NCBI RefSeq assembly: GCF_003443655.1
Contig: NZ_CP031941.1
Location: forward strand, 5,144,501 to 5,208,500
DNA: 64,000 nucleotides
Direction: 5' to 3'
From: Nostoc sphaeroides
GTDB lineage: Bacteria; Cyanobacteriota; Cyanobacteriia; Cyanobacteriales; Nostocaceae
Shown here: positions 1 through 64,000 of the stretch, piece by piece
Numbering within the stretch: position 1 is the first letter of the stretch
Layout of the letters: each line of letters starts with the position of its first letter
Program-made: the position numbers and the translations under genes
The notes under the pieces: generated by a model
What the model was told of the DNA's origin: nothing
What the model saw: only the letters and a program-made list of their open reading frames with translations
The model's database searches: none

Positions 1-125
1 ACTTGTAGAGACGGCGATTTATCGCGTCTTATAGAGACGGCGATTTAGTAGAAATAGCGCTTAACTGAACCGTATTGAGTTATAAGTTGAAGAAAGAAAC
101 TCATAATTTAAAAGTTAAAATTCTT

Positions 126-198
126 AACCCTTCTCTACGAGACGCTGCGCGAACGGCAGGTGTTACAGTGAGCTTGTCGAACTGCTCAGGGCATCGCT
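126..198 (+). repeat. Dispersed repeat RE1, copy A
   Basis: A stretch of about 73 bases that reappears, reverse complemented and nearly identical, twice near 54.4-54.6 kb. It contains the words CTACGAGACGCTGCGCG and GAGCTTGTCGAACTGCTCAG. It ends about 25 bases before the esterase start codon, so part of that gene's upstream region is repeat. Bases 1-50 hold another short duplicated word (AGAGACGGCGATTTA, twice). Confidence 0.85.
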
Positions 199-222
199 TC
201 TCAGTTCTAACTATCTACAGCT

Positions 223-858
223 TTGCAATATATATATCTTCACGGTTTCGCTTCTGGCCCTAATTCTACCAAAGCGCGGGATATAGGCGATCGCTTTGCC
301 CAAATTCACACAAAGCTAAAAATTCCCGATCTAAATGCTGGCGATTTTTCGCACTTAACAATCACTCGTCAAATTACTCAAGTTGCCGCAGAATTCAGTA
401 ATAATTCTACGCCAGTAACGCTTATTGGTTCAAGTTTAGGCGGCTTGATCACTGCCCACTTGGGACAGCAATATTTACAAATACAACGTCTTGTGCTGCT
501 AGCACCAGCTTTCGGGTTTTTATCCCATTGGTTGCCCAAACTAGGCGATGAAGAAGTACAACGGTGGCAGCAAGATAAATATATCATGGTCTACCACTAT
601 GGGGAGGAGCGAAAACTTCCCTTAAGTTACGATTTCGTTACAGATGCTGCCCAATACCAAGAGAAGTTTTTGCAACGTCCTATCCCCACCCTGATTTTGC
701 ATGGAAAAAACGATGAAGTCATCCCCATCGGAGCCAGTCGGGACTTTGGGCGATTGCGTCCTTGGGTAAAGTTAGTCGAACTCGACAGCGATCACGCCTT
801 AGGTAATGTTATGGAAGAAATTTGGCAGACAATTCGCCTCTTTTGCCAATTACCTTGA
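223..858 (+). CDS. YqiA/UPF0227-type alpha/beta-hydrolase (esterase)
   Basis: A 211-residue single-domain alpha/beta hydrolase, probably a cytosolic esterase. The protein opens directly with a strand and the oxyanion segment (YIYLHGFASGP), as in the YqiA/YcfP esterase family. The nucleophile elbow is GSSLGG near residue 70, the acid is in GKNDEVIP near residue 163 and the histidine in DSDHAL near residue 188, so the catalytic triad looks complete. The start is a TTG: it is the only in-frame start that keeps the first beta strand. Dispersed repeat RE1 lies just upstream. Natural substrate is unknown; family membership is fairly sure. Confidence 0.85.
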   Translation: MQYIYLHGFASGPNSTKARDIGDRFAQIHTKLKIPDLNAGDFSHLTITRQITQVAAEFSNNSTPVTLIGSSLGGLITAHLGQQYLQIQRLVLLAPAFGFLSHWLPKLGDEEVQRWQQDKYIMVYHYGEERKLPLSYDFVTDAAQYQEKFLQRPIPTLILHGKNDEVIPIGASRDFGRLRPWVKLVELDSDHALGNVMEEIWQTIRLFCQLP

Positions 859-924
859 AGCTGTAAAATATTAAACTCTCACATAAATAATGTCCTTAGT
901 CATTTGTCCTTTCTTTGGTTACTA

Positions 925-977
925 ATGACAAATGACAAATGACAAATGACCAATGACTAATGACTAATGACTAAAAT
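925..977. repeat. Heptanucleotide tandem repeat (AATGACA/AATGACT) running into hisC
   Basis: About seven copies of AATGACA or AATGACT. The array includes the first possible ATG of hisC, so the reading frame begins inside the repeat. Confidence 0.85.
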
Positions 978-2121
978 TATGCTTCCCTTTATCCGGTCAG
1001 ATTTAGCCAAATTTACCGCTTACAAACCTCACCCCAGCAGCGATACAGCCGAATCTGTCTCCGGGCAATTTGATCGGCTGGATACAAATGAAAGCCCTTA
1101 TGATTTACCACCTGAGTTAAAAGAGAAGCTAGCCTGGACATATCAGCAAGTAATTGAAACAAATCGTTATCCCGATGGCGGACATGAGACACTTAAAGAT
1201 GCGATCGCCCAATACGTCAATGAATCAGCCGCCATCTCGCTATATACTGCTGCCAATATTTCTGTTGGAAATGGTTCAGATGAACTAATCCGTTCTTTAT
1301 TAATTGCCACCTGTCTAGGAGGAGAAGGTTCAATTCTAGTTGCCAATCCCACTTTTTCTATGTACGGAATTTTGGCACAAACTCTGGGTATTCCTGTAGT
1401 CGCGGTGGGTAGAAATGAAACAAATTTTGAAATTGACTTAAAAGCTGCACAGGCTGCGATCGAAAATACTCAAAATCCCCCGATTCGCGTAGTTTTTGTA
1501 GTGCATCCCAATTCACCGACTGCCAATAGTTTAACTGCGGCAGAGTTGGCATGGTTAAGAAGTTTGAACGAGCATATTTTGGTAGTAATTGATGAAGCTT
1601 ATTTTGAATTTAGTCAAACTACCCTAGTAGGTGAATTAGCACAGCGCCCTAATTGGGTGATATTACGTACTTTTTCTAAAGCCTTCCGGTTGGCAGCTCT
1701 CCGTGTTGGTTATTGTATCGCTCATCCCGAAGCGATCGCCATTTTAGAAAAAGTTCGCTTACCTTACAATCTCCCTAGCTTTTCCATAGCAGCAGCATTA
1801 GTTGCTTTACAAAACCGCACACTCTTGCTAGAATTAATTCCCCAAACCCTGAGTGAACGAGCCAAACTCATCGAAATTTTATCCCAGCAACCAGAACTAC
1901 AAATTACCGCAAGCGCTGCTAATTTTATTTACCTACGTCTTAAACCAAATAGCTTTAAGTCACCAGATGGTGCGTTAAAAACTTTCCACCAGAAGCTTAG
2001 AACAGTTGGCACTATTGTGCGACACATTAGCCCAGGATTGCGAATTACTGTAGGGACAATAGAGGAAAACGCCCGCACCGTTAATCGAGTCCAAGCTGTT
2101 TTGGCAAATTTGGAATCTTAG
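967..2121 (+). CDS. hisC: Histidinol-phosphate aminotransferase
   Basis: Fold-type I PLP aminotransferase of 384 residues that converts imidazole-acetol phosphate and glutamate to histidinol phosphate in histidine synthesis. Visible signs are the N-terminal [11 protein letters not shown], the cofactor-binding [16 protein letters not shown], the DEAYFEF motif and the PLP lysine in [16 protein letters not shown] (K238). Length is normal. The first ATG lies in the upstream heptamer repeat and would encode MTKI before the conserved MLPFIR; the ATG at 979 is an equally good or better start. It stands alone, not in a his operon. A related HisC-like aromatic aminotransferase is a less likely alternative. 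Confidence 0.9.
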
Positions 2122-2129
2122 AAATTCAC

Positions 2130-2723
2130 TCAGTAATTAAATCGGTTGTCCACCTCACTGCCCAAACGGCGTACTATTCCCACTGTTTGTGGCAGCACAC
2201 CTACTAAAAGAGCAAAAGCAACATCCGGCAGAATAGCCACTATATCTGGTGGAAAGTATTGTTCAAATTGATCGAGAATTTTCTGAACTCGCTGCCCAGG
2301 CACTGGGTTTTCTGTAATTTGTTTGATCAATCGAATCCACTGTCGTCTAATCAAGTAAGCCTTCTGGCGTTCTTCATTAGATTCGGGAGTTAATAAAGAC
2401 AGATTACCTATGGGCAGTGCCCTTTGGCAATCACAGTCGTAATCCCCACCTACAGCAGCCCCAGGCCCAGCAAACTCTGCATGGTAGCGTTTAAAAAGGA
2501 TTAATCCATTTCGTCTACGACTATTGACGATGAAAACTTCCCCACTGTGTAAACGTGTAAGGATATCCGAGCCTTGTGATTGCTCAGTTCCATCTTGCAT
2601 GACAAGAGAGTCAAGGAAACTAGCTTCAGGGTAATAAGTTGATACCATAGAGGTCTGATAGCGCCGATGCTGTTCGCTATCCATGTTTTTTAAATTTTTA
2701 ACGAATTTGGTAGTAGTATGCAC
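2130..2723 (-). CDS. Conserved hypothetical protein
   Basis: A 197-residue soluble protein, convergent with hisC (8 bases between stops). I do not recognise the family. The centre holds a basic patch and a Cys-X-Cys (GGDYDCDCQRALP near residues 92-104). The C-terminal half is helical (RRQWIRLIKQI, QKILDQFEQYFP) and ends with a hydrophobic stretch around residues 163-182 (AILPDVAFALLVGVLP). A downstream start at the second Met (residue 14, MDSEQHRR) is possible. No signal peptide or clear membrane segment is seen. Codon use resembles the neighbours. Confidence 0.65.
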   Translation of the reverse strand: MHTTTKFVKNLKNMDSEQHRRYQTSMVSTYYPEASFLDSLVMQDGTEQSQGSDILTRLHSGEVFIVNSRRRNGLILFKRYHAEFAGPGAAVGGDYDCDCQRALPIGNLSLLTPESNEERQKAYLIRRQWIRLIKQITENPVPGQRVQKILDQFEQYFPPDIVAILPDVAFALLVGVLPQTVGIVRRLGSEVDNRFNY

Positions 2724-3324
2724 TTCAAAACAGAATTAGCTGTTATCTCAAATCAGGTTTTTGAATTCTTTATATTATCAAGAGTATTTTGGCCAATTTT
2801 ACTAAGATAGTAATAAATAGGCACTCTTTATTAATTGAGTGATCATATTTTATGAGATATAACTAGATTTGTCTTCCAATTAGGATAGGGTTTTCTTAAA
2901 GTTTTTATAAAGATGAATATCTTAATTAAAAAGTTATTATGAGCTATTTCTAATTCCCTCAGGGCAATCTTACAGCTATTTATATGATAATTAATTTATT
3001 TATCTATATAAATATTCTAAAATTTTTGTTGTTTAATAGTAAATAAAAAAGACAAAATTTAATAATTTCATTAATCATTTAAGTTTTTCAAAGCTATAAT
3101 TTTATTAATATTACGAATAAAAGGAGCCATACATAAAAAGCCCAAATAAATATATTTAAAACAATTATCCAAAGCTATATACATCTAACTATTTAGATAT
3201 ATATAGCTAATATTAGCTGAGTTTTTAATTAAGTTAGTTTCGGATTTTATTGTCGATATTGGTGATAATTTTTCACCAAAGTTATTACAAAATCAAAACT
3301 TACTTATTATTGCCCAAACAAAAT
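2724..3324. other. AT-rich intergenic region
   Basis: About 600 bases, very AT-rich, between two leftward genes. It presumably carries the promoter of the 2130-2723 gene at its left end. I see no reading frame, hairpin or repeat worth naming. Confidence 0.5.
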
Positions 3325-3972
3325 TCAAATCGTGGAATCAGCACTCAGATGCTTGTGCAATAACATTTGGCTTGAGCGTCTTAGGAAAAATGTATTCCAA
3401 CTCGATTCGACTTTATGTACCCGATATCCCAGTTTGAAATAAAGTTGCCTTGCTTGATGATTATTTTCCAAAACGTGGAGATATAAGTCTTGAAATCCCC
3501 AGTTGCAAGAAACTTTCTCACAGCTAGTCAGTAAACCTGAAGCCACACCATGTCTACGGTATTGTGGGTGAACTGCTAAATTAGATAAGTAAGGAAAACC
3601 CGTGCCAACCTGGCTCCACGAATCACTGTAACGTACACCCAGTTCTACACTTCCCACTAGGTTATTAGCCGCACCAGTAGTAGTTTCAAAAGCGACTAAA
3701 CAAATATGACGTGACGGAGGTGATGCCATGCGATGCCTTAAGTCTTCGTAAATACCGAGACGTAGCAGTGGAAAAGCCCATCCCCACAGACCCTGTTGGG
3801 TGTGAAAGCTTTCGGCAATAATTTGAGAGACACCGATCAAATCAGCTGGTGTAGCTGTACGAATTTGAAATTGGCAGCAAGCTGGATTGATTGGCTGTTG
3901 CTGGTATGGATGAAAAAACCGATATTTCAAGGCTAGTTTAGTATTGATTTTATTCAACGAAAATTTACTCAA
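3325..3972 (-). CDS. GNAT-family N-acetyltransferase
   Basis: A 215-residue acyl-CoA-dependent acetyltransferase. The GNAT fold runs from about residue 36 (IRTATPADLIGVSQIIAESF) to 195. Motif A with the acetyl-CoA loop is AVHPQYRRHGVASGLL near residue 132, followed by LHVLENNHQARQLYFKLGY near residue 163, typical of motif B. The ~35-residue N-terminal extension is not part of the fold, so a later start is possible. It resembles the plastid/cyanobacterial GNAT group, but the acceptor substrate cannot be read from the sequence. It stands alone. Confidence 0.85.
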   Translation of the reverse strand: MSKFSLNKINTKLALKYRFFHPYQQQPINPACCQFQIRTATPADLIGVSQIIAESFHTQQGLWGWAFPLLRLGIYEDLRHRMASPPSRHICLVAFETTTGAANNLVGSVELGVRYSDSWSQVGTGFPYLSNLAVHPQYRRHGVASGLLTSCEKVSCNWGFQDLYLHVLENNHQARQLYFKLGYRVHKVESSWNTFFLRRSSQMLLHKHLSADSTI

Positions 3973-4981
3973 ATATCCTCAAACACCATTTAAACTGAAG
4001 AAAAACTTTATATCTGCCCAGGATATTGAACTGACCTAAGATTGCTAATTTGCTTTTGCTTGTGGAGCATACAAAGTTTTACACTTTAGCTTGGGGCTTT
4101 ATAACCGATATTTTTGGAATAATCTTAAAAGTTACAGCTTCATCAATCTACAAATCGTTAAGTTCAGCCCCTTCAGGTGCATCCCTTGCTTTAGGTAGGA
4201 AGGATATCAGTCTGTTTACCACAAAAACATCTGTAAAGTCGAACAGGTTTAGGTGAATGGGTAGATAAATAGCATAACCTGTCCGTAGACATTACCTACA
4301 AAATTGTTAAGTAAGTACACTACCCACAAATTCTGGTTGGAAATCACCTTTAGTTGCAGTACTGAACTTGCTTATGCAATTGCCGCTACACTAACAGGAC
4401 TTTACTACTAGGTCATAGGAACAGTGTGTGCAGGTAGTGGGGAAGAATCTCCAAGATTCATAATCCCTAACTTCTTAACCCTACACTTGTCTTAATGATA
4501 GTTCTGATTGCTAAATTAGAAAGAGGTATTTGTCTAATAGTATACTTTGGCTTTAAATCTTATTGTTTTAATCTTGCTGACTCTACCATGACTACCATAA
4601 ATAAAATTTACCTGCAAGTGTTAGTACAACGGCTGCAAAGGGAAAACTTAATATGCAGCTTCATCTGGATTTGTCAGCTAGCTATGAGCGCTGTATCTAG
4701 TATCAGACATTGCTCACAGGAGGTAAAGGAAAATTTGGCAAGCAAGCAGCGACTCTGTACCCCTAAAACTGATTATGAAAGCAATTACACTGCACCAACG
4801 CAAACAGTAATAGGTATAAGCCATTGAGACGAATTACTGTGCGTAAACGCTCCTACACTCAGCAGTCATGTAGCCAAACAGCCTTATTGGTCGAAATGCT
4901 CTGCTCTTACCTGACTCAGAAAAATTCTAACCTGATCAGATTATTCTTTATCCGACTGCCGTTGCAGCAGGAAAGCGGTGC
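3973..4981. other. Long gap upstream of cyaC
   Basis: About 1 kb separates the acetyltransferase start from cyaC. Short open frames exist on the plus strand (for example 4495-4827, 110 codons), but they lack family-like motifs, have mixed composition and no ribosome binding site, so I do not call them genes. The region probably holds divergent promoters and a long cyaC leader. No RNA motif was recognised. Confidence 0.45.
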
Positions 4982-7900
4982 ATGAAATCCCAAGCAAACA
5001 GTAAGCCTAAAATTTTGGTTGTCGATGATGAACCAGACAACCTTGACTTGCTTTACCGCACTTTCTATCGCGACTATAAGGTGCTAAGGGCGAACTCTGG
5101 CCCTGCGGCACTCGATCTGCTGGCTCAAGAGGGGGAGGTTGCGGTGATCATCTCCGATCAGCGGATGCCGATGATGAGCGGTACAGAATTTTTGAGCCTG
5201 ACAGCAACTCAATATCCAGATATTATCAGGATTATTTTAACTGGCTACACCGATGTCGAAGACTTGGTGGAAGCAATCAATGCTGGTAAAGTATTCAAAT
5301 ATGTAACCAAACCGTGGGAAGCTGAGGAACTCAAAGCATTGGTACGCCAAGCTTTGGATACTCACAATGTCCTCAAAGCCCGCACCCGTGAGCTTACCCG
5401 CACACTCCGACAAGAATCGCTGCTCAATACTGTCACAAATACGATTCGCAGTGCTTTAGACTATCGCCAAATTTTACAGGCAATTGTAGATACAGTGGGT
5501 CAGATGTTGGAGGTGGATGTTTGCCTGTTGCGTCCCTTCCAAGATGAGCAGTTAGCGGATAAAGGATTTATTTATCAGAAGACTCTTTCTGAAGAAGCAG
5601 GGGAACAGACACCAGCAGAGGTGCAGGCAAATAATTCTTCTGCTGTGTCCCTCTCACCCTCTGTCCCTCTGCCTCTTTTGGCTCAAACGGTGTGGGAAAC
5701 CCGTGAAGTCCAGGTGATTCACGATGTAACTGATGATGAGCGTATTCACGGTAATACTCCCGAACTACGCCAACGTGGGGAAGCTTTTGCTGCTGCTAAC
5801 ATTTGCTCTAGTTTAGTTGTGCCATTGATCTGCCAACAAGAACTGATGGCAGTGCTGGCACTGCATCAGTGTTCTCTGCCTCGCTTCTGGGAGGATGATG
5901 AGGTGCAGCTAGTGTTGATGGTGGCGGATCAGGCAGCTTTAGCTTTGTCTCAAGCTTATGCTTACGAACAAGTACGTGCCCTTGCCAAGCGAGAAGCCTT
6001 AATTAATACAATTACTAGTGCGATTCGCTCTAGCTTAGACCCCCAAGATATTTTTGCGGCGATCACCCAGCAATTGGGACAAGCTTTACAAGTCGATGGC
6101 TGTGTTCTGTCTTTGTGGACAGAGGAAGATGAGTTTGTCGAGTGTGTAGCCTTGTATGACAGTTTTCAACATTCGGAAAATTTGCATAGGCACAGCCCAA
6201 CCCAGGCATTGCCAGCCCCAGACAATAATCCAGGTAGCAAAAATCATCTAGTCCCTCCGAGATTACCCTATTCTCAAGCATCTATACAAGAGAATCCAAT
6301 CCTCCAACAAATGCTACAGACTCATGAACCTGTGGTAATTGGTAATGTGAGCCATTCTCCCTCAGATGTGCAGGGTTTTGATTTGCCGTTAAACATGCCA
6401 GCGCGATCGCTAATGTTTGTCCCATTATTGGCTGATGGTAAATGTATCGGTAGTATTACTTTGCATGAAGGTAAAAAAGTCCGCCGATGGCTGTCATCTG
6501 ATATTGATTTGGCGAAAGCAGTAGCAGCCCAAGCAGCGATCGCTGTGCAGCAGTCATACTTGTATCAAAAAACTCGCCAACAAGCTGAACGCTTACTGGA
6601 ATTAGATAAACAAAAAACCGAATTTTTCCAAAATATTTCCCATGAGTTTCGTACACCCATCACCCTGATTCAAGGGCCTTTAGAGTCGGCGGTGGCGGCT
6701 GGTGAAGGATTATCTTACTCTCAAAGTGCGATCGCCCTGCGTAACTCTCGCCGCCTACTGCGACTGGTAAATCAACTCCTAGATTTACAACGCCTGAATG
6801 CAGGGAGAATGCAGCCTAGTTTCCATCCCTGCGATTTAGCAGAATTTGTCACCCAAATTGTGGAATCTTTTCGTCCCTACTGCGAGAAAAAGAGATTGCA
6901 TCTTGTCACCCAGTTAGATGAATGTTCTCCGGTGTACTTAGACATGGAAAAATTTGACAAGGTGGTTTATAACCTCCTGTCAAATGCCATGAAGTTTACT
7001 CCCGAAGGTGGGACAATTAGTGTCAGACTAAAATCTGAGCGCGATCGCTGCATATTGCAAGTACAAGATACTGGAATTGGTATTGTTAAAGATCAAATTC
7101 CCCACCTATTTGAGCGCTTCCGTCAAGCTGAAGGTTCAGCAAACCGCTCCTATGAAGGTAGTGGTTTGGGTTTAGCTTTAGTTAAAGAATTGGTGGAATT
7201 ACATGGTGGCCAAGTCACTGTGGAATCAGTTTACGGCCAAGGCACTACCTTTAGTTTATGGCTTGTGGCTGGAAATGCTCATTTACCCACACAGCAAGTA
7301 CTAGAAACGCCTACCGAACTGAATACAAGCCGCGCTAGCGTAGAATTGGCTGATTTAGAATTGGTATCAACAACAGACAATATTGAAGATATTACAATAA
7401 ACCCCTCCCCCAGTATTAATACTCAAGACTCAGCACTTAAGACTCAGCACTCAATTTTAGTTGTAGATGACAACCCGGATTTACGAACCTATGTATCTGA
7501 GATTTTCCGCCGCAACGGCTATCATGTACGCACAGCTCGTAACGGTTCTGAAGGGCACCGTCTAGCTCAGGAAATTATACCCAGCTTGATTGTGACTGAC
7601 TTAATGATGCCCTTAGTGAGCGGACTTGAGATGATTCAGATGATCCGCAAAGAAGAGAAGTTGAAAGGAATACCAATCATTCTGCTGACAGCAAAAGCTG
7701 ATGAGGAAACCCGCATCGAAGGTACAGAACATGGCGCAGATGCTTATTTAGCAAAACCATTCAACGATCGGGAACTTTTGGCGGAAGTTCGGAATCTTTT
7801 GGCATTGAAGGAAAATGAACGGCGAATCGTGGAGTTAAATACTTATCTCACAGAATCGGTGCTAAAGCGCTTTTTACCGGCTGTGTTGGTGCAAAAAGCC

Positions 7901-8527
7901 GCAACCGGAGATTTAACCTTAGATTTGCGCCCAGAACCACGCTTAATTACAGTTTTGTTTAGTGATATCGTGGGTTTTACACAGCTATCAAATACTCTCA
8001 GATCCCGACGAGTCGCAGAGTTGCTAAATGAATATTTAGAAGCCATGACCAAGGTTGTATTTGGCAATGGCGGCACTGTAGATAAATTTATGGGAGATGC
8101 TATTTTAGCTTTATATGGAGCGCCGGAAGAGTTAACCCCCAATGAACAAGTGCGTCGTGCCATCAATACAGCAAGAGCAATGCACCGCTCACTAGCTGAG
8201 TTGAACCAGCGCTGGCAAAACCAAGGTGTATTCGATGGTGACAGACTTACTAGCGTCCAGTTTCGGTGCGGTATCCACCAAGGTACTGCTGTTGTGGGGA
8301 TGTTTGGTAGTGCTGAACGGGCTGATTATACTGCTATTGGCCCAAGTGTGAATATTGCTGCAAGGTTGCAAGCTGCTGCTGTTCCCGGTACTATCTTGGT
8401 TTCTGCTGCTGTGGCAGATTATTTGCAGGAAGAAGAAATTACTAAAGGTAGTCCGCTAGAACTTAAAGGAGTAGATGAAACAGTTTTGACTTTCGCTGTT
8501 ACATCAGAAGTAATGGTTAATCGCTAA
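4982..8527 (+). CDS. cyaC: Hybrid two-component adenylate cyclase CyaC (REC-GAF-GAF-HK-REC-cyclase)
   Basis: A 1181-residue signalling protein that joins phosphorelay to cAMP synthesis. Domains in order: receiver 1 (residues 10-125, phospho-Asp in IISDQRMP, D59); two GAF domains (about 150-325 and 345-525); HisKA with NISHEFRTPI (H554); HATPase with NLLSNAMKFTPEGG, DTGIGI and GSGLGLALV (to about 765); receiver 2 (about 823-940, TDLMMP, KPF); and a class III nucleotidyl cyclase (about 985-1175) with LFSDIVGFT and FMGDAILALYG supplying the two metal-binding aspartates. This matches CyaC described in Anabaena and Spirulina. It is cytosolic, with no membrane segment. The cyclase is expected to follow kinase/receiver state. 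Guanylate cyclase activity cannot be excluded from sequence alone, but the architecture favours cAMP. Confidence 0.88.
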   Translation: MKSQANSKPKILVVDDEPDNLDLLYRTFYRDYKVLRANSGPAALDLLAQEGEVAVIISDQRMPMMSGTEFLSLTATQYPDIIRIILTGYTDVEDLVEAINAGKVFKYVTKPWEAEELKALVRQALDTHNVLKARTRELTRTLRQESLLNTVTNTIRSALDYRQILQAIVDTVGQMLEVDVCLLRPFQDEQLADKGFIYQKTLSEEAGEQTPAEVQANNSSAVSLSPSVPLPLLAQTVWETREVQVIHDVTDDERIHGNTPELRQRGEAFAAANICSSLVVPLICQQELMAVLALHQCSLPRFWEDDEVQLVLMVADQAALALSQAYAYEQVRALAKREALINTITSAIRSSLDPQDIFAAITQQLGQALQVDGCVLSLWTEEDEFVECVALYDSFQHSENLHRHSPTQALPAPDNNPGSKNHLVPPRLPYSQASIQENPILQQMLQTHEPVVIGNVSHSPSDVQGFDLPLNMPARSLMFVPLLADGKCIGSITLHEGKKVRRWLSSDIDLAKAVAAQAAIAVQQSYLYQKTRQQAERLLELDKQKTEFFQNISHEFRTPITLIQGPLESAVAAGEGLSYSQSAIALRNSRRLLRLVNQLLDLQRLNAGRMQPSFHPCDLAEFVTQIVESFRPYCEKKRLHLVTQLDECSPVYLDMEKFDKVVYNLLSNAMKFTPEGGTISVRLKSERDRCILQVQDTGIGIVKDQIPHLFERFRQAEGSANRSYEGSGLGLALVKELVELHGGQVTVESVYGQGTTFSLWLVAGNAHLPTQQVLETPTELNTSRASVELADLELVSTTDNIEDITINPSPSINTQDSALKTQHSILVVDDNPDLRTYVSEIFRRNGYHVRTARNGSEGHRLAQEIIPSLIVTDLMMPLVSGLEMIQMIRKEEKLKGIPIILLTAKADEETRIEGTEHGADAYLAKPFNDRELLAEVRNLLALKENERRIVELNTYLTESVLKRFLPAVLVQKAATGDLTLDLRPEPRLITVLFSDIVGFTQLSNTLRSRRVAELLNEYLEAMTKVVFGNGGTVDKFMGDAILALYGAPEELTPNEQVRRAINTARAMHRSLAELNQRWQNQGVFDGDRLTSVQFRCGIHQGTAVVGMFGSAERADYTAIGPSVNIAARLQAAAVPGTILVSAAVADYLQEEEITKGSPLELKGVDETVLTFAVTSEVMVNR

Positions 8528-8989
8528 AATTTAGACTGGTATTGTGAACAATCCCGCAGGAAGACGGACGTAGCTCTCCCAATTGATCGGGAATAGCCAT
8601 CAACTACTTCGTAGTTTTTTTGGTCTTACATTCCCTCCTCTTGTCAGGAGTCCTGGTTCCCAAGACCCAAATTTTTTTCTTCTCCCAAGGGGAGACGCCA
8701 AGGGCGATGCAACATATACCTATTAGTTTGATTTTCGCTTATGGCATTGATGGTCAAGACAATTTTTAGTTTACCAGAAAATTTTGGGGATTCGTTATAC
8801 ATCCAGAATTTGTTTATTGCATAAGCAAAAAACAAATTCTGGATGCAATCCTCACCCCCCGTGGTCACTGAGCTTGTCGAAGTGCTCCCTATCCTCACAG
8901 AGATGAGTACATTGAAGGTGGGGACTTCCGCGACACGTTAAAGCATTAGCAATGAGTAAGAGTGCCTAATCATATCCAGTTTATATAAT
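8528..8989. other. Intergenic region with repeats and a long hairpin
   Basis: A 460-base gap with no gene. It contains part of the RE1 word (GAGCTTGTCGAAGTGCTCC near 8870) and a perfect 16-bp inverted repeat at 8800-8845. An imperfect -10-like TATAAT overlaps the start of the next gene. Confidence 0.5.
8800..8845. repeat. Perfect 16-bp inverted repeat (hairpin)
   Basis: CATCCAGAATTTGTTT (8800-8815) and its exact complement (8830-8845) enclose a 14-base loop. No T-run follows on either strand, so it is not a classic terminator. It could be a remnant of a small mobile element or an RNA structure in the leader of the next gene. Confidence 0.8.
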
Positions 8990-10138
<1,149 letters not shown>

Positions 10139-10188
10139 ACTCTTGAATTTTTGCAAAAACCGTGTTAAATTTATATGGTTGGAAAGTT

Positions 10189-10259
10189 GCGGGCGTAGTT
10201 TAGTGGTAAAACTATAGCCTTCCAAGCTATTAATGCGGGTTCGATTCCCGCCGCCCGCT
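10189..10259 (+). tRNA. tRNA-Gly (TCC)
   Basis: Complete cloverleaf of 71 nt: acceptor GCGGGCG/CGCCCGC, D-arm with AGTTTAGTGGTAAAACT, anticodon loop CTTCCAA giving anticodon TCC, T-arm GCGGGTTCGATTCCCGC. The 3' CCA is not encoded. It lies on the plus strand just after the TonB-like gene and may be read from its own promoter. Confidence 0.95.
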
Positions 10260-10632
10260 TAGAAAAAGCTCGGAAATGAGGTAGTACAGCAGGATTTAAA
10301 ACCATGTACTATCTATCTCAATTAACCGGATAAGGTACTTGAGGAAATTACTAGAGGTAGGTAGACTTGCTCCACAATGTACTAGTGCAAGCAGTTAGTC
10401 TGGGTTTGATAGAATAAACAGTTGAAAATAACTGTTTATTTTATGGAATACCTATTCTATAGTTATCACAAAACTTACAGATAGATAACACATAGCAAGC
10501 CAATACTACTACTGATCTATGTGTAAGCGATCGCCAACTTTGACAAAAAAATAAAAAACTAGAGGAATATCGTACAGCTTTAATTTTCGAGTTTTCCTCA
10601 TTGCTTTAACATCAACAACGTAAAATATTTCT
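10260..10632. other. Intergenic region after tRNA-Gly with a hairpin
   Basis: Gap between tRNA-Gly and the end of the pst operon. A perfect 11-bp stem (AATAAACAGTT, 10413-10423, with 10430-10440) followed by TTTAT is a plausible weak terminator for rightward transcription from the tRNA. No gene seen. Confidence 0.5.
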
Positions 10633-11436
10633 TTATCCAAATTTGCCGCTGACGTAATCTCGGGTATCTTCCTGTTGAGGATTATTGAAAATATTCTCTG
10701 TCAAGTTGTATTCAACCAGATATCCCATTTTGCTGCCCGTTTCTGTTGCCTGTGCATTAAAAAAAGCTGTCATATCTGATACCCGCGCTGCTTGTTGCAT
10801 ATTGTGGGTAACAATAATAATGGTATATTGCGACTTCAGTTCTTGAAGTAATTCTTCAACCCGCAAAGTTGAAATTGGATCAAGAGCGGAGCAGGGTTCA
10901 TCCATTAACAAAACTTCTGGCTGAATTGCGAGAGCGCGAGCAATACATAAGCGCTGTTGTTGACCACCAGATATAGATAGACCACTCTGCTTTAGTTTAT
11001 GCTTAACTTCATCCCATAAAGCAGCTTGCCGCAAACTCCGTTCTACCAATTCATCCATATCACCTTTATAACCATTAATCCTGGCTCCAAAGGCGATATT
11101 TTCATAGATTGACTTGGGAAAGGGGTTAGGTTTCTGAAAAACCATACCAACCCGACGGCGTAATTCTACTGTGTCAATTCTTTTGTCATAAATATCTGTT
11201 TCACCGAAGGTAATTCTTCCTTCAATATGTGCGCCAGGAATTAAGTCATTCAAACGGTTAAAACATCTTAGTACAGTACTTTTACCACATCCAGAAGGGC
11301 CAATAAAAGCTGTAATTTTGTTTTTGCCAATGTTTAGGTTAACATCACGGACTGCTTTGAAACTACCATAGAAAACAGATAATTGCTCGGCTTGTAAAAT
11401 ACTCTCGGAAGTAACGGTTTTTGAGCTTGATATCAT
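10633..11436 (-). CDS. pstB: Phosphate ABC transporter ATP-binding protein PstB
   Basis: A 267-residue ABC ATPase that powers high-affinity phosphate import on the cytosolic face of the membrane. Walker A is GPSGCGKST (near residue 46), the signature [10 protein letters not shown], Walker [13 protein letters not shown] and the switch histidine in VTHNMQ. Length and the spacing of motifs match PstB. It is the last gene of pstS-pstC-pstA-pstB, 54 bases after pstA, and should follow the Pho box upstream of pstS. Confidence 0.96.
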
Positions 11437-11490
11437 ACAAAAATTTCAGATAAGTACTGAAAATTTACAATTTAAATGAGGTTGATTTGT

Positions 11491-12423
11491 TTAGCGTGGC
11501 TGCTGGAACTTATTGCGTAAAAATATTGCTGTTGAATTCATTAGCATCAGCACTATCATCAAAACAACAATACCAGCAGCAGCATTCTGGTGAAACTCTA
11601 CTTGAGGGCGAGAAACCCAATCAAAAATTTGAATTGGCAGTGCTGTAAAAGAACTTTGCAAACCTTGGAAAGAAAGCTGAGGTAAGAAAGTAATAAACCC
11701 AACAGCCCCAACTACAATCAACGGAGCCGTCTCACCAATCGCTCGTGAAAGTGACAGAATTGTACCGGTCAGGATACCTGGCAAAGCAATAGGAAAAATT
11801 TGTTCTCGAATGATTTGCCACCTATTAGCACCAAGGGCAAAACCTGCTTGTCGCAGACTATCAGGAACGGCACGCAGTGATTCACGAGTGGTAATGATGA
11901 TAATTGGTAGAATCAACAAACTTAATGTTAAAGCACCAGCCAGCACACTGCGTCCCCTGGTGATTGGTTCCATCACCCGCACAAAAACTTGCAAGCCTAG
12001 CAAGCCATAAATAATCGATGGCACTGCGGCTAAATTTGCAATATTGATTTCAATTAACCGAGTAAACCAGTTGTCCTGAGCATACTCTTCCAAGAAAATC
12101 CCTGCGCCTACTCCTAAAGGAAAGGAAATTGAGGCAGTTATTACCAACAGCCAAATACTACCAACCAAAGGAGCCAATACCCCAGCAGAAGAGGCACGAC
12201 GAGAGGAAAAACTGGTAAGAAAAGACCAATTCAAGCGGCCAAGACCATCAGTTAAGACATCTATGAGCAAAATAGCTAACACTAATAATGCAAAGGAAGT
12301 CGCAACCCAAGTTGCGATCGCAAAAACTTTGTCGAGGTTGTAGCGTTTATTGATCGATAGGTCAAAGTTCGGATTTGCCCCAGAGTCAGACAGATTTGTA
12401 GACTGAGTATTGCTCTTTGTCAT
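11491..12423 (-). CDS. pstA: Phosphate ABC transporter permease PstA
   Basis: A 310-residue integral membrane protein with about six helices, one of the two permease subunits of the Pst importer. The cytoplasmic EAA-type loop is seen in [31 protein letters not shown] (residues about 190-220). Its start codon overlaps the pstC stop (ATGA, 12420-12423), so the two permeases are translationally coupled. The N-terminal ~30 residues are hydrophilic and variable. Confidence 0.96.
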
Positions 12424-13361
12424 TCGTATTTCTCCCGGAAGCGGCGAACAAACCAGTAACTAAAAACATTCAGGGTTAGGGTGATGAGAAATAAAGTCAT
12501 ACCCACCGCAAAAATAGTTTTATAGGCCAGTGAGCCTGCTGGTGTGTCTCCTTTACTTACTTGGACAATGTATGCTGTCATTGTCTGAATTGGCACTAGC
12601 GGATTGAAGCCCAACTGAGGATTTTGACCAGCCGCGATCGTGAGAATCATTGTTTCGCCAATGGCGCGAGAAATAGCCAAGATAAAAGAAGCTACTATCC
12701 CAGAAAGTGCCGCTGGCAATACCACTGAAATAATTGTTTCCCGCTTGGTTGATCCCAATGCATAAGCACCTTCCCGCAAACTACGCGGAACGGAATAGAG
12801 AGCATCTTCACTCAAAGAAGCTACCAAAGGAATAATCGAAACTCCCAGTACTAAACCCGCACTCAAAGCATTGAATCCCTGCATACCAGGGATGAATGAT
12901 TGCAAGAATGGTGTAACTGTGAACAGTGCAAAGTAACCAAATACAACGGTAGGTACTCCTGCCAATACTTCCAGGGCTGGCTTTAACCATTTGCGAAGTT
13001 CAGCTGGAGCATATTCACTTAAGCAGATAGCAGCTAACAAACCTAGTGGCAATGCTACTGCGATCGCAATTACAGATGTGAGCAATGTGGCGCTAATTAG
13101 CACCATGATTCCGAACTGCTGATTAGTAAACAGTGGTGTCCATTGTGTGTCTGTTAAAAATCGCCAGAGCGGGACTTCTTGAAAAAATTCAACAGTCTCA
13201 AAAATCAGTGTTAAGACAATGCCAATCGTGGTTACAACCGAGACAAAGGCAAACAATGCGAATAAGGCTTTGACACCAGTTTCCACCGACTTACTCAAAG
13301 CCCGATTGGGCTGCCATAACTTGGAATTACTTGGTTTATTAGATAACGGGTTGGAAGTCAT
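12420..13361 (-). CDS. pstC: Phosphate ABC transporter permease PstC
   Basis: A 313-residue permease partner of PstA with about six membrane helices. The EAA-type loop is [30 protein letters not shown] near residues 195-225. The first ~28 residues are hydrophilic. It follows pstS by about 230 bases, a gap with no reading frame of its own in which a processing site or internal promoter could sit. Confidence 0.96.
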
Positions 13362-13589
13362 TTGCGGACAACCTCATAAATTAAAACTCCTTTGGTATTT
13401 ATGGATACACTACCATTCTATGATAACTGCCCTAAAGCTGGAAATAAAGCTTACTCTCAAGACCGTAACCCTTAAATAAAGTCAGTATCAAGAGGCTTTT
13501 TTGACAAGCTACTACTTCCAGCTACTGGGCCTGAGTGCAAATTGTGCAGATAAACTTACATTCTCAAAAAAGTAATTAGTAGATAACTG

Positions 13590-14663
13590 TTACTTTTCTT
13601 GCTTAAGAAGGTCTTTCAGAGTAACGCCCACTTGAGAACCTTTACCCTCAAAAATTGAACCGACTTTACCACTACTAAAGCGTGCTTGAACTTCAGTCAG
13701 GATGTCGCTAGGTAAAGGCACATAACCTACTTCTGTAACTAGCTTTTGGTTGGCTGGAGCATAATTGAAATCAACAAAAGCCTTGACTTCAGGACGCGTT
13801 GCCGCAGTTTTCTTAACGTAGATAAACTCTGGACGAGCAAGCGGCTGGTAAGTACCATCGCTGATGGTTTGTGGACTCGGCTGAACACAGCCCTTACCAT
13901 TGTCAATGCCAACCAGCTTTAACTTCTCTTTGTTGTTCTCATAATAGGCATAACCAAAGAAGGCTATACCACCTGGGTCAGCGGTTACACCTTGCACCAA
14001 GGTATTATCATCTTCACTAGCTGTGAAATCTCCTCGGCTTTCCCCTTCCTTACCCACAACTGCTTGAGTGAAATAATCGTAAGTACCAGAGTCAGTACCA
14101 GGGCCGTACAAACCTATTTTCTGAGCAGGAAATTGAGGGTTGATTTGGTTCCATTGGGTAATTTTGCCTTGTGCCCCAGGTTCCCACATTCTCTTTAGTT
14201 CATCAACTTTGAGGCAACTTGCAAAGTTGTTTTGGGGGTTAACCACTACAGATAGACCATCATAAGCGATCGGCAATTCAATGTACTCGATGTTACCTTT
14301 TTTACAGAGTTCCACTTCTTCCGGCTTAATGGGGCGGGAAGCATTAGAAATATCAGTTTCACCCGCACAGAATTTCTTGAAGCCGCCACCCGTACCAGAG
14401 GAAGCCACAGTAACTCGCACTCCAGGATTAGCCTTTTGAAACTCTTCTGCCATCGCCTCAGAAATAGGATAGACGGTACTAGAACCATCTACCTGGACTT
14501 TTCCAGATAAATTTGATCCGGCTGCTGTATTGGTGGCTGGGGTAGCGCCGCCATCAGATGCTGGGCTAGAGTTGTTAGAAGCTTGATTGTTATCGCCGCA
14601 AGAGCTAATACCAATTGCTAGAGCAACTAGGGGAGCAACCAACTGCACCTTTGAAGAGAACAT
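13590..14663 (-). CDS. pstS: Phosphate-binding lipoprotein PstS (SphX-like)
   Basis: A 357-residue periplasmic phosphate-binding protein. The signal peptide ends in a lipobox (GISSC, Cys at about residue 22), so it should be a lipoprotein, followed by a Ser/Ala/Thr-rich linker. Phosphate-loop motifs are [21 protein letters not shown] and [12 protein letters not shown]. The pair of cysteines ([19 protein letters not shown]) is characteristic of the cyanobacterial PstS/SphX group. It is the first gene of the pst operon, directly behind a triple Pho box, so strong induction in phosphate starvation is expected. Confidence 0.95.
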
Positions 14664-14717
14664 AAGGATCTTTATAAATTGATGCTATGGATTAACAGTA
14701 TGAACCTTAGCACTCTA

Positions 14718-14747
14718 GAGTAAGAGGAAGGTTAAGAAAAGGTTAAA
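14718..14747 (-). promoter_or_regulatory. Pho box upstream of pstS
   Basis: Read on the minus strand: TTTAACCT, TTT, CTTAACCT, TCC, TCTTACTC. Three 8-bp direct repeats with 3-bp spacers (11-bp period), the arrangement known for SphR/PhoB sites in cyanobacteria. The two upstream repeats fit the CTTAACCT consensus closely and the third is weaker. It lies 55-84 bases upstream of the pstS start. Confidence 0.88.
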
Positions 14748-15271
14748 TAAATACTAATACATACTTATAGTTTATAAAATTTAAAGTTAATAAAGGCACA
14801 CATCAAAAAGCATAATACTTTAATCCTTAATATAAATATTACCACTGATTAGTAATAAATAAAGTAAAATGCAAATAATTTGGGTACGGTTAAAATGATT
14901 TTTTGAACCTGCATATTTTAAATGAATTTACTGGTACGAATTAGCAATTAAGAAGCAGGTTTAAGAAGATGTTTAAAAAGTCATGATTGATGTATAAAAT
15001 ATTTTTTACCCCACCCTAACCCTCCCCGATATATTGGGGAGGGAACCGGATTTTCTTATTTCCCCCCAAAACATCGAAGGGATTAAACAACCTCTAAGGT
15101 AGGGTATTCCACAGTGAGATTGCAACCCCTCCCTGCTATTTGGGTTCTGCGTACCCTTACTTTTAAGAGAACTAGCAGTGTAGGCAAAGCTAACGTGGGA
15201 GAGTTCATATATTAATGTTTATACTGGTTGCTGTTGGTTTTCCCTTTTGCCTTTCCCTGGTTGACTGATAA
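14748..15271. other. Intergenic region between pstS and bioY
   Basis: AT-rich on the left. At 15009-15060 it holds a GC-rich dispersed repeat (CCCCACCCTAACCCTCCCC with an inverted partner TTGGGGAGGG) of the kind that recurs at other intergenic sites here. No reading frame. Confidence 0.5.
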
Positions 15272-15859
15272 ATGTTTGCTGCTTCCAATCAATTACTATG
15301 GTCAATGATTGGCTTACTCCTGACAATGGGTGGCACTTTCCTAGAAGCTTATGGCATCACCTTACCTTGGAATTGGAGTAAGCACGGAATTCAGACAATT
15401 TCATTAGGTGTCACTTTTCAAGTTGGCGCAGTATTGTTGGTGGGTTGTTTAGGGGGCAAAAATGCTGGGGCGCTCTCACAAATTGCCTATTTAGTCATGG
15501 GGTTGACCTTATTACCTGTATTTGCCGATGGGGGCGGTATTGGTTATGTTAAATTATCTCAATTTGGCTATTTATTAGGCTTTATTCCTGGAGCTTGGAT
15601 TTGTGGCTTGTTCGCTTTTAAAGCTAGACCTCGACTAGAAACTCTGGCCTTTAGTTGCATCTGTGGCTTGTTAACTCTCCACATCTGCGGTATTACTTAT
15701 TTGATTATTAGCTATATTTTTCATTGGAAAGGCACAGAAAACCTACCCTTGATGCAAGCAATCCTCAGATACTCCTGGTTTGCACTACCAGGGCAACTAA
15801 GTGTGGTCTGTGCCGTTACTGTAATAGCATATATATTGCGTCACTTAATGTTTTATTAG
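15272..15859 (+). CDS. bioY: BioY-type biotin transporter substrate-binding membrane protein
   Basis: A 195-residue membrane protein with about six hydrophobic segments, the S-component of a vitamin ECF transporter. The family hallmark is the glycine-rich stretch FADGGGIGYVKLSQFGYLLGFIPGAW (residues about 85-110). It sits 92 bases upstream of lspA in the same direction, an arrangement common in cyanobacteria. Genes for the energizing module (EcfA/EcfT) are not in the window; some BioY proteins work alone. Confidence 0.85.
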   Translation: MFAASNQLLWSMIGLLLTMGGTFLEAYGITLPWNWSKHGIQTISLGVTFQVGAVLLVGCLGGKNAGALSQIAYLVMGLTLLPVFADGGGIGYVKLSQFGYLLGFIPGAWICGLFAFKARPRLETLAFSCICGLLTLHICGITYLIISYIFHWKGTENLPLMQAILRYSWFALPGQLSVVCAVTVIAYILRHLMFY

Positions 15860-15951
15860 TCATGAAGGGGCTAGAGGCTAGGGGCAGAAATTTAAAATTT
15901 TTCTAATCCTTAGTCCTTAGTCCCTAGTCCCTAATCCTAGCCCCTAGTTTC

Positions 15952-16428
15952 ATGCTTTTAAAAAATCGCCTTTTCTGGATTGCTGCCTTCATAGCTTTTT
16001 TCTTAGATCAAATAACAAAATACTGGGTGGTACAAACCTTTAGCTTGGGGCAAACACTACCACTTTTACCTGGGATATTTCACTTCACCTATGTCACTAA
16101 CACTGGTGCTGCTTTTAGTCTGTTAAGTGGGAAAGTAGAGTGGTTGCGCTGGTTATCTTTAGGAGTGAGTTTAGTATTGATAGCCTTGGCCTTGTTTGGC
16201 CCAACATTAAATTTGTGGGATCAGTTGGGCTATGGCTTGATTTTAGGTGGAGCTATGGGCAACGGTATTGATCGCTTTGTTTTAGGCTACGTCGTTGATT
16301 TTCTGGATTTTCGCCTGATTAACTTTGCTGTATTTAATGTGGCAGATTCATTTATTAGTATCGGTATTGTTTGCCTGTTAATTGCTTCCTTCCAAAAAAC
16401 ACCGACTTCAACTGACAGGTTGCATTAG
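15952..16428 (+). CDS. lspA: Lipoprotein signal peptidase (signal peptidase II)
   Basis: A 158-residue inner-membrane aspartyl protease with four membrane helices that removes signal peptides from prolipoproteins such as PstS. Conserved blocks are DQITKYWV, VTNTGAAFSLLSG, the first catalytic Asp in GNGIDRFVLGYVVDFLDF and the second in FNVADSFI. Length is normal. It follows bioY and likely shares its transcript. The ISL3 element begins 22 bases after its stop without touching the gene. Confidence 0.95.
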   Translation: MLLKNRLFWIAAFIAFFLDQITKYWVVQTFSLGQTLPLLPGIFHFTYVTNTGAAFSLLSGKVEWLRWLSLGVSLVLIALALFGPTLNLWDQLGYGLILGGAMGNGIDRFVLGYVVDFLDFRLINFAVFNVADSFISIGIVCLLIASFQKTPTSTDRLH

Positions 16429-16450
16429 GGAATTCCAACAAATAAATTAT

Positions 16451-17887
16451 GGTTCTTCAGTACTTGTTATGCCAAATTATTAGTAACAACTATCAAAAAA
16501 TGTAAAAAAATGTATCAAATTTTTGATACAACTCTTGTGGTAATTGACACGTAAGGAATATTTATTGTTAACTGTAAATATGACTCAGAACATTTTTATG
16601 TAAATTTACAGTTATGGCTAGCAAAAAAGATATTAAAATTTTAACAGAACTTCTTAATTTAGACGATATAAAAGTTATATCACATCGTCTTCATGATGGG
16701 ATTGGAATAATTTTACAAACCGAATCAAACAAATTATATAGTACTTGCCCCAGGTGTGATACCAAAAGCCATAAATTACATCAAAATCATCGACATATTG
16801 TTAAGGACTTACCCTTTGGAGATCAACCAGTATTTTTAGAAATTAATAGACGACAATTCAAATGTGAAATATGTAAAAAACCGTTTAGTGAAGACCTGGA
16901 TTTTGTTAGCAAAAAAAGAACTTACACAAAACGACTTGCACAGCAGATAATACAAGGGGTTTTAGACTCGGATATTCATAGTGTAGCATCAAAAAGTATA
17001 GTGACGACAGAAGAAATAGAAAGGATGTTAAAAGATGCATCCGAATCATTACCTAACTTAAAACCTTTGAATCTAAAAAGACTTGGACTCGATGAAATAG
17101 CTCTTATTAAAGGGAAAGGTAATTACTGTGCAGTACTAGTAGATTTAGATACATCTAAGCTCATTGCTGTTTTAAGCGATCGCACACAAGATGTAATCAA
17201 AAAAACTCTTATGGAATGGGGGATTGAGCTTTTAGGGCAAATAGAGGAAGTAAGTATAGATTTGTGGAAAGGGTATAAAACGTTAGTAACAGAATTAATG
17301 CCTAATGCCCAAGTCGTAGCAGATAGATTTCATGTAATGACACAGATAAATAAAGAACTAGATACACAAAGAAAAAAAGAAAAACGAAATGTAGAAGATT
17401 TAATTAAGAGAGCAAAATCAGCAGAGTAAAAAACTGATTATCAACAAATATTATTAGGATTGAAAAATAGTAAATACCCTCTGCTTAAAAATGAAGATAA
17501 CTTAAACGAGGAGCAATTAAATAAACTTATACAAGTTCAGAATGTATCTCCTATCTTAAAAGTAATGCATGAACTAAAAGAAAAGATTAGAAAAATTTTT
17601 AATAAAACGAATGATTGGTATACGGGAGTATTTAAACTAGGTATGTGGTTATCAAGAGCTAAAAAATATTTTCCAAATAGTAACAATACTATTATTCGTT
17701 GGTTTGATGAAATCGTTGCTTACTTTGATAATGGTACAACTAGTGGTACGGTTGAAGGAATTAATAATAAGCTTAAACTGATTAAACGTTCTGGATATGG
17801 ATTTAGAAACTTTGAAAATTTCAGAGTTAGATGCCTATTAAATTGGCATTTTAATTAACAGTTTGGCATAATAGGTACTGAAGAACC
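16451..17887 (+). mobile_element. ISL3-family insertion sequence, 1437 bp
   Basis: Terminal inverted repeats of about 30 bp: left GGTTCTTCAGTACTTGTTAT (16451 on), right the complement of GGTTCTTCAGTACCTATTAT (ending 17887), about 26 of 30 matching. Flanked by a perfect 8-bp target duplication TAAATTAT (16443-16450 and 17888-17895), the size expected for ISL3. It inserted just downstream of lspA. The perfect duplication suggests a recent event, although the transposase frame has a stop codon. Confidence 0.93.
16614..17858 (+). pseudogene. ISL3-family transposase with one in-frame stop
   Basis: Transposase of the ISL3 type: an N-terminal zinc-finger (CPRCDTKSH and CEICKK, about residues 44-90), then a DDE domain with GLDEIALIKGKGNY, SIDLWKGYKTLV and RFHVM. 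A TAA at 17427-17429 splits it. The reading frame continues unbroken immediately after the stop to 17858 (TVEGINNKLKLIKRSGYGFRNF carries the C-terminal Glu region). So this is a nonsense mutation, not a frameshift. The element could still be mobilised in trans. Base composition is more AT-rich than the neighbouring genes. Confidence 0.9.
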
Positions 17888-17895
17888 TAAATTAT

Positions 17896-18211
17896 TCCAC
17901 ATAAAGTCGTTGACTGTTGACTGTTGACTGAAAACTCGTGAACCGTCAACGGTCAACAGTGAACAATAGCAATGGAATATTTTTTAGTTGCAAGTCCCTT
18001 AAACTATTAAGCCTGGGATGATTAATCCCAGGCTATTGATTACTAAAACCCTTGCTCAGTCCTATATGCAAAGACTTGATCTATTAGTTCCAGCAATTTT
18101 GAGTTTTGATATTACGCCAGTTTACATAACTGGTGTAAGAGGTTAAGATGCACTGGCGATCGCTAATGGCAAATTAGTATTCAGATTATTATGCCTCAGC
18201 TTTTAATTTAA
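17896..18211. other. Intergenic region with hairpin
   Basis: Contains short GTTGACTGTTGACTG and GGTCAACAGTGAAC repeats around 17910-17965. A perfect 10-bp stem AGCCTGGGAT/ATCCCAGGCT with a 5-base loop sits at 18010-18034. Its T-run is weak on both strands, so it may be a poor bidirectional terminator for the leftward gene. No reading frame. Confidence 0.5.
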
Positions 18212-18814
18212 TTATCGGCTAGGAGTTGGCGAACTAGAGCCTGGAGTATTATTGGGAGAACCCATACTTGGTTCGGGATTGCTGTCAGTAGTACCAGACT
18301 CAGGTGTAGTTGGGTTTCCTGGTACGGTAATGCTGCCAGGAGCGCCAGACTCAGGTGTAGTTGAGCTTCCTGGTGCTGGAGTTAAGTTGCTAGGAGCGCC
18401 AGGATCAGATGGGGTAAGAGTTCCTGGTGCTGGAGTTAAGTTGCTAGGAGCGCCAGGATCAGATGGGGTAACGGTTCCTGGTGCTGGAATGGTTTCGGGA
18501 GTGGCAGATCCAGCTCCAGGTTCAGTTGTGCTACCTGGTGCAGTTATGCTATCTGGTGTGGTTTCTGCTGGTGCTGTAGTGCTACTAGGAACGCTAGGGG
18601 TGAGTGCTGTGCCGCCAGGACAACGGGAGTTGAGCGGAAAATTCTCGCATAGAATTTTCATCCCTTCTGGCGACATCTTGATTTCCGTTGGTGCACTAGT
18701 GGAGTCGCTACTAGATTGGGCTATGGGGGATTTACTGGATTCGGCTACAGCAATGTTAGCGGTGAATGCTAAAGATAAAGCTGCACCAATCAGAGTCAGA
18801 GATTTTCCCATCAT
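18212..18814 (-). CDS. Secreted Pro/Ser/Thr-rich repeat protein
   Basis: A 200-residue exported protein. A signal peptide covers residues 1-24 (hydrophobic GAALSLAFTANIAVA, cleavage after AVA). A small conserved part follows (MSPEGMKILCENFPLNSRCPGG, two cysteines near residues 55 and 64). The rest is low complexity, with repeats such as PGTLTPSDPGAPSNLTPA in two near copies. The opposite strand is also open over the same stretch because of the repeat; the minus strand is preferred for its signal peptide. Function unknown; cell envelope or extracellular. Confidence 0.7.
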   Translation of the reverse strand: MMGKSLTLIGAALSLAFTANIAVAESSKSPIAQSSSDSTSAPTEIKMSPEGMKILCENFPLNSRCPGGTALTPSVPSSTTAPAETTPDSITAPGSTTEPGAGSATPETIPAPGTVTPSDPGAPSNLTPAPGTLTPSDPGAPSNLTPAPGSSTTPESGAPGSITVPGNPTTPESGTTDSNPEPSMGSPNNTPGSSSPTPSR

Positions 18815-19243
18815 TCTGTAATTAACCTCAACGGAACACTCGGCCCATTAAAACAGACAATAGGATTTAGAAAATCTTCCTAAATGAATATATTTAGGTT
18901 TGTTTCAGAATATGTGGATATGTAAAATTGGTAAAAATTAAATCTGTTACTTATCAACAACTAGTGTTTAAAAATACAGTTTTTCAATTATGGTTGTATT
19001 TATAAAACTAGTAACATTAGATTAAATAAGCCTTTGAGAATGGAGAGAAAATTTATGTTGATGTAGATAAGTGACAAAAATTACAAATAATTTTTGGTAA
19101 TATGCTGAATACAAGTATAAATTAAATCAAATAATTACGTATAGATAATTTATGCTTTGGCTTATGAGTAAAATGATGAAAGACTAACATCTGAAATTGT
19201 AATTCGCCCGATTCTTCACTAAAAAGTGTGATGTGAATAGCCG
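18815..19243. other. AT-rich divergent promoter region
   Basis: About 430 bases between the divergent secreted-protein and PBP genes. AT-rich, with no convincing frame, repeat or terminator. It presumably contains the promoters of both. Confidence 0.5.
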
Positions 19244-21514
19244 ATGAGTTCTCCCCAACCCCCTCACAAGCCACAAACGTTACTAGGTCAACTGACTCAA
19301 GCGGTACATACTATTCAAGCTAGAGTCGATTTTTCTAAATTGGCGCTCAAGCCTAATGCCAAAGTACCGGAACTCTGGGTGCAGGATGCGGGGGCGGATA
19401 AAGCAGAGGTATATCCACTGTTGGGCGATCGCTATATTCTAGGTCGTAGCTCCAAATCCAGCGATATCGTCATCCGTAACCCTGTTGTCAGCCAAATTCA
19501 CCTGTCGCTATCGCGGAATTCTACTCAACGCACACCAGTTTTCGTTATCAAAGACGAAAATTCTACCAATGGCATTTATCGGGGCAAGCGTCGTGTCAAT
19601 TCCCTAGAACTGCGTCACGGCGATATTCTGACTCTGGGCCCGCCAGAACTTGCCGCTTCTGTGCGGTTGCAATACGTCGATCCACCAGCCTGGTATGTGA
19701 AAGCTGCAAGTTGGACAGCTTATGGCGTTGGTGGTACTAGTGCCCTGTTAGCGTTAGTAATTGGCGTTGAATGGCTGAAATTTCAAGTTAAACCCCTACC
19801 TACAGCTACACGCGCCCCAGTAGTTGTTTACGCCCGTGATGGAGCCACTCCCCTGAGAGAGCCTCGGACTACCTCTCATGTAGACATGAAGCGATTAGAA
19901 GAATTTGGCCCTTATTTGCCTGCTGCGGTGGTGGCTTCAGAGGATAGCCGTTATTACTGGCACTTTGGGGTTGATCCTGTAGGAATTTTACGAGCCGTAT
20001 TGATCAATAGCCGTAGTGGAGATGTGCAACAAGGAGCCAGCACTGTTACCCAGCAAGTTGCCCGCAGTTTGTTCCGTGAGTATGTAGGCAGACAAGATAC
20101 CCTTGGACGTAAATTGCGGGAGGCAGTTGTCGCCCTGAAGCTCGAAACCTTTTACAGCAAAGATGAAATTTTGCTGATGTACTTAAATCGAGTTTTTTTA
20201 GGGGGAGATACCTCTGGCTTTGAGGATGCATCCCGGTATTATTTTGAGAAGCCTGCTAAAGAATTAACTTTGGCAGAAGCAGCAACCTTGGTAGGGATTT
20301 TACCTGCTCCCAACGCTTTCGATTTTTGTGGGGATGGGCCAAATAAGCTAGAAGCAGCCGAATACCGGAATCGGGTGATTAAGCGGTTGCTGGAGATGGG
20401 CAAAATTAAACCTGAGGATGCGAACCGAGCTAGACGCTCTACTGTCCAAATTAGTCCTAAAGTGTGTGAACAGCAAGCTAAGACCATCGCTCCTTATTTT
20501 TACAGTTATGTCTTCTCCGAACTTGAATCAATTTTGGGGGAGGGAGCCGCAAGAGAAGGAAATTATATCATTGAAACCAAGCTTGATCCAGCGATACAGA
20601 GCCAAGCAGAAGCAGCGTTAAATAATTCAGTGAACAACGCCGGTAGAAATTTTAATTTTTCTCAAGGGGCGGTAGTCACTCTTGACTCTAGTACAGGCAG
20701 TATCCTGGCAATGGTGGGCGGGACTGATTACAGAAAAAGTCAGTTCAATCGCGCTGTTCAAGCCAAAAGACAACCAGGTTCTACCTTCAAAATTTTTGCT
20801 TACACTGCTGCTATTCAACAGGGAATTCCAGAATCAAAAAGTTATTCTTGCGCCGCTTTACCTTGGCAAGGCTTTACCTATAAACCCTGTCGTGCTGGTG
20901 CTGGCGCTACTTTAGATATTGCCACGGGGCTTGCTCTTTCAGAAAATCCCATCGCCCTACGAGTTGCCAGAGAAATCGGGCTGAATAAAGTCGTGGCAAT
21001 GGCCCAGAATTTGGGTATCAAGTCAACCCTTGATCCAGTTCCTGGCTTGGTATTAGGTCAAAGTGTAGTCAATGTTTTGGAAATGACTGGTGCTTTTGGC
21101 GCTATTAGTAATGGTGGTGTACGGAATCCTCCCCATGCAATTAACCGAATTTTAGACAGTGGTGATTGCGGCGATCGCAATGATATCAAAACCTGTCGTG
21201 TAATCTACTCCTTCGACCAAGATCCAGATGCTAACAGACGAGTTCTCTCAAATGGTGTAGCCGATGAGATGACTAGTTTGATGCGTGGTGTAGTTACCAG
21301 AGGTACTGGGCGTAGTGCTGCCATTGGGCTAGGAGAAGCTGGGAAAACAGGCACGACGGATAAAAACGTTGACTTATGGTTCATCGGCTTTATCCCCAGT
21401 CGGCGGCTTGTAACTGGTGTCTGGCTGGGAAACGACGATAATTCCCCGACATCTGGTAGCAGCGCTCAAGCCGCTCAGTTGTGGGGAAATTATATGCGGA
21501 GAATTACAAGGTAA
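19244..21514 (+). CDS. FHA-domain class A penicillin-binding protein (transglycosylase/transpeptidase)
   Basis: A 756-residue bifunctional peptidoglycan synthase with an unusual cytosolic FHA domain in front. FHA about residues 55-130 (LGRSSKSSDIVIRNPVVSQIHLSL, DENSTNGIY); membrane helix about 155-180; glycosyltransferase (GT51) about 210-385 with catalytic Glu233 in ASEDSRYYWHFGVD and QGASTVTQQVARSLF; transpeptidase about 465-750 with Ser513 in GSTFK, SEN in ALSENPIAL and KTG at 701-703. All active residues are present. The FHA domain binds phosphothreonine in other proteins, so control by a Ser/Thr kinase is an inference. It stands alone. Confidence 0.93.
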   Translation: MSSPQPPHKPQTLLGQLTQAVHTIQARVDFSKLALKPNAKVPELWVQDAGADKAEVYPLLGDRYILGRSSKSSDIVIRNPVVSQIHLSLSRNSTQRTPVFVIKDENSTNGIYRGKRRVNSLELRHGDILTLGPPELAASVRLQYVDPPAWYVKAASWTAYGVGGTSALLALVIGVEWLKFQVKPLPTATRAPVVVYARDGATPLREPRTTSHVDMKRLEEFGPYLPAAVVASEDSRYYWHFGVDPVGILRAVLINSRSGDVQQGASTVTQQVARSLFREYVGRQDTLGRKLREAVVALKLETFYSKDEILLMYLNRVFLGGDTSGFEDASRYYFEKPAKELTLAEAATLVGILPAPNAFDFCGDGPNKLEAAEYRNRVIKRLLEMGKIKPEDANRARRSTVQISPKVCEQQAKTIAPYFYSYVFSELESILGEGAAREGNYIIETKLDPAIQSQAEAALNNSVNNAGRNFNFSQGAVVTLDSSTGSILAMVGGTDYRKSQFNRAVQAKRQPGSTFKIFAYTAAIQQGIPESKSYSCAALPWQGFTYKPCRAGAGATLDIATGLALSENPIALRVAREIGLNKVVAMAQNLGIKSTLDPVPGLVLGQSVVNVLEMTGAFGAISNGGVRNPPHAINRILDSGDCGDRNDIKTCRVIYSFDQDPDANRRVLSNGVADEMTSLMRGVVTRGTGRSAAIGLGEAGKTGTTDKNVDLWFIGFIPSRRLVTGVWLGNDDNSPTSGSSAQAAQLWGNYMRRITR

Positions 21515-21558
21515 AAAATGGGCATTGGGGATGGTAACTATTGATCAATAAATGATCA

Positions 21559-21654
21559 ATGGACTTTTGTGAAAAGCTAGCTAGATTAGCTATAGAAGCA
21601 GCAGAGCAAAATGTTAGCTTAAATCGCTATGTAAGCCTTAAACTTGCGTGTTAA
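21559..21654 (+). pseudogene. Remnant of a HicB-like antitoxin (C-terminal end)
   Basis: A 31-codon frame ending in LARLAIEAAEQNVSLNRYVSLKLAC. This resembles the ribbon-helix-helix C terminus of HicB/CopG-type antitoxins (LAIEAAEQGVSLN). Nothing of the N-terminal domain or of a toxin is left. It may be translated from ATG at 21559 but is best read as a relic. Confidence 0.45.
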
Positions 21655-22265
21655 AGTTTTCTGCTATAGCCCACTTCCAAATCTGACCAACCGTTACACG
21701 CTCTAGAATCCCCTACAAAGCCTCTTAATCCCTTAGATGTAGCGACCTGCAATTATAAATCACCCAACCTGCAATCATCCTGGCTCAGTTGCAGTTAATC
21801 CTGGCTGAAGCACAATTATAGTTGCATTTAATCCTGGTTTGAAAATACCTTCATTGCAGGTTTGAGCAGATACTGAGAGCCGTTTCATAATTTGTCAGCG
21901 CTGATCTAGGGGTATGAGTAGCATTCACGCAGAAAACTGGGTTAAGAGATATTACATAAGCAATACAAGCATTTTTAGAAGCTGAAACCCTTATTTTATT
22001 GTTGAGCAGTGACTCGACGATCAGCAGAGCGTCAATGAACTTGGTTATCAGGAGAATCTTTATCTAATAAAGCTTTTAAGCTTAACTCGGTTTTCTGTTC
22101 CGATGATACTCATACCCCGGAATAGGGAATAGAGAATTGGGAATAGCAGCAACTTAATTCTCTTCCCCATTCCCCATGCCCTTCAGGAGTGCTGAGTTAG
22201 GAGTTATTTTTCTCCCTCATCCCCCTTATCTCCCCATTCCCCATTCCCCATTCCCCATTCCCCTA
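21655..22265. other. Repeat-bearing intergenic region
   Basis: No gene. At 21765-21845 the word AATCCTGG or CATCCTGG recurs four times with similar flanks (for example TTGCAGTTAATCCTGGCT). From 22130 to 22264 there are GGGAATA and CCCCATT tandem repeats that end right at the stop codon of the DUF4335 gene. Confidence 0.5.
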
Positions 22266-23690
22266 TTATTGATATCCCTGCCAAGGCTTAACTTCCAGCG
22301 TGCCACTAGGCTTGAATATCACTTGGAAGTGGGCGAGAGGTTCTTTATTGTTGGGAGCAGCTACATTGGAACCGTAGACAGCGTTGAACATCTGGGGAAG
22401 AGGTGTTTCGCGGAAATAGTCAAAGGCAACTTGGTTTAGTGGTTCATAGTCAGCAATTACACCATCTTTGTTGACTGCTACCCGATATTTCAAATCTCGC
22501 GTAAAGGTGGGGGTACCACTCCAGGTTTGGCGAACTGTACTATAAAGCTTCTGGTTTAAACCTTTGACTATATTAGAGTCAGTAATTTTTGCACCTACTA
22601 CCTCTGGTGTCCTAGCATACCCTCGCCAAGGGCTAACTTCTAGCACACCATTTGTATTAAATACTACTCTAAATTGGGCGATCGGTTCATTGGAAATAGA
22701 AGGGCGGCTAGCTGGATTGTAAAGTACCTTAGGTAAAGGAGTTTGCCCGACTCCTATATTTGCCTCTTTATTCACCGCTTTATAACCGACGATCGCTCCA
22801 TCCGCAGCTACACCGAGACGATAGATCAAATCCTGTTGCAATCCTGAGCGATTAGTCCAAGCTGGATGAACTTGATTGTAAACTTGACGATTCAATGCAC
22901 GCAACTGCGATGGATCAGTAATTTCTGGAACTGTATTTAAAAGTGCTTCTAAATCTTTAACAGCGGGCTTTGTATTAGCTGTGGATGTTGCTGTAGGTGT
23001 TGCTGTGGGTGTTGCAGCAGCTGTAGCTGGAGCAGTGATATTGTTTGTGGTAGAGCTAGTTTGCTGATCTGGTTTAGGCTGTGGTGGACGCATTTGGGGA
23101 GGTGGAATCAAGTTAAAAGCGATCGCAGCTACTGCTAAACTTGACACACCCACAGCAGCAGGTACAGCCTGCCTGATTACAGCCTGACTAGCACCGCCAT
23201 AGCGTCTAGTAACAGGTTGTAGTTGTAAGGAAAGTTCCGGTAAAGTTTGGGTATCAGCAAAAAACTGATCCACAGCTTCGACTAAATCAAACAACTGCAC
23301 CGTATTCAAATCTATTTCGATAGGCGGGCCTTTGGAATTGTTAGAGTTATCGAACCCCTCTGGAGCGCCTTCTGAATATATAATTAACCTATGTCGGTTG
23401 CTGTCAATTTTCCGAAACTCTACTAGCTCCGATTCCTGGTTGTGTGCCTGCGGATTGGGGACACTACTTAAAAATTCTTGGGCATAGCCACTAACAGCCC
23501 TCACCAAACTTTCAAAAAATTCCCGCCCTCCGGTTAGGGGTTGGTTGTAACCAGATAAATAACATTCTGCATTTACCAATATTGATAATTCCGGGCGCAT
23601 TTCTTGGAAATGTGCAGCCCTACTGAGATCACTTAACCCTTCTAAAAGCAGTGTACAATTAGGCAAACTGTACTTACGTTGAATGTTCAT
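22266..23690 (-). CDS. DUF4335-family cyanobacterial protein
   Basis: A 474-residue protein of a family I know only from cyanobacteria (DUF4335; opening MNIQRKYSLPNCTLLLEGLSD is typical). An N-terminal conserved domain covers about residues 1-165. A hydrophobic stretch (AVPAAVGVSSLAVAAIAFNLIPP, about 175-197) is probably a membrane anchor. A Pro/Thr/Ala linker follows, then two copies of a ~110-residue domain (about 245-350 and 370-470), each ending in LEVSPWRGY or LEVKPWQGY. Its start overlaps the stop of the DUF3038 gene (ATGA), so the pair is co-translated. Function unknown. Confidence 0.8.
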   Translation of the reverse strand: MNIQRKYSLPNCTLLLEGLSDLSRAAHFQEMRPELSILVNAECYLSGYNQPLTGGREFFESLVRAVSGYAQEFLSSVPNPQAHNQESELVEFRKIDSNRHRLIIYSEGAPEGFDNSNNSKGPPIEIDLNTVQLFDLVEAVDQFFADTQTLPELSLQLQPVTRRYGGASQAVIRQAVPAAVGVSSLAVAAIAFNLIPPPQMRPPQPKPDQQTSSTTNNITAPATAAATPTATPTATSTANTKPAVKDLEALLNTVPEITDPSQLRALNRQVYNQVHPAWTNRSGLQQDLIYRLGVAADGAIVGYKAVNKEANIGVGQTPLPKVLYNPASRPSISNEPIAQFRVVFNTNGVLEVSPWRGYARTPEVVGAKITDSNIVKGLNQKLYSTVRQTWSGTPTFTRDLKYRVAVNKDGVIADYEPLNQVAFDYFRETPLPQMFNAVYGSNVAAPNNKEPLAHFQVIFKPSGTLEVKPWQGYQ

Positions 23691-24313
23691 TCCACTTCAC
23701 CGTCAAAAAGACTAATCCAGAACCGTTGCATTCCAGCTGTACCAGTACAAAATAGTAATTGTCCTAACAAATTTATCGCTAGTTCATCTAATTTTGCATC
23801 AGAAGTTAATGCCAAGACGCCAGAACGTCGAGCATTCATCCGGCTCTTAAAATGCGCTCTAAACCGCTCTAGGTAATTAGATAGGCGCAAATTCTGTTCT
23901 AATGGAATCTGCTTTTCTTCCATTTGTTGACAGATCATTAATAACTGGCGAATCACTACAGTTAAACGCCGTGCTATGTAGCAAGCAATGACCACCAGAG
24001 CTTTTGCTTCCATGATACTTAAGGGACGGCGGATATGCGCTCTCCGTAGCGGATTAGAGCTACGCATCCGCCATAAATTCACCCTGTCTTTAACAATTCC
24101 TTTTAGATCCAACTCTTGAGCAAAAGTTAGGATTGCTTCCGAACCACCAAGCTCTAAAGCTTCAATTGCCAGTAAAATCAGGTCAATTTGCAACCTGGTT
24201 CTGCGAGGACACGTTTTAGAAGCGATCGCAGGATCTGGCAAAGTGTCCAGAACCATCGGCAGTGAATCTTGAGTTGGACTGTTGAACGGCGTTAAACTTG
24301 CTGAGACATTCAT
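23687..24313 (-). CDS. DUF3038-family cyanobacterial protein
   Basis: A 208-residue, mostly helical, basic protein of DUF3038, encoded just ahead of its constant partner DUF4335 with a 4-base overlap. Conserved text includes RTRLQIDLILLAIEALELGGSEAIL and RRPLSIMEAKALVVIACYIARRL (about residues 100-122). There is no clear membrane segment or enzyme motif. The fixed gene order suggests a physical complex; no function is known to me. Confidence 0.8.
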   Translation of the reverse strand: MNVSASLTPFNSPTQDSLPMVLDTLPDPAIASKTCPRRTRLQIDLILLAIEALELGGSEAILTFAQELDLKGIVKDRVNLWRMRSSNPLRRAHIRRPLSIMEAKALVVIACYIARRLTVVIRQLLMICQQMEEKQIPLEQNLRLSNYLERFRAHFKSRMNARRSGVLALTSDAKLDELAINLLGQLLFCTGTAGMQRFWISLFDGEVE

Positions 24314-24740
24314 TCTATAAATACCTTGTGCGGTTCCAACAGACTAGATAAAACAAACAAATTTAAGATCGGTAGCCAAGACTTGAGCATTAAACTTGTA
24401 GCAGTAGCATGGCTACCTGATATATACATTACTTAACTCTTTCTACTCAAAGTTTTCCCTATATTGAAATCAAAATTTTAAAACATAACTTAATTCACCT
24501 CATTTATTTAGCGCAATACCTCTTCTAGCTTGATTTAAATCCTAATTATCGTCAATAAACGGCGAAGCTTCAGCCTCGACCCCCAGCGTATGACATTATA
24601 GTGTACGATTTTTCAGGTATCTGAAATTAGGCATTAGGCATTGGGCATCGGTTATTAATTGCTCTCCCTCATCTCCCTCATCTCCCCCTGCCTCCCCTGC
24701 TCCCCCATCTGCCCATTCCCCACTCCCCACTCCCCATTTT
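24314..24740. other. Divergent intergenic region with CTCCC-type repeats
   Basis: AT-rich between 24314 and 24600, then CATCTCCCT and CCCCACT repeats from 24660 to 24735 that run up to the apt start codon. The repeat therefore occupies the place of the apt ribosome binding site. Confidence 0.55.
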
Positions 24741-25259
24741 ATGGATTTGAAGTCTCTCGTTCGTGACATCCCAGATTTCCCTAAACCCGGAATTTTATTT
24801 CGGGATATTACTACCCTGCTGCGTGATCCAGAAGGACTGCGCTACACTATTGACTTTCTAGCACAAAAATGCAATGAAGCTGGGATAACGGCGGATTATG
24901 TCATTGGTATAGAGTCGAGGGGATTTATTTTTGGTTCACCTCTGGCTTATAAATTAGGATCTGGTTTTATTCCCGTCCGCAAAAAAGGTAAGTTACCAGC
25001 AGCCGTTCATTCAATTGAATATGAACTAGAGTATGGTACAGACTGCCTAGAAGTGCATCAAGACGGTTTACACCAAGGTAGCCGAATTTTAATTGTGGAC
25101 GATTTGATTGCCACAGGTGGAACTGCGAGTGCAACAGCAAAGTTAGTGCAGAAGATTGGCTGCGAACTAGTAGGATTTGGGTTTATTATCGAGCTACAGG
25201 ATTTAGAAGGGCGTAAATATCTGCCAGACGTGCCGATTATCTCTCTAATAGAATATTAG
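24741..25259 (+). CDS. apt: Adenine phosphoribosyltransferase
   Basis: A 172-residue cytosolic salvage enzyme that makes AMP from adenine and PRPP. The PRPP-binding loop is [16 protein letters not shown] (about residues 116-131), and [14 protein letters not shown] and RKKGKLPA match Apt. Length is typical. It is preceded by repeat DNA rather than a Shine-Dalgarno sequence. The permease gene follows 73 bases later across another repeat block. Confidence 0.95.
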
Positions 25260-25262
25260 TTA

Positions 25263-25335
25263 TTTGTTATTGGTCATTAGCAAAGGACAAATGACCAATG
25301 ACAGATGACAAAGGACAAAGGACAAAGGACAAATG
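25263..25335. repeat. AATGACA/AAGGACA heptamer array upstream of permease gene
   Basis: About nine heptamers (AATGACC, AATGACA, AAGGACA). The ATG of the next gene is the ATG of the last AATGACA unit. Confidence 0.85.
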
Positions 25336-26379
25336 ACATCTACGAGAATTTCCTTGGAGACAGGTCGGGATTGGCTAATAACGCTAGTCACGAGTGAAAC
25401 TTTTGTTTATGTAGGAAAGCGTGTATTGCAGGCATTACTGACTTTGTTGTTGGCGTCAGCGTTGTCGTTTTTCATTATTCAACTCGCTCCAGGAGATTAT
25501 GTAGATACGCTGCGGCAAAATCCGAAGATATCACCAGAAAGAATTGAAGAAATCAAGCGACAATTTGGTTTGGATAAATCTTGGCCAGAACAATTTGGGC
25601 TATGGCTATGGCGAATCTTGACAAAAGGTGATTTTGGCACAAGTTTTATTTATCAACGTTCAGTAGCATCGCTGTTGTGGGAACGAGTACCAGCGACTTT
25701 GCTATTAGCGATCGCATCTTTAATTGTCACATGGGCGATCGCCATCCCTCTGGGAATCTTTGCTGCTGTTAACCAAAATAAGCTATCAGACCGGGTTTTA
25801 CAGGTAATTAGCTATGCCGGACAAGGCTTTCCCAGTTTCATCACTGCCTTAGCGCTGCTGGTTTTTGCCCAAATCACCTCTCCTGTGTTCCCAGTGGGTA
25901 GCATGACTAGCATTAATCACTCAGAACTAACGTGGTTTGGCAAAATCTTAGATATCGGCTGGCACATGATTTTACCCACGATCGCTCTCTCAATTACTAG
26001 TTTTGCTGGTTTACAACGCATCACTCGCGGTGAATTATTGGATGTGCTGCGTCAAGATTACATCCAAACGGCTCGTGCTAAAGGATTGCCAGAAAACCGT
26101 GTAATCTACGTTCATGCACTCCGCAACGCCATAAATCCCTTGATTACCTTATTGGGTTTTGAATTAGCTGGTTTATTAAATGGTGCTTTCATTGCCGAAT
26201 TTTTCTTCAACTGGCCCGGTTTAGGGAGGTTGACTCTACAAGCTTTACAAGCTCAAGATTTATATTTGTTAATGGCAAGCTTGGTAATGGGCGCAGTCTT
26301 GCTGATTGCTGGTAATTTAATCGCCGATTTAATGTTAAAAGCTGCCGATCCACGCATTCGCCTAGAAAATCTCAATTAG
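25333..26379 (+). CDS. DppB/OppB-type ABC transporter permease
   Basis: A 348-residue inner-membrane permease of peptide/nickel-type importers with about six helices. Family signs are the N-terminal helix ALSFFIIQLAPGDYVD, RFGLDK-like segment IKRQFGLDKSWPEQF, and the cytoplasmic coupling loop RQDYIQTARAKGLPENRVIYVHALRNAINPLI (about residues 238-270). Only this subunit is present; no binding protein, second permease or ATPase is adjacent, so they must be elsewhere. The start lies in a heptamer repeat; a later start would still keep the first helix near residue 30. Confidence 0.9.
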   Translation: MTSTRISLETGRDWLITLVTSETFVYVGKRVLQALLTLLLASALSFFIIQLAPGDYVDTLRQNPKISPERIEEIKRQFGLDKSWPEQFGLWLWRILTKGDFGTSFIYQRSVASLLWERVPATLLLAIASLIVTWAIAIPLGIFAAVNQNKLSDRVLQVISYAGQGFPSFITALALLVFAQITSPVFPVGSMTSINHSELTWFGKILDIGWHMILPTIALSITSFAGLQRITRGELLDVLRQDYIQTARAKGLPENRVIYVHALRNAINPLITLLGFELAGLLNGAFIAEFFFNWPGLGRLTLQALQAQDLYLLMASLVMGAVLLIAGNLIADLMLKAADPRIRLENLN

Positions 26380-26440
26380 TCATTAGTCATTAGTCATTAG
26401 TCATTAGTCATTAGTCATTAGTCATTAGTCATTAGTCATT
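26379..26440. repeat. TTAGTCA heptamer tandem array
   Basis: About eight perfect copies of TTAGTCA directly after the permease stop codon. Confidence 0.95.
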
Positions 26441-26538
26441 GGTTTAACGAACTTTGGGGGTTTAAGTCCCCAGCAAGACAGGCAGCGCGTTTTGTGTCGG
26501 GGTATAAATCCCCGTCACAAAACGTAATTGCGAATTGT
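26441..26538. repeat. Dispersed 98-bp repeat RE2, copy A
   Basis: Begins GGTTTAACGAACTTTGGGGG and ends near TAATTGCGAATTG. A diverged, inverted copy lies at 47127-47224 inside the methyltransferase remnant. It contains the palindrome GGGGTATAAATCCCC. Confidence 0.85.
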
Positions 26539-26568
26539 TTTAACCCCACTCTCCCCATCCTCATCTCT

Positions 26569-26850
26569 ATGCTGTCCGAAGTCTATTACTTGGTGCGCTC
26601 AAAAACTGACGGTAATTATCTCATAGCTCGTCCTGACACCGAAACATCAGGTTATTTATTGCTGTTTCAGGAAAACTTTGATGCCCTTAGCTATCTCAAC
26701 ACCCACGCAGCAGAAGTGGCAAATCGCTTTACTGTGGAATCTATTCCACGTACACAGTTAGGAAACTTGCTCAAACGCTGGGGTTTTAGCGGTGTGGGTA
26801 TTGTGACTGACCCGTTATTGCCCAAGGTTGAGTTTTTACAGCACAGTTAA
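26569..26850 (+). CDS. Small conserved hypothetical protein
   Basis: A 93-residue soluble protein (start ATG at 26569; the frame is open further upstream, but that part is repeat DNA). It contains VRSKTDGNYLIARP, an Asp/Phe-rich middle and LLKRWGFSGVGIVTDP near the C terminus. I do not recognise the family and no motif points to an enzyme. It stands alone. Confidence 0.55.
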   Translation: MLSEVYYLVRSKTDGNYLIARPDTETSGYLLLFQENFDALSYLNTHAAEVANRFTVESIPRTQLGNLLKRWGFSGVGIVTDPLLPKVEFLQHS

Positions 26851-26931
26851 GCTGTACTTTCTATTTGTTAATTGCATATCGATCATAAATGTTGGGTTTC
26901 GTTCCTCAACTAGCAAGAGGAGCGATCGCAC

Positions 26932-27497
26932 TTAATAAAACCAATTTTCTAATTGAAGTTCTTGAAAATCGGCATAGTCTGAAACATTATTTGTTACCAA
27001 AATCAGACCATTTACTTTTGCGATCGCTGCAATCTGTCCATCTGGATACGCGGGAGTTTTTCCTATAGTTACCAGTCGCGCTCTTTCTAAAGCAAACCAT
27101 TCGGCTCCCACGTTATCATAGGGCAGGATAGCAATACTGCTCGGATAAGCAGGGGAGGCAGGGGAAGCAGGGGAGGCAGGGGAGGCAAAAACTCAACGCC
27201 AGCCTCCATTTCTCCCCCAGCTATTGAACAGCTTGCCTCAACCAAGAAATTCCTTAACCGAGCAGTATTGGGCAGGATAGGAATATTTGGCTGGACTATA
27301 TGCAAGAGGTACTGCTCAATTCTCTCTCGCCTTTTAGAAGTGGGCAGACGATAGCAACCAAATAGCAATTCATGCCAAGTAACCGAAGCAATAGCAAATT
27401 CCCCTTGATACTGTTGCAACCTTTGGATAACTGCTGGATTTGGTTGTGGTCTTAATGACTCAGAGATGACGTTAGTATCCAGTAAAAAGCGGCTCAC
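26932..27497 (-). pseudogene. VapC-type PIN-domain toxin, interrupted by a MITE
   Basis: PIN ribonuclease of a VapBC-type module. N-terminal part: FLLDTNVISESLRP with the first acidic residue, and SVTWHELLFGCYRL. Translation from GTG (27497) runs into the inserted element and ends at 27087. The C-terminal part (VGAEWFALERARL, PDGQIAAIAKVNGLILVTNNVSDY) lies beyond it and stops at 26932. Removing the element and one 10-bp target copy joins ILP to YDNVGAEW in one frame, rebuilding a full-length toxin of about 138 residues. As it stands the active-site Asp residues of the second half are lost, so the toxin should be inactive. The GTG overlaps the antitoxin stop. Confidence 0.9.
27132..27270. mobile_element. 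139-bp MITE (IS4-like ends) in vapC
   Basis: Perfect 13-bp terminal inverted repeats CAATACTGCTCGG, with a 10-bp target duplication GGCAGGATAG (27122-27131 and 27271-27280). No coding capacity. The interior carries GGGGAGGCA repeats and one longer end (CTTAACCGAGCAGTATTG). The 10-bp duplication fits IS4-family transposition. The parent element is not in the window. Confidence 0.92.
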
Positions 27498-27775
27498 AAG
27501 ATGATCTCTCGTCCAGGAGACTTGTCGCGTACATCTTTCCAAACCTCATCGGGATCAATCTCGGTTCCTTCTTCTATGAGTTCTTGACGAAATCGCTCCA
27601 CAGATTCCCAAAAATCCGGCTTTCCATGCAACAAACGCTGATATTCAGCCGCAGGTAGAATCACAGCAACTTGCTGCCCCTGTTGCGTAATTTGTACCGA
27701 TTCGCCTTGTTCAATTCCCTGAAAAATTTTATCTAGATTCTTAGGAACTTGCTCAATTGAATACTCCTGAGACAT
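27494..27775 (-). CDS. Phd/YefM-type antitoxin
   Basis: A 93-residue antitoxin (start chosen at MSQEYSIEQVP; ATG at 27775 with GGTGAAAG just upstream; an earlier ATG at 27799 is possible). The N-terminal half is a Phd/YefM DNA-binding fold (LDKIFQGIEQGESVQITQQGQQVAVILPAAEYQRLL); the acidic C-terminal tail (IEEGTEIDPDEVWKDV) would wrap the toxin. Its stop overlaps the vapC GTG start (GTGA). Because the toxin is broken, the antitoxin is now an orphan. Confidence 0.85.
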   Translation of the reverse strand: MSQEYSIEQVPKNLDKIFQGIEQGESVQITQQGQQVAVILPAAEYQRLLHGKPDFWESVERFRQELIEEGTEIDPDEVWKDVRDKSPGREIIL

Positions 27776-27853
27776 TGCGCTTTCACCTGTGTGCATCACT
27801 ATTTATTGAAAATTACGAATAGTAAAAAATTACAGCAATTGTGCAAACTTGTA

Positions 27854-28420
27854 TTAAGTAAATAAGGATGCGATCGCACAAGTAAAATCAGGCAATATGG
27901 GTGAATTCAACTCATCACCATTGAACAACGTAGCAACTAACTTTAAACTCGCTTGTTCACGTCGATAAACTTCCACCTGTTGGTTGCGCCAATCCACAAT
28001 CCAATATTCCCTAACACCTCTTGCTGAGTAAAGCTTTAGTTTAAGTTCCCTGTCCCGCTTTTCATTTTCAATACCAGCAGATAGAACCTCTACTACAAGT
28101 TCTGGCGCACCAGTCAAATGTCCCGCCTCGTCTAAAAGTAGGGGCAATCTCTCATTGCCAGCCCAGACAACATCAGGAATCACATTATCATTATCGCCAA
28201 AAATTATGCCTGGAGCAGGTACGACCTGTCCCAAAGAAGTAGCTTGTGACCAGGTATCCAATGGAGCAATAATTCTGGCACAGACTTTTTGATGATTCCA
28301 GTGAGGCACTCTGGTCACAAACAATTCTCCGTCAATTATTTCATAGCGGTTCCCGTTATCTGGAAACAACTCTAAATCGGCGGTAGTCCAGCGCACTCTC
28401 TCAGATATTGGCTGGTTCAT
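27854..28420 (-). CDS. Uma2-family (DUF820) endonuclease-like protein
   Basis: A 188-residue protein of the Uma2/DUF820 family, which is very abundant in cyanobacteria and has a PD-(D/E)XK restriction-like fold. Visible blocks are RYEIIDGELFVTRVPHWNHQ, PAPGIIFGDNDNVIPDVVW (catalytic Asp region), APELVVEVLSAG with the E-x-L/V pair, and the Lys of KLKLYSARGVREYWIVDW. The fold is well supported, but biological roles of most members are unknown. Single gene. Confidence 0.85.
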   Translation of the reverse strand: MNQPISERVRWTTADLELFPDNGNRYEIIDGELFVTRVPHWNHQKVCARIIAPLDTWSQATSLGQVVPAPGIIFGDNDNVIPDVVWAGNERLPLLLDEAGHLTGAPELVVEVLSAGIENEKRDRELKLKLYSARGVREYWIVDWRNQQVEVYRREQASLKLVATLFNGDELNSPILPDFTCAIASLFT

Positions 28421-28472
28421 AAATCATTTTTGTTAGGGGATTTACCTATTTTAGACGGATTGGGCATGGGGC

Positions 28473-28515
28473 ATTAGTTGGGAGTTAGGAGTTAGAAGTT
28501 AGGAGTTAAGAGTTA
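28473..28515. repeat. GTTAGGA heptamer array
   Basis: Short imperfect array of GTTAGGA/GTTAGAA units between the Uma2 gene and the end of purF. Confidence 0.8.
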
Positions 28516-28567
28516 TTACTCACCCCTTGCTCTTCCTACTCCCTCATCTCCCTAATGCTAGTAGGCT

Positions 28568-30067
28568 CTACACCACTACCTTTTCTAAACTCAACTTAGA
28601 ACGCTTCACTTGCTCAGGAATCGCTACGGGATAATCTCCAGTAAAACAGGCAGAGCAGAAACTATTGGTGTCTTCTCGTGTCGCTTCTAGCATTCCTTCC
28701 CAACTGAGATAGGCGAGGCTGTCTACTTCCAGTTGCTTGGCAATTTCCGCTACTGACTTGGTAGCAGCAATCAGCTGATCCTGAGAATCGGTATCGATGC
28801 CATAGAAGCAAGGATGAGTTACTGGCGGAGAAGAAATTCGCATGTGTACTTCCACTGCACCCGCTTCACGCAAGGTTTTAACCAATTTACGGCTAGTAGT
28901 ACCCCGCACAATCGAGTCATCAACAATAATTACTCGTTTACCCGCCAGCACATCTTTAAGCGGGTTAAGTTTCATGCGGATACCCGACTCGCGCATGGTT
29001 TGGGTTGGCTGAATAAAGGTTCGTCCAACATAGCGATTTTTAATCAGTCCTTCGGCGTAAGCTACACCAGAAGCTTGAGAAAATCCGATCGCAGCTGGGA
29101 TACCTGAATCAGGAACACCAAAGACAATATCGGCATCTACAAAGGATTCTTTAGCTAGTTGATGTCCTAAGCGCATCCGATAGCTGTACAAACTCTCGTT
29201 GTGCATGACGCTATCAGGACGAGCAAAGTAAATCATCTCAAAGATACACAATTTCCTCTGGGGCTTTTGGCTCCAATGATAGGAAGCTAAACCGGATTCA
29301 GTAATCCAAACTAATTCACCTGGTTCTACGTCTCGCAGGTATTCGGCTCCAATGATGTCTAAACCACAAGTCTCGGAAGCCAAAACGTAACGAACTGGAT
29401 TACCAGCCAAAGTGCCAATTACTAGAGGGCGAATGCCATTGGTATCACGGACACCCATAACGCCGTTAGGAGTGCCAATAACTAAACTAAAGGCTCCTTG
29501 GCAACGATGGAATGCTTGAATGGAACCTTCTAGCCAATCTGCACCAGCGTTGATTGCTTCTGCGATCGCAAAAGCGATCATTTCTGAGTCTGTTGTCGTG
29601 ATTAAGTTGCATTTTTTCTCAAGCAATTCTTGACGCAATTGCACGGTATTGACTAAATTGCCATTATGTGCTAGGGCTAATGAACCTAAACGAGTTTCCA
29701 GTACTGCGGGTTGGGCATTAACTTTGCGGCTAGAACCTGTGGTGGAATAACGAGTGTGACCAACAGCAAGGCTACCAGGCAACTGATCCAAAATGGATTC
29801 ATTAAAAACTTGAGACACCAAGCCCATATCTTTGTGGAGGTGGACTTGTGTACCCTCAAAGGTGGCAATACCGGCTGATTCTTGACCCCGATGCTGGAGG
29901 GCATACAATCCAAAGTAGGTCAGTTTAGCAACGTTTTCTCCTGGTGCGTAGATGCCAAAAACACCACAAGCTTCTTCTGGCTTGTCAGGCTGATTTTCAT
30001 GACTATTGATTGGGTTGTTGGTCTGGTCGGGGTATTCATCCGAAGTGACAGAATGAATGGAAATCAT
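28568..30067 (-). CDS. purF: Amidophosphoribosyltransferase
   Basis: First enzyme of purine synthesis: glutamine plus PRPP to phosphoribosylamine. 499 residues. The N-terminal Ntn glutaminase starts at Cys34 (EEACGVFGIY) after a propeptide of about 33 residues, which must be removed; LQHRGQESAG and GNLVNT follow. The C-terminal PRT domain has VIIVDDSIVRGTTSRKLV (about residues 377-394). Iron-sulphur ligand cysteines typical of the Bacillus-type enzyme are seen in the C-terminal part (SFCSACFTGDYP). It follows purL by about 200 bases, including repeats. Confidence 0.96.
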   Translation of the reverse strand: MISIHSVTSDEYPDQTNNPINSHENQPDKPEEACGVFGIYAPGENVAKLTYFGLYALQHRGQESAGIATFEGTQVHLHKDMGLVSQVFNESILDQLPGSLAVGHTRYSTTGSSRKVNAQPAVLETRLGSLALAHNGNLVNTVQLRQELLEKKCNLITTTDSEMIAFAIAEAINAGADWLEGSIQAFHRCQGAFSLVIGTPNGVMGVRDTNGIRPLVIGTLAGNPVRYVLASETCGLDIIGAEYLRDVEPGELVWITESGLASYHWSQKPQRKLCIFEMIYFARPDSVMHNESLYSYRMRLGHQLAKESFVDADIVFGVPDSGIPAAIGFSQASGVAYAEGLIKNRYVGRTFIQPTQTMRESGIRMKLNPLKDVLAGKRVIIVDDSIVRGTTSRKLVKTLREAGAVEVHMRISSPPVTHPCFYGIDTDSQDQLIAATKSVAEIAKQLEVDSLAYLSWEGMLEATREDTNSFCSACFTGDYPVAIPEQVKRSKLSLEKVVV

Positions 30068-30202
30068 GGTAGCTTTGCTCCTGGTGGGGGGGTCAAGTCA
30101 CTGGGATTATGTGTATAGATAGTTGTAGCTTTCTTAATAAATCTTTAACCATCTATTAAAACAGTACCGTAATAATGCTCAGGGATGCTAATAAAAAAGT
30201 GA

Positions 30203-30269
30203 AGAGTTAGAAGTTAGGAGTTAGGAGTTATGCTGTTTATTCCTAACTCCTCACTTTCAACTCCTAACT
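30203..30269. repeat. GTTAGGA array with inverted copy
   Basis: GTTAGGAGTTAGGAG followed by CCTAACTCC units; the two orientations can pair, giving a hairpin between purL and purF. Confidence 0.8.
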
Positions 30270-30272
30270 TCT

Positions 30273-32693
30273 TTAACTGGGGGTAGTGGTGTGGATGGCA
30301 AGACGTCTGGCGATCGCGTGGGAATAGCGATCGCTCATATCTTCGATCGTAACTTTGATTAAGGCTTGGTTATCAGTAGTGAAAACCCCCAAGCCCGTCT
30401 CATAATTACGAACCGTGCCCAGTTTTTGCCACTCTTGACCCAGATGTTCCTGTAAATATGATTCCCAAATTTCTTGTTGTTCTGATGCTACAGAAACTAA
30501 AATTCTGGCACCACCTTCAGCAAACAACACCTCATCTAGACGGTTTAACTGCGTTGGTGGTATTTCTAAATTGATTTCGGCACCAAGATTGCCAGAAATG
30601 CAACATTCTGCTATTGCGATCGCTAATCCCCCTTCGGCAGAATCATGGGCTGAACGTACCCAACCATTACGAATTCCTTCACGACAAACTTTCTGGACGC
30701 GGCGTTCTAAGTCAAAATCTACCCGTGGTGGTTTTCCGGCAACAGTACCGTGGATAGTAGCTAAATATTCAGATGCTCCTAAACTGATTTTGGATGCCAG
30801 AGTCAATCCGAGAAGATAAATTACATCGCCGGATGCTTGCCAACCTTGACCACAAATTTTGGTGATATCGGGAATCAAGCCCACCATACCCACTACTGGG
30901 GTGGGATAAATTGGTTGTGGGATGCCTTGAGAATCAAGAGTTTCATTGTACAAAGAGACATTTCCACCTGTGACGGGTGTTGCCAATTCTCGACAACCTT
31001 CTGCTAAACCGCGACAAGCTTCTGCCAATTGCCAATAACCAATCGGTTTTTCTGGAGAGCCAAAATTTAGGTTATCCGTCACTGCCAGAGGTTCTGCACC
31101 CACACAACTAAGATTGCGTGCAGCTTCTGCCACCACTGCCTTAGCTCCCTCGTAAGGGTCAAGATAAACATAACGAGGATTGCAATCTACCGTTGCTGCC
31201 ACTCCTGATTTTAGATTTTGGACTTCGGCTTCGCTCAGTCGAACGATTTGGGATTTTAGACTTCGGCTACGCTCAGTCGAACGATTGGGGATTTGTTCTA
31301 GGGGGCGCAAACGGATAACAGCCGCATCTGCACCACCTGGGAGTATTACTGTATTATTTTGTACTTGATGGTCATACTGACGATATACCCAGTTTTTAGA
31401 TGCGATCGTGGGTGTATCGAGCAAAGTTAATAAAATATCATTCCAACTTTGCACCCCTTCTTGGAGTTCTATTCCAGCAGTTGTGCAAGCAGGTAAAGAA
31501 TCAGGTGTCCATTCCCAAGCTTGACGTGCATATTCTGGCGGTTCTGTCAATAATTCCCGGTTATATAGTGGGGTATTCTCCGCCAAAGCCTCGGCGGGAA
31601 TTTCTGCTGCGACTTCACCCTCAAAGAGAATCCGCACAGTGGGTTCAGCGATGACAGTACCAGCGACAACCGCTTGAAGTCCCCAACGGTGGAAAATGTC
31701 GATTAATTCCTGCTCACGCCCCTTGTGGGCAACGAACAGCATTCGTTCTTGAGATTCCGAAAGCAGATATTCATAAGGAACCATCCCTCTTTCTCTTGCG
31801 GGAATTTTATCTAAATCTAGTTCAATTCCCACACCGCCTTTTGCTGCCATCTCTGAAGTAGAACAGGTGATACCGGCTGCTCCCATATCCTGGGCGGCGA
31901 CAACTGCACCTGTCTTAAACGCTTCCAGACAAGCTTCAATTAACGACTTTTCCAGAAATGGATCGCCCACTTGCACAGCTGGGCGATCGTCTATTGACTG
32001 ATCGCTCAATTCAGCACTGGCAAAACTTGCGCCTCCCATGCCATCGCGCCCAGTGGTGGAACCAACATAAAGCACGGGGTTGCCTAAGCCAGATGCTCCA
32101 GATTTGACGATTTCTGGCGTTTCCATTAATCCTAGTGCCATAACGTTCACCAGGGGATTACCAGAATAAGCCGGGTCAAAGTAAACTTCGCCGCCAATGG
32201 TGGGCACTCCCACACAATTACCATAATGTGAAATTCCCGCCACTACGCCTTGGAAGAGCCTTTGAGTTTTGGCATCTTCTAAGGAACCAAAGCGCAGTGA
32301 ATTTAATAGAGCAATGGGACGCGCACCCATTGTAAAAATATCTCTGAGAATACCGCCTACTCCCGTTGCTGCACCTTGAAATGGTTCTACAGCTGATGGG
32401 TGGTTGTGGGATTCAATCTTAAAAGCTAGTTGGAATCCGTCACCCAAATCTACAACACCAGCATTTTCACCAGGCCCCACAAGGATGCGAGGCCCCTCAG
32501 TGGGAAATTGTTTGAGTAGAGGTCGAGAATTTTTGTAACAGCAATGCTCTGACCACATGACGCCAAACATTCCCAGTTCAGCTTTGTTGGGATGACGCCC
32601 TAGCCGACGGACAATTTCTGCGTATTCTTCTGGTTTAAGACCTTCTGCGGCGATTTCTTCAACAGAAAAGGCTGGTTTTGAAGTTGCAGTCAT
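30273..32693 (-). CDS. purL: Phosphoribosylformylglycinamidine synthase subunit II
   Basis: Fourth step of purine synthesis (FGAR amidotransferase large subunit). 806 residues, slightly longer than I would expect for the small-type cyanobacterial PurL. Conserved blocks: [64 protein letters not shown] and [11 protein letters not shown]. Around residues 468-495 a stretch of Ser/Arg-rich sequence ([20 protein letters not shown]) is coded by two tandem copies of a dispersed intergenic repeat, an in-frame insertion in a linker between the two AIRS-type halves. PurQ and PurS must be encoded elsewhere. Confidence 0.95.
31214..31289. repeat. Dispersed repeat inserted in-frame within purL
   Basis: Two tandem ~38-bp copies of GACTTCGGCTTCGCTCAGTC and GACTTCGGCTACGCTCAGTC with flanking GATTTT. 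The same word occurs in noncoding DNA at about 61050-61095 (inverted) and in part at 35555 and 47105. Confidence 0.88.
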
Positions 32694-33044
32694 GGAAGTA
32701 ATGCACTCTGGGGGGACAGAGCATTATTCTATCGATTTACTTGCCTTGTAGATGCAGTTCCAAAAATGCAGATAATTCTTCTTTGGATATTTCTTTCTGG
32801 ACTACTTGAATCACCAAGTTATAAGCTTGCTCTTGGGATAAGTTCAAACTGTAGCCGTTTAAGGTTATGAAGGTATCCATAACCGCAAATGCAGTGCGCT
32901 TGTTGCCATCAATAAACGGATGGTTCATCGCTAAATGGTACAGGTATGCTGCTGCTTGCTCGTGAATTGTAGGATGGAGAAGTTCGCCGCTAAAAGTAGC
33001 TTGAGGTTGTGCCAATGCTGAATCTAGCAAACCTTCGTCTCTGA

Positions 33045-33429
33045 GAGGATGTTTGAAAAGTCCTCTTGTCGGTATCAAAAATTTTAGATCCCCCTAAATC
33101 CCCCGATAAATTGGGAGACTTTGATTCCGGTTTCCCCTTTTTAAAGCTACGGTGTACACACAAGTCCTAAAAACCTAGCTTGATAAGACTTTCCTCGTTC
33201 CCAGTCTCCGACTGGGAATGCATTCATTGAGTCTCTGACTCAATGCCAGATTGGAGGCAGAGCCTCCACGAGGAGCATTCCCATGCAGAGCATGGGAACG
33301 AGATAAACGAGAGAACAATGGAAAATTGATCTTTTTTCGACTTGTGTGTACACCGTAGCCTTTCTAAAAGGGGTTAGGAGGGATCAAAAGTGCCTAACAA
33401 TCACAGCGAAATACTTTTCAAACAACCTC
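33045..33429. mobile_element. MITE-A copy 1 in doc (TGA target duplication)
   Basis: Ends GAGGATGTTTGAAAAG and CTTTTCAAACAACCTC, with a 3-bp duplication TGA (33042-33044, 33430-33432). A sister copy with the same ends sits at 63243-63405 with a TCA duplication. The TNA target pattern fits the IS1031 subgroup of IS5. This copy is longer because another element is nested inside it. Confidence 0.88.
33146..33359. mobile_element. Nested 214-bp MITE-B inside MITE-A
   Basis: Terminal inverted repeats GCTACGGTGTACACACAAGTC (21 bp, perfect at both ends). Flanked by 9-bp near-duplicates CTTTTTAAA and CTTTCTAAA. The interior holds several palindromic words (CATGCAGAGCATG, GGAGGCAGAGCCTCC, GAGTCTCTGACTC). 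No coding capacity. Confidence 0.82.
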
Positions 33430-33503
33430 TGACGCCAGATGTTCCACCAAAGCTGTTTATCTCATCTTGGTGAATGTCTAGTACTTGAGAAATAGAAAGA
33501 AAT

Positions 33504-33818
33504 CTAGGAGTCTGCAAGGCGACGGTAAACCTCCTGCCATTTCTGTTTAGAAGCTAAATAAGCCTGCCATACCTCTTCATCTGAGGCAATCTGATTTGAG
33601 GCAGTATTTTCTAACTTGTCTTCATTTTGTTCAATCTCGCGGAAAGATTGGGCGAAATCAGGAATATTTAATAATACTTTTTCAGTAACTTCCTTTTCTT
33701 CTGTTTCTTGCAAATAAGCCAGAAACGCAACTGCTAATCGCAACTTTTCAATAGAAAGTTGACGCAAACGGCTTTCGGCTTCTGATAAATAAGTGCTGTG
33801 CTTTTGTTCTGTTGCCAT
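33504..33818 (-). CDS. Antitoxin-like partner of Doc
   Basis: A 104-residue acidic helical protein (LRLAVAFLAYLQETEEKEVTEKV; C-terminal WQAYLASKQKWQEVYRRLADS). It precedes doc and overlaps its TTG start by some ten bases, the layout of an antitoxin gene. It lacks an obvious Phd domain; similar small proteins are found upstream of Doc/PIN toxins in cyanobacteria. Role is inferred from position. Its toxin is broken, so the module is probably inactive. Confidence 0.7.
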   Translation of the reverse strand: MATEQKHSTYLSEAESRLRQLSIEKLRLAVAFLAYLQETEEKEVTEKVLLNIPDFAQSFREIEQNEDKLENTASNQIASDEEVWQAYLASKQKWQEVYRRLADS

Positions 33819-34042
33819 CGTTACCCCAAGCTAGGTACGTTGCCAGTTGTGAATCAGTTTTGTCCCTAACTCAAGCTTATCGCGCTATTGTGATTTACTC
33901 AATCAAGGCAACTGCAAAAACACTTAATTTTATAGCCAATTAAGCTGAAGGGTGATAATTTGAGTAATTTTACTATTATGACAAATAAAGGCTTGTTTGT
34001 AAAATTAACATTAACTAAATTCAACATTATTGAAGTAGGAAA

Positions 34043-34327
34043 ATGAATTTTCCTATAATCTTTATTCAGGCTTGTCACAGTCCTAATCCATTGGAATGGA
34101 CTACTGTTATTGCTATAGTTGGCGCAATCTTAGCTGGTTCGGATATAGCTGCTACTGGGATTGTTTCTATTTCAAGTACAGTAATAACAATGCTTATAGC
34201 AGGAGCTAGTATGGAGACAATATCAGCAGCAGTGGGAGCAATGCTTAATACAATTGGTGCAACCACCGCATCATTGGAATTAGTAGCTGTGTTGGTGAAT
34301 AGCATTAAAAGTATTTTGGGATGCTAA
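34043..34327 (+). CDS. Small hydrophobic Ala/Ile/Thr-rich protein
   Basis: A 94-residue, strongly hydrophobic protein with a good ribosome binding site (GTAGGAAAATG). Two or three possible membrane helices (residues 18-38, 42-60, 62-86) rich in Ala, Ile, Ser and Thr; only one Lys; Cys at 11 and at the very end. I do not recognise it. The composition recalls pore-forming peptides or bacteriocin-like proteins, but there is no leader motif and no transport or maturation gene nearby. The opposite strand is also open here, so the call is moderate. Confidence 0.5.
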   Translation: MNFPIIFIQACHSPNPLEWTTVIAIVGAILAGSDIAATGIVSISSTVITMLIAGASMETISAAVGAMLNTIGATTASLELVAVLVNSIKSILGC

Positions 34328-34517
34328 TTAATTTATGTTGCAAAGCCCGATGCCTACGATCGCAAGCTACGCACTTCTACTTTTGTGTAAATTTAAGCGC
34401 TATATTTAAAGATAACTTAACTAAGTAATATTACTTAAACTTTTGACACCAGAATTTGCTTATATATACTGATACTCAGAGATTATTCGAGGATATGCAG
34501 TTTAGTTGTAATAATCA

Positions 34518-34533
34518 TGTGACGAGAATCACA
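34518..34533. promoter_or_regulatory. CRP-type operator TGTGA-N6-TCACA
   Basis: TGTGACGAGAATCACA matches the cAMP receptor protein consensus (known for E. coli CRP and cyanobacterial SyCRP1) exactly in both half-sites. It lies about 50-60 bases upstream of a two-hairpin RNA candidate. The distance to a possible -10 (CATAAT, 34577-34582) would put it near -64, where CRP can activate; to another -10 (TATGAT, 34540-34545) it would sit over the core promoter. Confidence 0.7.
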
Positions 34534-34580
34534 CATATCTATGATTAGGATCGTCTCTTTGCGATCGCTAACTAGGCATA

Positions 34581-34666
34581 ATTAATGACAACTGAACTCT
34601 AGCCGAGTCATTAATAGGGAACACACTTAATAGCCGACAGCCTTAATCAAGGACTGTCGGTTTTTT
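34581..34666 (+). ncRNA. Candidate small RNA with two hairpins
   Basis: Starts with a perfect 9-bp stem ATTAATGAC/GTCATTAAT around a 17-base loop (34581-34615), then a single-stranded linker GGGAACACACTT, then a strong terminator hairpin with TTTTTT. No reading frame. The exact 5' end is unknown. It does not match any small RNA family I know. Upstream lies the CRP-type operator. It could instead be the 3' end of a longer transcript from the 94-residue gene. Confidence 0.55.
34634..34666 (+). terminator. Rho-independent terminator
   Basis: CCGACAG-CCTT-AATC-AAGG-A-CTGTCGG followed by TTTTTT: 11 paired bases with one bulge, on the plus strand. It ends the small RNA candidate or a transcript from further left. 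Confidence 0.88.
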
Positions 34667-34882
34667 ATGTCCGTATATCCTTCATCCTTTGAGACATGCC
34701 CCATAACTATACTTAAATAAATTTCCCCACAACTGGTTAGTAACTTGACAGAGATTTAGCCATAGCCACTACCAAATGTGGGGAAGGTATGATCAAATTG
34801 GGTATCTTATGCCTATCGAGCGCTTATTGCACTCACTTTAGTAGAGCGGAAGTATACTCCTAGAACCAGCACACACTTTGTA
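34667..34882. other. Gap with a spaced inverted repeat downstream of apcD
   Basis: TTCCCCACAACTGG (34723-34736) and CCAAATGTGGGGAA (34772-34785) pair over 12 of 14 positions across a 35-base spacer. It could be a terminator-like structure for apcD or a short mobile remnant. No gene. Confidence 0.45.
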
Positions 34883-35368
34883 TTAAGACATCGCTTGAAT
34901 GATGTAATCAAAGTAGGGTGCTGCTTCGGCAGCGTCTTCTGCACTCAGTAAGCCAAGGGAGGCTGTTTTGAGGGAATTGATCGCTTCTACCATTCCAGGC
35001 ACGGGAACGCCCAATGAGTTGTACATTTCCCGCACACCAATCAAACCAATTTTTTCAATTGGCTCTTTGTCGCCAGCAAGCACACCATAAGTAATTAGAC
35101 GCAAGTACCAGCCAAAATCGCGGATACATAGAGAGCGTTGGCGTTCGCCGTAAGCATTACCTCCGGGGGAGATAAAGTCAGGACGCTTCTGCCAAAGTTG
35201 TTTGGTTGCTTCTTGAACTATCTTTTTTTCGTTTTCGGCTAAGGTAGCCGCAATCCGCGTCCGTTGTACGCCGGTTTCCAAAAAGTCTTTGATGTTTTTA
35301 AGTTCGCCACTGCTGGGATAACGCAGTTCGTCGTCGGCTTTGAGAATAACTTGGCTAATTACAGTCAT
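34883..35368 (-). CDS. apcD: Allophycocyanin subunit alpha-B
   Basis: A 161-residue phycobiliprotein, a terminal emitter of the phycobilisome core that passes energy to the photosystems. It binds phycocyanobilin at Cys81 ([11 protein letters not shown]). The sequence [24 protein letters not shown] and [20 protein letters not shown] are closest to ApcD, not ApcA. The ATG at 35368 is chosen because MTVISQ is the conserved start; five extra upstream codons are open but not conserved. It is a single gene, as usual for apcD. Confidence 0.95.
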
Positions 35369-35470
35369 GATTATTGAAATCACCTGAAATATTATCTGTT
35401 AGTTTAGCGAGTTGGAGGTACACAAGTGAAGAGATAGGAGCTACTTATGTATTGAATTTATCTTTTTAGG

Positions 35471-35642
35471 GAGTAGGGAGTGGGGAGTGGGGAGTGGGGG
35501 AGATGAGGGAGATGAGGGAGATGAGGAACAAGAATTAATAACCAATGCCCAATACTTCGACTTCGCTCAGTACAAGTGCCCAATGCCCCATGCCCAATAC
35601 CCAATGCCCAATGCCCAATAACAAATGACTAATGACTAATGA
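35471..35642. repeat. Mixed tandem repeats upstream of the RNA methyltransferase gene
   Basis: GGGGAGT and GAGATGAGG units (35471-35531), then CCCAATGCCCAATGC units, then TAATGACTAATGAC that includes the start codon of the next gene. The CTTCGACTTCGCTCAGTAC word at 35556 is part of another dispersed repeat. Confidence 0.88.
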
Positions 35643-37045
35643 CTAAAATAATTTGGCAACAGGGTGAATTGATTGAAGTAACGATCGCTAACTTGAGTGA
35701 TACAGGTGATGGTGTGGGACGCGCTGATGAGCGTGTAGTGTTTGTCCCAGATACTGTACCAGGCGATCGCGCCATTGTCCGTTTGGTACATGTTAAACCA
35801 AAATACGCCCACGGGAAGTTCCAGGAGCTATTGGAGCCATCTCCCCACCGGATCAGACCCAGTTGTATTGTGGCGGATAAATGCGGTGGTTGCCAGTGGC
35901 AGCATGTTAATTATGATTACCAGCTAATAGCCAAGCAAAATCAAGTTATCCAAGCTTTAGAACGCATTGGCGGTTTTATTCAACCACCGGTAGATCCGGT
36001 ACTCGCCGCCCCTTCTGCTTTGGGCTACCGTAATAAATCTACATATCCTTTAGGAATATCCGCAACGGGGCAGGTACAAGCTGGTTATTACCAAAAAGGT
36101 AGTCACCAATTAATTAATTTAAATCAATGTCCAGTCCAAGATTCACGATTAAATCCCTTACTTGCCGAAGTTAAGCAAGATATTCAGCAACGGGGTTGGC
36201 GAATCTATGACGAACAGCGCCACCTTGGACAAATTCGCCATCTTGGTTTACGCATTGGCCGACACACTGGAGAAATGTTGCTGACTTTGGTGGTGAAAGA
36301 CTGGAATTTATCAGGAATTGAAACTCAAGCGCAGGAATGGTTAAAGCGTTATCCGCAGTTAGTGGGAGTATCACTTAACCGCAATAGCGATCGCACAAAT
36401 GCTATCTTTGGATCAGAAACCCGTTGCATCGCTGGAGTCCCCCACCTGCGTGAAAATTTTGCTGGACTGGAATTTCAAGTGCGCCCAGATACATTTTTCC
36501 AAGTGTATACAGAAACAGCAGAAGCACTATTGCAGGTAATTCAATCAGAACTCAATCTTCAAGGGCATGAGTTGCTAGTTGATGCCTATTGTGGTATTGG
36601 AACTTTAACTTTACCCCTCGCTAAAAAAGTACGGATGGCTACAGGATTAGAAGTGCAACCAGCAGCAGTAGAACAAGCTATTTTGAATGCCCACCGCAAC
36701 GGAATTGATAATGTGACTTTCCTTGTCGGGGCAGTAGAGAAATTGCTTCCAAAAATGGGCACAATACCAGAAGTAGTAATACTCGATCCGCCACGTAAGG
36801 GGTGCGATCGCGCTGTCATCGACACTTTACGGCAACTGAAACCATCTCGGATAGTTTACGTCAGCTGTAAAGTAGCTACCCTCGCCCGTGACCTGAAATT
36901 GCTTTGTCAAGATGGGCAATATACTATCACACGGGTACAACCTGCTGATTTTTTCCCTCAAACTGCTCATGTTGAAGCTGCGGCCTTTCTTGTGCTATCA
37001 GATTTGCACAAGGATAGTAATTCCTTTACAAAAACTGAAATTTGA
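35639..37045 (+). CDS. rlmD: TrmA/RumA-family RNA (uracil-5-)-methyltransferase, RlmD-like
   Basis: A 468-residue SAM-dependent enzyme that probably makes m5U in 23S rRNA (RlmD/RlmCD class). An N-terminal TRAM domain (about 8-65, IANLSDTGDGVGRADERVVFVPDTVPGD) is followed by the iron-sulphur cysteines CIVADKCGGCQW (about 79-90) and the later Cys in LNQCPVQD. The catalytic domain has VDAYCGIGTLTLPLA, LDPPRKGCDRAVID and the nucleophile motif VYVSCKVATLARDL. The start lies in a heptamer repeat and, like hisC, begins MTKI. A tRNA-specific TrmA role is less likely because of the Fe-S motif. Confidence 0.88.
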   Translation: MTKIIWQQGELIEVTIANLSDTGDGVGRADERVVFVPDTVPGDRAIVRLVHVKPKYAHGKFQELLEPSPHRIRPSCIVADKCGGCQWQHVNYDYQLIAKQNQVIQALERIGGFIQPPVDPVLAAPSALGYRNKSTYPLGISATGQVQAGYYQKGSHQLINLNQCPVQDSRLNPLLAEVKQDIQQRGWRIYDEQRHLGQIRHLGLRIGRHTGEMLLTLVVKDWNLSGIETQAQEWLKRYPQLVGVSLNRNSDRTNAIFGSETRCIAGVPHLRENFAGLEFQVRPDTFFQVYTETAEALLQVIQSELNLQGHELLVDAYCGIGTLTLPLAKKVRMATGLEVQPAAVEQAILNAHRNGIDNVTFLVGAVEKLLPKMGTIPEVVILDPPRKGCDRAVIDTLRQLKPSRIVYVSCKVATLARDLKLLCQDGQYTITRVQPADFFPQTAHVEAAAFLVLSDLHKDSNSFTKTEI

Positions 37046-37433
37046 AATTTTTAGTCGAGTGCATACTAAAGATGCTAAAATTGAATTAAGGCAAAAATAA
37101 AAATCCATTTTGTTTAAATAAATTCAAGTTGCATAGGTTCTTAGAAATATGAATTGGATTGTGTAAATTACGAATCGGCATTAACTAGAGTATGCCAATA
37201 CTCTGTCAAATTACTAGCATCTTTTTAAGTTGCTTAATTCATTATCAAAACTATTACAGCCGTTAAATATCTAAACAATCCCAACTCATACTATAGAGCT
37301 AATGCTCCCTAGCATTTTCAAAATTTAGTTTTTAAGACGCAAGTTTGAAGGCAGCATGACCACCTCAATTTTATCAGGGTGCCTGTAATAGCAAACTGAT
37401 GTCTAGCTAACTGAAAGCTATGGGGTTTCTCTT
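37046..37433. other. AT-rich intergenic region
   Basis: 388 bases without a gene. No strong hairpin or repeat seen; presumably the promoter of the anti-sigma-like kinase. Confidence 0.5.
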
Positions 37434-37883
37434 GTGATTACAATTTCACTCCGTCCAGTTGCACGTTATTGGGGCACTATTAGTTTTGCCTCAACTCTCT
37501 ACCTTTGTCCAATATTAGATTTACTGTTGGCAGAAATTCCAGCAAAATTACAAGCAGAACTGCGGCTAGGGCTTCAAGAAGCCCTAGTAAATGCAGCTAA
37601 ACATGGCAATAATCTTGATCCAAGTAAAACAGTCGTAGTCCGTTTTTCCTTAATAGATAATCAATATTGGTGGATAATATCAGACCAGGGTAGCGGCTTT
37701 ACTCCTTCATCTAGTAATGAAGAAGAACCAACAGACTATTTACCACCAGACGAATCAGAAAATGGGCGTGGTTTATGTCTTCTGCATCAAATCTTTGATC
37801 AGGTAGAGTGGAACCGCAAAGGCACAGAATTGAGACTTTGTAAACAAATGGAAACTCGTCGGGGATTATCTCTGCGGCGGTAA
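37434..37883 (+). CDS. Anti-sigma regulatory factor-type HATPase (RsbW/SpoIIAB-like)
   Basis: A 149-residue stand-alone GHKL ATPase domain. N-box LGLQEALVNAAKHGN (about residues 46-60), G1 box ISDQGSGFTP (about 82-91) and G2-like ENGRGLCLLHQIFDQVEW (about 108-125). These proteins bind or phosphorylate anti-anti-sigma (STAS) partners in partner-switching control. Start is a GTG at 37434; no upstream ATG in frame. No STAS or phosphatase gene is adjacent, so the partner is unknown. Confidence 0.87.
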   Translation: MITISLRPVARYWGTISFASTLYLCPILDLLLAEIPAKLQAELRLGLQEALVNAAKHGNNLDPSKTVVVRFSLIDNQYWWIISDQGSGFTPSSSNEEEPTDYLPPDESENGRGLCLLHQIFDQVEWNRKGTELRLCKQMETRRGLSLRR

Positions 37884-37886
37884 CTT

Positions 37887-38026
37887 AGTTAGGAGTTAGG
37901 AGTTAGGAGTTTGGAGTTTGGAGTTTGGAGTTTGGAGTTTGGAGTTTGGAGTTTGGAGTTAGGAGTTTGGAGTTTGGAGTTAGGAGTTAGGAGTTAGGAG
38001 TTTGGAGTTTGGAGTTTGGAGTTTAA
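37887..38026. repeat. GGAGTTA/GGAGTTT heptamer array
   Basis: About nineteen heptamers, alternating blocks of GGAGTTA and GGAGTTT, between two convergent genes. Confidence 0.95.
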
Positions 38027-38052
38027 AACTTTTAACTTCTCACTCCTAACTT

Positions 38053-38331
38053 TTAACTTTTTCCGTGAGTCGGACAGGGAGGGGCAGAAATGGAGCGATC
38101 TAACCAACCAATAGCTTGTTCTAATCTAGCTTGAGCTTCTTGTGGCTGATTCTTTAAAAGATACACAATCGCTGCTGCCACTTGTTCATTAGCGCGAGAA
38201 TTGCGGTTAGACTTGAGGCGATGCCAATCGTTAGGGGAAATGCTTAGTCTTTCCATCAGGGCTTGAGCAAGTTCTAGAGTACTAAGTTCATTCAGTTGAC
38301 TGGTTTTCGGCAGCTGGGTAGATTGGGACAT
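38053..38331 (-). CDS. Small helical cyanobacterial protein
   Basis: A 92-residue soluble protein starting at ATG 38331 (MSQSTQLPK). The frame is open far upstream, but that part is the antisense of the next gene. It is mainly helical (LSTLELAQALMERLSI, NEQVAAAIVYLLKNQPQEAQARLEQAIGWLDRS). I do not recognise the family with certainty. It is divergent from the coiled-coil gene at 38376 with only about 45 bases between starts, so their promoters overlap. Confidence 0.65.
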   Translation of the reverse strand: MSQSTQLPKTSQLNELSTLELAQALMERLSISPNDWHRLKSNRNSRANEQVAAAIVYLLKNQPQEAQARLEQAIGWLDRSISAPPCPTHGKS

Positions 38332-38375
38332 AACTATTGGCACATTTGCATTTACTTCTACTGTACTACTTGTAA

Positions 38376-38738
38376 ATGAAGCCGCCAAAACAATCACACC
38401 CGTCAGCAGAAAATCCCGAACCAGATTTTGAACAAGAACTAGAGGAATTAGAGCGATCGCTCCTATCCTTAAAAGAACGTTACGATCAAGTGCAACGCGA
38501 TCGCCAACAACAGGCACAATGGCAACAGCGCCGCGATCAACTAAAGCACAATAAATCTCAAACACCAGAAATCAAAGCAGAGTTACGGCACATTCAACAA
38601 CAGTTGGAAAGGCTAGAACTAAACTTAGAAAGCCAGTTATTTTCTTGGCGTAGCCTCAAAAAACCTTTTTGGCAAGTCGTCCGCTTTGGTGGAATGGGCG
38701 TTATCATAGGCTGGATATTAAAGTCTTATGCTGGATAA
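38376..38738 (+). CDS. Coiled-coil protein with C-terminal membrane anchor
   Basis: A 120-residue protein. After a Pro-rich start come two long amphipathic helices rich in Glu, Arg and Gln (residues 18-60 and 68-92, coiled-coil pattern). A short hydrophobic tail follows (FWQVVRFGGMGVIIGWILKSY, about 97-118) that can span the membrane. The plan is that of a tail-anchored protein. Function unknown; asnS follows about 95 bases later in the same direction. Confidence 0.7.
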   Translation: MKPPKQSHPSAENPEPDFEQELEELERSLLSLKERYDQVQRDRQQQAQWQQRRDQLKHNKSQTPEIKAELRHIQQQLERLELNLESQLFSWRSLKKPFWQVVRFGGMGVIIGWILKSYAG

Positions 38739-38833
38739 ATCCAATTTTGGATTTTGGATTTTGGATTGGGTTAAAGAGTTAAGATTCTTTAATATATGTA
38801 CTTTTTACGTTGACGAAATATAAGTTGTAAAAT

Positions 38834-40225
38834 ATGGCAAATCGACGGATTGCAGAAATATTGCGAAGTGGCCAACCTGATGAGTCCCTCCAAGTGCAAG
38901 GCTGGGTGCGGACGAAACGCGAGTCCAAAGGGTTTGCTTTTATTGAAGTCAATGACGGCTCATCACTAGCTAATTTGCAAGTCGTCATTAATCAGGATTT
39001 GCCAGATTACGAAGCTATATTGAAAAAATTGAATACAGGTGCTGCTGTTGAGGCTACAGGGGTACTGGTGGCTTCCCTTGGTAAAGGACAGCGAATTGAG
39101 TTGAAAGCCGAGACAGTGAAAGTTTACGGAGAAGCTGATCCCGATACATATCCCCTGCAAAAGAAACGCCATTCCTTTGAGTTTCTGCGAACCATTGGAC
39201 ATTTGCGATCGCGTACTAATTCATTTGGTGCAGTTTTCCGCGTCAGAAATGCTTGTTCGACAGCAATTCACCAATTTTTCCACGAAAGAGGCTTTTTGTG
39301 GGTACATACACCCATCATCACTGCTAGCGATTGCGAAGGCGCGGGTGAACTGTTTAGCGTTACCAGTTTGGATTTAAAGAATATTCCCCGCACAGAAAAT
39401 CAAGCAGTAGATTACAGCCAAGACTTTTTTGCCAAACCCACATATTTAACAGTTAGCGGCCAGTTGGAAGCGGAAGTTATGGCGATGGCGTTTAGTAACG
39501 TCTACACCTTTGGCCCTACCTTCCGTGCAGAAAATTCCAACACGTCCCGCCACTTAGCAGAATTTTGGATGGTTGAGCCAGAAATGGCATTTTGTGACTT
39601 AGAAGGCGATATGGATTTAGCTGAAGCGTTTCTCAAACACATTTTTAAATATGTGTTGGAAACTTGCCCAGAAGATATGGAATTTTTCAATGAACGCATT
39701 GATAAATCTGTGTTAGCGACAGCCGAAAATATTATTAATAATCAGTTTGAACGCTTAACTTATACAGAAGCCATCAAACTTTTAGAAAAAGCTGATGTTA
39801 AATTTGAATATCCAGTGAGTTGGGGTTTAGATTTACAATCAGAACACGAACGGTATCTAGCTGAACAACAGTTTAAAAAGCCAGTAATTGTTACAGATTA
39901 CCCAGCGCAAATCAAAGCATTTTATATGCGCTTGAATGACGATGAAAAAACCGTCCGCGCAATGGATATTCTCGCACCTAAAATTGGAGAAATTGTCGGC
40001 GGTTCCCAGCGCGAAGAACGCCTAGAAGTTCTAGAACGCCGCGTGTTAGCGCAAGGATTAAACCCAGAAGACTTGTGGTGGTATCTTGATTTGCGTCGTT
40101 ATGGTACTGTTCCACATGCAGGTTTCGGGCTAGGTTTTGAACGACTCGTGCAATTTATAACTGGTATGGGAAATATTCGTGATGTGATTCCCTTCCCGCG
40201 TACACCACAAAGTGCTGAGTTTTAG
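38834..40225 (+). CDS. asnS: Asparaginyl-tRNA synthetase
   Basis: Class IIb aminoacyl-tRNA synthetase, 463 residues, that charges tRNA-Asn. The N-terminal OB-fold anticodon-binding domain covers residues about 15-110 ([23 protein letters not shown]). Catalytic motif 2 is [21 protein letters not shown] and motif 3 is [27 protein letters not shown]. Length is typical. AsnS rather than LysS or AspS is indicated by motif 2 and the size. A hairpin with a T-run follows. Confidence 0.96.
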
Positions 40226-40290
40226 TTTAAGATTTAGACCTGTTATCGCGTTTGCACCAACCAATTCTGTCTGCGTGGACTAATACTTTG

Positions 40291-40311
40291 AAACCCGCGA
40301 TCGCGGGTTTT
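40291..40311 (+). terminator. Probable terminator after asnS
   Basis: AAACCCGCGATCGCGGGTTTT: a palindrome that embeds the HIP1-like GCGATCGC and ends in four T. A tight hairpin is possible, so termination is plausible. Confidence 0.6.
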
Positions 40312-40538
40312 GCTTGTATAGGCACGTATTTTCTAAAGCGATTAATTAAAATTAAGAATTTTGAATCTCCTCTTGTAAAACTTGAATTTGCTCAATAGAT
40401 AATTCAGTAACTTGAGAAATTTGTTCTAAACTCATGCCAATTCGCAACAAATTTAAAGCCAACTTTCTTGTTGTTTCTGCTTTTCCTTCTGCTTTGCCTT
40501 TGGCTTCGCCTTCTTCTAGGATTTCTTGATAAATGACT

Positions 40539-41681
40539 AGACATCTCCAAAATAGTATCATTCTGTGATAAAAGAATATTAGAGAAGTTTTTTGACACAT
40601 AAACATGAGTGATATACTGAAGCATATTGAAGAAAATCCTAAAGAAACACGGAGGTTAATTGGTCTGGAGTATGAACAGTTACAACAATTAATCGAAAAT
40701 GCCGAGCAATTAAATTATGAAAAACAAGCTTTACGAGAATCAAAAAAAATTAGAATTATTGCTGGTGGTGGAGGTAGAAAACCAAAACTATCTGTTAAGG
40801 AACAAATAATTTTAACCTTGGTGTATCTCAGACAAATGACGACATTTCAACTTCTTGGTATCCAGTTTGGAGTGAGTGAATCGACAGCGAATGACACATT
40901 TAATTATTGGTTGCCAATACTGAGAGAATTGCTTCCATGCAGTTTACTTGAACAAGTGAAAAAAAACGAGTCTGACTTGATCGTAGTTCAAGAAATACTT
41001 ACAGAGTATGAATTAATTGTAGACAGCTATGAACAAGTCAGGGAAAGACCTGGAGATAACGAGGAACAAGAAAAATATTTTTCAGGAAAAAAGAGTAATC
41101 ACACATTTAAAAGCCAAATAATCATCATGCCAGATGGTAGAGACATCGTTGATGTTGTGGCAGGAGAACCAGGTACTAAAAGCGATATAACAATGTTTAG
41201 AGAAAATCGTGATAATTTTGACCCAAAACAAAGTTTTAAGGGAGATTTAGGTTATTTAGGAGAAGATTTAATTGATACTCCCATTAAGAAACCAAGAAAT
41301 AAAGAGTTAACATCTGACCAGAAAAAATCAAACAAGGCATTCTCCTCTAAACGAATATTTGTCGAACATCGAATCCGTTCGGTAAAAATATTTCGAGTTG
41401 TTCAAGACAGATTTAGGTTAAATCCAAAAAAGTATGAACAAGTTATTTTGACAATTTGTGGATTAGTCAGATTACGAATTAGAGCGCTAATATTACCATT
41501 AGAAATATCCGCTATGTCATTAGGTTAAAATTAACGCACATAACTAGATGTTTTTGCCTGATTATCAACAGGAAATATCTCAAAGCCTTATTCTATCGTA
41601 CAAACTAGCTAATTTAGGATGATTGCATTTACGGACTATAGCCTAGCCATATAAAGGCTTTGAACGTTTTCGGAGATGTCT
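40539..41681 (+). mobile_element. IS5-family (ISL2-type) insertion sequence, 1143 bp
   Basis: Inverted repeats begin AGACATCTCC at both ends (left 40539, right complement ending 41681), with partial identity continuing for some bases. A 3-bp target duplication ACT flanks it (40536-40538, 41682-41684). The ANT pattern is that of the ISL2 subgroup. It carries one intact transposase gene and sits in the Rpn-family gene. Confidence 0.9.
40605..41528 (+). CDS. IS5-family transposase (DDE superfamily endonuclease)
   Basis: A 307-residue single-frame transposase. An N-terminal helix-turn-helix (LSVKEQIILTLVYLRQMTTFQLLGIQFGVSESTANDTF, about 65-105) precedes a DDE_4-type catalytic domain: first Asp in LIVDSYEQVRERP (about 143), second in KGDLGYLGE (about 220), Glu in FVEHRIRSVKIFR (about 262). 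The frame is intact and the element ends are readable, so it may be active. AT-rich relative to neighbours. Confidence 0.93.
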   Translation: MSDILKHIEENPKETRRLIGLEYEQLQQLIENAEQLNYEKQALRESKKIRIIAGGGGRKPKLSVKEQIILTLVYLRQMTTFQLLGIQFGVSESTANDTFNYWLPILRELLPCSLLEQVKKNESDLIVVQEILTEYELIVDSYEQVRERPGDNEEQEKYFSGKKSNHTFKSQIIIMPDGRDIVDVVAGEPGTKSDITMFRENRDNFDPKQSFKGDLGYLGEDLIDTPIKKPRNKELTSDQKKSNKAFSSKRIFVEHRIRSVKIFRVVQDRFRLNPKKYEQVILTICGLVRLRIRALILPLEISAMSLG

Positions 41682-42284
41682 ACTGATTCGCGCATAATCT
41701 CACTCCTTAAAATCTTCCTAATTACATCTTTCTTTAACACCAGACCTGCTAAAATGCCACTAGCAGCAGCTATATTTCTTTGTAGCTGGCGATCGCTAAT
41801 TGCTTCAACTGCTTTGGCTACTTCAGTTAATACCATTGTAGGATCGTTTGTCTGAACTTAGCACGGCAAAGGGTAATAGACCTGGAATGCTCATAAACCT
41901 GTCTGTAGGTTGTTCCCACAGGCGTATTACCTCAAACTGATGGTAAGTGTTGTTTAATCTAAAACTGTTTTCATTGACTAATTGTGAACTTGTCTTTCTC
42001 AAATAGATTACTATTTGGCGCATTTCTTTATTAGGAAAGCGGCGATAAACCCTAACCCGATAATCTAGCATCCGAAAGGGGATATCTTCATCAGCGTCGG
42101 TTTGAAATTCGGTATGTAGAACTAAATCATCAGATTGCAATAAAATTAATGAATCGGCGCGAATTGGTTCGCTTGATAATTCAGTAGGGCTAAGTTCTGT
42201 TAATTTAATCGGTGAACCTAGTAACCAAGTTGCCAAGTCATCTTTGAAGTTTTCGGCAATGAATTTACAGATATTGTCATACAT

Positions 42285-42591
42285 GGCAGCCTTAAAGAAA
42301 GAGTATCAGGTATTAATGTAGCAGTTCTTTAATTTCATACACAATAAATTAGGGTTACAACAATTGTTGTAACCCTACAGATTGGCTAGATTTGATTTGC
42401 TCGAAAACCGCCATAACAATTAAGCTCATAACTACCAAATTATGAGCAATTCTTCACATCTACTACATACTAGATTAATGGTTTGCCAAGGCAAATACTT
42501 TCTTGCTTGCCTGGGTGGGATAAGTAACGCTAGTGTTAAAACAATTGTGCAAAGTAAAACCCTCATCCCAGAAGTCGAGTAGGAAGCTAGA
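42285..42591. other. Divergent intergenic region
   Basis: About 300 bases between the Rpn-type pseudogene and the NIL protein gene. It contains a small inverted repeat (GTTACAACAATTGTTGTAAC at 42353-42372, a perfect 20-bp palindrome). No gene. Confidence 0.5.
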
Positions 42592-42900
42592 ATGGCAATT
42601 CCAAATAAACAAGTAAAATCTAATACAGATATTTTAGATAATAGACGCACCCAAAGTCGTATCCAAGTTCGCATTCCTAAAGACTTACATGAGGAACCAG
42701 TCATTTCACGACTGGTTTCTCACTATGGCATCACAGTGATTATTGCTGATGCTCAGGTAAGCGCAAACGTGCCACAATATAGCTGCTTCGATCTGGAACT
42801 GCGAGGTACTGTTTCTCAGATTGAAAGCGCCCTAACTTACCTGGATGAACTAGATTTAGAAGTTTTGCACCAATCCAGCCCTGAAGAAGATGGGTGGTAA
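42592..42900 (+). CDS. NIL-domain protein
   Basis: A 102-residue protein. After a basic N terminus of about 20 residues, one NIL domain (ACT-like ferredoxin fold) covers residues 24-95: RIQVRIPKDLHEEPVISRLVSHYGITVIIADAQVS and FDLELRGTVSQIESALTYLDEL. NIL domains are ligand-sensing parts of methionine importers or occur alone with ferredoxins; which ligand is bound here is unknown. No transporter gene is adjacent. Confidence 0.85.
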   Translation: MAIPNKQVKSNTDILDNRRTQSRIQVRIPKDLHEEPVISRLVSHYGITVIIADAQVSANVPQYSCFDLELRGTVSQIESALTYLDELDLEVLHQSSPEEDGW

Positions 42901-42902
42901 AT

Positions 42903-42972
42903 CTTAGTTAGGAGTTAGGAGTTAGGAGTTAAAAAATTCATAATTTATAACTCCTAACTTTTAACTCTTAAC
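42903..42972. repeat. GTTAGGA repeat with inverted partner (hairpin)
   Basis: GTTAGGAGTTAGGAGTTA then TAACTCCTAACTTTTAAC: inverted copies between two convergent genes; can form a long hairpin and may act as a terminator for both. Confidence 0.75.
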
Positions 42973-42977
42973 TTTGT

Positions 42978-43658
42978 TTAAGCCATTTGATTTTCAATCG
43001 CCCACCGCGCTAGTTCAGTGCGGTTGTGGAGATTGGTTTTGCCCAACATATTGGACACATGACTTTCAACTGTGCGCTGACTAACATTTAGTTCTTCAGC
43101 AATTTCCCGGTTAGCTAAACCCCTAGCGACAAACTGGACTACTTTCAGTTCGGTTGGGGTTAATTGCACATCGAAGGGAACCTGGATACGGGAACCGTTT
43201 TCGCCTCCTTTTGCTTGGTGTTCTTTCCAACGGATAGTTTGTTTCAGTGAGGATTCAACTTGCGCTACGAGTTCTTCTGGTTCAAAGGGTTTGACCATAT
43301 AAACATCAGCACCTTTATTCAGACCCTTAACTCGGTCTGCACTTTGTCCCTTAGCTGAAAGGAAAAGAACCGGAATCCAGCTGGTGCGTTCGTTTTGCCG
43401 GACTTGTTCCACAAAAGTATATCCGTCCATTTCCGGCATCATCACGTCGCAGATAATCATGTCTGGAACATCTTGCTCTAAAATTTCCAGAGCTTCACGC
43501 CCATTTTCGGCGGTGATGACTTCGTATCCCCGGAATTCTAAGTAATCCTTCACCAGCAAGATGAGGTTAGGGTCATCATCAATCAATAGAAGTCGTTTGT
43601 GATCTTTCATGCTGGGCTCTTTCATAGCAGTGGCACTTGTTGCGCTTCGGTCCATCAA
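42978..43658 (-). CDS. NarL/FixJ-type response regulator (Ycf29-like)
   Basis: A 226-residue two-component regulator. The receiver covers residues 20-138 with phospho-Asp71 (IICDVMMPEMDGY), Ser/Lys of LFLSAKG and MVKPFEPEE. The LuxR-type helix-turn-helix (about 164-222) is LTPTELKVVQFVARGLANREIAEELNVSQRTVESHVSNMLGKT. It resembles the Ycf29 group kept in cyanobacteria and red-algal plastids, but I cannot confirm this without a tree. Several Met codons near the N terminus make the exact start uncertain. No kinase gene adjoins it. Confidence 0.85.
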   Translation of the reverse strand: MMDRSATSATAMKEPSMKDHKRLLLIDDDPNLILLVKDYLEFRGYEVITAENGREALEILEQDVPDMIICDVMMPEMDGYTFVEQVRQNERTSWIPVLFLSAKGQSADRVKGLNKGADVYMVKPFEPEELVAQVESSLKQTIRWKEHQAKGGENGSRIQVPFDVQLTPTELKVVQFVARGLANREIAEELNVSQRTVESHVSNMLGKTNLHNRTELARWAIENQMA

Positions 43659-43985
43659 AGTCTTGAATATTTATCCTCTATGGTGGGTTATTTCGAGATG
43701 TTGTCCTTTTATCCTACTTAACTTGCCTTTGCTGTCTCGAAACCTCAAAAATGCCGAGCACTTTCAAGAGACTAGTAGCTAGATAGCAAAAGTCCAGCAA
43801 GGATACGTATAGCAGTAGTATCTATAATGCGCTATTATATATCGCATTGAAAGTGGCGGGCGAAAAAACACTGATTAAATAATAATCCTTCTGACTCACA
43901 AGTAAGTATTGGCTTAAAGATGACCCTACCTCAAAACCAACCCGCACTTTCTTAAAGCTTACTGCTGTACCATATCCTTCGGTTA
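43659..43985. other. Intergenic region upstream of the response regulator
   Basis: About 330 bases; contains a near-palindrome around GCGCTATTATATATCGCATTG (43828-43850). Likely the promoter of the response regulator. No gene. Confidence 0.45.
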
Positions 43986-44445
43986 TTAAGCCTCTATGAG
44001 GTGTTTACAAGAAACTAGGGAAGTTTCTGGCAAAGGATGGTTGAAAAACGCATATTCTTCTACCACCTTATTGCCTATTAAGTGTTCTTGGATGATCCGC
44101 TCAATAACTTCCGGGCTTGCTTGGCGATATCAGACACCATCAGTGTAAACCACCATTATGAGTCCAGAACAACAAACACGCAAGCAGTTGGCTTTTAGTT
44201 CTATAAACGCAAATGGGATGACTCTGTTGCGGCTCATCAAATTTTAACTCTTTAAGTCGCTTTTTTAAGTATTCCCAGGATTCCAGACTAGCTCGTTTTG
44301 AGCAGCAGCTAGCAATTATCTGGTCAGCACAAATAAAAATGTGTCGCTGAATTTTTGCAAGTCCTAAAGTTTCTACACAAATACTCAAAGCTCTATGTTC
44401 TAGAGACTTAGCGGCTTCGGGGATTTGATGGCTAGACTGGATCAC
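43986..44445 (-). pseudogene. Thioredoxin-fold [2Fe-2S] ferredoxin-like protein, inactivated
   Basis: The first 101 codons read QRHIFICADQIIASCCSKRASLESWEYLKKRLKELKFD and match the small (2Fe-2S) ferredoxin-like family (usual motif RHIFLCADQTKPKCC). An extra A in CTAAAAGCCAACTGC shifts the frame; in the other frame the expected cluster text NCLRVCCSGLIMVVYTDGV follows. It is then cut by a TGA where Trp of VWYR is expected. After the stop the frame goes on (ASPEVIERIIQEHLIGNKVVEEYAFF) to 43986. Two lesions show a dead gene. Confidence 0.85.
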
Positions 44446-44511
44446 TGTATTTTTACTTATCGAGCGGCTCCCTGATTACAGTTTTATAACAATTTCCAAG
44501 CTTTGGAAATA

Positions 44512-44607
44512 GAAGGGAATGGGGAATGGGGAATGGGAATAAGAATTCTCCTAACTCCCCACTCCCTACTCCCTACTCCCTACTCCCTACTCCCCACTCC
44601 CTACTCT
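44512..44607. repeat. GGGGAAT and CTACTCC tandem repeats
   Basis: GGGAATGGGGAATGGGG followed by CCCTACTCCCTACTCC units, in the gap before groES. Confidence 0.88.
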
Positions 44608-44739
44608 CTTCGTAACTTACAGAACAAAACCCGAAAGGTAGAAACAATTAGGCATTTATACTTAAGTACATCTCTGAGCCTCTAGTTCGGGAACCCGTAC
44701 TAAAAGAATTCTTGCCATTGGACGCTACTTTTCGGTAGA

Positions 44740-44766
44740 TTAGCACTCAGGAGTTGAGAGTGCTAA
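44740..44766. promoter_or_regulatory. CIRCE element (HrcA operator)
   Basis: TTAGCACTC, nine bases, GAGTGCTAA: exact match to the CIRCE consensus. It lies 22-48 bases before the groES ATG, so it is in the 5' leader or promoter. HrcA is expected to repress groESL through it and release on heat shock. Confidence 0.97.
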
Positions 44767-44787
44767 TCTCTAAAGGAAAGAAATAAT

Positions 44788-45098
44788 ATGGCAGCTTTAT
44801 CTCTAAGCGTTTCTACAGTTAAACCTTTAGGCGATCGCGTTTTCGTAAAAGTGAACGCCTCTGAGGAAAAGACCGCAGGTGGTCTGTATTTGCCCGATAC
44901 CGCCAAGGAAAAGCCCCAGGTAGGGGAAGTAGTGGCTCTTGGCCCTGGCAAGCGTAATGACGACGGAAACCGTCAGGAATTGGAAATCAAAGTCGGCGAT
45001 AAGGTGCTGTACTCGAAGTACGCTGGCACTGACATCAAACTCGGCACCGAAGAATATGTACTGCTTTCTGAAAAAGATATTTTAGCAGTCGTTATTTA

Positions 45099-45099
<1 letters not shown>
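44788..45099 (+). CDS. groES: Co-chaperonin GroES
   Basis: A 103-residue Hsp10 subunit; seven form the lid of the GroEL chamber. Conserved [41 protein letters not shown] contains the mobile loop. The N-terminal five or six residues are variable. Preceded by CIRCE and AAAGGAAAG as the ribosome binding site. groEL follows after a 103-base repeat-filled gap. Confidence 0.98.
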
Positions 45100-46840
<1,741 letters not shown>

Positions 46841-46863
46841 TACTTTGTAGTTACATAATTTGT

Positions 46864-46902
46864 AAAAATAGCTGCTTCCTTTGCGGAGGCGGCTATTTTT
46901 TT
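46864..46902 (+). terminator. Rho-independent terminator of groESL
   Basis: AAAAATAGCTGCTTCC-TTTG-CGGAGGCGGCTATTTTTTT: a long stem with a TTTG-type loop and seven T, 24 bases after the groEL stop. Confidence 0.93.
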
Positions 46903-46970
46903 GTGTCAAGATTCAGGTGTTTCAAACAAGAAAATAACGAAGTGTAACCATTGAGTGTTTATTAAAAGCA

Positions 46971-47618
46971 ATGATTTTTGCTACCTTAGCAAAGGGTGCA
47001 ACTCAGGAATGGAAGACAGATTCCACTAATCCTGGGCATACTATTACTAATCCGGGACATAGTTACATAGAAGCATTAAAACAATTCGCAATTCGCAATA
47101 CCTCGACTTCGCTCGGCACAAGTTCGCAATTCGCAATTACGTTTTGTGACGGGGATTTATACCCCGACACTTTCACGCGCTGCTTGATAGAAGCTCTTGA
47201 CTTAAACCCCCAAAGTTCGTTAAATCGGCACAATCGACTTAAATCTAGAATTGCTCATTTTCCTGCTGTGGTGTGGAATAACCGCGATCAAGAAGATGCG
47301 TTAACTACAGAATATAGCCGAATAGTCCGCGAAGCATCTAATAATCATCCAGCAGAATCTCGAATGCAGTCGGTAGAGCCATTGTTAGTAACTCCCCATT
47401 TTGTTAACATCCGTGAATATAATTTTACTTATAGACAACAGTTAGATTTAACTGGACTTATTGGACGAGCAATGAGTGTTTCTTACCTTCCGCGTGAAGG
47501 CTCGGCATACGAACAGCTTATTGATAATTTTCAAGAATTATATCAGCGCTTTCGTGATGAAAGTGGTTTTGTCTATATGGTCTATCGCACTAGCGTACAC
47601 CTTGGCGAAGTAATTTAA
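46971..47618 (+). pseudogene. C-terminal remnant of a SAM-dependent methyltransferase with repeat-derived start
   Basis: The frame is open for 215 codons, but only residues from about 98 on look like protein family sequence: VVWNNRDQEDALTTEYSRIVREASNNHP, REYNFTYRQQLDLTGLIGRAMSVSYLPREGSAYEQLI and SGFVYMVYRTSVHLGEV. This is the C-terminal end of a class I methyltransferase. The SAM-binding glycine motif is absent. Codons before that are dispersed repeat DNA (RE2 and a GCAATTCGCAATTC repeat). Best read as a gene fragment; expression is doubtful. It ends 16 bases before ureD. Confidence 0.75.
47127..47224. repeat. Dispersed repeat RE2, copy B (inverted)
   Basis: Inverted relative to copy A at 26441-26538. 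Shared words include TTTTGTGACGGGGATTTATACC and GACTTAAACCCCCAAAGTTC (given here as partial words). It differs in the middle (ACTTTCACGCGCTGCTTG against ACAAAACGCGCTGCCTG). Confidence 0.85.
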
Positions 47619-47634
47619 AAATAACAATTTCTAA

Positions 47635-48474
47635 ATGACCTGCAATTCACAAACAGCAGAAGGTTGGCATGGAAAACTTAATTTAGTCTATGCCGATCGC
47701 CAGGGTAAAACCCAATTAATTTACAATCATCAACAAGCGCCCCTGAAGGTACAACGCCCATTTTACCCAGAAGGAGAAAAAGTTTGTCATAGCGTCATTT
47801 TACACACGGCTGGGGGAATGGTGGGAGGCGATCGCCTATCCTCTAACATCCACCTCCAACCCCAAGCCCAAACCTTAATCACCACGGCTGCTGCAAGCAA
47901 AATATACCGCAGCAATGGCTTACAAGCTAGACAAACCATCCAGATGCAGGTTGACGCTGCTGCTTGTTTAGAATGGCTACCGCAAGAGACAATTTTATTT
48001 AACGACGCGATTTATCGGCAAGATTTACGGGTAGAATTAGCAACCGGGGGCAGTTGGTTAGGCTGGGAAATTACCCGATTTGGTCGCAGTGCTAGAGGAG
48101 AAAAATTCTTACAGGGAGAATGGCGATCGCACACGGAAATTTGGCAGCAAGGTGTTCCTTTGTGGATTGATCGGCAATGGTTACGGGGTAGCGAAAAAAC
48201 TTTTCACAGTCCTCATGGCTTGGCTGGAAAACCAATCGTAGGTAGTCTAGTTTGGGTTGGTGGTACAGTTTCAGGAGAAATTGTCGAAAAAACGCGAAAT
48301 TTATGGCATGGGGAAGGAGATGCGGGTGTTAGCCGATTACAACATGGATTATTGTGCCGATATCGCGGTGCTTCTACATCTGAGGTGAGAAACTGGTTTA
48401 TTAATGTTTGGCAGTTGCTGCGAGTTTCTTTTTTGAATCGTGGTAATTGTATACCAAGAGTGTGGCAGGTTTGA
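47635..48474 (+). CDS. ureD: Urease accessory protein UreD
   Basis: A 279-residue nickel-insertion chaperone; UreD (UreH) binds apo-urease together with UreF and UreG. Conserved text: HTAGGMVGGDRLSSNIHLQPQAQTLITTAAASKIYRS and LEWLPQETILFNDAIYRQDLRVEL. Length is typical. It is the first gene of ureDABC. ureE, ureF and ureG are not present in the window. An AAGACGCCAAGAACGCC repeat lies between it and ureA. Confidence 0.95.
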   Translation: MTCNSQTAEGWHGKLNLVYADRQGKTQLIYNHQQAPLKVQRPFYPEGEKVCHSVILHTAGGMVGGDRLSSNIHLQPQAQTLITTAAASKIYRSNGLQARQTIQMQVDAAACLEWLPQETILFNDAIYRQDLRVELATGGSWLGWEITRFGRSARGEKFLQGEWRSHTEIWQQGVPLWIDRQWLRGSEKTFHSPHGLAGKPIVGSLVWVGGTVSGEIVEKTRNLWHGEGDAGVSRLQHGLLCRYRGASTSEVRNWFINVWQLLRVSFLNRGNCIPRVWQV

Positions 48475-48516
48475 ACGAACCGCCAAGACGCCAAGAACGC
48501 CAAGAGGAAGATAAGA

Positions 48517-48819
48517 ATGCAACTTACGCCGCAGGAAAAAGATAAGCTATTAATTTTTACTGCTGCTTTATTAGCAGAAAGACGGAAAGGAAGGGGTTTA
48601 AAACTGAATTATCCCGAAGCGATCGCTTATATTTCTGCTGCGATTTTAGAAGGTGCTAGGGATGGGCAAACTGTAGCTGAATTAATGAGTTATGGTACAA
48701 CTCTATTGACGCGAGATGATGTCATGGAAGGTATATCTGAAATGGTGCATGATGTGCAGGTAGAAGCAACTTTTCCTGATGGCACAAAGTTAGTGACAGT
48801 ACATAATCCAATTCGTTAA
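48517..48819 (+). CDS. ureA: Urease gamma subunit
   Basis: A 100-residue structural subunit of urease (UreA). It begins [35 protein letters not shown] and contains [31 protein letters not shown], both typical. Good ribosome binding site AGAGGAAGATAAGA upstream. ureB follows 21 bases later. Confidence 0.98.
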
Positions 48820-48840
48820 GTTTGGAACTTTAAATTTATT

Positions 48841-49146
48841 ATGATTCCTGGGGAAATTATCACACCAGAAGGTGAAATTGAACTAAATGTTGGTCGTCCA
48901 ACTATAAAATTGCAAGTGTCAAATACAGGCGATCGCCCCATACAAGTAGGTTCTCACTATCACTTTTATGAAGTTAACACCGCCTTAAAGTTTGACAAAG
49001 AACAAGCGCGAGGAATGCGCCTGGATATCCCAGCCGGAACCGCAGTTCGCTTTGAACCAGGCGACGAAAAAGAAATAACTCTAATCCCTCTCGTTGGTAC
49101 TCGCCAAGTCTACGGTTTCAACAGCAAAATTAACGGAAACCTCTAA
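48841..49146 (+). CDS. ureB: Urease beta subunit
   Basis: A 101-residue urease subunit. [46 protein letters not shown] and [19 protein letters not shown] are diagnostic. Separate from UreA, as is usual in bacteria. The 63-base gap to ureC holds a copy of the widespread cyanobacterial repeat with CCTCTGCGC and TTTGCGTTAAAA words. Confidence 0.98.
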
Positions 49147-49209
49147 AAACTCTCCGCGTACCTCTGCGCTTCCCTCCGCGTCCCTTTGCGTTAAAAAAAA
49201 GGATTTTAT

Positions 49210-50925
49210 ATGCCCTACAGAATGGATCGCCGCGCCTACGCCGAAACCTATGGCCCCACAATAGGCGATCGCATCCGACTTGCAGACACAGAATTATTTA
49301 TTGAAGTTGAACAAGATTTCACTACCTACGGCGATGAAGTAAAATTCGGCGGCGGTAAAGTCATCCGCGATGGAATGGGACAATCCCCAATTTCTAACAC
49401 CGATGGTGCTGTAGATTTAGTAATTACTAATGCCTTAATTCTCGATTGGTGGGGTATTGTCAAAGCAGATATCGGCATTAAAGATGGCAAGATTTTCAAA
49501 ATTGGTAAAGCCGGAAATCCTTATATTCAAAATAATGTAGATATTATTATTGGCCCCGGAACTGAAGCCTTAGCAGGGGAAGGAATGATTCTCACTGCTG
49601 GCGGTATTGATGCCCATATTCATTTTATTTGTCCCCAACAGATTGAAGTTGCGATCGCTTCCGGGATTACCACTATGATCGGTGGCGGTACTGGCCCAGC
49701 TACAGGTACAAATGCCACTACCTGCACCCCCGGCCCTTGGAATATTTACCGAATGCTGCAAGCTGCTGATGCTTTTCCCGTCAACTTAGGATTTTTGGGC
49801 AAAGGTAACGCCAGTCAACCCCAAGGACTTGTAGAACAAGTAGCCGCCGGTGCAATGGGGTTAAAACTACATGAAGACTGGGGAACTACACCCGCAGCAA
49901 TTGATACCTGCCTCAGCGTTGCCGATGAATATGATGTGCAAGTAGCGATTCATACTGATACCCTGAATGAAGCCGGATTTGTCGAAGATACGATCGCCGC
50001 TTTCAAGAATCGTACCATCCACACCTACCACACTGAAGGCGCAGGCGGTGGACACGCACCAGATATTATCAAAGTTTGCAGCCAAGCTAATGTTCTGCCA
50101 TCTTCCACCAATCCCACACGTCCTTACACCCTCAACACCTTAGACGAACACCTGGATATGTTGATGGTATGCCATCACCTCGACCCAGCGATCGCCGAAG
50201 ATGTCGCTTTTGCCGAATCTCGCATCCGCCGAGAAACCATTGCTGCCGAAGACATTTTGCACGACTTAGGCGCATTTAGCATGATTTCTTCTGATTCCCA
50301 GGCAATGGGAAGGGTAGGGGAAGTGATAATTCGTACCTGGCAGACATCTCATAAAATGAAGGTGCAACGGGGAACTCTTAACCCACAAGGTACTGAGCAA
50401 AAAGCAGACAATTTTCGGGCGAAAAGATATGTTGCTAAGTATACAATTAACCCTGCGATCGCTCACGGAATTGCTCAATATGTGGGTTCGGTGGAAGAGG
50501 GAAAATTGGCAGATTTGTGCTTGTGGCGATCGGCATTTTTTGGCGTGAAGCCAGAAATAGTTATTAAAGGCGGAATGATTGCATGGGCGCAAATGGGCGA
50601 TGCTAACGCCAGTATTCCCACACCGCAACCCGTTTATATGCGATCGATGTTTGGTAGTTTTGCAGGGGCGCGTCATGCCACATCATTAACTTTTGTTTCC
50701 CAAGCAGCTTTAGAGAAAGAAATTCCCAGCCAGCTAGGTTTACAAAAGTCAGCAGTTGCAGTTTCTGGGACACGTCAATTGAGTAAGCGGGATATGAAGC
50801 TCAATGATGCACTACCGCACATTGAAGTAGATCCAGAAACATACCAAGTTAGGGCTAATGGTGAGTTGCTGATTTGTGAACCCGCGACAGTTTTACCAAT
50901 GGCACAGAGGTACTTTTTGTTTTAA
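49210..50925 (+). CDS. ureC: Urease alpha subunit (catalytic)
   Basis: A 571-residue nickel amidohydrolase that splits urea to ammonia and carbamate, giving the cell nitrogen from urea. Nickel ligands: H136 and H138 ([11 protein letters not shown]), carbamylated Lys219 (GLKLHEDWG), His in [11 protein letters not shown] and [14 protein letters not shown]-type segment, and Asp near [11 protein letters not shown]. The flap Cys321-His322-His323 (MVCHHLDP) is intact. Length is normal. Last structural gene of the cluster. Confidence 0.98.
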
Positions 50926-50928
50926 TTC

Positions 50929-50994
50929 ATGACCGAGCAACTTACTGATTACGATAGTCCTTGGAAAGAAGTCAAAATAATTCGTAATTCGTAA
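50929..50994 (+). pseudogene. N-terminal fragment of an Rpn/DUF4351-type protein
   Basis: Twenty-one codons from ATG 50929 read MTEQLTDYDSPWKE, the usual start of cyanobacterial PD-(D/E)XK Rpn-like proteins (DYDSPWKEAL), then turn into repeat DNA (ATTCGTAATTCGTAATT) and stop. Only the first 14 residues are family-like, so this is a stump of a lost gene. Confidence 0.5.
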
Positions 50995-51510
50995 TTATCT
51001 CACAACTAAAGTCACTTGCTTCAAAATAATGGCTCTTGAGTACTTAGTATGCTAAATTAATCTGCTAAAAAGATGAAAACATTGCTGCACAACAAAAACA
51101 GGCATTGTTTTTAACATTTTAGTCCCAAGGTGTAGGGGCACGGCAGTGCCGTGCTACGAGTGTACGTCACGCTTGCCGGGAAACGCTATATTGGCTAATT
51201 TAACAGAAATTAACACTCAGTCAGTGCAAATTGTGTAATGTGAGCGATCGCTTGTTCTGTGGTGAGGTGCGATCGCTATTCCTTCCACGGCAGAATCCCA
51301 GCAAGTTTTAGATAATCTCACCTCTGGTAAATAAGCGATCGCTACGGTACAAGCTTTAACTAATTCCCAATTCATGAAAATTTATTACTTGTTTTCTTAG
51401 GTAAACAATTTTTATTTGGATAAAGTATATCTAAAGGTAATATCTAAGAAAACTATATCAATAAACCAGCTACTCTAAAAATTTACTTTTACCCCGTACC
51501 TTGCATCTAT
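50995..51510. other. Intergenic region with repeats
   Basis: Contains the dispersed palindrome GCACGGCAGTGCCGTGC (about 51137) and five GCGATCGC sites in 51240-51350. A minus-strand frame of about 50 codons from 51376 (MNWELVKACTVAIAYLPEV) is open, but I cannot assign it and do not call it. Probably holds the promoter of the next gene. Confidence 0.45.
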
Positions 51511-52656
51511 ATGACTTCACAATCTTCTCGTTCTGACAAAATTCTGGTTGTCGATGACTCTCCTGATAACGTGTTTTTGATCAAAACTATTTTGGAGGAA
51601 GAAGGTTACACCATTAGCACCGCAGAAAATGGTATTTCGGCCTTGGCAGAATTGAAAGCTTCTCCTTGTGACTTGGTTCTGCTGGATCTGATGATGCCAG
51701 ATATGGATGGGTACGAAGTCACTAAGCACATTCGCGGTGATATGAAATTGCCACAATACATCCCCATACTGCTGATCACTGCCCACGATGCGCCCAATGT
51801 TGCCCACGGATTAGATTTGGGTGCTGATGATTTTATCCGCAAACCTGTAACAGTAGATGAATTGCTGGCACGAGTGCGATCGCTCCTGCGTTTGAAGCAT
51901 AGTATGGATGAACGTGATGAAATCGCCCGTCAGCGAGAAGATTTTGTCTCCCGCCTCACCCACGATTTACGCACTCCCTTGGTAGCCGCCGATCGCATGT
52001 TAATGCTATTTCAACAAGGTGCATTGGGAACATTATCACCACAAATGCAGGAAGTAATCGCTATCATGGCCCGTAGCAATGTAAACCTGCTTTCTATGGT
52101 GAATACCTTATTGGAAGTTTATCGCTTTGAAGCAGGTCGCAAAACATTGGCATTTCAACCAGTTAATCTGGGCCAATTGCTAGAGGAGGTAACTGGAGAA
52201 TTAGCACCTTTAGCTCAAGATAAAGCACTGTCCCTAAATTTGGACAAAACTTCGGAGTCAAACACAAACACAGTGATGGGCGATCGCTTAGAATTGCATC
52301 GTCTATTCACCAATCTTATAGGCAATGCGATCAAATTTACTGACTCTGGTTCTGTGACTATTCGTTTTACTTCTCAACGCCAGTTTGATAAAAGTAATCA
52401 ATCTCAGTTATCTGAAAAATCAAATTCTGTTGACTACATTAGAATTGAAATAGCGGATACTGGCCCAGGTATTCCCACTGAAGAACAAGCCACCATATTT
52501 GAACGATTTCGCCAAGGCAGCCACAAGAGTTCTGGTAGTGGCTTAGGACTGTACCTTGCTCGTCGAATTGCCCTGGCACATCAGGGCATTATTCTGCTTA
52601 ATTCCGAGTTGGGGAAAGGTAGTGTATTTATTGTGCTTCTACCCACCAAAGTATGA
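51511..52656 (+). CDS. Hybrid receiver-histidine kinase
   Basis: A 381-residue cytosolic protein with a receiver domain first and a kinase after it. Receiver 10-125: phospho-Asp59 (DLVLLDLMMPDMDGYEV) and RKPVTVDEL. HisKA about 140-205 with His151 (RLTHDLRTPLV). HATPase about 250-380: NLIGNAIKFTDSGS, ADTGPGIP, GSGSGLGLYLARRIA-like G2 box. All kinase residues are present. It has no sensor domain of its own, so the receiver probably takes the signal from another kinase. No cognate regulator gene adjoins it. Confidence 0.9.
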   Translation: MTSQSSRSDKILVVDDSPDNVFLIKTILEEEGYTISTAENGISALAELKASPCDLVLLDLMMPDMDGYEVTKHIRGDMKLPQYIPILLITAHDAPNVAHGLDLGADDFIRKPVTVDELLARVRSLLRLKHSMDERDEIARQREDFVSRLTHDLRTPLVAADRMLMLFQQGALGTLSPQMQEVIAIMARSNVNLLSMVNTLLEVYRFEAGRKTLAFQPVNLGQLLEEVTGELAPLAQDKALSLNLDKTSESNTNTVMGDRLELHRLFTNLIGNAIKFTDSGSVTIRFTSQRQFDKSNQSQLSEKSNSVDYIRIEIADTGPGIPTEEQATIFERFRQGSHKSSGSGLGLYLARRIALAHQGIILLNSELGKGSVFIVLLPTKV

Positions 52657-52840
52657 GAAAATTAGTAATTATAAATTATGGAATTTTTTACCAGAAAATT
52701 CATAACCTATAAGTTTACTAATCTTTTTAAAGAAGTTAAAGTAATGATTTAAATTAGAAAATAAAGCCTAAAATACGCTGACATAGCAGCGCTAAATAAA
52801 AGAAATAGGTTTTTAAATAGTGTTTTTATTGAAGAAAAAA

Positions 52841-54223
52841 ATGACTACTACTGAATTATCTAACGTTGGCGATATTATCCAGTATCAGCGAGATTATTTT
52901 CAAACTGGGAAAACTAAAGATGTAAATTTTCGCATTGAACAACTTAAAAATCTCAAGCAAGCAATTCTTGAGTATGAACAGTCAATAGTCGAGGCATTAC
53001 AAGCAGATTTACATAAACCAGAAGTGGAGACTTACCTTACAGAAATTAGCGTAGTTAAAGACATTGACTATACTATAAAACACCTTCAAAGCTGGACTAA
53101 GCCCAAAAAAGCGGCAGTTTCCTGGGAGTTTTTTTCCTACACGGCAAAAATTTATCCAGAACCGTTAGGAGTTGTCTTAATTATTGGGCCTTGGAACTAT
53201 CCATTTAACTTAATTATATCACCGTTAATCGGTGCGATCGCAGCCGGAAATTGTGCAATTATCAAACCTTCAGAAATTGCTTCTCATACGTCTGATGTCA
53301 TCGCTAAGATTATTGCCAAACATTTTGATCCTGCTTATATTGCAGTAGTTGAAGGAGGCGTGGAAGCAAGTCAAAAACTACTTGCAGAAAGGTTTGACCA
53401 TATCTTTTTTACTGGTGGCACAGCCGTCGGCAAAATTATTATGGCAGCAGCAGCAAAATATCTCACACCAGTGACTTTAGAATTGGGTGGCAAAAGCCCT
53501 TGTATTGTAGATACTGACGTTAATCTTGAACACACTGTCAGGCGAATTACTTGGGGAAAATTTATTAATGCTGGACAAACTTGTATCGCCCCTGACTATC
53601 TTTTAGTTAATAAAAAAATCAAAAAAGATTTAATACATGGGCTGGAAAAATCTTTAAAAGAATTTTATGGTGATAATCCTGTAAACAGTTGTGACTATGC
53701 CAGAATTATTAGTCACAAACACTTTGATAGGTTGGTTAGCTTTCTCAAAGATGGGAAAGTTATCATTGGTGGAGAAACTCAATCTTCAGAGTGTTATATC
53801 GCCCCTACAGTGATTGATAATGTTTCCTTAGATGATTCTGTAATGCAGGAAGAAATTTTTGGCCCTATTCTACCCATCATTGAATATACTGACATTGCAG
53901 AAGCGATCGCCTTGATTAACTCTAAACCTAAACCCTTGGCGTTATACTTATTTTCTCAAAACAAAAACCTACAAAAGCGAGTTTTGCAAGAAACTTCTTC
54001 TGGTGGAGTCTGTATTAACGACACAGTGATACACTTTGCTGTCTCGTCTTTACCATTTGGTGGAGTAGGAGATAGCGGTATTGGCAACTATCACGGCAAA
54101 GCTAGTTTTAACACCTTTTCCCATAACAAAAGTGTATTGCAAAACTCTTTCTGGCTCGATTTAAAATGGCGATACGCTCCATATGAAGGCAAATTGCCAC
54201 TCATAAAGAAACTTCTGGGTTAA
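52841..54223 (+). CDS. Aldehyde dehydrogenase (fatty aldehyde type)
   Basis: A 460-residue NAD(P)-dependent enzyme oxidising aldehydes to acids. Motifs: IIGPWNYPFNLIISPLIGAIAAGNCAIIKPSE, FTGGTAVGKIIMAAAA, Glu in VTLELGGKSPCIV and catalytic Cys248 in NAGQTCIAPDYL. It resembles class 3 ALDHs, whose cyanobacterial members act on long-chain alkanals next to the alkane pathway; substrate is inferred. The ATG at 52841 is preferred over a GTG at 52820, because the extra MFLLKKK is not family-like. The C-terminal hydrophobic/basic tail may bind membranes. Confidence 0.9.
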   Translation: MTTTELSNVGDIIQYQRDYFQTGKTKDVNFRIEQLKNLKQAILEYEQSIVEALQADLHKPEVETYLTEISVVKDIDYTIKHLQSWTKPKKAAVSWEFFSYTAKIYPEPLGVVLIIGPWNYPFNLIISPLIGAIAAGNCAIIKPSEIASHTSDVIAKIIAKHFDPAYIAVVEGGVEASQKLLAERFDHIFFTGGTAVGKIIMAAAAKYLTPVTLELGGKSPCIVDTDVNLEHTVRRITWGKFINAGQTCIAPDYLLVNKKIKKDLIHGLEKSLKEFYGDNPVNSCDYARIISHKHFDRLVSFLKDGKVIIGGETQSSECYIAPTVIDNVSLDDSVMQEEIFGPILPIIEYTDIAEAIALINSKPKPLALYLFSQNKNLQKRVLQETSSGGVCINDTVIHFAVSSLPFGGVGDSGIGNYHGKASFNTFSHNKSVLQNSFWLDLKWRYAPYEGKLPLIKKLLG

Positions 54224-54230
54224 AAGTAAA

Positions 54231-54433
54231 AGTTAGGAGTTAGGAGTTAGGAGTTAGGAGTTAGGAGTTAGGAGTTAGGAGTTAGGAGTTAGGAGTTAGG
54301 AGTTAGGAGTTAGGAGTTAGGAGTTAGGAGTTAGGAGTTAGGAGTTAGGAGTTAGGATTTAGGAGTTAGGAGTTAGGAGTTAGGAGTTAGGAGTTAGGAG
54401 TTAGGAGTTAGGAGTTAGGAGTTAGGAGTTAGG
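54231..54433. repeat. GTTAGGA heptamer array (about 28 copies)
   Basis: A nearly uninterrupted run of GTTAGGA with one variant (GTTAGGATTTAGGA). It is the longest such array in the window and is followed by two RE1 copies. It lies between convergent genes. Confidence 0.98.
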
Positions 54434-54507
54434 AGCGATGCCCTGAGCAGTTCGACAAGCTCACTGTAACACCTGCCGTTCGCGCAGCGTCTCGTAGAGA
54501 AGGGTTT
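54434..54507 (-). repeat. Dispersed repeat RE1, copy B
   Basis: Reverse complement of the sequence at 126-198 with the same words; copy C follows with a period of 83 bases, joined by a GTTTGGA heptamer. Confidence 0.9.
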
Positions 54508-54516
54508 GGAGTTTGG

Positions 54517-54590
54517 AGCGATGCCCTGAGCAGTTCGACAAGCTCACTGTAACACCTGCCGTTCGCGCAGCGTCTCGTAGAGAAGGGTTT
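54517..54590 (-). repeat. Dispersed repeat RE1, copy C
   Basis: Tandem duplicate of copy B. The identity of B and C suggests a recent duplication inside the heptamer array. Confidence 0.9.
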
Positions 54591-54608
54591 GGGGTTTGGA
54601 GTTTGGAG

Positions 54609-57551
54609 TTAAGAATTATGATCAACTAAGGTCAACAACAAACGGCTAACTACTCGATTATCTGGTAATTGATAGAAATTCAACTCTCCTCCTAGTTCTT
54701 GCATAAGGTTTTGGCAGATTAGCAAATGTAAACCTGGCGGTTGGTCGAGTTTGGAAGGAGCAAGCACATCTTTGGGTGTATTATTATGTAGTTCTGTGAG
54801 TAGCTGTGGTTCGATCGCACCGTTGTATGTAATCGATAGTTCTAGAGATTTCTGATGTTCAGCCCCTCGACTTGCAGAAAAATGCTTTGCATTTGAGGAT
54901 TTTGACGCATCTAAACGGCGACACCAAATATCAATTCTGCCGCCATTTTTAGAACTATTACAGGCATTAATCAATAATTCATGGATAACTAACTCAATTT
55001 TGACAATATCACCAGCGTAGGCGTAGCCCGTCGGAGACATCGCCATTGCAGATTGAGCGTTGGAGGTAGGAATACCTCTGGCGAGTGAAGAATTATTTGG
55101 GGATTGTTCCTCAATTTGTTGACCCAAACCATGTACACCAATCCACAGCTTTTGATGTTTAAGTAAATTTTCAATGCGTTCGAGCGATCGCTTCAGTAAA
55201 CTGGCTATGGGCATAGTTTCCCAACTTATATGTAGCTGCCATTGCTCAAGTTTTAGCATTCCACTCATGGAGGCGGCTGTATGGTCTAATTGCCGCAGCA
55301 ATAACTCGTACCGCATCTGAGTTAGTTCATTAGCAGGAATACCCAAATCATGTATTTGTTTCAGAGATAGTGCCGTTATTCTTTGAATTTCCTCTAAGCG
55401 GCGATGTTTGTACCAGTTGAGTTGTCGTAAATCTTCTGTTGTAGATTCTAAAAGTCGGGTAATTTGCTTTTCACGACGCCACCAGGCTAATTGAGAAATC
55501 AGAGTTGCGATCGCACTGAGGTTTTGTTCTGACCATTGACGCTCTTGATAGTCTGCTAACAACACTACACCCGTAATTTCATAATCAGCATTGGTACGTA
55601 ATGCCATCACCAAAATTTGACCTTTGTCTGGAGTATTCAACCATTTTCGAGTTTTGGAAGGTAAATTATCTACGTTCAAAGTCAGGTAACTCTCTGTGGC
55701 AAGCGCCCACTGAATTAGTGCCTCAGCCTGAATAGAAATAGATGCATCGGAAAAAATTCCAAATAGGCTATTGTTAACCACTCCAGGGATAATTTCTGCC
55801 CAACTTTCACCAGGCGACCAGGATAGTAATACCGCTAAAGGACAACCCAGAATCGATGCTATTTGTTCGAGTGCTGTACGTTCTAAATGTTTTTTTCCTG
55901 CCTCGATTTTGCTATTTTGGGATTGTGTCAGGATGCGTAGGCATTGCTCAAATGCCTGGGAAGTTTTTTGCTGCTGGGTGGTGCGGTTATGTAATTCCCA
56001 CTGGCGAATAATTACACCAATCTGTTGACTAACGGCCCAGAGTAAGTCTTTTTCGAGAGTTGTCCAAGAACGATGGTTTTCGTGAGTGATGACCAAAATT
56101 GCTGGCGGTATATCACTGTGAGTGCATTTACAAATAAGTAGCGATCGCACTCCATTTTCTAACAAAAACGGACGCCAATTAAAAAAGCGTAAATCTTCGT
56201 CTAAGTTCTCAATTTCCACCGCTTGAGTTGAACGTTGCAAAAGCTGCTCATCTAATTCTTTGAGAGTATTAAGGGCAAATGTCAACGGTCGGCGATTATA
56301 GGGCTGACTTTGGTAAATAAATTGATAATTATTCTGTTCAGGATCATACTGCAACAGCAGAAAGCGGGTGGCAGCTAGTCGAGCTAAAACTCTTTTAGCA
56401 CAGTTGTCTAAAGTTTCCTGAAGGTCATGTTCGCTATAGATACCTTGGGCAACTTGTCCAGTCAGTTGGGCATCCTCTTGAATCTGTTTGATAGTGTTTT
56501 CCATGCTTTCGCTAGGTGCAACTAGGGAAATTAAGCCAGCAGCACCTTGGACAAAATTTTTGTCTGCCTCCGTCCAGATTCGAGGTTGATTGCTTTCCAC
56601 CGCCAGAAAACCGAGCAAGTTCTTTTGCCAGATAATCGGAGATGCCAAGAGCGATCGCACCTTCAGCCGTTGCAGTAATTTTGCTGTAAAATGACTTTTT
56701 AAAGAACTGCGGGCATCACCAATTGAGACAATTTGGTTAACTGTCAAAGCATAATAAAAGTCACTCAACTCCTGCACCGTCATTCCCGCCGCTTGCTGAC
56801 TGCTAGAATTGTGATCGATTTTCACCAGCTGATTGCTCATCCGACACCAAAAATAGCGCCCTTCCCGCTCAAACCAGTAAACATTTGTCCGGCTGGGCGA
56901 GACAAATTTATGAGTTGCTTGTACCGCAGCTTCAAGTCTTTGATTAAGGTTACTAAGGCTGCGTAAATTTTCTAGCAATTCTAGTAATGGCTCATCGGTT
57001 CGCTTGGTTTGCTTTTGCTGCAAATCCATCTCATTTTGATAAAGCACTGCCCCCAATTCGCCTAAAACCATCATCAAACGTGCTTTTGCTTCCCCTGTCA
57101 GGAGGTAGCCCCAGCGTTCTGAACCGAGTAACAACACACCCAAGCAACGGTCTTTATAGCGAATTGGTAAAATAATCGTTCCTTGGATGTGGGATTTTTC
57201 AGCAATTTTTCGCCATTCGGGGGCGCGGATTTCAGTTTGCAAATCAGCTATGCCCAAAGGATGCTGTTCAATCACCACTTGCTCTAATAAATCCCCAGGA
57301 CTGAGAACAACCCTTTGGCGTAAAAAGCTCGTGTCACTATCGGGTGTGATGCCCCCTTTGCCGAATAATATGTGATTCAGGCGATCGTAAAGAGCAATCC
57401 AAATCAGTTTGTAGTCAAACTGTTCTTTAAGATAAGAAATAGTGGTTTCAATCAGAACGTCAACATCATCTTCTTCTCTGAGACTCTGGAGGACGCGCCC
57501 CAATGAGAGGATTTGCTGTTCGGCGGCTATAGGTTTTTGCGGCTGCCCCAT
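54609..57551 (-). CDS. Multi-GAF sensor protein with degenerate kinase-type ATPase domain
   Basis: A 980-residue cytosolic protein. GAF-type domains are seen at about residues 30-180 (VLIETTISYLKEQFDYKLIWIALYD), 205-345 (VQATHKFVSPSRTNVYWFER), 385-520 and 560-690. A helical segment (about 700-800) stands where HisKA should be, but I see no H-x-D/E-x-R-TP motif. The C terminus keeps an N-box (HELLINACNSSKNGG) and a GLHLLICQNLMQELGG element, but the G1 box reads SITYNGAIEP, with the usual Asp replaced by Tyr. So it may bind signals without normal kinase activity. Short Ser/Ala-rich inserts near 840-860 look repeat-derived. Confidence 0.8.
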   Translation of the reverse strand: MGQPQKPIAAEQQILSLGRVLQSLREEDDVDVLIETTISYLKEQFDYKLIWIALYDRLNHILFGKGGITPDSDTSFLRQRVVLSPGDLLEQVVIEQHPLGIADLQTEIRAPEWRKIAEKSHIQGTIILPIRYKDRCLGVLLLGSERWGYLLTGEAKARLMMVLGELGAVLYQNEMDLQQKQTKRTDEPLLELLENLRSLSNLNQRLEAAVQATHKFVSPSRTNVYWFEREGRYFWCRMSNQLVKIDHNSSSQQAAGMTVQELSDFYYALTVNQIVSIGDARSSLKSHFTAKLLQRLKVRSLLASPIIWQKNLLGFLAVESNQPRIWTEADKNFVQGAAGLISLVAPSESMENTIKQIQEDAQLTGQVAQGIYSEHDLQETLDNCAKRVLARLAATRFLLLQYDPEQNNYQFIYQSQPYNRRPLTFALNTLKELDEQLLQRSTQAVEIENLDEDLRFFNWRPFLLENGVRSLLICKCTHSDIPPAILVITHENHRSWTTLEKDLLWAVSQQIGVIIRQWELHNRTTQQQKTSQAFEQCLRILTQSQNSKIEAGKKHLERTALEQIASILGCPLAVLLSWSPGESWAEIIPGVVNNSLFGIFSDASISIQAEALIQWALATESYLTLNVDNLPSKTRKWLNTPDKGQILVMALRTNADYEITGVVLLADYQERQWSEQNLSAIATLISQLAWWRREKQITRLLESTTEDLRQLNWYKHRRLEEIQRITALSLKQIHDLGIPANELTQMRYELLLRQLDHTAASMSGMLKLEQWQLHISWETMPIASLLKRSLERIENLLKHQKLWIGVHGLGQQIEEQSPNNSSLARGIPTSNAQSAMAMSPTGYAYAGDIVKIELVIHELLINACNSSKNGGRIDIWCRRLDASKSSNAKHFSASRGAEHQKSLELSITYNGAIEPQLLTELHNNTPKDVLAPSKLDQPPGLHLLICQNLMQELGGELNFYQLPDNRVVSRLLLTLVDHNS

Positions 57552-57661
57552 CTGATTTATTGGTTAACATAACTTGTAATATATAAGATGCCCAGAAAAG
57601 TACCTTGAGTAATATTGCCACGGGTGTTTAATATTGAACCTGGACAGCTTAATAGAGGGTT

Positions 57662-57847
57662 ATGTACCCAGAAGTACCTACAGCAAAACAAAACTTTGAA
57701 TTTTTCTTAGTTTGCGTCAGATTAAGTAATGTAATGCTGCCCATTAATGCAGTCAGACTAGATGAGAGAACCAACCAAATCTATGTCTTGGCTGGCGAGG
57801 AAATAGAAGTGCTGATTTACCCAAACGGTAAAGTGAGGTTTTTATGA
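57662..57847 (+). CDS. Small protein, DUF6888-like
   Basis: A 61-residue protein. The second half (VRLDERTNQIYVLAGEEIEVLIYPNGKVRFL) looks like a small beta barrel. I believe this is the cyanobacterial DUF6888 type, but cannot confirm it. Its stop overlaps the next start (ATGA, 57844-57847), so the two are co-translated. The layout recalls toxin-antitoxin pairs; no function is known to me. Confidence 0.75.
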   Translation: MYPEVPTAKQNFEFFLVCVRLSNVMLPINAVRLDERTNQIYVLAGEEIEVLIYPNGKVRFL

Positions 57848-58035
57848 CCGATATCAATCTTGCCGCAATGAGCAGAGAGCAATTGAGAGACTACGTAAAA
57901 AACCATCCACAAGACCAGGTTGCATTCCAAGCATACATGGATAGACTACAAGATGAACCTGGCATTGAGATCACTTCAATGGATCAATTTGAGCAGTTAG
58001 TCCGCGAGAAAATTAGACAATCCCAAGCGGATTGA
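57844..58035 (+). CDS. Small protein, DUF6887-like
   Basis: A 63-residue acidic helical protein. MSREQLRDYVKNHPQDQVAFQAYMDRLQDEPG is the conserved core, resembling the DUF6887 family that accompanies DUF6888 in cyanobacteria. The helical, charged C terminus would suit an antitoxin-type or adaptor role, which is inference only. It overlaps the preceding gene by four bases. Confidence 0.75.
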   Translation: MTDINLAAMSREQLRDYVKNHPQDQVAFQAYMDRLQDEPGIEITSMDQFEQLVREKIRQSQAD

Positions 58036-58039
58036 TCTC

Positions 58040-58242
58040 TGACTTTTCACGGAATCTGGAAAACCTCTCTCTAAATCTCTCTCCTACAAGGAGAGAGACT
58101 TTGAATTTTCCCCCTTCCCGTGTCGGGAAGGGAACAGGGGGTTAGGTCTTTCATCTGCTTTTCCACATGATCTGAATTGTCAGGTAGGCAAGGGAGTTGG
58201 GTTTTGATGGACTTTTCACGTTATGTGGAAAAGTCAGAGTAA
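58040..58242. repeat. Dispersed palindromic repeat before pyrD
   Basis: Contains paired words CTCTCTCC...GGAGAGAG and CCCTTCCCG-TGT-CGGGAAGGG, and is bordered by GACTTTTCACGGAATCTGG on the left and the hairpin GACTTTTCACGTTATGTGGAAAAGTC-like sequence on the right (58211-58236). Probably a small mobile element remnant; no clear target duplication. Confidence 0.7.
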
Positions 58243-58270
58243 TCTGCGCTAGATCGAAAAATAAAAGCTA

Positions 58271-59410
58271 ATGGATATTTATAAATTTGCCATTCGTCCG
58301 CTTTTGTTCAATGTGGTAAAAGCCGATTCAGAGTGGTTACACCAGCAGACGATTCGCAGTTTTAGCTGGCTGTCGCAAACCCCTACCAGTTGGGTAAACC
58401 AACGCTTACAAAAATCCTTACGTCTGTACGATTCCCGCTTAGAACAAAATTTGTTTGGGCTAAACTTTCCAAATCCCGTAGGTTTAGCAGCTGGCTTCGA
58501 CAAGGATGGAGTCGCTGCTAACATTTGGTCTAACCTGGGTTTTGGCTTTGCAGAATTAGGAACTGTAACTTTTCACCCACAGCCAGGAAATCCGCCTCCT
58601 CGTTTGTTTCGCTTGCCGTTGGATAAAGCTGCTCTCAATCGGATGGGCTTTAATAATCGCGGTGCAGCAGCAATGGCGGCACGTTTGACACAGGAAAAGC
58701 AGAAGTTAACCCCGTCAATACCCATAGGGATAAATTTGGGTAAATCTAAGGTAACTCCTCTAGAAGCAGCCGCACAGGATTATCTCGATAGTTTTCGCTT
58801 ACTTAAAGATTTGGGAGATTATTTTGTTGTTAATGTCTCTTCCCCAAATACACCGGGGTTGCGATCGCTCCAAGATGCCTCTATGCTCAGTGCTATCTTG
58901 AATTTATTGCAACAAGAAAATACTGCACAAAAACCTATTTTTGTCAAGATAGCGCCAGATTTGGATTGGGTTGCGATCGCTGACATTATTTCTTTGGCTA
59001 AAACCTACCAACTGGCAGGAATTATCGCTACTAATACCACCATCAGCCGTGATGGACTGAAAACCCAGGTAATTGACCAAACAGGCAAATCACCCCAGGA
59101 TGAAGCGGGCGGAATTAGCGGTGAACCATTGCGCGATCGCTCCACTGAGGTAATTCGTTTTATTTGGCAGCAAACCCAAGGACAAATCCCGATTATTGGC
59201 GTTGGTGGCATCTTTTCTGCCGAAGATGCTTGGGAGAAAATTACTGCTGGTGCTAGCCTAATCCAGGTTTATACAGGCTGGATTTACGAAGGCCCACTGA
59301 TGGTACGCCAGATTCTAGCAGGTTTGCTTGTCCTACTAGAACAAAACGGCTTAAATTCCATCAACGAAGCTGTAGGTTTAGAATTCAAAAATTCTAATTA
59401 TGAATTATGA
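58271..59410 (+). CDS. pyrD: Dihydroorotate dehydrogenase (quinone), class 2
   Basis: A 379-residue flavoprotein (FMN) of pyrimidine synthesis that passes electrons to quinone at the membrane. The N-terminal helix pair (residues 1-45) of class 2 enzymes is present. [19 protein letters not shown] and [21 protein letters not shown] are diagnostic; the catalytic Ser lies in [15 protein letters not shown] and the FMN-binding part is [27 protein letters not shown]. Single gene; complete. Confidence 0.96.
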
Positions 59411-59425
59411 ATTATGAATTATGAA

Positions 59426-60152
59426 TTATTTAACCTCTTCTTCCACCGGGAAAAACTCCTTAGTTTTTTCCGAGTATGACCAGGCAATACCATCAGGGTC
59501 TTTGCTGCGACTCCACTCAGAAAATTCTGGATCGTTTCGTCGTTTATAAACCGTGCTGGAATAGACATTTAGCCGTTTGGCAAGTTCAGATTGGATCAGA
59601 GAGCCAAAAATTAATTGTTTTTCCAGCGATCGTTTAGTTTCTTCATGGCTTGGCTGTGGTGGTGATTCGGTTTCTCGTTCCTCCTGTGGGGTTGGTGGTG
59701 GTGCTAGGAGCGAATCGCGCAGTTTTAGTAACTGGTTGAGTAGGAAGTTCTTTAACAGGCTCACTACTATCAAGAATATTACCGAGAATGCTGGCAGTTA
59801 TAAAGTAATAAGATTGCCCCGCATCTTCGGAGTTCACTATACTAGCGCCAAATTCCGAAGCTTTACTATCCAAGTAGCGTTTTGCCGTTGTTCCAGGAAA
59901 ATTGCCCCTCATTGCCAAGTCCATTGGCGTAAGTCTGCCTTGATTTTCCCGAACTAACTGATGAAAAATTGGGTTAACTCGATGAGTCCACTGTTGCCAT
60001 TGATATTCCTGCCAAAGCTTGAAGCCAATTACCAGCACAATTAGCGCCAGTAAAAATCTCCAAGTGGTAACTAGGAAAATAATCAAGAACGAGATGGGCA
60101 AAAGTAGAACGAGAAAAGCCTTGCCGTTATCTTCTATGGGTTTCTCACTCAT
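59426..60152 (-). pseudogene. Membrane-anchored hypothetical protein split by a one-base shift
   Basis: Two overlapping frames make one protein. The first (from ATG 60152, MSEKPIED) has two hydrophobic segments (residues about 10-45) and a winged-helix-like part (LDSKASEFGASIV). After PTQPVTK it runs on as low-quality sequence to 59643. The second continues with LRDSLLAPPPTPQEE, SELAKRLNVYSSTVYKRRNDPEFSEWSRSKDPDG and ends at 59426. One extra A in ACTAAAACTGCG (TTTT at 59723-59726 on the plus strand) accounts for the shift. Full length would be about 240 residues. Sequencing error or a real mutation are both possible. Function unknown. Confidence 0.75.
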
Positions 60153-60477
60153 GCCGATTTTTGCCAAGTGAATTTTGAGAAATAATACTATCTATATTGG
60201 CAAAAATTAGGACACTTTTTTGTATCTTTTGGCAAAGTTGCCGGCAAAACCTTTCCTTGGTGAGTGTTATAACCTTTTGAATCTGCAACTTATCTAAGAT
60301 TGGTCTGCGATGCCTACGGCGGTAAAGTACGCACAAAAGTTTTTACCCAGAGAAAAAGAAGGTTTTTAACTCAACTAACAACTCTATAAATTTAAATAGT
60401 CAGTCCCTTGACAACAGATAATACATATACTACATTAATAATACAAGTCAACTTTCATCAGGAGTTAACCTGCGCCA
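60153..60477. other. Gap upstream of the Y-RNA array
   Basis: AT-rich, 325 bases, between the divergent membrane-protein gene and the first tRNA-like RNA. It likely has the promoter of the RNA array. A short dispersed word (GCGATGCCTACGGCGG) is at 60306. No gene. Confidence 0.5.
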
Positions 60478-60608
60478 GTAGCGGATAGCTCAAATGACAG
60501 AGCGCCCACCTTGCCCGGAAAGGCCGACGTATCAAGGGTTATCGTATATAACTTAAACACCCTCGATCAAACTTCTGGAGGTGTAGGTAAAAATCCTACT
60601 TCGCTACA
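60478..60608 (+). ncRNA. tRNA-like Y RNA 1 (divergent)
   Basis: Acceptor stem GTAGCGG pairs with TCGCTAC (ends 60607). A D-arm-like ATAGCTCAAATGACAGAGC follows, and a T-arm-like GTAGG/CCTAC stem with a non-standard loop (TAAAAAT) precedes the acceptor. In between is the Y module CCTTGCCCGGAAAGGCCGACG ... AAGGGTTATCG (given in parts; 60507-60544). Unlike RNAs 2-4 it lacks the upstream CATCCTT strand; its AAGGGT can pair instead with ACCCTCGAT further 3'. No anticodon arm and no encoded CCA. Linked to the Ro gene downstream. Confidence 0.75.
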
Positions 60609-60661
60609 GCAAATTCAGTGCTGAGTCACAAATTTTAAATGTTTAACTCATAACTTTATAT

Positions 60662-60791
60662 GTGGTGGGTAGCTCAGTGGATAGAGCGCCTAAATATCCT
60701 TATTCATACCTTGCCTGAAAAGGCCGACGAATCGAGGGTTATCGCCTGCCAAGCGGGAGGTCGCGGGTTCAATTCCCGCTCCACTACACCA
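60662..60791 (+). ncRNA. tRNA-like Y RNA 2
   Basis: Acceptor GTGGTGG/CCACTAC, D-arm TAGCTCAGTGGATAGAGC, T-arm GCGGGTTCAATTCCCGC and an encoded CCA (60789-60791). Between D-arm and T-arm, a 50-base insertion carries ATCCTTATTCATACCTTGCC, AAGGCCGACGAAT and AGGGTTATCG, the Ro-binding Y module. A relic of an anticodon loop (CTGCCAA, as in tRNA-Gly GCC) remains, but its 5' stem is replaced. It cannot fold as a normal tRNA. It should be matured like a tRNA and bind Ro. Confidence 0.85.
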
Positions 60792-60825
60792 ATTGAGTAC
60801 TGAATCCTGAGTAGAAACTCAAGAG

Positions 60826-60884
60826 TGAGAAGTTTTAAATATTTAACTCTTAACTCTTAACTCCTAACTCTTAACTCCTAACTT
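60826..60884. repeat. TAACTCT/TAACTCC heptamer array between Y RNAs
   Basis: About eight TAACTCT or TAACTCC units in the spacer between RNA 2 and RNA 3. Confidence 0.85.
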
Positions 60885-60889
60885 TATAT

Positions 60890-61016
60890 GTGGCGGGTAG
60901 CTCAGAGGTAGAGCGCTAAACATCCTTTTTCATACCTTGCCTGCAAAGGCCGACGAATTAGGGTTATCGAATAGGGTTCGAGAGGTCGCGGGTTCAAATC
61001 CCGCTCCGCTACACCA
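60890..61016 (+). ncRNA. tRNA-like Y RNA 3
   Basis: Acceptor GTGGCGG/CCGCTAC, D-arm TAGCTCAGAGGTAGAGC, variable AGGTC, T-arm GCGGGTTCAAATCCCGC, encoded CCA (61014-61016). The Y module is CATCCTTTTTCATACCTTGC, AAAGGCCGACGAATTAGGG and TTATCG (60921-60969). No recognisable anticodon loop is left (AATAGGGTTCGAG follows the module). TTC pairs with GAA and CCT with AGG across the module, giving the expected interrupted stem. Confidence 0.87.
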
Positions 61017-61100
61017 AAATAATTTTAGATTTTAGATTCAATCCAAAATCTAAAATCGCTCGACTGAGCGTAGCCGAAGTCCAAAATCCAAAATTTTCAT

Positions 61101-61228
61101 GTGGCAGATAGCTCAGTTGGTAGAGCGCCGAAAAACATCCTTGTTCACACCTTGCCTGAAAAGGCCGACGAATTAGGGTTATCGCCTCTTAAGCCGGATG
61201 TCGCAGGTTCGATTCCTGCTCTGCCACC
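61101..61228 (+). ncRNA. tRNA-like Y RNA 4
   Basis: Perfect acceptor GTGGCAG/CTGCCAC, D-arm TAGCTCAGTTGGTAGAGC, T-arm GCAGGTTCGATTCCTGC. The region CTCTTAAG-CCGGATGTC is that of a tRNA-Lys (CTT) anticodon 3' half, so this RNA looks derived from tRNA-Lys. The Y module (61136-61184) replaces the 5' half of the anticodon arm. CCA is not encoded, unlike RNAs 2 and 3. It ends about 36 bases before the Ro start codon. Confidence 0.87.
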
Positions 61229-61262
61229 TTTCATTTTTGCCCGCAAGGGCCGGGAGATGAAA
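61229..61262 (+). promoter_or_regulatory. Hairpin in the Ro leader over the ribosome binding site
   Basis: TTTCAT and ATGAAA pair at the base, GCCC and GGGC close a GCAA tetraloop (GNRA type). The Shine-Dalgarno-like GGGAG (61252-61256) is in the internal loop, nine bases from the ATG. The text TTGCCCGCAAGGGCCGGGAG resembles the start of the Y module (TTGCCTGAAAAGGCCGACG), so Ro might bind its own mRNA; this is inference. Confidence 0.5.
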
Positions 61263-61264
61263 CG

Positions 61265-62866
61265 ATGAATTACAATTTTTTCACTAAAAAGAAAACAACT
61301 ACATCTCAAAATCAACCTATCCCCGGACGAGAAGCAGAAATGGTTCAGGGACGTTCCGGTGGTTGGATGTTCAATGCTGGCATTTGGAAAATGCTGCGCC
61401 GTTGTCTTTTAGTTGGCACAGCAAAAAGCACTTACTACGCTGGTAAACAGGAATTAACTGAGGATTTTGTAACAGTTGTCAGAAAAGCTGTTGCCGAAAA
61501 TCCCAGCCGTGTAGCGGAAGAAATTTTGTATGCTAGCGATGGACGCGCCATCAATAACAGTGCTACTATATTAGCTTTGGTACTGCTATCGATGGGTGAA
61601 GCACCAGAAGCAAAACAGGCATTTGGTGAAATCTTCCCGCAAATTGTCCGCACTGGTAGCCACTTCTACGAATGGTTGAACTACACCAAATCTCTGCGGG
61701 GATTTGGCAAAGTAGTACGGGAAGCTGGTAAAACTTGGCTCTCAAGGGAAGATGTCAAGGGTTTAGCTTATCAACTGTTGAAATATCAACAGCGTCAAGG
61801 CTTCTCGAATCGAGATGCGTTGCGGTTGTTCCATGTTAAACCGCCTACAGAAAATCACCGTCAACTATTTGAGTGGGTAGTTAGAGGCTGGGAAGAATTG
61901 CCAGCAGACATCCCCTCAGAGGCATTGGCGCAGATTTGGTGGTATGAGTGGCTCAAGCGGAATCCCACCCAAACCCATGAAGCTATTTCCCAAGGACGCT
62001 TAACTCACGAAATGGCTGCACCAGTGGGCAAAATGGACAAGCTTGCTTGGCAACTGCTATTTCAGGAAATGCCAATAGGTGCAATGTTACGTAACTTGGG
62101 TTCTTTAACTGAATTGGGTGTGTTACGAACTGATGAAAACGCTAATTTGCTCCAAGTAGAAGCAGTTCTTAATCGCAGAGAACATCTGCGTAAAGGTCGC
62201 ATTCATCCGATTGATGTTTTGAAAGCACTCAAAACCTATCAATCTGGTGGAACATTAGGACGCAGTAAGAAAACTTGGAACCCAGTTCCTCGGATTGTAG
62301 ACATATTAGAAAAGGCGGTTGAACTGTCTTTTGATGTTGTGCAACCCACAGGTAAAGTATTCATGCACGCCGTAGACGTTTCTGGTTCTATGGGTAACTC
62401 GGTTGCAGATATGGGACTGACTTGTTGTGAAATTGCCACCACAATGGCACTGGTGACAGCAAAAGCAGAGAAAAACTACATGATTCGCGGCTTTGCTACC
62501 GAATTCCGTGAATTGGGTATTACCGCCAAAGATAGTTTTAGTTCTGCGGTTCGCAAAGCTAGCAATCAAAACTTCGGTGGAACTGATGCATCCGTAGCTT
62601 ATGACTGGATGATTAAGAATAAGTTTAAAGCAGATGTAGTCTGCTTTTGGACTGACTCGGAAAGCTGGGCTGGATATAAGCATCCAAGTCAAGCGCTGAA
62701 GGAGTACCGCAAAAAGGTAAATCCTAACGTCAAGGCGGTGTATGTCACCTTGACACCTTACCAAATTACTTTGGTAGATCCTGAAGATTCGCTATCTTGG
62801 GATTTGGCAGGGTTCGACCCAGGTACGCCTCGGATCATCCAGATGCTAGCTACGGGTGAATTGTAG
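61265..62866 (+). CDS. rsr: Ro60 orthologue: TROVE-vWA RNA-binding protein
   Basis: A 533-residue ring-shaped RNA chaperone. The TROVE HEAT-like repeats cover residues about 20-360 (LRRCLLVGTAKSTYYAGKQ, AEEILYASDGRAINNSATILALVLLS, KLAWQLLFQEMPIGAMLRNLGSLTELG). The vWA domain (about 362-530) has the MIDAS motif DVSGSMGNS (D371) and NFGGTDAS. In Deinococcus, Ro binds Y RNAs and with PNPase handles rRNA decay and stress survival. Here five tRNA-like Y RNAs flank the gene. No RtcB or RtcA gene is within the window. Length matches bacterial Ro. Confidence 0.95.
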   Translation: MNYNFFTKKKTTTSQNQPIPGREAEMVQGRSGGWMFNAGIWKMLRRCLLVGTAKSTYYAGKQELTEDFVTVVRKAVAENPSRVAEEILYASDGRAINNSATILALVLLSMGEAPEAKQAFGEIFPQIVRTGSHFYEWLNYTKSLRGFGKVVREAGKTWLSREDVKGLAYQLLKYQQRQGFSNRDALRLFHVKPPTENHRQLFEWVVRGWEELPADIPSEALAQIWWYEWLKRNPTQTHEAISQGRLTHEMAAPVGKMDKLAWQLLFQEMPIGAMLRNLGSLTELGVLRTDENANLLQVEAVLNRREHLRKGRIHPIDVLKALKTYQSGGTLGRSKKTWNPVPRIVDILEKAVELSFDVVQPTGKVFMHAVDVSGSMGNSVADMGLTCCEIATTMALVTAKAEKNYMIRGFATEFRELGITAKDSFSSAVRKASNQNFGGTDASVAYDWMIKNKFKADVVCFWTDSESWAGYKHPSQALKEYRKKVNPNVKAVYVTLTPYQITLVDPEDSLSWDLAGFDPGTPRIIQMLATGEL

Positions 62867-62914
62867 ATATTGCTGAAGGGTAAAGGATGAAACACTTTAT
62901 CCTTCATACGTCAT
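62867..62914. other. Short gap between Ro and Y RNA 5
   Basis: 48 bases with the imperfect stem AAAGGATGAAACACTTTATCCTT (62882-62904), possibly a terminator-like hairpin of the Ro mRNA. RNA 5 may be made by processing of the same transcript. Confidence 0.4.
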
Positions 62915-63023
62915 GGCGGGTTATCCTTGTTCGCAACTTGCCTTTCGGGGCCGAAGAATTTAAGGTTATCGGTTACGTCTCCACCATTGTGGGGATTAGC
63001 GGGTTCAATCCCCGCACCCGCCT
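62915..63023 (+). ncRNA. tRNA-like Y RNA 5 (no D-arm)
   Basis: Perfect 7-bp acceptor GGCGGGT/ACCCGCC and a canonical T-arm GCGGGTTCAATCCCCGC, but no D-arm: the Y module follows the acceptor strand directly (TATCCTTGTTCGCAACTTGCC, then GGGGCCGAAGAAT and TTAAGGTTATCG in parts; 62922-62971). CCTT pairs perfectly with AAGG and TTC with GAA. A short stem TCTCCACCATTGTGGGGA sits in place of the anticodon arm. CCA is not encoded. The only Y RNA gene downstream of Ro. Confidence 0.82.
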
Positions 63024-63242
63024 TTGTTTGATTTTTACCTGACGCAAAGAAGAAGGCGATTTAATTTAGGACTTACGCGAACTCTACGATTCTTGGCGTT
63101 CTTGGCGTCTTGGCGGTTCGATAAATTAAGCTTTTTAGCACTTTTTGCGTAAGTCCTATAATTTTCGTAATTAGTAGGTTGGGTTGAGGAACGAAACCCA
63201 AGATTACCCATGACAACACTCGATGTTAATGTTGGGTTCTCA
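63024..63242. repeat. Repeat-rich intergenic DNA
   Basis: TTCTTGGCGTTCTTGGCG (63093 on) is the inverse of the GCCAAGAACGCCAAG repeat at 48480. From 63175 there is a GTTGGGTTGAGGAACGAAACCC repeat, half of which also occurs at 26890. No gene. Confidence 0.7.
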
Positions 63243-63405
63243 GAGGGTGTTTGAAAAGACCTATCTTAGGTATCAAAAGTTTTAGATCCCCCTAAATCCC
63301 CCTTAAAGAAGGGGGACTTTGACTCCGGTTCCCCCCTTTTTTAAGGGGGTTAGGGGGGATCTAGCAGTGCCTAAAATCACAGCCAACCACTTTTCAAACA
63401 ACCTC
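63243..63405. mobile_element. MITE-A copy 2 (TCA target duplication)
   Basis: Ends GAGGGTGTTTGAAAAG and CTTTTCAAACAACCTC; flanking TCA (63240-63242, 63406-63408). 163 bp, uninterrupted, with the central palindrome CCCCCTTTTTTAAGGGGG-like sequence. It shows what the doc copy looked like before the nested insertion. It is inserted in another repeat of the GGTTGGGTT type. Confidence 0.88.
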
Positions 63406-63528
63406 TCACACGGTAAGCACAACCTACAACATTTAGCTGCATTAGCCGAAGCGATTCCAATATTTTATAGACAATCAACAATAGCACGCAATAATTAAAA
63501 TACTGCTTCTAATCTATTTTTATTCAAT

Positions 63529-63843
63529 ATGACTCAATTATCAAAAAGAAGCCGAAATCGGGGATGGATAAAATCTAACGTCACGCCTGAAGAAACAAAT
63601 CTCCGTCAAGCACAACGTCAAGAACTGGGTGCTAGGTGTCGTACTATTTTTGAGTGCCTTCGTCCCCAACTCATCGACAACCATTACAACTGGTTTATCG
63701 CTATTGATGCAGAAAGCGAAAACTACGTGATTGACGCGAAACTAGAAGGTTTGCTACAGCAAATTCGCGCGCGATATACTAATCCAGATGCGAAACTTAC
63801 TATCTTTCGCCTTAACGAAATTGGAGCCTGCGGCACGATATGA
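63529..63843 (+). CDS. Small hypothetical protein paired with a protease gene
   Basis: A 104-residue protein: basic N terminus (SKRSRNRGWIKSNVTPEE), then FECLRPQLIDNHYNWFIAIDAESENYVIDAKLEGLLQQIRARYTNPDAKLTIFRLNEIG. I do not recognise a named family. Its stop overlaps the start of an aspartyl-protease gene (ATGA), a two-gene arrangement that suggests a joint role. Confidence 0.7.
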   Translation: MTQLSKRSRNRGWIKSNVTPEETNLRQAQRQELGARCRTIFECLRPQLIDNHYNWFIAIDAESENYVIDAKLEGLLQQIRARYTNPDAKLTIFRLNEIGACGTI

Positions 63844-64000
63844 TTGCGGGCAAGTTTGGTAACAATGGAGAATTGTTCTTTGAAATACAATTGGTTGTAG
63901 CTAATGGAGAGCAATTTGAAGTTGAAGCAATACTTGATACAGGTTTTACATCTGGGTGGCTGGCGATTAATTCTCAAGACTTGGAAGCTATTGAGTGGCA
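63840..64000 (+). CDS. Retropepsin-like aspartyl protease (partial, runs off the window)
   Basis: First 53 residues only. FFEIQLVVANGEQFEVEAILDTGFTSGWLAIN shows the single-domain aspartic protease motif (D-T-G with hydrophobic flank) of clan AA proteins. Such proteins act as dimers; substrate unknown. It starts within the stop codon of the preceding gene, so the two are co-translated. Confidence 0.8.
   Translation, partial: MIAGKFGNNGELFFEIQLVVANGEQFEVEAILDTGFTSGWLAINSQDLEAIEW

Follow-up and report, generated by a model that had tools for sequence, protein, structure and literature searches.

The ro60 gene in the 64,000-nucleotide stretch of cyanobacterial DNA analyzed here (the window) has RNA units on both sides, five in all and 109-131 nt each. 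Comparison across genomes shows that each predicted unit is one tRNA body, with its own acceptor stem, T arm and mostly a D arm, that carries a Ro-binding helix. We consider it likely (a probability of about 0.7) that these units encode noncoding RNAs bound by Ro60, each a tRNA into which a Y hairpin is built, and that the RNAs act as tRNA mimics. The Y RNA/tRNA array is confirmed not to be a product of chance, because relatives of the units track Ro60 carriers and the covariation of their base pairs beats that of shuffles.

Five predicted Y RNA/tRNA units beside a Ro60 gene

The product of ro60 matched the Pfam families PF25045 (vWA_Ro60; 130.5 bits) and PF05731 (TROVE; 64.8 bits), and aligned with D. 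radiodurans Rsr (2nvo; E 3.3e-74, residues 23-532 of 533) and Xenopus Ro60 (1yvp; E 1.5e-71, residues 12-526 of 533). PADLOC gave no match for the Ro60 of this locus. The preliminary description of a TROVE-vWA gene with five flanking chimera regions was borne out, as five + strand units lie beside a genuine Ro60 (Table 1). Every unit has a T arm and an acceptor stem with 7-8 pairs, and four of the five also have a D arm. The pattern GGCCGA-N5-9-AGGGTTATCG had four matches in the 6.68-Mb genome, every one inside the array; the reversed control pattern had 0 matches in the same genome. A promoter scan of the region gave no excess over chance (5 promoter-like sites vs 4.7 expected).

Table 1. Features of the ro60 locus, in positions of the window; the boundaries of all five units come from comparison
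Feature	Position	Strand	Y core near	Remarks
Promoter-like TTGACA-17-TACATT	60408..60436	+		Possible array start (weak); 10/12 matches
Unit 1, type II chimera	60478..60608	+	60522	Acceptor, D arm, lower Y hairpin, Y core, upper Y helix closed downstream, T arm
Unit 2, type I chimera	60662..60788	+	60722	127.8 bits (covariance model); CCA after acceptor
Unit 2 anticodon-like loop CUGCCAA	60746..60752	+		
Unit 3, type I chimera	60890..61013	+	60948	123.9 bits (covariance model); CCA after acceptor
Unit 3 anticodon-like loop AUAGGGU	60971..60977	+		
Unit 4, type I chimera	61101..61228	+	61163	125.9 bits (covariance model)
Unit 4 anticodon-like loop CUCUUAA	61186..61192	+		Third inner pair is C-C
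Ro60 mRNA leader hairpin	61229..61262	+		Encloses GGAG ribosome-binding site; -14.7 kcal/mol, z -2.72
ro60, Ro60 protein with TROVE ring and vWA domain, 533 aa	61265..62866	+		Pfam
Unit 5, type III chimera, 3' of ro60	62915..63023	+	62949	Acceptor, Y module where D arm would be, variable hairpin, T arm

The units occur with Ro60

Comparison shows that, within the genomes searched, the predicted unit set occurs only with Ro60. Among the covariance-model matches listed, units were present in 31 of 33 Ro60 carriers of the order and in 0 of 115 non-carriers, at an E limit chosen after the gap was seen (worst carrier 2.4e-17, best non-carrier 1.3e-8). Model rows had been supplied by 28 of the 31 matching carriers (alignment A1: 40 rows, 28 loci), and the three carriers outside the model (G090, G091 and G107) matched too. 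Across 386 genomes of the phylum, units were found in 31 of 37 Ro60 carriers and 0 of 349 non-carriers; 21 of these 31 carriers had supplied no model rows, and G204 was scored negative in this tally, though weaker units occur there. None of seven non-carrier matches inspected has a Y core. Four are ordinary tRNAs or tRNA pairs, and the Ro60-negative genomes G083, G041 and G117, of one family, have a Met-like tRNA with a different insertion of ~90 nt at nearly the same place. Ordinary tRNAs are interleaved with units in two genomes (L123 and L124).

Architecture and covariation of type I units

Units 2-4 are near-complete tRNAs. A Y hairpin, closed by a tetraloop, is inserted into their anticodon stem, within its 5' strand, and behind it the module's ..UAUCG end takes over as 5' strand of a short stem whose anticodon-like loop has 7 nt. 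The earlier view of the units as Y RNA/tRNA chimeras stands, but the idea that the module takes the place of the 5' half of the anticodon arm needs correcting for units 2-4, where it lies within the 5' strand. The hallmark of Y RNAs, a conserved Ro-binding helix that includes a bulged C and the GGUUAUC strand, is present. The 5' and 3' ends do not pair as a Ro-binding stem; they form the acceptor stem.

RNAalifold on 40 type I units, three of them from the window, recovered acceptor, D, Y, mini-anticodon and T helices, with double changes at 22 of 31 pairs. In the alignment of these units, 95.6% of 1477 pair cells were kept, a percentage inflated by selection because the parser that chose the 40 rows required acceptor pairing and, for 37, also inner anticodon pairs. 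Both-side changes were seen at 24 of 37 pairs and in every helix class. Double-change cells numbered 209 (shuffles, 56; slid versions, no more than 40), although these counts overstate independence because the rows are related. Covariation at the observed level was reached by none of 500 shuffles for four of the five measures, and by 127 of them for the remaining one (further pair types). Ro-binding helices 4-6 were paired in 93-94% of cells, the outer anticodon stem pairs in 87.5% and the inner ones in 92.5%. C64, G65 and TTAT 78-81 (numbering of the first row) were invariant. Folds of single sequences beat those of shuffles by a modest margin only (z -1.3 to -2.65); the minimum-energy folds of units 1 and 5 lacked the proposed Y part, that of unit 2 the anticodon stem and that of unit 4 the upper Y helix.

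Unit frame and anticodon-like loops

Acceptor strands were perfectly paired within their own unit in 142 of 148 units, these being the best 150 of 185 model matches (alignment A3, 34 of whose 150 rows are identical to A1 rows) minus two rows with acceptor gaps. In a cross-unit control, the 3' strand of one unit paired with the 5' strand of the next in 15 of 84 cases, as against 82 of 84 for a unit's own strands. Single-unit loci exist (L018, L025 and L027, plus L019 at a contig end); a count of 11 such loci refers to the best 150 of 185 matches only. CCA occurs close to the unit end in 74 of the 148 units.

Among 75 units whose module and T arm are 19-20 nt apart, 58 had three pairs and a 7-nt loop at a fixed index and 17 lacked the three-pair stem there. 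Unit 4 likewise has no three-pair stem at this index; CCG and CGG are able to pair at its stem base. Positions 31-39 were paired in 69 of the 75 units (shuffle maximum, 48). The tRNA hallmark of a 7-nt loop with U33 and purine 37 was found in type I units (58/75 parsed): U33 was present in 56 and purine 37 in 55 of the 58 parsed loops, which carry 23 different triplets and vary inside 14 of 15 arrays having at least two parsed loops. A34 occurs in 13 of the 58 cyanobacterial loops, seven of the 13 sharing one triplet (AGG) in related genomes, and one loop has UCA. To our knowledge, A34 is hardly used by bacteria save in tRNA-Arg(ACG). The A34 triplets speak against aminoacylation or decoding by the predicted RNAs.

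Type II and III units and Ro60 loci of other lineages

Unit 1 has a different strand order, and among 23 rows assigned to type II in advance, pairing of the core strand was better downstream in 22. RNAalifold on type II recovered acceptor, D, lower Y, upper Y and T helices. Unit 5 has no D arm, its Y module occupying that place, and this type III design was also found 3' of ro60 in 15 of 23 other loci scanned; L012, a 17th row of the scan, has a different design. No 7-nt anticodon-like loop was seen in types II and III.

Similar units were found in 28 of 80 Ro60 loci of other lineages, one of them a cyanobacterial metagenome-assembled genome, at a 56-bit limit set after the results; 20 of the 37 matches above it were inspected, and a few of the remaining matches span 184-205 nt and are perhaps not clean units. 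Among the matches listed for the 80 loci, and without a null control, 180 Y cores were parsed as 50 linear, 47 permuted, 18 un-permuted and 65 unresolved. Anticodon loops were present in seven of the 18 un-permuted (0.4 expected) and 14 of the 47 permuted cores (1.1 expected), so most such units have none. The preliminary description took five copies beside one Ro gene to be more than the one or two known, but several per Ro60 gene are common, with up to nine strict Y cores in one of the 80 loci. Ro60 often sits among ordinary tRNA genes in these lineages, with 325 tRNA genes in 664 kb around the 80 Ro60 genes, 324 of them oriented as ro60. Linear-looking forms were seen by eye in L117, L118 and L028.

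Comparison with known RNAs

As anticipated in the preliminary description, tRNA searches miss or misreport the units: ARAGORN found none of the five, its sole match in the window being a tRNA-Gly (10189-10259), and only unit 3 reached the cut-off of the Rfam tRNA model RF00005 (1/5; 40.2 bits). Because ARAGORN and the Rfam models largely miss such genes, bacterial Ro60 particles are probably under-annotated. A tmRNA identity was rejected (23.1 bits vs an Rfam cut-off of 47, the match being chiefly the T-arm end), and weak tRNA-Sec, antisense plastid-ycf2, whalefall and CRISPR repeat matches in the Rfam scan of the array, all below cut-off, were discarded.

The units resemble tRNAs in their acceptor, D and T arms, U33, purine 37 and CCA, and differ in the anticodon-stem insertion of ~50 nt, unusual anticodons, escape from ARAGORN and presumed binding to Ro60. 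With the linear Y RNAs of Deinococcus and vertebrates they share the GGCCGA ... GGUUAUC strand and, facing it, the CUUG strand that has the bulged C; in linear Y RNAs, by contrast, the ends build the Ro-binding stem and a tRNA body is absent. Laboratory tRNA scaffold chimeras carry a foreign hairpin in the anticodon arm of their tRNA body, whereas the units are natural and conserved and retain the anticodon loop.

YrlA (RF02553) likewise lies next to Ro60 and combines a Y module with a tRNA body that has a D arm, a T arm and an acceptor-like stem. Its tRNA parts stand in circularly permuted order (PMC11472068), and it is reported to be modified by DusA and TruB (PMC8394870). The YrlA order is Y strand, T arm, acceptor closed by a short loop, D arm, Y strand; the chimera units differ in having acceptor ends, a tetraloop-closed Y hairpin and tRNA order. 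A covariance-model search for YrlA, suggested earlier, came back empty, RF02553 giving nothing in 60470-63040 up to E 10 and 0 matches genome-wide, and on these grounds and the un-permuted tRNA parts an identity with YrlA was rejected. Actinophage YrlA-like RNAs also fall under the RF02553 cut-off of 69 (42.2 and 39.3 bits), and in the actinophage loci L041 and L044 a short anticodon-like stem-loop follows the GGUUAYC strand too, as judged by eye. The predicted units are the un-permuted counterpart of YrlA. A literature search found no description of un-permuted tRNA-framed Y RNAs; core Y RNA papers were beyond its reach and priority is uncertain. None appears in the accessible portions of PMC7790460, PMC8394870, PMC9569102, PMC4726728, PMC11472068, PMC7824862, PMC8058203, PMC11277228 or PMC10272220, and a term search of PMC5966550 came up empty.

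Proposed function and alternatives

In the proposed model, the array would be transcribed together with ro60, and RNase P and 3' processing would release the units as tRNA-like RNAs that Ro60 binds through the Y hairpin and stabilizes. The tRNA body and varied anticodon-like loops would act as the effector and bring tRNA-binding proteins to Ro60, and under stress the RNAs could be bait for, or sensors of, enzymes that cleave, modify or break down tRNA. We infer tRNA mimics of this kind, and not decoding tRNAs, because in other lineages Ro60 often lies among ordinary tRNA genes and 13 of 58 cyanobacterial loops carry rarely used anticodons. The retained, varied loops suggest that the RNAs may display tRNA features to a Ro60-bound partner.

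The tRNA body might instead act as the Deinococcus Y RNA does, fixing Ro60 to PNPase or another exonuclease and gating its substrates, with the loops as functionless relics. Such a role is known for the Y RNA in RYPER, where it tethers Rsr to PNPase, a function unlike that of a bait or sensor (PMC7790460, PMC8394870 and PMC8058203), and in types II and III and some other units an anticodon loop could not be parsed. Relics would be expected to drift, but U33, purine 37 and the 31-39 pair are kept in 56/58, 55/58 and 69/75 units while the triplet varies, and we regard this explanation as a serious possibility that is nonetheless doubtful. Excision of the Y hairpin to give ordinary tRNAs, by Ro60 with an RNA ligase such as RtcB, is very improbable. 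Omitting the module would leave many type I units with an anticodon stem of five pairs, and the Met-like tRNAs of the three Ro60-negative genomes have their different insertion at almost that position, which means that tRNAs with an insert there exist without Ro60. Types II and III, however, could not yield a tRNA by excision, and this layout and the loops with A34 (13/58) or UCA (one) led us to reject the reading; we know of no bacterial splicing endonuclease for such a site.

It is barely plausible that the RNAs span neighbors, joining the Y core and T arm of one unit to the D arm and Y strand of the next as in YrlA. The YrlA model does cross a two-unit junction in PCC 7002 (L037 3614-3744; 31.0 bits, E 0.0088, cut-off 69) and in PCC 73109 (L038; 29.1 bits, E 0.032), the latter also far under the cut-off. 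This reading of the array was rejected by acceptor pairing, which holds within units (142/148) and not between them (15/84) among the best 150 of 185 matches; moreover, three single-unit loci exist and the YrlA model has no match in this genome. Decaying tRNA pseudogenes or a mobile repeat would fit the tandem copies, the tRNA-like sequence and the interleaved ordinary tRNAs, and are scarcely credible given the contrary evidence of both-side changes in every helix class and strict Ro60 dependence.

The units point to a topological relative of the tRNA-mimicking Y RNAs and suggest a possible evolutionary route. No settled role for the tRNA-like part of YrlA was found in the accessible literature, and its permuted order is puzzling. 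The un-permuted form, present in the laboratory cyanobacterium Picosynechococcus sp. PCC 7002 (plasmid pAQ7, NC_010474.1, near 163021-163425 on the minus strand) and several other phyla, is a plausible evolutionary source of YrlA, and RNase P and CCA addition may produce a Y RNA here. A fuller scenario, which we consider unlikely to hold as a whole, is that a Ro-binding hairpin entered a tRNA gene within a tRNA gene array and gave rise to Ro60 systems, that tandem copies then shifted the ends to yield YrlA, that the panel of different loops in each array, held by Ro60, serves as bait or sensor for enzymes attacking tRNA, and that Ro60 curbs its own production by way of the Y-like leader hairpin. 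That hairpin is similar to the lower half of the Y stem. Its pairs were counted on 37 of 50 leaders, the 13 omitted comprising three without the hairpin (L025, L028 and L029) and ten with it, and by eye it is visible in 47 of the 50.

Ro60 and its array of tRNA-like RNA units

The preliminary description had reported a TROVE-vWA gene, and this was upheld by full-length-like matches to the structures of Deinococcus Rsr and Xenopus Ro60; on sequence grounds, the product is a true Ro60. Within this cyanobacterial genome of 6.68 Mb, probably of the order Cyanobacteriales, four RNA units lie 5' of ro60 and one lies 3'. As had been anticipated, tRNA finders missed or misreported the units: ARAGORN recovered none of the five, and Rfam called one a tRNA. 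In the proposed check with the Rfam Y RNA and YrlA covariance models, none of the five units was reported as either. A similar misannotation was seen at another locus (L033), where an ARAGORN tRNA-Asn(gtt) at 3427-3499 sits within a chimera.

Coordinates of the Ro60 gene, its RNA units and leader hairpin, and of inserted tRNAs in Ro60-negative genomes
Feature	Sequence	Position	Strand	Remark
Unit 1	window	60478-60608	+	type II
Unit 2	window	60662-60788	+	type I
Unit 3	window	60890-61013	+	type I
Unit 4	window	61101-61228	+	type I
ro60 mRNA leader hairpin	window	61229-61262		encloses GGAG ribosome-binding site
Ro60 gene	window	61265-62866	+	vWA_Ro60 and TROVE domains
Unit 5	window	62915-63023	+	type III
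Inserted Met-like tRNA	L209	149-315	minus
Inserted Met-like tRNA	L210	139-305
Inserted Met-like tRNA	L212	151-317	minus

Three chimeric designs

A search for Ro60 over 148 genomes of the order yielded 33 carriers, of which 30 loci were read. Parsing for an acceptor, D arm, Y core (the conserved Ro60-binding strand) and T arm gave 100 candidates, weak ones among them. The window contains all three designs. Type I begins with an acceptor of 7-8 pairs, a D arm, the first Y-helix strand and a tetraloop, followed by the conserved strand GGCCGA..GGGUUAUCG, a short anticodon-like stem-loop, a variable loop and the T arm; the Y hairpin interrupts the 5' side of the anticodon stem, approximately between positions 28 and 29. 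In type II, the upper Y helix closes downstream and the lower upstream, while in type III the Y module replaces the D arm, which is absent. Types I and II were supported by a pairing test on pre-sorted rows, in which the core strand paired better upstream in 38/40 type I rows (with one tie and one row without a core) and better downstream in 22/23 type II rows.

Conserved fold and unit frame

To examine the fold, 40 type I sequences were taken, representing 28 loci. RNAalifold, given no structure, recovered the acceptor, D arm, both Y helices, T arm and two mini-anticodon pairs; 22 of the 31 pairs had changed on both sides. The proposed structure was paired in 95.6% of 1477 cells, a percentage inflated by the parser's choosing rows partly for pairing; pair variety is the stronger argument for the fold. 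Of its 37 pairs, 24 showed both-side changes, which occurred in 209 cells; shuffles gave 16.8 pairs and 56 cells, and sliding the structure out of place gave at most 14 pairs and 40 cells. Taken alone, the pair that closes the anticodon-like loop was C-G in 19 sequences, A-U in 12, U-A in 4 and G-C in 3. Further pair types in the 40 sequences were no more numerous than in shuffles (127/500). Acceptor strands matched inside their own unit in 142/148 cases and between neighboring units in 15/84, L018, L025 and L027 each had just one unit, and CCA was found near the end of 74/148 units. Collectively, these comparative data indicate a conserved fold and unit frame.

Anticodon-like loops

When 150 units were aligned to R1, a covariance model built from 40 type I units, 75 had 19-20 nt from module to T arm, and in 58 of these three pairs enclosed a loop of 7 nt at a fixed index. 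These loops had U33 in 56/58 and a purine at position 37 in 55/58, displayed 23 different triplets, and differed within one array in 14 of 15 arrays, a pattern indicating that they are under constraint. Thirteen triplets start with A, seven being AGG in related genomes. To our knowledge, such triplets are hardly used by bacterial tRNAs except tRNA-Arg(ACG); this speaks against a decoding role and favors the presentation of tRNA-like features.

Dependence on Ro60

In the order set, the R1 search split the genomes into 31 with a best E value of at most 2.4e-17 and the rest at 1.3e-8 or above. All 31 unit-positive genomes carry Ro60, 28 of them having supplied R1 rows. The best matches in non-carriers were mostly tRNAs of 73-75 nt, scoring up to 55.2 bits, and the Y core was absent from all seven inspected. 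In a phylum set of 386 genomes overlapping the order set, units were found in 31 of 37 Ro60 carriers (21 of the 31 not among the R1 sources) and in 0 of 349 others. Six carriers had no strict match. In G042 and G094, also the unit-negative carriers of the order set, the Ro60 match spans just 65 residues, near a contig end in G094. G204 has weaker units. The Ro60 proteins of G163, G179 and G239 are 33-35% identical; by eye, the first two genomes have linear Y RNAs and G239 has YrlA-like RNAs, which Rfam scored at just 26.4 and 25.5 bits. Units adjoin ro60 everywhere but in G107, where matches and ro60 are on different contigs. These genome distributions indicate that the units depend on Ro60.

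At L117, the RF01656 nematode stem-bulge model scored 37.4 bits (cut-off 38) on bacterial linear Y RNAs at 4531-4596 and 4671-4736.

Other lineages and tRNA arrays

Ten Ro60 proteins used as queries gave 80 named loci (the best 80 of 448), mostly from Chloroflexi, Armatimonadota, Verrucomicrobia and others, with two (L129 and L130) from the cyanobacterial phylum. R1 matched above 56 bits 37 times, in 28 of the 80 loci; the 20 matches inspected included textbook un-permuted units in Desulfonema magnum (L143 2977-3108) and Limnoglobus roseus (L197 1802-1924). The parser sorted the 180 Y cores of these loci into 50 linear, 47 permuted, 18 un-permuted and 65 unsorted. Mixed arrays combined linear with un-permuted Y RNAs in L132, L142 and L151, and linear with permuted in L145.

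Apart from Y cores, at least 3 tRNA genes lay near ro60 in 29/80 loci and at least 10 in 15/80, a share that may not be general since the ranking query, L116 (on the contig of L129), itself lies within a tRNA array. All but one of 325 such genes were co-oriented with ro60. The 51 cyanobacterial loci held two ARAGORN tRNAs in total; in the longer stretches L123 and L124, tRNAs were interleaved with units. Around a single Ro60 gene in L116, from a basal cyanobacterial MAG, lie 25 ARAGORN tRNAs, a chimera of 69.5 bits, a stretch that the YrlA model matched below threshold (38.4 bits) and what looks by eye like a linear Y RNA.

Relation to YrlA

The Rfam model of YrlA (RF02553) runs from a Y strand through the T arm, an acceptor closed by a short loop and the D arm to a Y strand, whereas the tRNA parts of type I units are un-permuted. 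PMC11472068 reports that 6CU1, the structure of a bacterial Y RNA, superposes on tRNA via circular permutation; PMC8394870 identifies this RNA as Salmonella YrlA. By eye, the YrlA-like RNAs of two actinophages (L041 and L044) have an anticodon-like stem-loop directly after GGUUAYC, as in type I; it is as if YrlA-like and un-permuted forms shared one common insertion site. The YrlA model also matched across a two-unit junction in PCC 7002 (31.0 bits) and PCC 73109 (29.1 bits; cut-off 69), as expected if tandem arrays can yield permuted genes, although this is only a hint of such an origin. The tRNA-Thr(tgt) deposited beside the Ro gene of Mycobacterium phage prophiGD43A-5 (L044, 1696-1774) is probably a YrlA-like RNA; it overlaps 1718-1817, where the YrlA model scored 39.3 bits, below its threshold.

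Proposed function and alternatives

The array is real and unusual, representing an un-permuted, tRNA-framed class of Y RNAs that specialists may already have described. We propose that the array would be co-transcribed, that units would be released by tRNA-type processing and bound by Ro60, and that the tRNA body would act as the effector part. That part may tether Ro60 to PNPase, for which there is precedent (PMC8394870, PMC8058203). A role as tRNA mimic or bait is attractive because the loops are constrained and diverse, and because of the tRNA arrays; YrlA has been suggested to be a competitive inhibitor of an anticodon nuclease (PMC7790460).

Alternatively, the Y hairpin could be an intron that is cut out to leave ordinary tRNAs. 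This is very improbable, though slightly less so given that, in three genomes that lack Ro60 and belong to one family (G083, G041 and G117), tRNAs carry another kind of insert at almost the position of the Y hairpin. Each is a Met-like tRNA whose anticodon stem has ~90 nt inserted into its 5' strand, with a repeated hairpin-like motif but no Y core; ARAGORN detected none of the three and Rfam one.

The ro60 leader hairpin

The ro60 mRNA leader of the window folds into a hairpin, which on visual inspection was shared by 47 of 50 leaders (among L007-L095). Across 37 aligned leaders, four pairs remained intact in 92.4% of cells, and both-side changes numbered 13 versus 4.0 in shuffles; the numbers of pairs with both-side changes (2) and of further types (4) showed no excess over shuffles. 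The tip of the window's hairpin, GCCC-GCAA-GGGC followed by a two-base bulge, resembles the lower Y stem, and autoregulation of Ro60 through this hairpin would be a guess.
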